From assembly GCA_021827925.1 (NCBI GenBank), contig JAKATZ010000028.1, positions 1 to 38,646 of the forward strand: a stretch of 38,646 nt of DNA, written 5' to 3'. Under the pieces are notes generated by a model. That model was not told where the DNA came from, made no database searches, and was given only the letters and a program-made list of their open reading frames with translations. Numbering within the stretch: position 1 is the stretch's first letter; every line of letters starts with the position of its first letter. The translations under genes and the position numbers were made by a program. Below are positions 1-38,646 of this stretch, in pieces. This DNA comes from Microcaldota archaeon (GTDB lineage Archaea > Micrarchaeota > Micrarchaeia > Micrarchaeales > CABMGC01).

Positions 1-78
1 TACGAAGCATTTGTACTTAAAGGAGGCAAAATGAAAGAGATGTATATAAATGAACAAGGAGATATCCGTTTGTCGTGA
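1..78 (+). CDS. C-terminal end of an unidentified CDS entering from the left (…YEAFVLKGGKMKEMYINEQGDIRLS*)
   Basis: Open frame 1 from base 1 to TGA at 76-78; too short to identify. Confidence 0.4.
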   Translation, partial: YEAFVLKGGKMKEMYINEQGDIRLS

Positions 79-125
79 GAACCTTAATTCAGGACAATAC
101 ACATTCAAAAGCATGCCTGCCGATC

Positions 126-719
126 TCAGATCACGAATCTCCTATCCTTGCTGTTTTTCATCATCTCCTCCAGTTCCCCGATGAGATCTATCCCTGCGTT
201 TTTCTGTGGCGTGCCATTCGCTATCGCAATGGCCTTTTTCAGGGCATCCCTTCCTGACATTATTTCGAAAGAATTCCTGTAATTCCTGCCAGCGCTCTCT
301 CCGCAATAATCAATGGCCTCAGAAAGCAGATTATCCCTTATCTTTCCAGGCGCGTATCCCCTGGCCGAGAGCCTTTTCCTCAGCACCCTGAGGTGCTCTC
401 GTAGCACTATGGCAACGGCTCCATCAATTCTCATGTCGCAGAGAAGATGTCCTTCGATCACGACACGCCCTTTCCAATTTTCCTTTAACAGCATCACGAG
501 TCTGCTCTTAAGCCTTCTCATATCTGCTATCATTGCGCCATCATCCGCGTACGATGAAAAAAGTCGCTCCTCCCGTACAATTTCGTTTACTTTTATCAGC
601 CTAGCTCCAAGCTTCTCTGCGAGCAGCGCGGAGAGTGTAGTCTTTCCTGTGCCAGGGACCCCTGTCACTACTATGATCCTCGGCGGCCTGGCGCCATCCT
701 TTCCACTCTTCACAGGCAT
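126..719 (-). CDS. AK6/Fap7-type adenylate kinase-like NTPase
   Basis: N-terminal P-loop VVTGVPGTGKTTLSALLAEKLGARLIKVNEIVREE; EGHLLCD and LRVLRKRLSARGY segments typical of Fap7/AK6. Confidence 0.85.
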   Translation of the reverse strand: MPVKSGKDGARPPRIIVVTGVPGTGKTTLSALLAEKLGARLIKVNEIVREERLFSSYADDGAMIADMRRLKSRLVMLLKENWKGRVVIEGHLLCDMRIDGAVAIVLREHLRVLRKRLSARGYAPGKIRDNLLSEAIDYCGESAGRNYRNSFEIMSGRDALKKAIAIANGTPQKNAGIDLIGELEEMMKNSKDRRFVI

Positions 720-728
720 CTACACATC

Positions 729-1349
729 TCAGGCGGAATAGGCTTTCGCCCTATCCCTGATGTCACTGAGCATCTGGATTATGGCAGTCCTGCTTCCCTC
801 AACAAGCACAACGAAGCCGGAAGGTGGGTTGACCGTGATGAAATACGGCTTTATTCCTGAGAATAACCATGATCCGAGCTTGTGACCCATGTAATCTGCA
901 GAGAGGTCAGCAACGTAACTAGCCCCCCCCACAAGCTTGCCTATCAGGCCCTCGAGCTTCTCATCGTACTCCTCGATTGTTATCTCCTCCCTTATGTCCT
1001 GGCCGACTTCCACAAGCATAGGCCTTACGTAAGGGACCTTTGCCGCTGCAGCCTTCGACCTTATGGTATCATCTATCCTGCGATATAGGAGATCATTGCT
1101 CTCCAGCCGCGCCTTCAACATAGCGCTGTCGTCCTTGAGGCCATCCATCACCGCGTCGAAGAAGGCGTTGACCTTATCTTTCATCCCGTCAAGCTGCTTT
1201 AGCATTTCCTTATTCATGGAATACTTTTCAGGATTTGTAAGGATATCCCTGAGCCCCTGCCCCTTCGGAGCCTTGAGCCCGGCATCTATTGCGCTTATGA
1301 ACTGGTCGGTCTGGTCATCCCAGGGTCTTTCCTCATCATCAACGGCCAA
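729..1349 (-). CDS. conserved-looking hypothetical protein, 206 aa
   Basis: Full-length ORF with good coding character, ends 10 nt upstream of the kinase gene on the same strand. Confidence 0.65.
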   Translation of the reverse strand: MAVDDEERPWDDQTDQFISAIDAGLKAPKGQGLRDILTNPEKYSMNKEMLKQLDGMKDKVNAFFDAVMDGLKDDSAMLKARLESNDLLYRRIDDTIRSKAAAAKVPYVRPMLVEVGQDIREEITIEEYDEKLEGLIGKLVGGASYVADLSADYMGHKLGSWLFSGIKPYFITVNPPSGFVVLVEGSRTAIIQMLSDIRDRAKAYSA

Positions 1350-1457
1350 ATAAGCACCTAAAAATATCTGTATTGCTCAATTATTAAGCCTTTCCATTCC
1401 TTTTTTCTAAAAATGTGAAACAAGAAAGACTTTATTCAACACAGCAGTTCTGCCCGT

Positions 1458-1468
1458 TATTTATATCT
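1458..1468 (+). promoter_or_regulatory. TATA box (TTATTTATATC) for leaderless priL transcript
   Basis: Centred about 25 nt upstream of ATG 1487. Confidence 0.5.
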
Positions 1469-1486
1469 CATAGGAGCTTTAATTTC

Positions 1487-2437
1487 ATGGACGTACACTC
1501 CATTCCGCGTGTGGAGGAGCAGGCGCTAGATTTCGCGTACAGATATCCATTCACTCCGGAGGCCAGAGATATAATACTCCGCTCTAAGCCGGAGTTGAAC
1601 CAGAAATATCTGAAGGCCGGTCTGTTGCGCGCCTCTGAAGCACTTGAACGCGGAGGCATAAAGTTTACCAAGATGAATCTTTACGACCAGAAATACACTT
1701 CGCTGATGGGCTACGTGTACGCAAGAATGCTTGTAAGCGCTCTTAACAGCAAGGCTGCCATTGAAAAGTACATCCGTGCGGAGTCGCGCCGCGCAAGGGA
1801 GATACTCGCCAACGACGCGGAAAACCTGCCAAGGCTTGCGTCATCCCTCCGCTGCGGAATTGTGCAAACAAAGCCATACTACAGCCTGCGCATGGAGGAA
1901 TTCCTGCTATACTCTGGCAAGTCAAAGGAACTCTCCCTCGTAAAGCAGGAGCTCTACGCGGGGACGGTGTATCTGACCATAAGGAAGGCAGCGGTTCTCC
2001 TGGGCATAATCTCGATACGCGAGATACGGAGAAATCTTCCTATACCAGCTGGGGATCTGCCTCTGGAAGTGGTGGCCTCGTCGAAAATCCTGCCGCTGCC
2101 AGAGCCAGTATTACCTCGCTCCCCGCGTGCCGATACTGAACGATACGGATGGATAGAGAAGATACTCGCGAATCCAATATCTGACGTAAGGCACCGGACC
2201 GTCAATCTTATACTTGCCCCCTACCTGATAAACGTCAGAGGCATGAAGGAGTCTGATGCCTCTAAAGTTATAAGCGAGTACATAGCTAGGTGCAAGGAGC
2301 TCAATCCCGATACTGATGTCAATTCTTCCTACATCACCTATCAGTGCAGGTATTCAAAGGCGAAAGGACTCAAGCCCCTCTCGCTTGACAATGCAAAAAG
2401 CCTTTTAAGCCACGTGCTGGATCTAGATAATTGGTGA
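1487..2437 (+). CDS. priL: DNA primase large (non-catalytic) subunit PriL with a PriX-like C-terminal domain
   Basis: PriL-like N-terminal domain (YPFTPEARDI…YVYARMLVSALNSKAAIEKYIRAESRRAREIL…LVKQELYAGTVYLTIRKAAVLL) followed by RHRTVNLILAPYLINVRGMKESDASKVISEYIARCKEL…YQCRYSKAKGLKPLSL. ATG 1487 preferred over the track start at 1415 because of TATA spacing. Confidence 0.75.
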   Translation: MDVHSIPRVEEQALDFAYRYPFTPEARDIILRSKPELNQKYLKAGLLRASEALERGGIKFTKMNLYDQKYTSLMGYVYARMLVSALNSKAAIEKYIRAESRRAREILANDAENLPRLASSLRCGIVQTKPYYSLRMEEFLLYSGKSKELSLVKQELYAGTVYLTIRKAAVLLGIISIREIRRNLPIPAGDLPLEVVASSKILPLPEPVLPRSPRADTERYGWIEKILANPISDVRHRTVNLILAPYLINVRGMKESDASKVISEYIARCKELNPDTDVNSSYITYQCRYSKAKGLKPLSLDNAKSLLSHVLDLDNW

Positions 2438-2441
2438 CTGA

Positions 2442-2609
2442 ATGAGAAAACGCGGTCTGTGCCACATATGCGGCTCAGTCGGGGATAACTCCTGTGTGAT
2501 CTGCGGCAGGATAGCCTGCAACAGCCATTACGATCTCGCTTCTGGGGCATGCTCCTCCTGCAGGTCAGGAAGGAAAGCAGGACTGCCAAATTCAAAGCCA
2601 AGGGCCTAA
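2442..2609 (+). CDS. small CxxC zinc-finger protein, 55 aa
   Basis: Not in the ORF track (<60 aa). Translation MRKRGLCHICGSVGDNSCVICGRIACNSHYDLASGACSSCRSGRKAGLPNSKPRA; ordered CxxC…CxxC…CxxH…CxxC; starts 5 nt after the priL stop. Confidence 0.75.
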   Translation: MRKRGLCHICGSVGDNSCVICGRIACNSHYDLASGACSSCRSGRKAGLPNSKPRA

Positions 2610-2619
2610 CAAAGACTTC

Positions 2620-3027
2620 TCAGTATCGCTGTAGCATGGCTTCGTGCTCCTGCCTGAAGAGTCTGCAGCCGCTGCATTTCGTATTTTTGCAGTATTGGTT
2701 GGTGCCGTACCATTCGATGCCCAACGCCTTCATCCCTTCCACCACCTTGCAGACTGCCTCTCCCATGCTGCCTAGGGTATACTCCTCAACAAGGCTGCTT
2801 CCAAAAGAGACCTGCTTTTTTTCCACCATTCTACCCTTACAAAGATCCGATAATACCGCGCTAAGGTTCTTTGCCGTAATTCCGGGAAGAGACTTTTTCA
2901 TAGAGCTGAACTTGGCGCTTCCCGAGAGCCTGATCTCCTCCAGAACTGGTATGCACCACCGCTTCCCTAGCAGATGTGCCACCGCGAGGGTCTGGCACTC
3001 CTCTCCCGCTTTATGTTCCATAAACAA
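2620..3027 (-). CDS. HxlR-family winged-helix transcriptional regulator with C-terminal Cys cluster
   Basis: LLGKRWCIPVLEEIRLSGSAKFSSMKKSLPGITAKNLSAVLSDL typical HxlR HTH; C-term CKNTKCSGCRLF. Confidence 0.8.
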   Translation of the reverse strand: MFMEHKAGEECQTLAVAHLLGKRWCIPVLEEIRLSGSAKFSSMKKSLPGITAKNLSAVLSDLCKGRMVEKKQVSFGSSLVEEYTLGSMGEAVCKVVEGMKALGIEWYGTNQYCKNTKCSGCRLFRQEHEAMLQRY

Positions 3028-3092
3028 AATCTCCGCTGCATGATTCTTATGTTTTTCTGTAAAATACCAATGGCAAGAGAAACGGGTCTGTA

Positions 3093-3110
3093 AGTATCAT
3101 AAATGATACT
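3093..3110. promoter_or_regulatory. perfect 8+2+8 inverted repeat AGTATCAT-AA-ATGATACT, candidate operator
   Basis: Directly read in the divergent hxlR-like/nrdD intergenic region. Confidence 0.55.
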
Positions 3111-3232
3111 ACCCCTTTCTTAAGATCTATCCGAAAGCCCGTTACCCTGCAAATATTCCTGCGGTACCTAACACTTAAATACCCACATCTTGTATCAATC
3201 CATAAGATTAAACACTATATGTTGTGGTATAC

Positions 3233-5248
3233 ATGGAATGGAGGGTTATAAAGCGGGACGGCACTCCCGTTGGATTCGACGCATTGAAAATAGAGAATGC
3301 CATACTGCGCGCCATGGGGGCTGTTGGCATGGCAGGAAGCACCTCGAGGGAGGAAGCCGCCCTTCTCACACGTTCTGTTGTCAGCAGGCTCGGCTCGATG
3401 GGCGACACTTTCACAGTGGAGCAGATACAGGATGTGGTTGAAAAGGTTCTCGTAAGTACGGGCAACACGGAACTAGCGAAGGCCTACATACTATACCGTA
3501 AGCAGCACCAGGACATCCGCTCCGCGGCAATGCTAGTCGAGGACATACGCATGATAGACGATTACATAGGCAGGAGGGACTGGCAGGTAAAGGAGAATGC
3601 AAACATGGACTATTCCATCCAAGGTCTCAACAACTATCTGACTTCAAAGATAATCTCAGAATACTGGCTGAACAAAGTGTACGGTGAAGATGTGAGGAAA
3701 GCGCACGTTAACGGTGACATGCACGTGCACCAGCTAAACTTCCTGGGACCTTACTGCGTTGGATGGGATCTCCGGGACCTTCTTATACGCGGGTTCGGAG
3801 GTGCTAGGGGCAAGGTCGAGTCAAAGCCTGCAAGGCATCTCAGGACTGCATTGATGCAGATCGTGAACTTCTTCTACACCCTGCAGGGAGAGAGCGCTGG
3901 GGCCCAGGCATTCTCCAACTTTGATACATACCTTGCACCGTTCATAAGGCATGACCGTCTTAGCTATGCCGAAGTAAAACAGGCGATGCAGGAGTTTGTG
4001 TTCAACATGAATGTGCCCACCAGAGTCGGTTTCCAGACACCGTTCACAAATCTGACTCTTGATCTGAAGGTTCCAGAATACCTGAAGAATGATGCCGCAA
4101 TAATCGGAGGGTTGTCCACAGAGACTCCATACTCCGACTTTCAAGGCGAAATGGACATGATAAACGCGGCTTTTGCGGAGGTGATGTCGGAAGGCGATTC
4201 CGTAGGCAGAGTTTTCACCTTCCCAATACCGACATACAACGTAACGCGCCAATTCGACTGGGACAATCCTGCATATCTGCCAATATGGAAGATGACCGCG
4301 AAGTACGGGATACCTTATTTTTCCAACTTCATAAACAGCGACATGAAGCCTGAAGACGCAAGAAGCATGTGCTGCAGACTGCGCCTTGACACCCGCGAGC
4401 TGAAGAAAAGGGGAGGCGGACTTTTTGGAGCCAACCCTCTGACCGGATCCATAGGGGTCTTCACTATAAATCTCGCAAGGATAGGCTACCTGTCTAAGAC
4501 CGAAACGGAGTTCACGGAGAGGCTAGGGAAGCTGATGGATGTGGCAAAGGAGGGCCTGGAAACGAAGAGGAAGGCCATAGAGCATTTTACCGAGATGGGC
4601 CTCTACCCGTATTCCAAATTCTACCTGCAGGGCATCAAGGATGCTTATGGCGGCTACTGGAAGAATCACTTCGCCACGATAGGCATAATCGGGGCAAATG
4701 AGGCATGCATCAACTTCATGGGAAAGGACATAACCACTTCTGAGGGCAAGGCATTTGCGCTTCGCATAATGGACTTCATGCGGGCTAGAATGGAGGAATA
4801 CCAACTGGAGACGAACAGCATATACAATCTCGAGGCCACTCCCGCAGAGAGCACATCCTATGCGCTTGCAAAAGAGGACAAGAGAAGATTCGGGAACATA
4901 CTGGTGGCAAATGAAGCTGAGTACAGAAAGGGCGCAGCCCCCTACTATACCAATTCGTCACAGGCGCCTGTCGGGTACACGGATGATGTATTCGAAGCCT
5001 TGAAGAATCAGGACGAGCTTCAGTCAAGGTATACTGGCGGCACTGTGCTGCATGCATTCCTTGGCGAGGCTATGCCTTCTCCAGAAGCAACGAAGAGTCT
5101 TGTGAGAAGGATAGCGGAGAATTTCCGCCTTCCTTACTACACCATTACCCCAACCTTCAGCATATGTCCTGTTCATGGCTACCTTTCAGGGGCTCATGAA
5201 TACTGCCCGAAATGCGATGAGATCATACTGAAAGGTGTATCTAAATGA
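3233..5248 (+). CDS. nrdD: anaerobic (class III) ribonucleoside-triphosphate reductase, catalytic part lacking the C-terminal glycyl-radical domain
   Basis: N-terminal ATP-cone (VIKRDGTPVGFDALKIENAILRAM), GDMHVHQLNFLGPYCVGWDL, SICPVHGYLSGAHEYCPKC; stops after CPKCDEIILKGVSK. ATG 3233 or GTG 3224. Confidence 0.93.
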   Translation: MEWRVIKRDGTPVGFDALKIENAILRAMGAVGMAGSTSREEAALLTRSVVSRLGSMGDTFTVEQIQDVVEKVLVSTGNTELAKAYILYRKQHQDIRSAAMLVEDIRMIDDYIGRRDWQVKENANMDYSIQGLNNYLTSKIISEYWLNKVYGEDVRKAHVNGDMHVHQLNFLGPYCVGWDLRDLLIRGFGGARGKVESKPARHLRTALMQIVNFFYTLQGESAGAQAFSNFDTYLAPFIRHDRLSYAEVKQAMQEFVFNMNVPTRVGFQTPFTNLTLDLKVPEYLKNDAAIIGGLSTETPYSDFQGEMDMINAAFAEVMSEGDSVGRVFTFPIPTYNVTRQFDWDNPAYLPIWKMTAKYGIPYFSNFINSDMKPEDARSMCCRLRLDTRELKKRGGGLFGANPLTGSIGVFTINLARIGYLSKTETEFTERLGKLMDVAKEGLETKRKAIEHFTEMGLYPYSKFYLQGIKDAYGGYWKNHFATIGIIGANEACINFMGKDITTSEGKAFALRIMDFMRARMEEYQLETNSIYNLEATPAESTSYALAKEDKRRFGNILVANEAEYRKGAAPYYTNSSQAPVGYTDDVFEALKNQDELQSRYTGGTVLHAFLGEAMPSPEATKSLVRRIAENFRLPYYTITPTFSICPVHGYLSGAHEYCPKCDEIILKGVSK

Positions 5249-5439
5249 AAAACGAATGCGAAACAGGAGAGCTTGATTCCAAAGAGCTTAGAGAGAGAAG
5301 ATCCGAGAGAAGCAGGTGCGAGGTGTACTCGCGGATAGTGGGATACCTGCGGCCCGTTTCCCAATGGAACCTTGGAAAACAGGAAGAATTCAAGGATAGA
5401 AACACATACGACAAAACTTCGGAAAAGGCATGCTGCTAG
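5245..5439 (+). CDS. separate glycyl-radical domain of class III RNR (64 aa)
   Basis: CEVYSRIVGYLRPVSQWNLGKQEEFKDRNTY matches the RVxGYxRPVxxWNxGKxxEF glycyl-radical signature; ATGA overlap with nrdD stop. Confidence 0.85.
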   Translation: MKNECETGELDSKELRERRSERSRCEVYSRIVGYLRPVSQWNLGKQEEFKDRNTYDKTSEKACC

Positions 5440-6170
5440 GTGCTGTCGTGCGGATTGGCGGGTTCCAACGGGTCAGCCTCATTGATTATCCCGGCAAGAT
5501 TACATCTATAGTCTTCTTGCAAGGGTGCAACATGAGGTGCCCGTTCTGCCATAACTCCGAACTAGTCTTCAGTAATACAATGAATGTGGGATTGTATGAT
5601 GAAGAGATGGTGCTCCGGAAGATTGAGGAGAGCAAGGGCTTTGTCGAGGCAGTCGAGATAACGGGGGGCGAGCCTACGCTTCAGAAGGGTCTCGCGCATT
5701 TTATAAGAAGATGCAAGGAGCTGGGTTTCCTTGTAAAGCTTGACACCAATGGCTCTGATCCTGATGCAGTAAGAATGCTTCTGAATGAAAAACTGATCGA
5801 CTATGTCGCTATGGACATCAAGGCGCCGCTCAATGCCGAGAGATACAGGACCGCAACAGGAACGCAAAACGATACGATGGCAGGTAAGATAGGTCAGACT
5901 GCAACGCTTCTGATAGGCTCAGACATAGATTATGAGTTCAGAACCACCGTGGTCCCAGGCATAGTAGAGGTGGACGACCTGATAAAAATTGCGGGAAGCG
6001 TAAAGGGGGCCAGGGCATACTATCTCCAGCAATTCACACCTACACATTCACTCGATCCTGCGTTTCGTACAGTAAAGCCTTACGATTCGGCTAAGCTTAG
6101 GGCAGCTAAAGACGCGATAGAGAATCTCTGCCTTGTAAGAAAATGCGAGATACGCGAAGTCGGCACATAG
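5430..6170 (+). CDS. nrdG: anaerobic RNR activating radical-SAM enzyme
   Basis: CNMRCPFCHN CxxxCxxC radical SAM motif, VEITGGEPTLQ, adjacent to nrdD. Confidence 0.88.
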   Translation: MLLGAVVRIGGFQRVSLIDYPGKITSIVFLQGCNMRCPFCHNSELVFSNTMNVGLYDEEMVLRKIEESKGFVEAVEITGGEPTLQKGLAHFIRRCKELGFLVKLDTNGSDPDAVRMLLNEKLIDYVAMDIKAPLNAERYRTATGTQNDTMAGKIGQTATLLIGSDIDYEFRTTVVPGIVEVDDLIKIAGSVKGARAYYLQQFTPTHSLDPAFRTVKPYDSAKLRAAKDAIENLCLVRKCEIREVGT

Positions 6171-6175
6171 CATAT

Positions 6176-6231
6176 CATTTTCCATATCGGTAGTGGAAAT
6201 GAAAACAGAATAAATAAGGCATTTTCCATAT
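6176..6231. repeat. 12-bp direct repeat CATTTTCCATAT at 6176-6187 and 6220-6231
   Basis: Exact match of both copies by eye; upstream of the NRAMP-like gene. Confidence 0.6.
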
Positions 6232-6262
6232 ACAATGGGTATTTGCAGCTTGGTGATTGCGG

Positions 6263-7408
6263 ATGGATGTAAGTTTCTCTGAGCTTAGGAAGGTCTTCGG
6301 GCCCGCATGGCTTACGATGATGGCGAATGTAGAGGCAGCGAGCATAATAACCGCGATGCAGACGGCTGCTCTCTTCAAATACCAATTCATCATAATAATA
6401 CTGCTTCTCATAATACCTCTTTATTTCATATGCGAGATAGCTGGAAGGGTCGGCTCGGCAACCGGGATGGGCCTCGGAGAGCTCGTAAGGAGGAATTTTT
6501 CAAAAAGAATGGCTCTTCTCCTGAGCGTACCCATGGCGGCTACCGACCTGCTCAGCTACGTTGCAGAATATGCCGCAATCGCAGTAGGAATGGAGATCAT
6601 CGGCATATCCCCGCAGGTAACTCTGCCTTTGGTATACCTATTGCACATAGCCATAGTCTACAAAAAGAAATATGCTGCAGTGGAGAAGGCACTCCTCGTC
6701 CTCTCGATGGTAATGGTGGTCGTATACCTTCTCTTCATGACAAAAGGGGTATCGAACTATCCTTTTATTCCTAAAGGAATCAGCCATGATTTTCTATTTC
6801 TTGTAGCTGCGAATGTTGGTGCCGTGATAATGCCGTTCATGCTCTTCTACCAGACATCCGCTACAGCCAAAAAAGAATACCGTTCGGTGCAGGCGACAAA
6901 GGTGGAAACATTTGTCGGAGCGGTGTTTAGCGAGATACTAGTTGTAGCGATAATGGTGGTAAGCGCGCGCCTGAATGCAGATATCAGTATCACAAGTCTG
7001 AAGAGCCTTGGAACTGCGATAATAAGTATAGGCGGCACTTCTTCAGCGATGGTATTCTCTATCGGGTTGGTATCTGCAGGGTTCCTTGCCCTAGTGGTGA
7101 TATCCATGTCGGGAGCCTGGGGCATTGCAGAAGCACTTGGGGTTAAAGACAAAACGTGGTTCAAGATCTATGTTTTAGAGTCCCTTCCCGCTGTCATAGT
7201 CGCACTTATTCTTCCCAACCTTATAATGCTGGTGCTCTATCTCATGGTTGCGCTTGTCTTCGTTCTCATAGGCCCGGTGGTAACAATGGGTCTGCTTGCC
7301 GAGAACAAGGAGATCATGGGAAGGCACTCGCTGAGAGGGTTTGGCAGGATGGCATTCTGGGCGAGCGTTGCTGTTGTAATAGCCTGCGGCTTCCTTGCAT
7401 TTATATGA
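6263..7408 (+). CDS. NRAMP-superfamily divalent-metal transporter-like membrane protein with non-canonical metal-site motifs
   Basis: GPAWLTMMANVEAASIITAMQTAALFKYQF (TM1) and GAVIMPFMLFYQTSA (TM6) with about 11 TM segments; ATG 6263 or TTG 6257. Confidence 0.7.
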   Translation: MDVSFSELRKVFGPAWLTMMANVEAASIITAMQTAALFKYQFIIIILLLIIPLYFICEIAGRVGSATGMGLGELVRRNFSKRMALLLSVPMAATDLLSYVAEYAAIAVGMEIIGISPQVTLPLVYLLHIAIVYKKKYAAVEKALLVLSMVMVVVYLLFMTKGVSNYPFIPKGISHDFLFLVAANVGAVIMPFMLFYQTSATAKKEYRSVQATKVETFVGAVFSEILVVAIMVVSARLNADISITSLKSLGTAIISIGGTSSAMVFSIGLVSAGFLALVVISMSGAWGIAEALGVKDKTWFKIYVLESLPAVIVALILPNLIMLVLYLMVALVFVLIGPVVTMGLLAENKEIMGRHSLRGFGRMAFWASVAVVIACGFLAFI

Positions 7409-7434
7409 CTATACCAACGGGTTGCCCCAGAGAT

Positions 7435-7444
7435 ATTTATAAAA
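7435..7444 (+). promoter_or_regulatory. TATA box ATTTATAAAA
   Basis: Consensus archaeal TATA with purine-rich upstream AGAGA; centred about 26 nt before ATG 7465. Confidence 0.55.
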
Positions 7445-7464
7445 CTTCATGCAGAAGTTCCCCC

Positions 7465-7533
7465 ATGGGACTGCTTAAGTCGATCGGCGCTCTGATAGGT
7501 TTCTATGCCTACTCTATGGGTTTATTAGCCTAG
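7465..7533 (+). CDS. putative 22-aa hydrophobic micro-ORF MGLLKSIGALIGFYAYSMGLLA
   Basis: ATG at the expected TSS of the TATA box (leaderless); hydrophobic throughout. Speculative. Confidence 0.3.
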   Translation: MGLLKSIGALIGFYAYSMGLLA

Positions 7534-7622
7534 AGTATACCCCAACCCCTTGGGGTGGGGACACTAATATCGAAGATGCAACAGTCTTGCGATACAGCAT
7601 ACCCCACAGCTTGCTGTGGGGT
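7510..7622 (+). ncRNA. candidate structured RNA / IS200-IS605-like terminal (omegaRNA-like) relic with three hairpins
   Basis: TACTCTA…TAGAGTA (7510-7537); CCCCAACCCCTTGGGGTGGGG (7540-7560); ACCCCACAGCTTGCTGTGGGGT perfect 10-bp arms (7601-7622), followed by GGTTGATTC and a T-rich tract at about 7635-7655. Confidence 0.4.
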
Positions 7623-7712
7623 GGTTGATTCGTTCTCTTTTCCGTCCTTTTTTCAACTACGGGAAGCGAGCTAGCTGGAATCATATTATCTCCTATCATA
7701 TCTCTTTATGTT

Positions 7713-8435
7713 TTGCTGCGGTATTTATACCAGATAAAGAACATCGATATAAAAAGGTTTATCGCTTCGTGCGCAATCCTATTGGCAGGATGGATGGCAT
7801 ATTTAGCTGTATTTGCAAATTTGGGTTTCCTGTCTTTCATATTGACCTCCGCCCTTATAATTTTAAACATGGCCCTGTTCTTTGCAGCATTGAAGGTTAA
7901 CGGAATATCGGGTTTGGCAAAACTTGAAAAAGAAACCACCCACAAAACAGACGTGGCATATCTTATAGGTGTGATGGGCAGTATGATCCTAATATTGTTG
8001 GTTCCCCCTCCTGGCCGTACCGGTCCTTCCATTGTTTCCTCGTGTATTGCAAGCCCTGGATACTACTGCAGCAATCCGGTTTTTGGCCATTCGACAGGCA
8101 ACATAACGGTACAGATAGGACAGGATACTGGAACCAATTGGACTGCAGTGAATGCGATATTTGTGCCTGATCAGTATGAATCGGCAGTTGTTTCAGCGCA
8201 GAACCTCGGGAGCGGAGGAATAGGGGGTTTCGGAACAGCGTATTCAGCTAATGTGTATTCAATAGGCAGCATACCTTCCGGCACACAGACAACAGTACAT
8301 TTCAACGCATGGAATGGAATCATAGTTGCAGTCGGAACAGCAGCGCTAGGATACATATGGGTTTCGTACACAACACCTGCAGACAATACGGCCCAATATA
8401 CAGTGCTGGCATCTATAGGTGTGAATGCAACCTGA
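7713..8435 (+). CDS. membrane-anchored surface protein: N-terminal TM segments plus a beta-rich ectodomain
   Basis: About three hydrophobic segments, then CIASPGYYCSNPVFGHSTGNITVQIGQDTGTNWTAVNAIFVPD…; TTG start in track. Confidence 0.6.
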   Translation: MLRYLYQIKNIDIKRFIASCAILLAGWMAYLAVFANLGFLSFILTSALIILNMALFFAALKVNGISGLAKLEKETTHKTDVAYLIGVMGSMILILLVPPPGRTGPSIVSSCIASPGYYCSNPVFGHSTGNITVQIGQDTGTNWTAVNAIFVPDQYESAVVSAQNLGSGGIGGFGTAYSANVYSIGSIPSGTQTTVHFNAWNGIIVAVGTAALGYIWVSYTTPADNTAQYTVLASIGVNAT

Positions 8436-8442
8436 CGACAGT

Positions 8443-8733
8443 CTATAGTCCCTGGAAGTCTGATGCGACCTTCCCCGGAGGGAAAATCCTGCCGTTCTGC
8501 GCCTCAACCGGTAGCCCGGTTTCCAAAGCTATCCTCTTAAGCTCCGACATGTCTATCATCCTTTCTGTAAAAAGTTCAGCGTATTCTATATTTCCCAGAG
8601 TCACCCTCTTCACCTCAAAAGTCATCTGCTGAAACATGCCGCTCCTCACCACGCGGATCTTTATACTGCCTTTCTTTATTATCTCCAATGTTTTTCCTGT
8701 GATATCCGCAGCCATAAGCAGCACCCTTTCCAA
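8443..8733 (-). CDS. hypothetical protein, 96 aa (or 90 aa from internal MAADITGK)
   Basis: Coding-like ORF with TATA (TTTATATAAA) about 25-40 nt upstream on the minus strand. Confidence 0.55.
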   Translation of the reverse strand: MERVLLMAADITGKTLEIIKKGSIKIRVVRSGMFQQMTFEVKRVTLGNIEYAELFTERMIDMSELKRIALETGLPVEAQNGRIFPPGKVASDFQGL

Positions 8734-8848
8734 TGGAGTTCGGCAAGCACTTTATATAAACCCTAGCACCACGGAAGCCCGATACCCTACAATATCCAAC
8801 AGCAGCAGTAATGCATCTTATACCTGTCTCGGTAAATCACGGGCAACG

Positions 8849-8859
8849 TTATTTAAATT
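8849..8859 (+). promoter_or_regulatory. TATA box (TTATTTAAATT) for the nuo operon
   Basis: Centred about 28 nt upstream of ATG 8882. Confidence 0.5.
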
Positions 8860-8881
8860 GTCTAATCTTGTATAGGGGTGT

Positions 8882-9244
8882 ATGGTGGCGCTTGCATACA
8901 TTGCTGTACTGGTCTTTATCCTATTCTCCATCGCAGAGCCTGCGGGATTGCTTCTGACTTCAAAGCTAATGAGAATAAACAAGGAGCAGAACTCCATATC
9001 CAAGCTCAATTTCGAGAGCGCTGAGGAAAGCGTAGGAAAGCGCATAACGATAATGTCGGAGTACTTCCACTACTTCTCTGCGTTCCTTGCATTCGAGATT
9101 ATAGTGGCCGTTATTCTGATCTGGGCCGGTGTGGCGAGGTCTCTGCCAAAGACCGCCAGCGTGGGGATTCTCATGCTCGCGCTTCTGGGGTTCGCAATGG
9201 AGGGATTCGTGATAATATTCGCCAGTAAAAAAGAGGAGGGCTAA
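8882..9244 (+). CDS. nuoA: NADH dehydrogenase-like complex I subunit A
   Basis: Three-TM protein, FESAEESVGKR loop, MSEYFHYFSAFLAFEI, first gene of nuo operon. Confidence 0.8.
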   Translation: MVALAYIAVLVFILFSIAEPAGLLLTSKLMRINKEQNSISKLNFESAEESVGKRITIMSEYFHYFSAFLAFEIIVAVILIWAGVARSLPKTASVGILMLALLGFAMEGFVIIFASKKEEG

Positions 9245-9816
9245 TGGATTATGAGATAGACAGGAACAGCGGGGAGTTCCTTAATGCTAAGAAGGAAATG
9301 GACATGCTTGTCATGGAGTCGATGAAAAGCCAGAAAGTAAAGCCAAACGTCGTATTCGCGAAGCTCTCGGAGCTTACGAAGGCCTTTTCCGGCAGCATAG
9401 TGCAGTGGTCAAGGATAAATTCACTATGGCCCCTGCAGTTCGGCCTTGCATGCTGCGCTATAGAGCTCATGGCATTCGGCTCGCCGCGTATAGATGCGGA
9501 GCGCAAGGGTTACCTCCTCTTCAGGTCGACGCCACGGCAGGCAGACGTGATGGTAATAGCCGGATGGGTTACAAAATCGATGGTGCCTGAGATAAAACGC
9601 ATGTACGAACAGATGGCCAGGCCCAGGTACGTGATAGCGTTCGGGGAGTGTGCCACTGCCGGAGGTCCGTGGTGGGAGAGCTACAATATAATAAATGGGA
9701 TAGACCAGGTACTTCCTGTTGACGTATATTCGATAGGCTGCCCTCCAAGGCCCGAAAATCTTTTCGAAGCCCTGATGAAGCTCCAGAAGAAGCTTGGTGG
9801 TAAGGTTGAAGATTGA
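9244..9816 (+). CDS. nuoB: complex I subunit B (N2 Fe-S cluster)
   Basis: FGLACCAIELMAFGSPRID, FGECATAGGPWW, YSIGCPPRPENLFEALM. Confidence 0.95.
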   Translation: MDYEIDRNSGEFLNAKKEMDMLVMESMKSQKVKPNVVFAKLSELTKAFSGSIVQWSRINSLWPLQFGLACCAIELMAFGSPRIDAERKGYLLFRSTPRQADVMVIAGWVTKSMVPEIKRMYEQMARPRYVIAFGECATAGGPWWESYNIINGIDQVLPVDVYSIGCPPRPENLFEALMKLQKKLGGKVED

Positions 9817-10174
9817 AAGGAACTTCCTGAAGCCTAAGATGGCCGAGATGAAGAAGGAAGGCTTCGATTATCTTGTAAAGATAACGGCCGTCGACTATGT
9901 GACTTACGTCGAGGCCGTTTATGTAATCAGGAACATCGATAAAGATACCGAGATGCTCCTCGAGGTAGATCTGGATCCTTCCGATCTGTGGCTGCCTACA
10001 ATGCTTCCTATTTACAAGGCGTCCGACTGGTACGAGCGCGAGCTTCAGGAGATGTTCGGAATTGAGATAAAAGGCAGGAGAGCTCGCCGACTTCTGCTCG
10101 AAAAATGGGACGGCAAGGAATATCCATTGCGTAAGAGCTTCAAATGGAACGCGCCTTACGCTACGAGTGAATGA
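9794..10174 (+). CDS. nuoC: complex I subunit C (30 kDa-like)
   Basis: LDPSDLWLPTMLPIYKASDWYERELQEMFGIEIKG; TTG/GTG start overlapping nuoB. Confidence 0.9.
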   Translation: MVVRLKIERNFLKPKMAEMKKEGFDYLVKITAVDYVTYVEAVYVIRNIDKDTEMLLEVDLDPSDLWLPTMLPIYKASDWYERELQEMFGIEIKGRRARRLLLEKWDGKEYPLRKSFKWNAPYATSE

Positions 10175-11270
10175 TATGTCTGTAACAAGGATAAACGTAG
10201 GGCCAGTGCATCCAAGCACACACGGCGTATTCCGCATGGTTGTGGATGTTGATGGTGACACTGTGCTTGGGGTGGAGCCTCACATCGGCTTCCTACACCG
10301 GGGAGTTGAGAAACTTGTCGAGAACCGCATGTATCTGCAGTGCCCGCCATACATGGAGAAGCTGGATTACATAGCCCCGATGGCGATGGGGGACAGTTAC
10401 ATCTCGGTTGTCGAGAAAGCGCTTGGAGTGGAAGTGAAGCCAAAGGCCCAGTACGTACGCCTGATACTTCTTGAGTTGCAGAGAATAGCAAGCCATCTTC
10501 TATGGCTCGGCACCCTGTGCAACGATATAGGCCAGATGTTCACCGGTTTCATGTGGGGCTTCAGGGACCGTGACATAATACTGCGCCTGCTGGAAGACGC
10601 CACTGGGCAGCGAATGTTCTACGTAAACATGAGGCTAGGCGGGCTTGTACGCGATCTTCCTGCCGATTTCGAGGAACATGCCCTGAAAACGCTCGATTAC
10701 TTGGAAGGCAGACTGGCCGATTATACCGATCTGCTGGAAAAGAATCCCATATTCATGGAAAGGATGAAAGGCATAGGTATCCTGAAGGCTGAAGATGCGA
10801 AAGATCTCGGAGTCACCGGTCCTGTACTGCGGGCATCAGGGGTATCCTATGATGTGAGGAAGAACAATCCATATTACGCTTACGCCGCCCTAAACTTCAG
10901 GCCCGCCATACAAGGCAGCGGCGACAACTTCGCAAGGTACAAGGTAAGGATGCTCGAGATGGCAGAGAGCATACGCCTTGTGAGGGAAGCATTCAAGAGG
11001 ATGCCAGACGGCGACGCCACCGGAATGCAGATACGGCTGATAACTCCGAAGGCCCAGAACCGGATATCCACGGTGAGCAGGGAATGCCCGCGCGGGGAGC
11101 AGTTCCTGTATCTTGTGGCTGATCCACAGAAAGCTTATAGGTTCTCGATCAGATCGCCGACGTTCATCAATCTGGCAGCGCTGAGTCATATCTCAAAGGG
11201 GCAGCGGTTTGCAGATATAATTGCGATACTTGGCACTCTTGACCTGGTGATGGGAGATGTCGATAAATAG
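10167..11270 (+). CDS. nuoD: complex I subunit D (49 kDa-like)
   Basis: INVGPVHPSTHGVFRM, EPHIGFLHRGVEKL, C-term LDLVMGDVDK. Confidence 0.95.
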   Translation: MNDMSVTRINVGPVHPSTHGVFRMVVDVDGDTVLGVEPHIGFLHRGVEKLVENRMYLQCPPYMEKLDYIAPMAMGDSYISVVEKALGVEVKPKAQYVRLILLELQRIASHLLWLGTLCNDIGQMFTGFMWGFRDRDIILRLLEDATGQRMFYVNMRLGGLVRDLPADFEEHALKTLDYLEGRLADYTDLLEKNPIFMERMKGIGILKAEDAKDLGVTGPVLRASGVSYDVRKNNPYYAYAALNFRPAIQGSGDNFARYKVRMLEMAESIRLVREAFKRMPDGDATGMQIRLITPKAQNRISTVSRECPRGEQFLYLVADPQKAYRFSIRSPTFINLAALSHISKGQRFADIIAILGTLDLVMGDVDK

Positions 11271-12258
11271 CATCTACGGGCTCTTTGTCTCAGGGCTCAG
11301 TTCGAGCAATCCCCTTACATTCCTGGTCTCGGTAGTGGCGTACGCAATAATAATAATGGTGATAATGTCTGTATTTGCATACCTCTTCGGGTGGGTCGAG
11401 AGAAAGCTAATAGCAAAGGCACAGTACAGGCACGGTCCCACCTATGTGGGAAAATTCGGAATACTGCAGAATCTGGCAGATCTGATCAAGCTCATCGCAA
11501 AGGAAAAGATGGTTCCGTCGAATGCCAACAGGATTCTATTTGCGCTGGCTCCTCAGATACTAGTGGCGATGGCCACCCTCCTAATACTGCTTCTGCCTTT
11601 CTCTCCAACGCTGCAAGCGACAAATCTTGGGGTAGGCCTGCTCGCGATATTCGTGATACTGGGTTTCACTCCCATACTGCTCTTCATCGCTGCATTCTCG
11701 AGCGGTAATAAGTTCGCCGACATAAGCGGCCAGCGTTCTGTCCTGCTGCTTATAAGCTACGAGTTGCCCATGATGCTCGTGATAGCTTCTGTGGCCCTCA
11801 TCGCAAACGGATACAACCTGCAGCACATAATAGCTGGCCAATCAAAGTTTGCATACGCATTCATAATGCCGATAGGCTTGTTTATATTCTTCGTAACCAT
11901 GCTCGCGGAGTTGGAAAGGACGCCGTTCGACCTCAGGGAGGCGGATTCCGAGCTTATAGCGGGATGGCTGACCGATATGAGCGCACCATACTATGCTCTT
12001 TCATTGCTTCTAGATTATACTCGCATGTTTCTTGGCGGCCTTCTTATAGCGATCCTCTTTTTCGGCGGCTGGTCAGGACCTCTGCTCCCGCCTGCTGCAT
12101 GGCTGGTAATAAAGGCTTTTCTGATAGCACTGTTCATCATAATAATCAGGGTTACTCTTGTCAGGATGAGGATAGACCGTGTGCTGAGGTTCGGATGGGC
12201 GTGGCTGATACCCCTAGCATTAATAAATCTTGTACTGACTTATGTATTATTCGGGTGA
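11257..12258 (+). CDS. nuoH: complex I subunit H
   Basis: GWVERKLIAKAQYRHGPTYVGKFGILQNLADLIKL, ELERTPFDLREADSELIAGW. Confidence 0.95.
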   Translation: MSINSIYGLFVSGLSSSNPLTFLVSVVAYAIIIMVIMSVFAYLFGWVERKLIAKAQYRHGPTYVGKFGILQNLADLIKLIAKEKMVPSNANRILFALAPQILVAMATLLILLLPFSPTLQATNLGVGLLAIFVILGFTPILLFIAAFSSGNKFADISGQRSVLLLISYELPMMLVIASVALIANGYNLQHIIAGQSKFAYAFIMPIGLFIFFVTMLAELERTPFDLREADSELIAGWLTDMSAPYYALSLLLDYTRMFLGGLLIAILFFGGWSGPLLPPAAWLVIKAFLIALFIIIIRVTLVRMRIDRVLRFGWAWLIPLALINLVLTYVLFG

Positions 12259-12265
12259 ATTCCTA

Positions 12266-12628
12266 ATGATAAAGCCAATATCGAAAGTAATCAAGGCCCT
12301 TGCGGAGGAGAGGTTTACCACCGAATTCCCTGAAGAGAAGGAATCGCTTCCGGATTCATACAGGGGGATGTTCAGGCTTGACAGGGACACCTGCATAAGC
12401 TGCTCAGCATGCGAGCGCATATGCCCTAACAAGACAATAACAATGGTGGGGATAATCACCGATCGCGGGGAGAAGGTAATGCCGCAGATAGGCATAGAGC
12501 GCTGTCTCTTCTGCGCGCTGTGTGCGGAGGTCTGCCCTCCGAAATGCCTCACGCTTGGCAAGGAGTACGAAGTCTTCGTGGCTTACGACAAGAGGGATCT
12601 CATAAAGAGGCCCGAAGAGCTGGAATAG
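12266..12628 (+). CDS. nuoI: complex I subunit I, 2x[4Fe-4S] ferredoxin-like
   Basis: CISCSACERICP and CLFCALCAEVCP. Confidence 0.93.
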   Translation: MIKPISKVIKALAEERFTTEFPEEKESLPDSYRGMFRLDRDTCISCSACERICPNKTITMVGIITDRGEKVMPQIGIERCLFCALCAEVCPPKCLTLGKEYEVFVAYDKRDLIKRPEELE

Positions 12629-12630
12629 AC

Positions 12631-13110
12631 ATGATACCTTATGAACTACCGATATTCATTTCAGTATCAGCGCTTACCGTATGCGCTTCCTACGCAGTGC
12701 TTGCCGAGAAGCAGATATTCCGCTCTGTAATAGCACTCACTCTCGCATTCACGGGCAGCTCCCTTCTCTTCATGTTCCTGGATCAGACCTTTGTGGCGTT
12801 CCTGCAGCTCTTCATTTTCGTAGGAGGCCTCTCAACATACCTCATTGTTGCGATAGCGGCTGAGGAAACAAAGAAAAAGCCGATAAGCATAGCATACTTC
12901 ACAGTGCTGGCGCTTCTGCTCTCCGCCGGGCTATCCGCGATAGCAGTACGCTCGGGGCCCGCCTCCGTTCATGGAAGCAGCTTCCTTGGCGCAGCTTCCG
13001 CTGCCATATCCTCATACTATCCGATGCTATACGCATCCGCACTGCTCCTGTTTGCTTGCACTTTGGGCAGTGTGATAGTTCTAAAGAAGCACATAAGGTT
13101 GATAGTATGA
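12631..13110 (+). CDS. nuoJ: complex I subunit J
   Basis: Five-TM-like protein between nuoI and nuoK; AFLQLFIFVGGLSTYLIVAI. Confidence 0.85.
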   Translation: MIPYELPIFISVSALTVCASYAVLAEKQIFRSVIALTLAFTGSSLLFMFLDQTFVAFLQLFIFVGGLSTYLIVAIAAEETKKKPISIAYFTVLALLLSAGLSAIAVRSGPASVHGSSFLGAASAAISSYYPMLYASALLLFACTLGSVIVLKKHIRLIV

Positions 13111-13415
13111 TACCTCTTGAATTTCCAATGGTGCTGGGAATGGTCGTGATAGCCATAGCACTTGCTGGAATTTCCACCGAACGCCATTTCATAGTAATAA
13201 TGCTCGCCGTGGAGCTAATATTCCTGGCAAGCACCATACTGCTGGTCTCGTTCTTTTCATATTCTACTGATCCTAACCCGATAGGCGTAATGGCTCTGAT
13301 ATCCGTCTGGTCTGTCGCAGCGGCAGAAGTCATAACCCTGATAGCATTCTATGTGTACATCAAGGCAAAGGGTTACGATTTCGACGTTACGAAGCTTTCG
13401 AAGATGAAGTGGTAA
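13107..13415 (+). CDS. nuoK: complex I subunit K
   Basis: Small three-TM, HFIVIMLAVELIFLASTILLV, AAAEVITLIAFYVYI; ATGA overlap with nuoJ. Confidence 0.9.
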   Translation: MIPLEFPMVLGMVVIAIALAGISTERHFIVIMLAVELIFLASTILLVSFFSYSTDPNPIGVMALISVWSVAAAEVITLIAFYVYIKAKGYDFDVTKLSKMKW

Positions 13416-13418
13416 AAA

Positions 13419-15221
13419 ATGATCGCGCTGATACTGTTATTGCCTGTATTCATTGCATACATTCTTACGGCAGTGCTTCCCAACGGGCCACGGATAAAGT
13501 ACTTTGCAATAATCGGCACGCTGGCAAGCCTGGTCCTCCTTCCATTCATCGGATACGGCAACTACTCCGCACGGTGGTTTGCCGTAGGCGGATACGGCTT
13601 TGACCTTTCGGTATCCGTAGCGCCTCTGAACTACATGCTCCTTGCAATAATCTTGATAATAGCGCCATTCGTATTCCTATACTCTTTCGGATATATCAGT
13701 GCTAGGAACGAGCAGAAGCGTTTCTACCTGGAGATGCTCGGGTTTGAGCTTTCTATGCTCGCATTCGCTATGAGCGGCGGCCTGCTGCTGTTGTTCATAT
13801 CCTGGGAATTCCTGAGCTTCACGAGCTATCTCCTGATAGGCTTCTGGTACGGCCGGGCCGCGCCTCCCCGCGCCGCACGCAAGGCATTCACCATAGTCCT
13901 GATCGGGGACCTCGCACTTCTGGGCGCCATTGTGATATTGTGGAACATCTTCGGAAGCCTAAGTTTCAGCACTATAGCACTGGCTGCTACTCCTATAGGC
14001 CAGGCATACTCCTATTTCGTTTCCGCCGCAGTGCTCTTGATAATCGCGATATTCACGAAATCTGCGCAGTTTCCTTTTCATGAGTGGCTCCCCGATGCGA
14101 TGGAGGGTCCAACTCCCGTATCGGCATTCCTGCACTCCAGCACGATGGTGAAAGCAGGTGTCTTCGCATCAATACTGCTTCTTCCTGTATTCATTGCAAC
14201 TCACACAACTTCGATACTGTTTTACGGCAGCGCCATAACAGTCGCACTCTCTACACTCAATGCAATGAAGGAAACCCACATAAAGAAAGTCATAGCGTAC
14301 TCAACGATCCAGGAGCTCGGCCTCATGATATTTGCGATAAGCGGCGGCGCAGTCCTTGCCGGAATATACTTCTTCCTGGCTCAGAGCTTCTATAAGGCTC
14401 TTCTTTTCTTCAGCTCAGGGTTGATTATGAACGCGTCCGAAACGGAGGATATAACAAAGGCGTACGGCCTGTCTTATAACAAGCTAATCTACTTCTCAAC
14501 GGCATTCGGAGTACTCTCCCTGGCAGGTTTCTTGCCGTTCGACGGTTTCTTCTCGAGCGCCTCGATCAGCTCGTCTTTTTCCTCAAATCTGGTCGTCTAC
14601 GTTGCCGTAACTGCGACAAGCCTGCTTACCAGTTTCTACATATTCCGCTGGTTTCTCCTAGGCTCAAGGCCTACGAAAAATGAGCGCATAAAGGTATCTT
14701 ACGCACATCAGCCCAGAAGCATGGTGTATAGCGTTGTTGCCATGGCCCCTCTGCCTCTCGCAGCATCAATAGTATTTTTCTATCTGAAAGGATTTCTCGT
14801 GTCCAGCACTCCCTACTACCTCTACGGATATCTGTCTTCAAGCGCAATCCATATCTTACCTGCAGACGCCATTCTCGAAACCGCAGTAATACTCGCAGGA
14901 GCAGCCATAAGCTTTGAGGCAATCAGACGCAACACCGTCCTAAGAAACCGGCCTCTTTACTATCTGGTGTACAGCCGCATCGTGTTTGACGCGGCGTACA
15001 CTCATTTCGCAAGGTTTGTTTACGAGATATCCGAAGGCGTTGCGCTTTTCGACCTTTACGTGAGCGATGCATTCGATTCGGTGGGAAAAGCAGTACTCCG
15101 ATCTGGATACGCGCTGCGGAGGCTATCATCCGGAAGCATAAACCTTTACGTGCTTGCGTTATCGATAGGCATACTCCTGATAATAGCTTACGCATACCTT
15201 ACGGGCATACCTGGTGTTTAA
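13419..15221 (+). CDS. nuoL: complex I antiporter-like subunit L
   Basis: SAQFPFHEWLPDAMEGPTPVSAFLHSSTMVKAGVF, KKVIAYSTIQELGLM. Confidence 0.95.
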   Translation: MIALILLLPVFIAYILTAVLPNGPRIKYFAIIGTLASLVLLPFIGYGNYSARWFAVGGYGFDLSVSVAPLNYMLLAIILIIAPFVFLYSFGYISARNEQKRFYLEMLGFELSMLAFAMSGGLLLLFISWEFLSFTSYLLIGFWYGRAAPPRAARKAFTIVLIGDLALLGAIVILWNIFGSLSFSTIALAATPIGQAYSYFVSAAVLLIIAIFTKSAQFPFHEWLPDAMEGPTPVSAFLHSSTMVKAGVFASILLLPVFIATHTTSILFYGSAITVALSTLNAMKETHIKKVIAYSTIQELGLMIFAISGGAVLAGIYFFLAQSFYKALLFFSSGLIMNASETEDITKAYGLSYNKLIYFSTAFGVLSLAGFLPFDGFFSSASISSSFSSNLVVYVAVTATSLLTSFYIFRWFLLGSRPTKNERIKVSYAHQPRSMVYSVVAMAPLPLAASIVFFYLKGFLVSSTPYYLYGYLSSSAIHILPADAILETAVILAGAAISFEAIRRNTVLRNRPLYYLVYSRIVFDAAYTHFARFVYEISEGVALFDLYVSDAFDSVGKAVLRSGYALRRLSSGSINLYVLALSIGILLIIAYAYLTGIPGV

Positions 15222-16589
15222 ATGATGGCAATAACGCTTCTATTCCTGCTATTCTCATCCGCACTCCTATTCGGAAACACTGCACTTAAGCTCTACGGTA
15301 AGAAAAAGCAGGTACTCTCGTTAAATCTGCTCCTGCTTGCACTCCTCTCTTTATCCTCATTGTACATGCTTCTCTCCGGAACCGATTCCGTTGTGGCAGG
15401 AATGATCTCTGTGGATCCGTTCTCTGCATTCTTTGCGCTTCTATTCACCCTCGGAATGATACTGGTGCACTTGCTCGCATACCAGTACTCTGAAGACTAT
15501 CCTGGATTCGCGCTGCTTTCATGCTTTACGCTGGCTGGCATGTACATGGTTTCGCTTTCCACAACAATCATAACTATATTCGTAGGACTTGAGCTAGCAT
15601 CAATACCTACCGTCTTCATGATACTGCTATCCAAAAAGAGCCTTGAGGCAGCAGCAAAGCTTTTCATCATGGCTTCAATAGCCACCGCTATATTCTCGCT
15701 TGCAATGGCACTAGCATACGGAGGTTCGAACACACTTTCGCTGACACATTCGCAGGAGAGTTCCCTTATGTTATTCGCGGCCCTTCTTTTCATAGCGGCA
15801 CTCGGATTCGAATCGTCAATCTTCCCGTTCAACCTTCTCCTACCTGACGTGTATCAGGGAAGTCCCGCGTATCTGACTTCTATGCTTGGCGGCATTAACA
15901 AGAAAATGGGTTTCTCCGCACTGATACAGATACTCATACTGGTCTTTATAGCATACAAGTCGGCCTTCGCGGTCATAGCAATAGCATCTGTGCTAACGAT
16001 GTTCTATGGAAACATAGTGGCGATGATGCAGAAAAACATCAAGAGGATGCTCGCGTACTCCTCGATAGCGCAGGCAGGATATATCCTGATAGGAGTAGCC
16101 ACCGGCACGCAATCTGGGATAGCGGCGTCCCTTTTCCAGATATTTTCGCATCTTTTCATATTCATAGGCCTGATGGGTATAGTCGCGTGGCTTGAGGACA
16201 GGAACAGGCACGACATAGATGCGCTGATAGGACTTCACAGCGAGAACAGGCTTGCTGCATTCTCCCTCGCTCTATTCATGCTCTCCCTTGTAGGGCTTCC
16301 ATTCACTTCCGGATTCATCGGCAAGTTCCTGATATTCACGGGGGCGATAGGAGCGAATCTTGCAATACTCGCGGTCATCGGGATAATAAACAGCGTGATA
16401 TCTGTGTACTACTATGCAAGGCCCATAATGGCGGCATACACTGGCAAGGCGGATCCAAAACCCGCCAAGCTAAGCGCCCCTGTACTTATCACTATCACAG
16501 TCTGCATTGTCGTCACGCTCCTCTTTGGCATATTTCCGCAGCCGTTGGTATCAATGGTGAGCCACGCAAGTAGCTATCTGTTCCGGTGA
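15222..16589 (+). CDS. nuoN: complex I antiporter-like subunit N
   Basis: FPFNLLLPDVYQGSPAYLTSMLGGINKKMGF, KRMLAYSSIAQAGYILIGV. Confidence 0.92.
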   Translation: MMAITLLFLLFSSALLFGNTALKLYGKKKQVLSLNLLLLALLSLSSLYMLLSGTDSVVAGMISVDPFSAFFALLFTLGMILVHLLAYQYSEDYPGFALLSCFTLAGMYMVSLSTTIITIFVGLELASIPTVFMILLSKKSLEAAAKLFIMASIATAIFSLAMALAYGGSNTLSLTHSQESSLMLFAALLFIAALGFESSIFPFNLLLPDVYQGSPAYLTSMLGGINKKMGFSALIQILILVFIAYKSAFAVIAIASVLTMFYGNIVAMMQKNIKRMLAYSSIAQAGYILIGVATGTQSGIAASLFQIFSHLFIFIGLMGIVAWLEDRNRHDIDALIGLHSENRLAAFSLALFMLSLVGLPFTSGFIGKFLIFTGAIGANLAILAVIGIINSVISVYYYARPIMAAYTGKADPKPAKLSAPVLITITVCIVVTLLFGIFPQPLVSMVSHASSYLFR

Positions 16590-16601
16590 TAGCAGTACGG
16601 G

Positions 16602-17993
16602 TCAGACAAGCATGCCTGGCAGCAGTCCGAGCGTTATTGTTGCAACCATAAGGAAGATTCCGCAGTATACAACACTCCTTCCCAACTCCCTGTACGCCCC
16701 GCTCTCCTGCCTGCTTAAGAATACCCTCTCTACAAGCCAGAGCAGAAGCGCACCCAACATCAGTATTGCACCGAGAGGTACTATGCCAAGGAAACCGAAT
16801 GATCTGAACGAGCCTATGAAGATCAGAAGATCGCCTATGAACCCTGAAGTGAGCGGTATCCCTATGACTGCCACCGATCCCAATATGAACAGATACGCCA
16901 GAGCCGGGAAGTTCCTTACGATTCCTTTCAGCTTCGAGATCTCCAGGGTGCCGAAAAGCTCATCAAGAGTGCCCGCTATAAGGAAGAGAACAGAGATCGC
17001 TATTCCATGGCTAAGCATTGCATAGAGAGCGCCGTTCGTGCCGAATACGCCCACGGCAGCGGCTCCTACTGCGACAATGCCCATGTCAGCAACGCTGGTG
17101 TATGCTATCGCCCTTTTGAGATTCGTCTGTCTCATCGCAGTGAACGACCCATATACTGCGGAGAATCCGAAAACGAGGGCCAGATAATATCCGTAATGCA
17201 TTGCTACTGGAAGCATGAGAAACATGAGCAGAAGGCCGTAACCTCCGAACTTCAGGAGGACTCCTGCGAGTATCATACTCCCTGTTGTGGGTGCTTCGGT
17301 ATGGGCATCAGGCAGCCACGTATGGAAAGGAAACACCGGCATCTTTATCATGAACGAGACTATCAGGAGCAGCGAGACAAGTACCTGGGTTGCGTAAGGT
17401 ATGGTGTCCGCGCTGCCTATTATTCCGTATATGCTGAACGTGTGGGGTGTGACTGAGGAGTACAGCAGTATTACCGAAACAAGTAGCAGGAGACTGGAGA
17501 TAAGCGAATATATTATGAATTTGAATGCAGCATACCTCTTGTCGTATCCTCCATAAATGAATATTATGAAGAACATCATCACCTCGGCTATCTCCCAGAA
17601 TACATAGAAGAAGAAAAGGTTTGCAGAGAGGAATACTCCAAGGGACGCGCCTTCCGCTATGAGAAATATCACATTGTAGATCCTCTCTCCTTCCCTTATA
17701 AAGTATTCGCCAACCATTGACGCAGCGAGGAAGACTATCGATGTCATTATTAGGAGTATGGTGCTAAGCCCGGTGAGCTGAAAGCTCAGGCTCAATCCTA
17801 AAGTGCTGAGATATCCGACGCTGAATGAAACATCGGCATGGTTAATGTGCATGTAAACTGCCAGTATCGAAAGCAGGAACACAGCAAGAGCCGCTCCGAA
17901 GGATATCCTGAAAAGATGCCTCCTGTCAGATACAAGCACCGGAAGAATAGAGATAAACGGTATCAGTACTATCAAAGGCAGTATTGGATTCAT
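16602..17993 (-). CDS. nuoM: complex I antiporter-like subunit M
   Basis: MPVFPFHTWLPDAHTEAPTTGSMILAGVLLKFGGYGLL; convergent to nuoN. Confidence 0.93.
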   Translation of the reverse strand: MNPILPLIVLIPFISILPVLVSDRRHLFRISFGAALAVFLLSILAVYMHINHADVSFSVGYLSTLGLSLSFQLTGLSTILLIMTSIVFLAASMVGEYFIREGERIYNVIFLIAEGASLGVFLSANLFFFYVFWEIAEVMMFFIIFIYGGYDKRYAAFKFIIYSLISSLLLLVSVILLYSSVTPHTFSIYGIIGSADTIPYATQVLVSLLLIVSFMIKMPVFPFHTWLPDAHTEAPTTGSMILAGVLLKFGGYGLLLMFLMLPVAMHYGYYLALVFGFSAVYGSFTAMRQTNLKRAIAYTSVADMGIVAVGAAAVGVFGTNGALYAMLSHGIAISVLFLIAGTLDELFGTLEISKLKGIVRNFPALAYLFILGSVAVIGIPLTSGFIGDLLIFIGSFRSFGFLGIVPLGAILMLGALLLWLVERVFLSRQESGAYRELGRSVVYCGIFLMVATITLGLLPGMLV

Positions 17994-18061
17994 GTCAACT
18001 CCGAAAGGAAAATCTTTTATTATCTACCAGGATAAGAACATATAAAGCAATTTGTGTTCTT

Positions 18062-18847
18062 ATGCCCGGAACTGAGGAAGGCTCTGCAAAGGGGGCGGAG
18101 CTTGATAAAATCATAAAAGAGCACGGAGGCCTTATAAGCAGAGATATGGCCCGTGGAATACTCGAAAATGGATCCGTACGCGTCTCGAACGCATCTGCGC
18201 AGGAGGTCTGTGCTGGCAAGTTCCCGGAAGGAGGCCTTGTAAGCGTGGAGGACCATGTTTACAAGATATCCAACAAGAAGCGCTTCGAGAGGAATGGCTT
18301 AGAACGTTTCCGCCGCACTCTTGTGCTCGGATCGAAGGGATCGACTGTCGTAGTATCGCTCTGGGACAAGCAGGCAGACCTTGCAGACTCGCTTCTCATA
18401 GAGCGCGGTGATAGGGTGCTGGCGAGCAACCTGCGGGTGAGGAAGGCTCCAGATGGATATGAGCTCTCCAGCATCTCAAGCACCTACCTATCAAGGCTCT
18501 CACCTTCTGAAACGCAGTTCAGGAGATTCTTGGATATCAAGGCCGGTGAGCGTGATATCGATCTGGTGTGCAAGGTGGTTGCCGTAAGTCCGATCCGCTA
18601 TTTTATGGACCTAAACGGGGGCCAGAGCGGCGTTTCAGACTGCACTGTCACTGACGGCTCAACAGAAGCCAGGCTTACTATGTGGAGATCATCAAGCCAA
18701 TATGCAGCTACGCTTCACCCTGGAAACTATATAAAGGCTGAGTCGATAGATGTCAGGGAAAGAGAAGGTCTGATCGAATTTGTAGCCGGAGATTCGTCCC
18801 GTGTGCTGGTTAGCAATAGATTTAAACCAGTGATGGAAAGGGCATGA
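18062..18847 (+). CDS. RPA-like single-stranded DNA-binding protein with tandem OB folds
   Basis: Two OB-type segments (TVVVSLWDKQADLADSLLIERGDRVLASNLRVR; GVSDCTVTDGSTEARLTMWRSSSQYAATLHPGNYIKAESIDVRE); start at MPGTEEG. Confidence 0.65.
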   Translation: MPGTEEGSAKGAELDKIIKEHGGLISRDMARGILENGSVRVSNASAQEVCAGKFPEGGLVSVEDHVYKISNKKRFERNGLERFRRTLVLGSKGSTVVVSLWDKQADLADSLLIERGDRVLASNLRVRKAPDGYELSSISSTYLSRLSPSETQFRRFLDIKAGERDIDLVCKVVAVSPIRYFMDLNGGQSGVSDCTVTDGSTEARLTMWRSSSQYAATLHPGNYIKAESIDVREREGLIEFVAGDSSRVLVSNRFKPVMERA

Positions 18848-18866
18848 GTCCTGGGCAAGATGAGGA

Positions 18867-19661
18867 TCAGCTCCTATGCACCTTGGCGAGCGATACTCTC
18901 GCACCGCTCTCCTCGATGAACCTCTCCCTGTTCAGGACTGCGATATCCGCTCCCATTCTTCCTACCTCTGCATTGTTGAACGCTGCAAAAACAACGTTAC
19001 CCACCCCAAGGCCCTTTACGAATATCTCGATATGCGGCAGGGTCTCACTGAAGCGGCCGTGCACCATGTACGTGCCCTCCAGCGGCGCCATTGCAGCTCT
19101 CAATATATCCGAGTACGCTGCGAACTGTCCAACGCTTTCCATTACAATAAGATATTTTTCTCCGTGATACTCAGACTTGTACACGCTGTCTGTGTGTATA
19201 ACTTCAGAAGTCACCATGACTCCTGGAAGCAGGTATCCCAGGTATTCTGCATTGAACTGCGCGAGCTGCATTTCTAGCTCCTCTCTGTTCCTGAATGCGA
19301 GCTTACTGTAAGGATACACAATCTCCATTACACTGTCGCTTACTTGCATGCCATCATTAACAACACCGTTCACCAAGCCGCAGAATCCGCAATCGTCATG
19401 TCCCCTAACGGTCACATCTGTTATGCCTTCCTTTCTAACAACATGTGAGATCGTTCCCTCATGCCCGTGCGCTATTGCCCCTGCAGTCCTCAAATGCACC
19501 CTTCCGATATCGAATTCCGAATCCATTCCCCTCATCGCTGCTTTCTCTGCATTGGCTGCGGCTGCAGTGAATCGTCTATCCCCGCACAATATCTCCAGTG
19601 TGCGTTCCGGTGCGACAATTCCAGAATCTTTTCTAACCTCAGGTCTGATTATAATCTTCAT
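18867..19661 (-). CDS. beta-carbonic-anhydrase-like protein 1 with extra C-terminal domain
   Basis: CGDRRF (C-x-D-x-R), RTAGA, GHDDCGFCG (HxxC) Zn-site motifs; paralogous to downstream-coordinate neighbour. Confidence 0.65.
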   Translation of the reverse strand: MKIIIRPEVRKDSGIVAPERTLEILCGDRRFTAAAANAEKAAMRGMDSEFDIGRVHLRTAGAIAHGHEGTISHVVRKEGITDVTVRGHDDCGFCGLVNGVVNDGMQVSDSVMEIVYPYSKLAFRNREELEMQLAQFNAEYLGYLLPGVMVTSEVIHTDSVYKSEYHGEKYLIVMESVGQFAAYSDILRAAMAPLEGTYMVHGRFSETLPHIEIFVKGLGVGNVVFAAFNNAEVGRMGADIAVLNRERFIEESGARVSLAKVHRS

Positions 19662-19722
19662 AAAATTTACCTTTTAAGTATCGGAGCCTTTGCCTAAATG
19701 GGAACACGTTGCGAATCACAGT

Positions 19723-20442
19723 TCAGTTTCCATCAGGCCTTATCATCTTAACCGCGGAGAATTGCGCGCTGCGCAGGTCAATGGTGCCTTTAAGCATGCT
19801 TATTTCATCGTCGCTCAAGCCAAGCCCGTCAGAAAGAAGTCTAACGTCATTGAGGTGCAATACGTTCACGGCTATCTTTATGTCCGGCATTATATCCTTT
19901 ATCTCGTAGCCCTGTATAAAATATATGCTCTGTATCTGGGCATTAACTGTCTTTGCCATGTCCGCATATCTGGCATTCGAAGGCTCAGATATGACTAATA
20001 CGTGCTTTCCGTTGCTTTCAGGGATCGATAGCGCTGAGAGGTCTATGAGTTCCGATGTCACCCTCAGTTCGCCAGGAAGCATATAGCTCACTGCCAACTC
20101 CTGTATGTTCTTGTTTATCCTCTCAAGCATATCCTTGCGTGCTATCGCCATACCCGCGAAGCGATCAAGAAGCACCTTCTTTATATCGTAATCGTATCCG
20201 TTGTAATGCGCAGGATTGGTAAGTGCGTCGTAAACAACACCCATCGCTCCGCAGTCCGTATGCGCAGCCACATGTAGGCTCTCAATCTCTGGGTATTCCA
20301 TCAAAGCCTCCCTGATTGATCTCTCAAGGTCTGACACGTTCGCACCTGCATTCCTCATGAATAAAGTCTTTCCATCATTGTACTTCGAATCCAGGTAACC
20401 GCTCAGCCTTCTATCCATACACGAAACGACTATCCTTTCCAT
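19723..20442 (-). CDS. beta-carbonic-anhydrase-like protein 2 with extra C-terminal domain
   Basis: CMDRRL, MRNAGANVSDLERSIREAL, AHTDCGAM; start at MERIVVSC (track ORF extends to 20502). Confidence 0.72.
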   Translation of the reverse strand: MERIVVSCMDRRLSGYLDSKYNDGKTLFMRNAGANVSDLERSIREALMEYPEIESLHVAAHTDCGAMGVVYDALTNPAHYNGYDYDIKKVLLDRFAGMAIARKDMLERINKNIQELAVSYMLPGELRVTSELIDLSALSIPESNGKHVLVISEPSNARYADMAKTVNAQIQSIYFIQGYEIKDIMPDIKIAVNVLHLNDVRLLSDGLGLSDDEISMLKGTIDLRSAQFSAVKMIRPDGN

Positions 20443-20577
20443 AAAAACATTTCTCTCAAAAGCAGTGCCCTTTGCTAGCCTGCATCTGCTAGCTCGGTGC
20501 ATAATACAATGGGCATTCCTATTTGGGTAATCCTATACCTCCTGCCAGATTTATAAACTTTACTGGTCCGGTTCGGC

Positions 20578-21888
20578 CTAAGGCTCCATCCTGTTTATCA
20601 TCCTGGGGAATGGTATCGCATCCCTTATGTGCTCAAGGTTAAGAAGCCATTTCAGCGCCCTCTCCATTCCCATCCCAAACCCCGCGTGCGGTACCGGCCC
20701 GTACCTGCGCAGGTCTATCCACCATGCATAATTGTTGAGGTTGAACTTAACTCCCTTCTCATTTTCCGTCTCAGCAATTCTCTCCATCAGCTCATCAAGC
20801 TCCCATATTCTCTCACTGCCCCCTATTATCTCTCCATGTCCCTGCGGTGCCTGCAGGTCTGCGCAAAGCACCGTCCTGTCATCCTTCGGATTCACCGGCA
20901 TGTAGAACGGCTTCATCTCCTTTGGCCAGTTGTATATGAACACCGGCTTTTTTTCATCAGCGGTCAGAGCCCGTTCATCCTCGACGCCAAGATCATCTCC
21001 CCACTTCTTGTGTACGCCTCTCTGGTTAAGTTCCTCTACCGCCTTCTCATAGCTCATTCTGCCGAATGGCGGCCTGATCTTTCTGAGCGTCGCCGTATCG
21101 ACTCCGAGCTCTTCAAGCACATTCCCATGCCGTTCGGCAAGCCTGGTTGCAAGACGACTGACCAATCTCTCCTGCAACTTCATGCTCTTCGCATTGTCGT
21201 AGTACGCCATCTCTGGCTCAAGATGCCAGTACTCTGCAAGATGCTTGACTGTCCTTGATTTCTCTGCCCGGTACGACGGTGCCAGTGAGTACACTTTTTC
21301 TAATGGGAAGACCATCGCCTCGGCATAAAGCTGCGAAGATTCTGTAAGGTATGCTGTATTGCCGAAGTAGTCCACCTCAAAGAGGTTGGCCCCAGTCTCT
21401 CCTCCGGCCTTAGTTATCAGCGGAGGGGTAATCTCATAAAAGCCCTGCCTGTCAAGGAATTCCCTGCAATACCTGAACGCAAATGAACGTATCTCCATTA
21501 TGCCCGTCATCCTCCTGCTCCTCAGCCAGAGATGTCTTTTGTCCAGAAGTAGTTCTGTGCTTTTGTACTCGGTTATTGGGAAGGGCTCCGACCCCCCTAC
21601 CTTCCTGAATGAATCCGCCTCTATCTCGTATCCTGTTGGCGCCCTGCTCTCCCTTTTCACCGTACCTGTTACATACGCGCTAGACTCGACTGCGGATTCG
21701 GCAGCCTCCCTCCATGACCTATCGTCAACCGAATCTTTCTTTATGGCAATCTGCACAGTTGATGAACTGTCCCTAAGGACGATGAAGGCTATGCCGCCGC
21801 TCTCCCTTTTCCGGTGTATCCACCCTCTTGTCCTTACTTGCCTTCCCACCTTTCCAGCAACTTCAGATATCCTAACAATGATCGCCAA
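20578..21888 (-). CDS. asnS: asparaginyl-tRNA synthetase (class IIb)
   Basis: OB fold RTRGWIHRKRESGGIAFIVLRD, GETGANLFEVDYFGNTAYLTESSQLYAEAM, AEYWHLEPEMAY, motif 3 GFGMGMERALKWLL. Confidence 0.9.
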   Translation of the reverse strand: MAIIVRISEVAGKVGRQVRTRGWIHRKRESGGIAFIVLRDSSSTVQIAIKKDSVDDRSWREAAESAVESSAYVTGTVKRESRAPTGYEIEADSFRKVGGSEPFPITEYKSTELLLDKRHLWLRSRRMTGIMEIRSFAFRYCREFLDRQGFYEITPPLITKAGGETGANLFEVDYFGNTAYLTESSQLYAEAMVFPLEKVYSLAPSYRAEKSRTVKHLAEYWHLEPEMAYYDNAKSMKLQERLVSRLATRLAERHGNVLEELGVDTATLRKIRPPFGRMSYEKAVEELNQRGVHKKWGDDLGVEDERALTADEKKPVFIYNWPKEMKPFYMPVNPKDDRTVLCADLQAPQGHGEIIGGSERIWELDELMERIAETENEKGVKFNLNNYAWWIDLRRYGPVPHAGFGMGMERALKWLLNLEHIRDAIPFPRMINRMEP

Positions 21889-21902
21889 GCGATCTCCCCA
21901 GA

Positions 21903-23675
21903 TTACCCTAAGGATATGCCGTAATCATCTTTTAACCTTTTTCCATCTATTGGCGTAGGCGATTCGTCTATTGGAGATTCGAATCTCTTGTTCTTTGGGA
22001 ACAGTATGAACTCCCTTATGTTCTCCTCACCGTACAGGATAGCCGCAAGCCTGTCCAGCCCTAGCGCAATCCCTCCCTCCGGCGGCGCTCCATAGCCCAG
22101 GGCCTCTATGAGGAAGCCGAAGCTCCTATCTATGCTCTCCTTCCGCATGCCTATGGCCTCAAGCACTCTCCTCTGCGTCTCAGGATCGTTTATTCTGATA
22201 GATCCTCCTCCTGCTTCAACGCCGTTTATCACAAGGTCGTATTGCCTGCTTATCACTTTCTCTGGTTCGCTGTCCAGGAATCGCACGCTCTCGGCCGTAG
22301 GAGCGCTGAACGGGTTGTGCGCCGGCTTCAACCTTCCTGTGACCTCATCCTTGTCAAAGAGCGGGAAGTTTTCCACCCATAGCATTGCGTACTCCTTCGC
22401 GTACACTCCAATCCGCTCTCCCATAGCCTTCCTTATCTTTCCCATGACCTCGAGTAGAAGGCGCTCCGATGTGTCTGCGCACACCACTATGATATCGCCT
22501 TCTCCTGCGCCGGTCTTCTTGAGTATGCCGCTGCGCGCATTTCCAAGCGAGTCTGCTATACTCTGCGGTTCTGAGGCTATCTCCCCTCCCTTTACGTACA
22601 GCCACGTTAGGCCCTTGAGCCCGAGAGCCTTCGCATGCGCTATCATACCGAGCATATAATTCTTGTCCATCTTCTGTACTCCAGAGCCGTAACCCGCATT
22701 GAAACAGAGAGCCTTAACCCTTCCCTTTGCCTCCACCACCCTGCGAAGTATGTTGTAATCGCTCTTTTCCGCATCTTCGGTTATGTCCACTATCCTGTTT
22801 TCGAATCTCAGGTCCGGCTTGTCAGAACCGTAGTTCTCCATAGCATAAGAATAATCCATATGTGCAAATTTTCCCTCTATCTCCTTCCCAAGCACGTTTC
22901 TGAATATCCTTACCAGCATGCCCTCTATAAGCCCCTCTATGTAAGCCTCGTCCTTGAATGCTATCTCCACGTCTATTTGCATAAACTCCGGCTGTCTGTC
23001 CTCTCTCGGGTCCTCGTCCCTAAAGCACCGTGCTATCTGGAAATACCTGTCAAGGCCCGCTATGATGCAGAGCTGCTTGTACATCTGCGGCGATTGCGGA
23101 AGAGAGTAGAACTTTCCGGGCATTGTCCTTGACGGTACAAGGAAGGTACGCGAGCCTGTTTCGTATGTATCTTTCACGAGCATAGGAGTCTCAAGCTCAA
23201 GGAAATCGTTCTCCCAGAAGAAAGACCTGATTTCTTTGGTGAGCTTGTCCCTGAAGAGCACCCTCCTGACCATCTCCTGCCTTCTGAGGTCAAGATATCT
23301 GTGCTTAAGCCTCATCTCATCATTTGCAAGGAATTTCCTCTTCTCTTCTATGAGCTCAAAAGGAGGCACCTCCGACTTTCCAAGTATCTCAAACGCAGAA
23401 ACGAAGATCTCAATGCTTCCGGTAGGGTTTGCCTTGTCAAATGTGTCCTCTTCTCTCTTCCTTACCTTTCCTTCTGCGCGGATGACAAACTCCTTGCCTA
23501 TATCTCCTGCCTTCCTTCCTACTTCTCCTTCAAAAACAAGCTGCGTGCATCCATATCTGTCGGCAAGGTCTATGAAGAGCTTGCCTCCGTGATCCCTGAT
23601 GTATCTGCACCACCCGTAAAGTACCGCGTCGCCACCAACGTTCTCCTCTCTGAGCGCACCACAATTGAAATCCAT
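21903..23675 (-). CDS. aspS: aspartyl-tRNA synthetase, bacterial type (with GAD-type insertion)
   Basis: YLDLRRQEM, FLVPSRTMPGKFYSLPQSPQMYKQL, RDEDPREDRQPEFMQIDVE, YGSDKPDLRF, GGGSIRI, PPEGGIALGLDRL. Confidence 0.95.
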   Translation of the reverse strand: MDFNCGALREENVGGDAVLYGWCRYIRDHGGKLFIDLADRYGCTQLVFEGEVGRKAGDIGKEFVIRAEGKVRKREEDTFDKANPTGSIEIFVSAFEILGKSEVPPFELIEEKRKFLANDEMRLKHRYLDLRRQEMVRRVLFRDKLTKEIRSFFWENDFLELETPMLVKDTYETGSRTFLVPSRTMPGKFYSLPQSPQMYKQLCIIAGLDRYFQIARCFRDEDPREDRQPEFMQIDVEIAFKDEAYIEGLIEGMLVRIFRNVLGKEIEGKFAHMDYSYAMENYGSDKPDLRFENRIVDITEDAEKSDYNILRRVVEAKGRVKALCFNAGYGSGVQKMDKNYMLGMIAHAKALGLKGLTWLYVKGGEIASEPQSIADSLGNARSGILKKTGAGEGDIIVVCADTSERLLLEVMGKIRKAMGERIGVYAKEYAMLWVENFPLFDKDEVTGRLKPAHNPFSAPTAESVRFLDSEPEKVISRQYDLVINGVEAGGGSIRINDPETQRRVLEAIGMRKESIDRSFGFLIEALGYGAPPEGGIALGLDRLAAILYGEENIREFILFPKNKRFESPIDESPTPIDGKRLKDDYGISLG

Positions 23676-23676
23676 G

Positions 23677-24972
23677 CTACTTCCGCCTCTCCTCCAGGAG
23701 CTTACCGAGCCTTTCCGCTATGTACCTTGGATTTAGCTTATGCTTTTTCATCATCTCCCCAACTATGAAATTGAATGTCTTGGGGTTCTTCTCGTACTCC
23801 TCAATCAGCCCCTCATTCTTGTTTATCAGCTCCAGTATTTCCCTATCAAGATCTTCTACCTTTACTTCCTCAACATTTATATCAATGCTACCTCCAGATA
23901 GCAATTTCTTGACAGTTTCCTCACCAACATACCCTCCTTTCTCCAGAAGCATTGCCATCTGGTCGAAGGAGTCTTCATCCATTTCCATTCCGTTGTACTT
24001 GCGCAGCAGAGATATCGCGTTTATTATGCTCTTCATGCTCCTTCTGTCCTTCGCATGTTCGAGAAGCCTCAGTGCATCCCGGTTGAACATCAGCAGCTCC
24101 CTCAAGGTATCTTCGTTCGCACCGTATCTCTCTGCGTAATCGTGAGCTATCTTTCCTGCCATCAGCGGCTTGGCAAATTCAACCCCCGTCAGGCTGTATT
24201 CTGTCAAGTCCGGATCATATATGTATCCGTACTCCTCGTCGCTTTCTTTCTCCCTGGATTCTTCAGTTACTCCCTTGCCCTCGTTGTATGAACGTGTCTC
24301 GGCAACAACGTCTTTCCCGGAATCAAGGAGGGCCTTCTGCCTTTCCATCTCGTGCCTTGCCGCATCAACAAGATTCCTTATTCCTGTCACGTTCTTCACC
24401 TCTACTCTGTTCCTACCGAGTGATATGTTCAGGTCAATCTTCAGCTCTTTCTCTATATCTATACCTAGGTAGTAGAGAATGCTCTCAAGCTCAAAGAGGA
24501 ATGACCTGAGATCTTCCGGATCCACAATTTCAGGTTCAGTCACTATCTCCACAAGCGGCACCCCTGACCTGTTGAAATCTATGAGCGTGTATTCTTCTTC
24601 TCTGATTATCCTGGCTGGATCTTCCTCTAGCTGCACTCTCCTTATGCCCACCTTCCTCTTTCCATATTCCACCCCGCCATCATAACCCATCGGCTCATCC
24701 AGCTGCGTTATCTGATACGACTTGGGCAGGTCGGGATAGAAATACACCTTCCTTATGAAGGAGACCTTCTCCCGAGTCTTGCAGTTAAGCGCTTTGGCTA
24801 TTCCAAGTGCTATGGAGAGGGCGCTGCCGTTAAGGACGGGCTTAGATCCCGGGAAACCCATGCATGTGGGACATATCGCAGTATTTACCTCTGCAGCGTC
24901 ATTCCTGCATCTGCAGAAAAGCTTTGTATTGGTCTGCAGGGCGACGTGCACCTCAAGGCCTATCTTCATCAT
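23677..24972 (-). CDS. gatB: Asp/Glu-tRNA amidotransferase subunit B
   Basis: GLEVHVALQTNTKLFCRCRND, CPTCMGFPGSKPVLN, YFYPDLPKSYQITQ, YEKNPKTFNFIVGEMMKKHKLNP. Confidence 0.95.
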   Translation of the reverse strand: MMKIGLEVHVALQTNTKLFCRCRNDAAEVNTAICPTCMGFPGSKPVLNGSALSIALGIAKALNCKTREKVSFIRKVYFYPDLPKSYQITQLDEPMGYDGGVEYGKRKVGIRRVQLEEDPARIIREEEYTLIDFNRSGVPLVEIVTEPEIVDPEDLRSFLFELESILYYLGIDIEKELKIDLNISLGRNRVEVKNVTGIRNLVDAARHEMERQKALLDSGKDVVAETRSYNEGKGVTEESREKESDEEYGYIYDPDLTEYSLTGVEFAKPLMAGKIAHDYAERYGANEDTLRELLMFNRDALRLLEHAKDRRSMKSIINAISLLRKYNGMEMDEDSFDQMAMLLEKGGYVGEETVKKLLSGGSIDINVEEVKVEDLDREILELINKNEGLIEEYEKNPKTFNFIVGEMMKKHKLNPRYIAERLGKLLEERRK

Positions 24973-26312
24973 AATGCACCTATGTCATACCTGAACCTGT
25001 ATTTGAATCCGCTCTCCCATTCCTTGAGGAAACCGAGCAGTGCGTAGTCATCGAAATGCCCTGCCGTAAGCTGCGCCCCAATCGGCATTCCGTCCGGATA
25101 CGCGTAAGTGAAGGATACATGCGGGAATCCGCACAGGTTAGGCGGTATTGTAAACATGTCTGCTTTATATGATGTAAGCGGATCAAGACTTTCTGCCTCT
25201 TCAATACTCGGCGTTTTTATTGGCATAACCGGGTTCAGTATGAAACCATCCTTCAATATGCCTGCTAGTTCGTTTATGATGAGCCTCCTGACCTTAAGGG
25301 CCTTAACGTAGTATCTGTCCTTGACGCTCGCACCCCTCACAAAAGTCCCTATCGCTATCCTCCTCTTTGCCTCAATGCCGAAGTTTTCCCTTGCATCCGA
25401 GAAAAAGTCGTTGTACTTCTGGTAAAATTTATCATTCTTAAGCCCGTACTTGAATCCTGTATACTTTGCAAGGTTTGTCGATGCCTCTGCTGTGGCTATA
25501 ACATAATAAGAGGCGACAGCCTTCTCAAGTATCTTGAGGCTCTTCCTCTCTATTCTGTACCCCTTTCCTGCTAGTGAATCCAGAAGCCTTGAGAACTCTC
25601 TCATGACCTCTTCGCTGGCCCCGTTGGTAAGCTCGTCTATTACGAATATATTTCCCGTGTTTCTGTCATGGTAATCGGGGTCTGTGCATGTGGCGTCATT
25701 TCCGTCGCTGCCTCTCACCACATCGAAGACCTCCCTCGCATCATCCCCGGATCTGGCCATTATCCCTATCTTATCCAGGGAGTTAGCATAGTCTATGAGC
25801 CCGTATCTCGATATGGTGCCGTATGTGGGTGTGAATCCTACAACGCCGCAGAAGGCTGCCGGAGTTGATATCGAGCCACCAGTCGATTCGGCTATCGCAA
25901 CGTGGTATTTAAGTATCGATGTCGCCACTGCCGCCCCGCTGCTTGATCCGCCTGCAACATACTTCTCATTGAACGGATTCCTCGCTGGTTTCGCGCAATT
26001 CAGTCCGAAGCTTCCAAATCCGAACTCATCCATGTTGGTTTTCCCAAGAAATCCGAATCCTTTCTTCAGCATGCGCTCTACCACTGTGGCGTTGAACGGC
26101 GGCACATAGGATCCGAGCATCTTCGACGAAGCCGTGGTCTCTATACCTTTTACGCATATGTTGTCCTTCACGCTGAATGGAAACCCCTCCGAAATACTTC
26201 CAATGGCATTGAATGCGTTCAGTTTCCCATTGAGGCCCCCTATCTCCTCAATAAGCCTATTGTAATAATCTTCCCCTCTGTCTTTTTCATAGAATTCAGA
26301 TATGCTGCTCAT
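24969..26312 (-). CDS. gatA: Asp/Glu-tRNA amidotransferase subunit A (amidase)
   Basis: Amidase signature: FSVKDNICVKG…GGSSSGAAVATS…STGGSISTPAAFCGVVGFTPTYG. Confidence 0.95.
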   Translation of the reverse strand: MSSISEFYEKDRGEDYYNRLIEEIGGLNGKLNAFNAIGSISEGFPFSVKDNICVKGIETTASSKMLGSYVPPFNATVVERMLKKGFGFLGKTNMDEFGFGSFGLNCAKPARNPFNEKYVAGGSSSGAAVATSILKYHVAIAESTGGSISTPAAFCGVVGFTPTYGTISRYGLIDYANSLDKIGIMARSGDDAREVFDVVRGSDGNDATCTDPDYHDRNTGNIFVIDELTNGASEEVMREFSRLLDSLAGKGYRIERKSLKILEKAVASYYVIATAEASTNLAKYTGFKYGLKNDKFYQKYNDFFSDARENFGIEAKRRIAIGTFVRGASVKDRYYVKALKVRRLIINELAGILKDGFILNPVMPIKTPSIEEAESLDPLTSYKADMFTIPPNLCGFPHVSFTYAYPDGMPIGAQLTAGHFDDYALLGFLKEWESGFKYRFRYDIGAL

Positions 26313-26593
26313 ACATTCGGCCCCACTAGATAGAACCTGTATGTCTTTGCGTTGCTTAGAAGGCCTTCCTTGTTCTCGAACTCTTTCTCTCGGTCATCAC
26401 CTATAAGCTGCAGCATTTCGACAGGATGGTAAGCTGGTTCAGCTCCGTCGGTATCGGTTTCGTCAAGAACGCCGAAATAAGCGACCACTTCCTCAAGATC
26501 CTTCCTTATCTTTTCTGCTTCCTCAACTGTCAAGTGCAGTCTGCATATTTTCAGTAGCCTCTCAAATCCCATCTCATCCATAATTATCAACAT
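26309..26593 (-). CDS. gatC: Asp/Glu-tRNA amidotransferase subunit C
   Basis: LLKICRLHLTVEEAEKIRKDLEEVVAYFGVLDETDTDGAEPAYH; ATGA overlap with gatA. Confidence 0.9.
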   Translation of the reverse strand: MLIIMDEMGFERLLKICRLHLTVEEAEKIRKDLEEVVAYFGVLDETDTDGAEPAYHPVEMLQLIGDDREKEFENKEGLLSNAKTYRFYLVGPNV

Positions 26594-26622
26594 CGCCGAG
26601 AGTCCAAACCCCTGCCTCAGAA

Positions 26623-27930
26623 TTAGGATCCAGAGACGCGCATCAGCTTCTTGCCGCTACCGTTGCCCTGTGTTCCTTGCCTTCTTGTCTGAACATCTCC
26701 AGTGCCACTGCCCCTGAGCAAGCTCTTAGCGTCAGGTATCTCTATACCGCCGGCCCTGTACTCGGGCGCCCTCCTCCTTCCTACGCTCACATAATTCCTG
26801 TTGAATGCATCCCTGAACATCCTATCCTGTTCCTCCCTTGTGGCCGCTGCGCCACCTATATTTGCGATAGCCTTCCTTACCTCTGCAAGTGAAGCAGCGG
26901 CATTTGCGACAACGAACGGAATGGTACCCGATGCAAATATGATCCCTACTTCCTTCGCGTCCCTGCTTACCTTATACTTTCCCGGCGTGCTTTTTGAGCT
27001 GTATGAACTGGGAACGAGGATCAGCGGCGCAGCGCCTCCCTTCTCTTGCAGTATCACATGTGCATCCGCGAATACGCCGAGCAGGTGCTTCGGCAGGCCG
27101 TGAGATCCGTAGCCTATTACGACTATGGCATCCGCCCCTCCTTCCACTGCTCCCTTCAATGCGCCTGCCACTATCTCCGGGGTGTATGAGGTGTCAAGCC
27201 TCATCACGAATATCCTGTAGTCATCGACGCTTGTGTCGAGGTAGGGTGTTTCCTTCCTTGAGCCTATTGCGCGTTCGGTGTACCTGATCTCGAAAGTTAC
27301 CCTTCCATTGTTAACCGTAGCTACCAGTCCATCTGGATCTATGAACGTTATGTGCTCCCTGTCTTTTCCGTTTATCTCAATAGTGAACTTTTCCTCGCTT
27401 ACCATTGCTCCATCGAGAACCCTGCCTCCGAAGACACAAAATATGCCCCCTTTTGAGTCCATATGCCGCACTTGCAGTGCGAATGCTATTGCATCTGCAA
27501 GATTAGATGCAGCATCAGAATCGGCATTCTCAATAGGGTAAGTGGCCCCGGTGAACACCACAGGGATGCTCGGATTTCTTACCATGAAAGAGAGCCTTGA
27601 GAGTGTTTCTGCCATTGTGTCTGTGCCATGCGTCACTACTATCGCATCGTATTTAGCCCCTGTCATGTGCGAGAATACTGCCTGCGCGATGCGCTTTTGC
27701 TTTTCTGAGTCCATGTCCGTGCTGTCTTCGTTCATCAGATGCATGGTCTCTATATTCAGCTGACTTCTGCTGAAGCCGTATACCCCCAACTTTCTCAACG
27801 CCTTCTGTACAACCCTATCGTTGGTTCCTTCAACCGGCTTCATGCCGTCTCCAGAGCTCGCGCTGCCTATAGTGCCCCCTGTAGTCAGAATCAATAAGTT
27901 ATAGCGCCTTCCTTCAGAATCCACTTCCAT
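26623..27930 (-). CDS. L-asparaginase / GatD-like amidohydrolase with a Gly/Arg-rich tail
   Basis: LTTGGTIGSASSGDG and VTHGTDTMAETLS catalytic threonine motifs; lacks an obvious GatD-type N-terminal extension. Confidence 0.88.
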   Translation of the reverse strand: MEVDSEGRRYNLLILTTGGTIGSASSGDGMKPVEGTNDRVVQKALRKLGVYGFSRSQLNIETMHLMNEDSTDMDSEKQKRIAQAVFSHMTGAKYDAIVVTHGTDTMAETLSRLSFMVRNPSIPVVFTGATYPIENADSDAASNLADAIAFALQVRHMDSKGGIFCVFGGRVLDGAMVSEEKFTIEINGKDREHITFIDPDGLVATVNNGRVTFEIRYTERAIGSRKETPYLDTSVDDYRIFVMRLDTSYTPEIVAGALKGAVEGGADAIVVIGYGSHGLPKHLLGVFADAHVILQEKGGAAPLILVPSSYSSKSTPGKYKVSRDAKEVGIIFASGTIPFVVANAAASLAEVRKAIANIGGAAATREEQDRMFRDAFNRNYVSVGRRRAPEYRAGGIEIPDAKSLLRGSGTGDVQTRRQGTQGNGSGKKLMRVSGS

Positions 27931-28010
27931 TACCTTGGAAGAAATAAGCTGACTGTACTAGCGCATAACTAATATATAACATTTGTGTATTGCCAAACAA
28001 AACGTTCCTC

Positions 28011-28043
28011 CTCACGAGAGGGCTTTGAAGCCCCTCTCCTGAG
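28011..28043. repeat. long imperfect hairpin CTCA-c-GAGAGGGCTT-tg-AAGCcCCTCTC-c-TGAG
   Basis: Inverted repeat read directly in the divergent intergenic region. Confidence 0.6.
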
Positions 28044-28225
28044 AAGATCCCCACATCCCACTGCCGCTTTCATACCCCATGTATGCCGATTCATCTATGC
28101 AATGGATACTTTCGCATCCGCTATAACTAATGTCCGAGCCTGTATAAATATCCTTGCATTAAAAATATAGATTTCTTGCAAATGCACTACCAATCTTTTT
28201 ATATTTTACTGCATAAATTACAATA

Positions 28226-28657
28226 ATGGACGAATTTGATGAAGAATTAATAGCGAACGTGGATAGCGGAACGATAAAGTACACCAGCCTGGCAAAGAAG
28301 ATGAACGCTCCACTCTCTACCGTCCATTTCCGCATAAAGCGGCTCGAACGGGAGAAGATTATAAAGAACTACAAGGGGGAGATAGACTGGAAGAAGGCAG
28401 GCTTCTCCCTGATGGCATTCGTCATGGTCAGTGTTGATATAAACCTGCTCAAGAGTCTTAATCGCACCCAGGACACGCTACTTAAAGAACTCCTCGATAT
28501 AATGTACGTAAGGGAGGGATTCGTTACCACAAGCGACGCGGACATGATACTGAAGGTGATAGCGAAGGACACCACGCACTTCAAGGAGATACTCCTTGAT
28601 TACATACACTCAAAGGCAGGCATCATCAACACGAAAACGATGATAGTGCTGGGCTGA
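28226..28657 (+). CDS. Lrp/AsnC-family transcriptional regulator
   Basis: N-terminal HTH (YTSLAKKMNAPLSTVHFRIKRLEREKIIKNYKGEID) plus RAM-like C-terminal domain. Confidence 0.85.
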   Translation: MDEFDEELIANVDSGTIKYTSLAKKMNAPLSTVHFRIKRLEREKIIKNYKGEIDWKKAGFSLMAFVMVSVDINLLKSLNRTQDTLLKELLDIMYVREGFVTTSDADMILKVIAKDTTHFKEILLDYIHSKAGIINTKTMIVLG

Positions 28658-28679
28658 TCGCACAACATCGGCGAGCATC

Positions 28680-29246
28680 ATGGATGAAGACCTGCTAAAA
28701 AAATATAACGACCTATACCTCTCGGTTATAATGCGGTACCGTGACTACATAGAGGAGAATGAGAATCTTTACGTTGCCGAGCTTCCGGGGCTGGTTACGC
28801 CTGAAGATGATGCGGTGGTCTCCTTTGCCGAGGGAATAAAGGGGAGCTCCTATTCCTATGACACCGACTTTGCCAGTGCAGCCGTTTCGGCGCGCAGGTA
28901 CGTTGATTCATTAAGCACGATCTCGCTGCCGATCCAGTTCTGGCAGAGGACATCAGAGACAATGCGCAATGCCGCAGGCGATGCCTTCGACAAGGCCGTG
29001 CTCCTGTGCAGCATACTTATAGCGCTAGGAAATACCTCTTCCCGAGTACTGGTGCTCACAAGGGAAGCAGAGCGGAGCATAGCTGTATACTTCGAGCACG
29101 CTGGGCTTACGACGTACATTGATATTGAGAAAGGCATTCGCGTATTCGACAGCAAAGAGTCCATGCTGCGCGAGGCGATGGGAAGAACTGGTTCAGAGTC
29201 CACCGCCTATGAGTTCAACGACAGGATGTATGCGGATATAACCTGA
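28680..29246 (+). CDS. transglutaminase-like-fold protein, probable non-catalytic
   Basis: GDAFDKAVLLCSILIALGNTSSRVLVLTRE resembles the TGase core G(D)C..(D).A.LL..LL.ALG…RV, with the Cys replaced by Ala. Confidence 0.4.
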   Translation: MDEDLLKKYNDLYLSVIMRYRDYIEENENLYVAELPGLVTPEDDAVVSFAEGIKGSSYSYDTDFASAAVSARRYVDSLSTISLPIQFWQRTSETMRNAAGDAFDKAVLLCSILIALGNTSSRVLVLTREAERSIAVYFEHAGLTTYIDIEKGIRVFDSKESMLREAMGRTGSESTAYEFNDRMYADIT

Positions 29247-29251
29247 TCCGG

Positions 29252-29368
29252 CTACCTTCTTACTCTCTTAAGCCTTTTCCTGTGTGCCTTCTTAAGCTTG
29301 GAATTCTTAGTCTTCCTCCTATAATCCTTACCTACCTTCCTGTGTTTTTTGCTCACGGTCTTCTGCAT
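29252..29368 (-). CDS. 38-aa highly basic protein MQKTVSKKHRKVGKDYRRKTKNSKLKKAHRKRLKRVRR
   Basis: Not in the ORF track; 20 of 38 residues are K/R; 19 nt downstream of the fen1 stop on the same strand. Confidence 0.6.
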   Translation of the reverse strand: MQKTVSKKHRKVGKDYRRKTKNSKLKKAHRKRLKRVRR

Positions 29369-29387
29369 CTTAACCACGTTATCCTCT

Positions 29388-30446
29388 CTACATCCAACTA
29401 TTTATACCTTTTTGGCCTTTTTTCTCCTCCGATCCCAGAAGTCTGTCTATAAATTTCCCAATTCTCTCCTCGGAAAAGCCGTGTTCCCCGCACATAAAGC
29501 TGATTATCCTTTCTCTGTCGGGTCTGGCATCTCCTACAATGGCGCTGAACTCCTCCTGTGACATCTTTCTCACTTCCGGCTTTTCGAACACTGCCATGAC
29601 TTCTTCAGGATCCGCATCGAATTCTGCCCCGTATTTTTCCCTAACAAAGCTAACGACTCCACTGAGCGTTCTGTGTTCCCTCACTATCCTGAGCGCGGTC
29701 TTAGGACCCACCTTGTCTATTCCTCTGTTGAAGTCCGTGCCTACCAGCATGCCCATTGCTATGAGCTGTTCTCTGTTAATGCCAAGATTATCAAAGAACC
29801 TGTTCATGAATATCCTCTCAAGCTCTATCTCCACATAAGTGTTCTTCCTCGGCAGCTTCCGCCTGCCAGTGAGTGTCAGGTTCCTTATTATGACATCGGA
29901 GCCGAAGAGCAGCAGATCGTAGTCCTGGCTGGCCGCTGCGTATGTAAGCCCGGCGTTGGTCATGCTTGCCGCCTGAGCCTCCCCCTCGCTCGGAGCCTGT
30001 ATGAATGGAACTCCCATGTGTGAGAGCAGCTCCTTGGAGCTCTCGACTATCTCCCTGTTTATTCTTGTGCTCGCCATCGCGTGAATCCTGGCTTCCTCGA
30101 GAAGTCCCTTTTCCCTAGCGCTCGCCCATTCCTCAAGGGCGTCGTTCCTGCGCTTTATCCTGGCTTCTATGGTCCTCTGCTTCAGGTGCGGTGGTATCCC
30201 GTCGAAAACGAAGACAGGACGTATGTCGTATTCCCTGAGGTTTATCACCCTGTAGAAAATTCCTGAGAGGTGACTCGTCACCCTTCCTTTGAGATCCGTG
30301 AGCGGAGTTCCATCTGGTTGCCTTATGATTGAGAGAAACTGGTATATTGTGTTGTATGCGTCTACCGCTATCGTCCTTCCAGAAAGCTCCTCGAACGCTA
30401 TCCTCTCCTTGACTTCCGAAACAAAGCTTCCTAGGTCAACCGCCAG
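29388..30446 (-). CDS. fen: flap endonuclease FEN1 (XPG family)
   Basis: VDLGSFV…TIAVDAYNTIYQFL…VFVFDGIPP…FIQAPSEGEAQAASM…AASQDYDLLLFG…GTDFN; likely CTG start at 30446 (track GTG at 30494). Confidence 0.93.
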   Translation of the reverse strand: MAVDLGSFVSEVKERIAFEELSGRTIAVDAYNTIYQFLSIIRQPDGTPLTDLKGRVTSHLSGIFYRVINLREYDIRPVFVFDGIPPHLKQRTIEARIKRRNDALEEWASAREKGLLEEARIHAMASTRINREIVESSKELLSHMGVPFIQAPSEGEAQAASMTNAGLTYAAASQDYDLLLFGSDVIIRNLTLTGRRKLPRKNTYVEIELERIFMNRFFDNLGINREQLIAMGMLVGTDFNRGIDKVGPKTALRIVREHRTLSGVVSFVREKYGAEFDADPEEVMAVFEKPEVRKMSQEEFSAIVGDARPDRERIISFMCGEHGFSEERIGKFIDRLLGSEEKKGQKGINSWM

Positions 30447-30450
30447 AGAA

Positions 30451-30915
30451 TCACCTCCCGTTCTCCTTTTTCTTCTGCACTGCAGCGTCACCAAGCGTTA
30501 TGGGCTCTTCTTTGCCGTGCATCTCTGCATTCGCCTTCTCATCGGCCTTCGAGGTCAGTTTTATTCCAAGTTCCTTCTCCAGTTTCGCTGTCAGACCTAT
30601 GCTCGGCAGCATCTTTCCGCTCTCCACCCTGTGGAGGGTGCTCTCCTTCTCGTTAAGCATCTCGGCAAGAACGTTTATGGGTATGTTCATCCTTTCCCGT
30701 GCTTTGCGTATCTCCCCTCCGTAATCCGCGATAACTTCATCCGCAGAATCAGCGCGCTTCTTTTCCCTGGTCGCCTGCGCCGGCTTGCTCTCTGATAGCT
30801 CCTGTAGCACCTTCTTCCCAGAAGCGCAACTCCTGCAGACCAGCATCTCCGCAGAGTCTATCATTATGCGATAGACAGTATCTGCCTTCTTCCCGCATAT
30901 TTCACATTCGTACAT
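30451..30915 (-). CDS. multiprotein bridging factor 1-like (zinc ribbon + HTH_3)
   Basis: MYECEICGKKADTVYRIMIDSAEMLVCRSCA ribbon; IRKARERMNIPINVLAEMLNEKESTLHRVESGKMLP HTH. Confidence 0.9.
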   Translation of the reverse strand: MYECEICGKKADTVYRIMIDSAEMLVCRSCASGKKVLQELSESKPAQATREKKRADSADEVIADYGGEIRKARERMNIPINVLAEMLNEKESTLHRVESGKMLPSIGLTAKLEKELGIKLTSKADEKANAEMHGKEEPITLGDAAVQKKKENGR

Positions 30916-31031
30916 GCAAACCCCATTCACTGCGCGTGCATACATACACGGCGCATCTAGCCGAAAGCATGGATATATATCTTAGCATTAATTTATATCC
31001 CATATGTTCAAATATCGCCGAGGAATGCCTC

Positions 31032-32507
31032 ATGGTCCAACAGGATAAGGATGTATTGAAGCTGCAGGGCATTCTGCGCGTTCCACTCACCCTAATATTT
31101 TTCATAGCATGCCTTCTGCTTCTTGTACTGCTGAGCATCAGCGGAGGGCTGATTGGCAATTACGCCATACCTCTTGCATTCGTCGCCCTCCTATTCACCG
31201 GGCTCGCCATCTCCTCAATAAACGGCTGGCCCGGAGGCCTCGGCTTCGTAATGCCACGCACCAAGAAGGGCTTGAAGATGCTTGACGGGCTCTCCAAGAA
31301 TAACACGCGGCTGTGGCGTGCAATACCTGAATTCGGTCTGGCGATGGGCTTCGGCATACTCTCCTATTTCCTTTTCAAAGGTTACGTCAGCAAGAAGGCA
31401 GTATTTGCAGGAGTCGCCGCCATACTCTTCATGCAGCTTATCGCGTTGCAGTACCAATACGCGGTGATGGGCCTTTTCAACCAGCAGATAATAGCAAAGA
31501 CTGAAGCCAGCGGGGCGGCAGTGGCTGGCAGCAACTACTACTATTACCTGGCAATTGCTCTTCTTGCCGTTTCTGTTATCGGAGGGTTCTCAGTCTTCCT
31601 CATAGGCACGCTGCTCGTATCTGCTCTTGGAACAGTGTACGGCATCATAGCATTTCTGCTGCTGCCTCACGGAGCCGCAGGCGCAAGCCTTCCTCCTCCA
31701 GGCGCAGTGCCTCTGATATTCGGGTTCATAGGCATTCCATGGTACCTCGCGCTGGCATTCCTTGCGGCGATATCCGTGGCTGTTGTAGTCCACGAGTTTC
31801 TGCACGGCATAGTCGCCAGGACAAACAGGATAAAGAACAATTACATAGGCGCCCTGTTATTCGGCATAATACCATTCGGCGCTTTTGTAGATATAGACGA
31901 GAAGAGGATACGAAAGACGGGCAAGGAAGTCCAAGACAGGGTGTCAGTGGCCGGCGTGGCCTCAAACTTCATACTTGCCATAATCTCATTTGCACTGATG
32001 ATCCCTGTGATGTATTACCTACTGCCCGTTCTCTTCGCAAGCCACGTAGTGATAGCGGCCACTGTTCCTGGCTCTCCCGCTTACAATGCCATAGCTCCAG
32101 GCTCCGTTCTGGTGAGCTGGAACGGGCATCCGATATCAAACATAAGCTCGCTTGAATCTGTGGCTTCCGCAGACAAGCCAGGGTCGATAGTGAACGTTGT
32201 GACGAGCAACGGCTCTTATTCCCTTACCGCAAACGGCACCGGAAAGATAGGCGTTTTCCTCTCTGAGAAATCCCTTCCTAAGGTTCCAGGCCCATTGCCG
32301 GACCTTGCCAGCTTCTTATACGCCCTCTTCGCATTCTCATTCCTGATCAACTTCTACCTTGCAATATTCAATCTGCTCCCTCTTCCAATGCTTGATGGAT
32401 GGCGTATATACAAGAACATGATGGGAAAGAAGAAGCTCAATGCGCTTGCCATACTCTCAGTGGTACTTTTCCTTCTGTTGCTCCTTCCTTGGGCATGGAA
32501 TCTGTGA
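31032..32507 (+). CDS. site-2 protease-family (M50) intramembrane zinc metalloprotease with PDZ-like insert
   Basis: VVVHEFLHGIVAR (HExxH) and FNLLPLPMLDGWRIY; multiple TM segments. Confidence 0.85.
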   Translation: MVQQDKDVLKLQGILRVPLTLIFFIACLLLLVLLSISGGLIGNYAIPLAFVALLFTGLAISSINGWPGGLGFVMPRTKKGLKMLDGLSKNNTRLWRAIPEFGLAMGFGILSYFLFKGYVSKKAVFAGVAAILFMQLIALQYQYAVMGLFNQQIIAKTEASGAAVAGSNYYYYLAIALLAVSVIGGFSVFLIGTLLVSALGTVYGIIAFLLLPHGAAGASLPPPGAVPLIFGFIGIPWYLALAFLAAISVAVVVHEFLHGIVARTNRIKNNYIGALLFGIIPFGAFVDIDEKRIRKTGKEVQDRVSVAGVASNFILAIISFALMIPVMYYLLPVLFASHVVIAATVPGSPAYNAIAPGSVLVSWNGHPISNISSLESVASADKPGSIVNVVTSNGSYSLTANGTGKIGVFLSEKSLPKVPGPLPDLASFLYALFAFSFLINFYLAIFNLLPLPMLDGWRIYKNMMGKKKLNALAILSVVLFLLLLLPWAWNL

Positions 32508-32592
32508 TTCACGCACCGCCGTGCAGAAAAGCTTTTAAACGGCGCGCCAACAAACTGAAATAAATATAAATGATGAGGAGTAAAACGGTCTC

Positions 32593-34386
32593 ATGGATGC
32601 GAAAAACGTAGGGTATATTCTTGCAGGCGTCCTGATTGGCGCCATCATTGTCTTCATGCTTGTCAGTCCGGCATCATTTTTCAAGGGAGGTGGCTCATCG
32701 AAGTTTCTTGCGGAGCTGCCGCTGAACAGATCAGTCGCGGCAGGCCAGATTTATGGCAGTATCAGCGCAGCTTCGGCTCAACCTTCTCTCAATGTCACCT
32801 ATTCCGGATATATCAAAAGCTCCGACAGTTCCGGAGATATCATTACCACTACCCTGATGAACGCAAGCGCAGCGCTGGTAAGGTACGAGAACTCATCAAT
32901 GGTGCTTTTTTCAGTACTGGTGCCGCAGTCGTCGGCATACTCTACGTCACCTGCTTATCAGTCCTCCTACACCGAGGTAAGTAGCGAAATCGTGTACAAC
33001 GGAAGCTCAAGATTCTTCTGTAGCCCTCAGCTCAATGCCTTGGGTTACCCTCAAAACAGCACCTACCCTTGCATAACCCAGGAAGAGTACGGCATACTGC
33101 TGAATACGACCTACAACAACACCGTAGATTCCTTCGCCCTACTGCAGGGCAAGAATATCAGCGTGACAATAAGATCCGCAAAGACGTATGATTACGGCAA
33201 TTACTCCTGCATACTGCTAAATGGCACATTCTCAGGCATCGCTCCAGCCAGTTACGTACAGTATCTGGATCCGAGTTATTATGGCAACGGCGAATCCCCT
33301 CCGGAAATGTCCGGCACATTCGGCACCTGCCTCTCCAAAAGCTATCTCGTGCCATTGTACCTTAACGTCAATGCAAGAATTACCTACGCTGGTCCTTCCG
33401 GATTCTCTTCTTCCGGAGCAGCTGATGTTTACCTTCATCTAAATGAAAGTTCGATAGGCAGCGCTTACACTGCAGAATCTACCTCTCTTCCGGGAACGGT
33501 GATGAACCTTAGCGATATCCTGGTGGGATACTGCTCCTCCCCCTACTATTACACGACGTGGCTCAGCCAGTCGCTATCCTGTTTTTCAAGCGCGCTTGTA
33601 ATGAACGCAACGGGATTTCTTGCTCTGAACGCGACAAACTCCGGAGCATCATCCAGTCAGGGTAATGTTGATCTGCTCGGCCTTGCATGCATTCCGTATA
33701 CCTTTGGGCAGTACAACACACTGTTGCCTTCGAATTTTAAGCAGCCTTCTCCTGCCAGCTTTACTCCTGTGAACATAAGCGTAAGCCTATCTCCCTATTA
33801 CTATAACGGCACGCCTATAGTCTTCCAGTGCCCCATCAGCAGTCGGAAACTCGGCAGCGAGTTCAATGGATCTCTGTGGGCCTACTACAAATATGGGAAT
33901 TCAACATCTGTTGCAGAGCTCGGTACCGTAAATGCCTACCTCACCACGCGAAACCCCGTTGGGGAGAATATGAACACCGGAGAGGTAACGCAGCTTCCTA
34001 AAAAACTACCGCAGGATCAGGAAATAACCCTCTCTACTCTAGCCAACCCTGGCTATTCAGCATCAAGCAACATTTACCTTTTTGTCGATACGTATCCTGG
34101 CAGTTTTATCAATGGCCAGTTCTACAACGCTTCCTCAGTCTCAGGATACCTGAGTTCCTTCTCGTACTATTCCAATTTTGAAGGAAGGCACGTGGTTTAC
34201 ATTGCAATAGAGCCATACGTTGGTTTTGGCACAGGACAGTACTATGCGCCATACAATTACAGCGGGGATGTGTATCTTGGTAATGCTGCAACTCCTTTCA
34301 GCGGGATCAATGCCACGCGCATGCTCCGGCTCATAATAATCAACGGCACAGTGACAAATTCATCGACAGTGCCGATACCCGGATGA
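32593..34386 (+). CDS. large sequon-rich secreted/membrane-anchored surface protein, 597 aa
   Basis: N-terminal TM (VGYILAGVLIGAIIVFMLVS), Ser/Tyr/Asn-rich ectodomain with many N-x-S/T sequons and several cysteines. Confidence 0.6.
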   Translation: MDAKNVGYILAGVLIGAIIVFMLVSPASFFKGGGSSKFLAELPLNRSVAAGQIYGSISAASAQPSLNVTYSGYIKSSDSSGDIITTTLMNASAALVRYENSSMVLFSVLVPQSSAYSTSPAYQSSYTEVSSEIVYNGSSRFFCSPQLNALGYPQNSTYPCITQEEYGILLNTTYNNTVDSFALLQGKNISVTIRSAKTYDYGNYSCILLNGTFSGIAPASYVQYLDPSYYGNGESPPEMSGTFGTCLSKSYLVPLYLNVNARITYAGPSGFSSSGAADVYLHLNESSIGSAYTAESTSLPGTVMNLSDILVGYCSSPYYYTTWLSQSLSCFSSALVMNATGFLALNATNSGASSSQGNVDLLGLACIPYTFGQYNTLLPSNFKQPSPASFTPVNISVSLSPYYYNGTPIVFQCPISSRKLGSEFNGSLWAYYKYGNSTSVAELGTVNAYLTTRNPVGENMNTGEVTQLPKKLPQDQEITLSTLANPGYSASSNIYLFVDTYPGSFINGQFYNASSVSGYLSSFSYYSNFEGRHVVYIAIEPYVGFGTGQYYAPYNYSGDVYLGNAATPFSGINATRMLRLIIINGTVTNSSTVPIPG

Positions 34387-34428
34387 TAAAAAGCGCGTTA
34401 GAGGTTTTCTTTCCTAAGCATATGTCCT

Positions 34429-34944
34429 TTACCATGGCACCTTCTTTATTTTTGCCTTGTACGCCGCCATGTTGGTTGCCTTGTGCAGCACTCCAGTGAG
34501 TACGAATATGAAGAGCAGGCCATACACGTTAGGCATGATTCCAAGCGGCGCAGCGAACAGCAGCGCCATGACTAGGAAAAGGTACTGATCAAGTACGAGG
34601 CTCTTCGCGCCCTCCTTCCTTCCTAGCCTCCTTTTAATGAAGCTACCGGTAATATCTCCGGCGTGCGTCCCAAGGCTGAGCATTATCCCTACCGCAAGCA
34701 TGTAACCAAGAAAGAACGATTCAATATAAGCGACAAGGAATCCAGCAAGCAGCCCTGCGACTGTTCCCTTTATTGTCTTATGGCTTCCGAGTATCGGCTT
34801 TCTGCGCAATTTCCTGCCCATATCCAGGGGAGCGCCACCGCCGAATATTACCGGCGCCCCGTTTGCGACATACGCCGGAAGTATGTAAACTATCGGAAAT
34901 ACTATTACCGTGTAAATGTCAATGCCCAACGGAACTACCCTCAC
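34429..34944 (-). CDS. carS: CDP-archaeol synthase
   Basis: YILPAYVANGAPVIFGGGAPLDMGRKL…KPILGSHKTIKGTVAGL…GDITGSFIKRRLGRKEGAKSLVLDQ. Confidence 0.92.
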   Translation of the reverse strand: MRVVPLGIDIYTVIVFPIVYILPAYVANGAPVIFGGGAPLDMGRKLRRKPILGSHKTIKGTVAGLLAGFLVAYIESFFLGYMLAVGIMLSLGTHAGDITGSFIKRRLGRKEGAKSLVLDQYLFLVMALLFAAPLGIMPNVYGLLFIFVLTGVLHKATNMAAYKAKIKKVPW

Positions 34945-37628
34945 TTCATCAGAATGCCTTCGGCTGCTTTTTCCGATCCGCCGCCCCTGAACCTTTCCCC
35001 GAAAGCTTTCCTTACAAACGCTATCGCGCTGACTCCGGACTCTTCGCCGCTTATGCAGACTAGCTCTCCCTTTTTGTTATGCGCAATCACCACGATCCCC
35101 TTTCGCAGTCCGACTGCTTCAGCAACCGCCTTCCTCAGCACATCGCGCGGCTGATCTACCTCAATTATCTCCTCTTTTCTGCCTGCTCCTTTCAGACGTG
35201 CGGCTATCTCAGATCCCACCGAAACGGCAATAGCCTCTTTCATTCTCGATTGCTCTTTTAATGTGTTTCCATAATCTTCCCTTAGCCTGGCTACCTTTTC
35301 GGATAGTCCAAGCTTCTCTGTATTCATGCTTTTTGCAATGTTCGCCAGCTCCCCGTCTTCCCTTCTGAAATAATCAAGCGCAGCCCTCCCGGCAGTAAAC
35401 TCTATCCTGTCAACTCCATCATGTATTCTTTGGGTATCTATTATCTTGACAATGCCTATCAGGCTCTCTCTTCCTGCTACATGCGTGCCGCCGCAAGCCT
35501 CAGCATCGATAAGGTTGCCATCAAGGTCCCTGATAACCACCATCCTCATCCTTTTAGCCGGAACTCCGTGACCTTGGTAAATCGAGAATCCGAATTCGCT
35601 CTCTGCCTTCCCTCTTTCCATAATCTCCACATTCACCTTTATCCCGTTGAGCACGGCTCTGTTTACGAATTCCTCCAGTTTATCTACATCCGAATCGCTC
35701 AATTTCTCGTAGTGCGCAATGTCTATGTGTGCCTTGCTATACTGCTTTCTTGTTCCTTCCTGCCAGGCGTGCCTGCCTATAATGCTCCTTGCCGCCGCGC
35801 TCATAAGGTGTGTGGCTGTGTGGTGCGCCATCAGCCTCTCTCTCCTATCCACGTCCACCCTGCATTCCACCTCAGCGCCTTTCCTAATGCCTTTAGCCTC
35901 CACTTCCTCAAGAATGTGCACTATCACGTCACCTACCTTCTGCACGTCGGCCACCCTGTTTCCACCTATCGTGCCATGGTCGGCCTCCTGTCCTCCTCCC
36001 TCCGGATAAAATGGTGTCTTATCCAGTACAATGTACTTCCCTGCAGACTGGAGGACCTTCGATCTCGATTCTGTGGCAAGCCTGTAATAAAGCTGCTCAG
36101 TGGCGCGGATCTCCCTATCTATTTCTATGCCAAGCCTTGGTCCTTTTGCCTTCGCAATGAAATCCCCCTTTATTATTTCATCATAGGCGCCCTCCTTCAC
36201 AGCTATCATGACTCCCTTTTTCTCCGCAACAGACGCTATGAACTCCGGGGTGATTCCGTTGCTTTCGTAGAGTGTCCTTATCTCCTCGCGCCCTATCTCC
36301 CTCTTCTTAGCTATTATCGATTCTATCATGCGCTCTGCATTATGCCTCGTTCTTGAATATCTGCCCTTCTCAACTTCCATTATCTTAGCGAATGTCCCCA
36401 TGTTCTCTGCAAGCTCCGGGAAGATGCCCCTCAGTTCTTCGGCCTCTATCTCTGCGAGCTCCAGAAGCCCGACGCCTATCCCGTACTCCTCCTCAAATCC
36501 GAGCGCTCTCCTGAGTATGACCCTGAGATTGTATCCTCCCCCTATGTTTGAAGGCAGCGCCCCGTCAGCAATGGCGAAGAGTAGTGTCCTTGCATGGTCA
36601 AGCATTGCATAGAACGCCTGCGCCGGCTTTATCTTCTCCCTGTACTCCTTTTCGGATATGCCTGCCTTTCTGAGAATCTCGGATTCCTTCTCAGCGCCTC
36701 CCCCTTTCTCAGTGACATCGAGTTCACCCGCAAGCCCAGCGAACTTCCTAAACGCGGAGCGGTCCCGCTCGAATCCCAGCCTTCCGTCAAGCTTTCTAAT
36801 CACTTCGTGGAATACTGCTTCGTATAGGTTGTCGAATCCAGTGTAGAACCATATTAGCCTCTCAAATCCCCAGCCAACGTCAACGACCTTCGCATCGAGT
36901 TCTTTTACCTTCCCGTTCATGCTCTCGAATTGTGTGAATACGCTGTTGACAAGTTCCAATCCGTTTGAAAAGCTCTCAAGGCAAGGTCCGAACTCTGAGA
37001 AGTCACCCATGGCCCATACGTCCTCATTGTAAACCAGATCTTCCTTCCTGACACCCAAAACCTTTGTCAGGAACTTGTAGTTCAGCTCAATGGTCATGTC
37101 TCTCCAGTATCCTTCCTTCGGATAGTTGAAAGAATGTTGACCCGCCATCATAAAGCTTGTCAGATGCCTGCCTGTAACGCCTACGTTCTCAACATCGCTG
37201 AATCTGAGACATATCTGCGGGACTATGAGCGGATTGACATTGTACTCAAAGTTCATAGCGCCGTTCTCGATCCTCTGAAAATCCTGTATGCTGGCTATGG
37301 TGAAGTATAAGTCCTGGCGCCACCTACTTACAACAGGATATCTCTCTATCTCCTCGTGCCCATTCTTCCGGAAGAAATCGGAGAACTTCCCCCAGAATTC
37401 CTTGTATCCAACTGTCCTCGGCTTCTCCCTGAAAAACGTATACGGTGTATGCGATGGGTCATCGCAAGTATCCTTCTCCCCTATGCTCCAGAAGTTTTTC
37501 CTGCATATCCTGCATTCCTTGCGCACGAACCCCTCATCCTCGAAAAGCCTGACGGAGAAATACCTCTCGTAGTCTTTTGAAAATTCCTTCCTTAAGGATT
37601 CCTTATCAAGGGTTCTGAAATCCAGCAT
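34941..37628 (-). CDS. alaS: alanyl-tRNA synthetase, archaeal type
   Basis: C-rich N-terminus (CRICRKNFWSIGEKDTCDDPSHTPY), HHTATHLMSAAAR, EACGGTHVAG. Confidence 0.96.
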   Translation of the reverse strand: MLDFRTLDKESLRKEFSKDYERYFSVRLFEDEGFVRKECRICRKNFWSIGEKDTCDDPSHTPYTFFREKPRTVGYKEFWGKFSDFFRKNGHEEIERYPVVSRWRQDLYFTIASIQDFQRIENGAMNFEYNVNPLIVPQICLRFSDVENVGVTGRHLTSFMMAGQHSFNYPKEGYWRDMTIELNYKFLTKVLGVRKEDLVYNEDVWAMGDFSEFGPCLESFSNGLELVNSVFTQFESMNGKVKELDAKVVDVGWGFERLIWFYTGFDNLYEAVFHEVIRKLDGRLGFERDRSAFRKFAGLAGELDVTEKGGGAEKESEILRKAGISEKEYREKIKPAQAFYAMLDHARTLLFAIADGALPSNIGGGYNLRVILRRALGFEEEYGIGVGLLELAEIEAEELRGIFPELAENMGTFAKIMEVEKGRYSRTRHNAERMIESIIAKKREIGREEIRTLYESNGITPEFIASVAEKKGVMIAVKEGAYDEIIKGDFIAKAKGPRLGIEIDREIRATEQLYYRLATESRSKVLQSAGKYIVLDKTPFYPEGGGQEADHGTIGGNRVADVQKVGDVIVHILEEVEAKGIRKGAEVECRVDVDRRERLMAHHTATHLMSAAARSIIGRHAWQEGTRKQYSKAHIDIAHYEKLSDSDVDKLEEFVNRAVLNGIKVNVEIMERGKAESEFGFSIYQGHGVPAKRMRMVVIRDLDGNLIDAEACGGTHVAGRESLIGIVKIIDTQRIHDGVDRIEFTAGRAALDYFRREDGELANIAKSMNTEKLGLSEKVARLREDYGNTLKEQSRMKEAIAVSVGSEIAARLKGAGRKEEIIEVDQPRDVLRKAVAEAVGLRKGIVVIAHNKKGELVCISGEESGVSAIAFVRKAFGERFRGGGSEKAAEGILMK

Positions 37629-38555
37629 CTATGCCACCTTGCCCTCCTCTTCCCCGAACCACACTTTGCACTCGTTACCGAAGAACCTGCATCTCTTGCA
37701 CTTCCATCTTTCCTTCATTGGCACGGGTCTTGCATCCCTTTCTCCGTTCCAGTACTTCATGCAGTCCCTGAGCACATCTGTGAGCTGCTTTTCGTCATAC
37801 TGTATGAATATGCTCTTCAGGTGCTCCCTGCTCTTGTTATCAATATAGCGAAGCTCAAGCCTGCTGCTTATCTCCGGAAGTGCATATAACTCCTCGAACA
37901 TCTTTTTATATATTCCCTCAATGCTCATAAGGGAGTCACGGATGCCGATCTCCGCAAGGGCCATCTCAAACTCCTTTGAGAGAGGCATGCTTCCTAGCTT
38001 CCTGGAGCTTGCAAAGTTCTCGTAGTTGTACCTCCTTGAGCGTATGTCGGAAAGCAATTTCCTGTACAGGAAGAGCTGCACTGCGTACGTTCTGGGAACA
38101 TAATCACTCGCATCAGCCTTCTCCGCGTCAACTGCTTTGTCGTCTATTATCGATACGGCGCCTTTCTCAAGCTTCAGCTCGTCTATCTTGCCTGCTATCT
38201 CATACGCATTCACTGAGCCGTAAACCTTGAGTTCCCTGCACACTCCCTTGCTTCGCATCGCAGCAAGATTCACGTAAGCTTCGTAACCCTCCTTGTACAT
38301 TCTGTCCGGATACACCCTGGGCTCTATCTCCAGGCTTACATAAACCCTTTTCTGCATCTCATAATGCGCTGCACTCCCGAAGGCCATCTCAACGGTAGGT
38401 TTCTTGGGATGAAGGTGGGAGAGCTCCATCTGCTTCTCACACCATTCCTGGCCGGAGAGATCGCTTACAGCGATCCTCCTCATGCCGAGCCTCGAGAGCA
38501 CATTCTTCATTTTACCAACGAGCGATAACAGTTCAGACCGCCTACCTATCGTCAT
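37629..38555 (-). CDS. EXO5/Cas4-like PD-(D/E)XK Fe-S exonuclease
   Basis: VSDLSGQEWCEKQMEL, GKIDELKLEKGAVSIIDDKA, YAVQLFLYRKLL, C-term CKRCRFFGNEC. Confidence 0.75.
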   Translation of the reverse strand: MTIGRRSELLSLVGKMKNVLSRLGMRRIAVSDLSGQEWCEKQMELSHLHPKKPTVEMAFGSAAHYEMQKRVYVSLEIEPRVYPDRMYKEGYEAYVNLAAMRSKGVCRELKVYGSVNAYEIAGKIDELKLEKGAVSIIDDKAVDAEKADASDYVPRTYAVQLFLYRKLLSDIRSRRYNYENFASSRKLGSMPLSKEFEMALAEIGIRDSLMSIEGIYKKMFEELYALPEISSRLELRYIDNKSREHLKSIFIQYDEKQLTDVLRDCMKYWNGERDARPVPMKERWKCKRCRFFGNECKVWFGEEEGKVA

Positions 38556-38646
38556 CGCAGAAGCTCAGCGATCACCTGTATCATCACCTCTTCTATTTCG
38601 CCATGCAAATTAATAGCCTTATCCTGTGCTTTTAATTAAGATCGGA

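Follow-up and report, generated by a model that had tools for sequence, protein, structure and literature searches.

What kind of primase subunit is encoded by a gene that begins as PriL, the large subunit of the archaeal replicative primase, and ends as something else? The catalytic or redox role of the primase Fe-S cluster in priming is disputed, and to our knowledge the cluster is nearly universal, so that a large subunit built without it deserves a close look. The gene at 1487–2437 lies in the window, by which we mean the whole stretch of 38,646 nucleotides analysed here, and the original prediction took it for a PriL-PriX chimera with an alternative replicative primase architecture. We believe, at a probability of about 0.93, that its product is the large subunit of this organism's replicative primase, the only one detected, and that it is a natural and Fe-S-free fusion of a PriL N-terminal domain (NTD) to PriX that acts with PriS. 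The features on which the argument draws are as follows.

1487–2437 (+): priL-X fusion gene; runs from an ATG to a TGA and encodes 316 aa
1487–2095 (+): PriL N-terminal (PriS-binding) domain, residues ~1–203; NF002588, 1zt2_B, Foldseek 1zt2/5ofn
2096–2140 (+): flexible linker, residues ~204–218; low AlphaFold2 pLDDT
2141–2425 (+): PriX domain replacing the Fe-S PriL C-terminal domain (PriL-CTD), residues 219–313; PF18689, NF033412, 4wyh/5of3_C/F
2183–2197 (+): D233-x-R235-x-R237, aligned with PriX D70/R72/R74 (initiating-NTP site); 4wyh alignment
1460–1467 (+): TATA-box-like TTTATATC, putative promoter, ~20–27 nt 5' of the ATG; found by eye
2442–2609 (+): 55-aa zinc-finger ORF, candidate primase partner; conserved neighbour with weak Pfam matches

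Domain identity and predicted structure of the fusion

The open reading frame is unbroken from 1487 to 2437 on the plus strand. Although the frame stays open upstream as far as a GTG at 1415, the starts of its relatives fall at the position of the 1487 ATG. Homologues of ~300–330 aa occur in well over 100 Micrarchaeota genomes; those relatives that are named are Candidatus Micrarchaeota, one of them placed in Micrarchaeaceae. That an error of assembly or annotation joined two neighbouring genes is so improbable as to be negligible: nothing was found in its favour, and an unbroken frame of near-equal length recurs in well over 100 independent assemblies, some of them single-contig.

Both halves of the protein were assigned by curated models. 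The best NCBIfam PriL model, NF002588, matches residues 20–186 (E 2.2e-11) within an N-terminal domain that extends over residues ~11–203, while PF18689 (residues 220–304, E 1.6e-12, 47.9 bits against a cut-off of 25) and NF033412 (residues 219–313, E 5.1e-30, 103.8 bits against a cut-off of 50) both place the C-terminal part in the PriX family with scores above their curated cut-offs. The canonical PriL model PF04104 has no match in the fusion protein or in the genome of the window up to E 10. A single-sequence search of the PDB, again up to E 10, returned three sequences only: two PriX entries and 5OFN_B (E 9.5e-10). A profile built from 29 homologues matched 5OFN_B from end to end (E 2.7e-30) and recovered the separate parts as 1ZT2_B, a PriL N-terminal domain (E 3.3e-14), and 4WYH, a PriX (E 8.6e-13). 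The best full-length match in the PDB is thus 5OFN, an engineered Sulfolobus PriL-X chimera.

The predicted structure agrees. A monomer model computed with AlphaFold2 from an alignment of 29 sequences has a mean pLDDT of 90.3, with most of both domains above 90; low confidence is confined to stretches near both ends and to residues ~205–218 between the domains, where the linker block scores ~56–73 and falls below 50 at 210–215. When the model was compared with the PDB by Foldseek, the N-terminal part matched PriL (1ZT2, 5OFN; TM-score on target 0.67–0.69) and the C-terminal part adopted the PriX fold (5OF3_C/F, 4WYH; TM 0.71–0.76, rmsd 1.8–2.0 Å, 30–32% identity). No isolated Fe-S domain was among the 50 Foldseek matches listed for the fusion, whereas a sister-family canonical PriL put through the same steps matched the isolated Fe-S C-terminal structures 3LGB, 3Q36 and 5F0Q, albeit weakly. 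The prediction that the first ~200 residues are PriL, that the C-terminal half is PriX-like and that PriX is fused where the Fe-S domain would sit is therefore borne out by the models, by the predicted fold and by the single reading frame.

Three residues of Sulfolobus PriX, D70, R72 and R74, hold the initiating nucleotide by its triphosphate; initiation depends on them, whereas extension does not (PMC5700102, PMC6393858). The corresponding D233, R235 and R237 are invariant in all 29 aligned fusions, and 84 of 85 distinct fusion ORFs contain the D-x-R-x-R pattern, the sole exception being taken to be a 127-aa fragment at a contig edge (locus L016). The pocket is not identical to that of Sulfolobus PriX, since Y103, which supports R72 there, aligns with I266. 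The Fe-S signature SCxxMxxxGxCxxxC, on the other hand, is found in 10 of 10 canonical PriLs from sister families and in none of the 85 fusions; together with the silence of PF04104, this establishes that the fusion lacks the four-cysteine 4Fe-4S C-terminal domain, as had been predicted from the cysteine layout. The same prediction counted three scattered cysteines. There are indeed exactly three (C123, C269 and C287), but two of them are not scattered: C269 is conserved in 29/29 and C287 in 27/29 fusions. These two residues lie in successive predicted helices and have no counterpart among the Fe-S ligands. C269 (2291–2293) and C287 (2345–2347) are missing from the Sulfolobus PriX sequence, and a disulfide or a metal site is possible.

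Elsewhere around the gene, a 206-aa protein on the minus strand (729–1349) has no Pfam or NCBIfam match, and some related genomes have apparent relatives of it upstream of the fusion. On the plus strand, 3233–6170 encodes an anaerobic ribonucleotide reductase (NRDD, E 1.6e-177) and, after it, a radical-SAM protein that is probably the NRDD activase.

Distribution of the fusion and of other primase genes

We surveyed 295 genomes of the phylum, taking as good quality those with a completeness of 90% or more and a contamination of 5% or less. PriX is present in 143 of the 295, all within families f1 and f2 of one order, and in none of the other families; every listed f1 or f2 genome without it is less than 90% complete. 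The fusion is fixed across the order of the window, occurring in 52 of 52 good-quality genomes, and a separate Fe-S PriL occurs in 0 of these 52. Sister families of the same class retain canonical PriL. Strong canonical PriL matches are confined to genomes outside the order; the weak PF04104 matches inside it (E 5e-5 to 9e-4) are the fusion genes themselves, wherever positions were compared. Outside the order, by our hand count of the tables, PF04104 matches in 36 of 45 good-quality genomes and a profile of sister-family PriL recovered 7 of the remaining 9, leaving two good-quality sister genomes (families f10 and f17) with no PriL by either search.

The genome of the window, a 969-kb draft that is 93% complete, yielded no second PriL and no separate PriX, its one PriX being the fusion, which agrees with the architecture predicted from the gene. 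A hidden canonical PriL was sought with PF04104 and the sister-family profile, and only the fusion was found (residues ~21–255). For a draft of this completeness, the case that there is no second PriL draws in part on the relatives. PriS is intact as a 391-aa ORF on another contig (PF01896, E 9.1e-17) with a DxD-type motif read by eye.

Could the fusion instead be an accessory or repair subunit, the replicative large subunit being another, undetected protein? The genome is a draft, and the two f10/f17 sister genomes indicate that very divergent PriLs can evade detection. However, the genome of the window has one PriS-type gene above the cut-off and one PriL-type gene, and the order-wide counts, 52 good-quality genomes with the fusion and none with a separate canonical PriL, make an accessory role highly unlikely. 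We therefore retain the fusion as the replicative large subunit.

Some assemblies call for comment in their own right. Five MAGs titled Candidatus Marsarchaeota (L054, L077, L090, L105 and L110) carry the Micrarchaeal fusion, and the zinc finger downstream of it in L054 is identical to that in L009 of family f1; these MAGs are probably mislabelled. Two different fusion genes (L113 and L119) lie on contigs of one MAG, TL1-2.bin19, reflecting contamination, mixed strains or duplication. At G127:C21:539-1750, two PriX matches in separate frames share one contig, through either duplication or an assembly error.

Origin of the PriX domain and the neighbouring zinc-finger gene

The two parts of the fusion have different affinities. 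The N-terminal domain scores 113–157 bits against nine of ten sister Micrarchaeal PriLs (76 for L038) and 61 against Sulfolobus PriL, and this greater closeness to the sister families fits vertical descent. The C-terminal domain was compared with Sulfolobus PriX, represented throughout by one sequence, and gave Smith-Waterman scores of 116–143 against a shuffled maximum of 58. Earlier work saw no sequence similarity between PriX and PriL-CTD (PMC9258230, PMC6393858), and Sulfolobus PriX itself has none to sister PriL-CTDs in our comparison (25.2 against 24.9 shuffled). The Micrarchaeal domain does resemble PriL-CTD: the pairwise mean against sister PriL-CTDs is 41.8 against 25.8 ± 4.4 for shuffles, and the profile-profile score of 35.8 was reached in 0 of 200 column shuffles, whose maximum was 22.1. 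Being similar to both modules, the domain thus bridges PriX and PriL-CTD at the level of sequence, which bears on the origin of PriX.

This second similarity raises the possibility that the domain is the lineage's own PriL-CTD minus its Fe-S subdomain, the likeness to PriX being convergent. The C-terminal domain of the fusion is indeed collinear with sister canonical PriL-CTDs, with the segment bearing three of the cysteines missing and the first cysteine replaced, and the profile-profile result points the same way. Yet by Smith-Waterman the domain is far nearer to Sulfolobus PriX than to PriL-CTD of the sister families, for which the best scores per sequence are 40–79. It also shares the PriX-type D-x-R-x-R site, and it is about equidistant from Micrarchaeal PriL-CTD (mean 42) and Sulfolobus PriL-CTD (28–51). 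We consider convergence unlikely and prefer a genuine PriX domain. That domain may have come from Sulfolobales, passed to Sulfolobales or been reduced in place.

Four nucleotides after the stop codon of the fusion starts a gene for a 55-aa protein with the cysteine spacing CxxC-x7-CxxC-x4-C...CxxC. In 80 of 110 loci, among which some genomes recur, the fusion is closely followed by a relative of this finger. Of the 81 genomes of the order with a completeness of at least 85%, 73 have a profile match to the finger, which by our own count adjoins the fusion in ~69 of them, whereas in 26 genomes of other families with a related finger a comparison of coordinates found none adjoining PriL. Pfam matches are weak, to Prok-RING_2 for the 55-aa finger and to zf-HIT in a relative. 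The protein may be a primase partner, a lead and nothing more. More speculatively, this finger could be a third subunit that replaces the Fe-S subdomain in an Fe-S-free primase, with PriX a reduced PriL-CTD shared by Micrarchaeales and Sulfolobales through horizontal transfer, although we regard this combined scenario as doubtful.

Proposed mechanism and significance

By analogy with the engineered chimera, we propose that PriS would pair with the fusion as a replicative primase of two subunits. PriL(1–211)-PriX(42–154) together with PriS is fully active in vitro (PMC5700102), and in S. islandicus such a fusion takes the place of PriL and PriX in cells that grow normally but are sensitive to DNA damage (PMC12019639); that the chimera works both in vitro and in vivo is the basis for the function we infer here. 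First, the PriL NTD would dock on PriS, encoded elsewhere in the genome. D233, R235 and R237 of the PriX domain would then hold the initiating nucleotide by its triphosphate, and PriX would swing on its flexible linker to the PriS active site, where the first dinucleotide would be made. Subsequently, PriX would retain the 5' end of the primer. An Fe-S cluster would play no part in such a priming cycle, and the subunit would be expected to be essential. An Fe-S-free alternative replicative primase architecture, as originally predicted, is a well-supported inference.

The closest known system is 5OFN (Holzer 2017, PMC5700102), which has the same domain order, with PriL-CTD deleted and PriX attached by a linker. 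That chimera is man-made, whereas the Micrarchaeal fusion is natural and order-wide, with 18% identity to 5OFN_B over the stretch aligned by Foldseek. The PriSLX primase of Sulfolobales (5OF3, 4WYH) has the PriX fold and the D-x-R-x-R NTP site in common with the fusion, but Sulfolobales retain an Fe-S PriL and encode PriX as a separate third subunit, while the Micrarchaeal protein is one fused chain from a single ORF. Canonical PriL of the sister families (PF04104) has the N-terminal domain closest to that of the fusion, and clearly homologous to it, but carries the four-cysteine Fe-S domain that the fusion lacks. A PriS-PriL fusion in DPANN cluster 2/Undinarchaeota (PMC7414124) is likewise a fusion of primase subunits in archaea with small genomes; it joins PriS to PriL, whereas here PriL-NTD is joined to PriX and PriS remains separate. 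Finally, the PriCT and helix-bundle domains of mobile-element primases (PMC5862659) are PriX-related, Fe-S-free initiation domains, but they are fused to the catalytic domain and reside on mobile elements, in contrast to this chromosomal large subunit.

Published accounts describe PriX as specific to Sulfolobales (PMC9258230), DPANN cluster 1 as consistently encoding canonical priS and priL (PMC7414124) and the ARMAN-2 primase as canonical with two genes (PMC6349945); none of these three passages mentions a natural PriL-PriX fusion. Against these accounts the fusion appears new, and priority is uncertain. NF033412 is typed as an 'equivalog_domain' model, so the curators of NCBIfam may have known of fused forms. 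Two published statements change: PriX extends beyond Sulfolobales, and not every Micrarchaeal PriL is of the canonical type.

Loss of the Fe-S machinery was considered as a cause and rejected, as the genome of the window encodes a SufB/D family protein. The Fe-S-free fusion has been kept in a genome that encodes SufB/D and, near the fusion, a radical-SAM protein. Given that the S. islandicus chimera is sensitive to DNA damage, the question arises of what Micrarchaeales do instead. The clearest evidence that we found against a role of the Fe-S cluster in priming had come from the artificial Sulfolobus chimera; a natural, testable Fe-S-free replicative primase is now available, and its retention across an entire order is strong natural evidence that the Fe-S cluster is dispensable for starting DNA replication.
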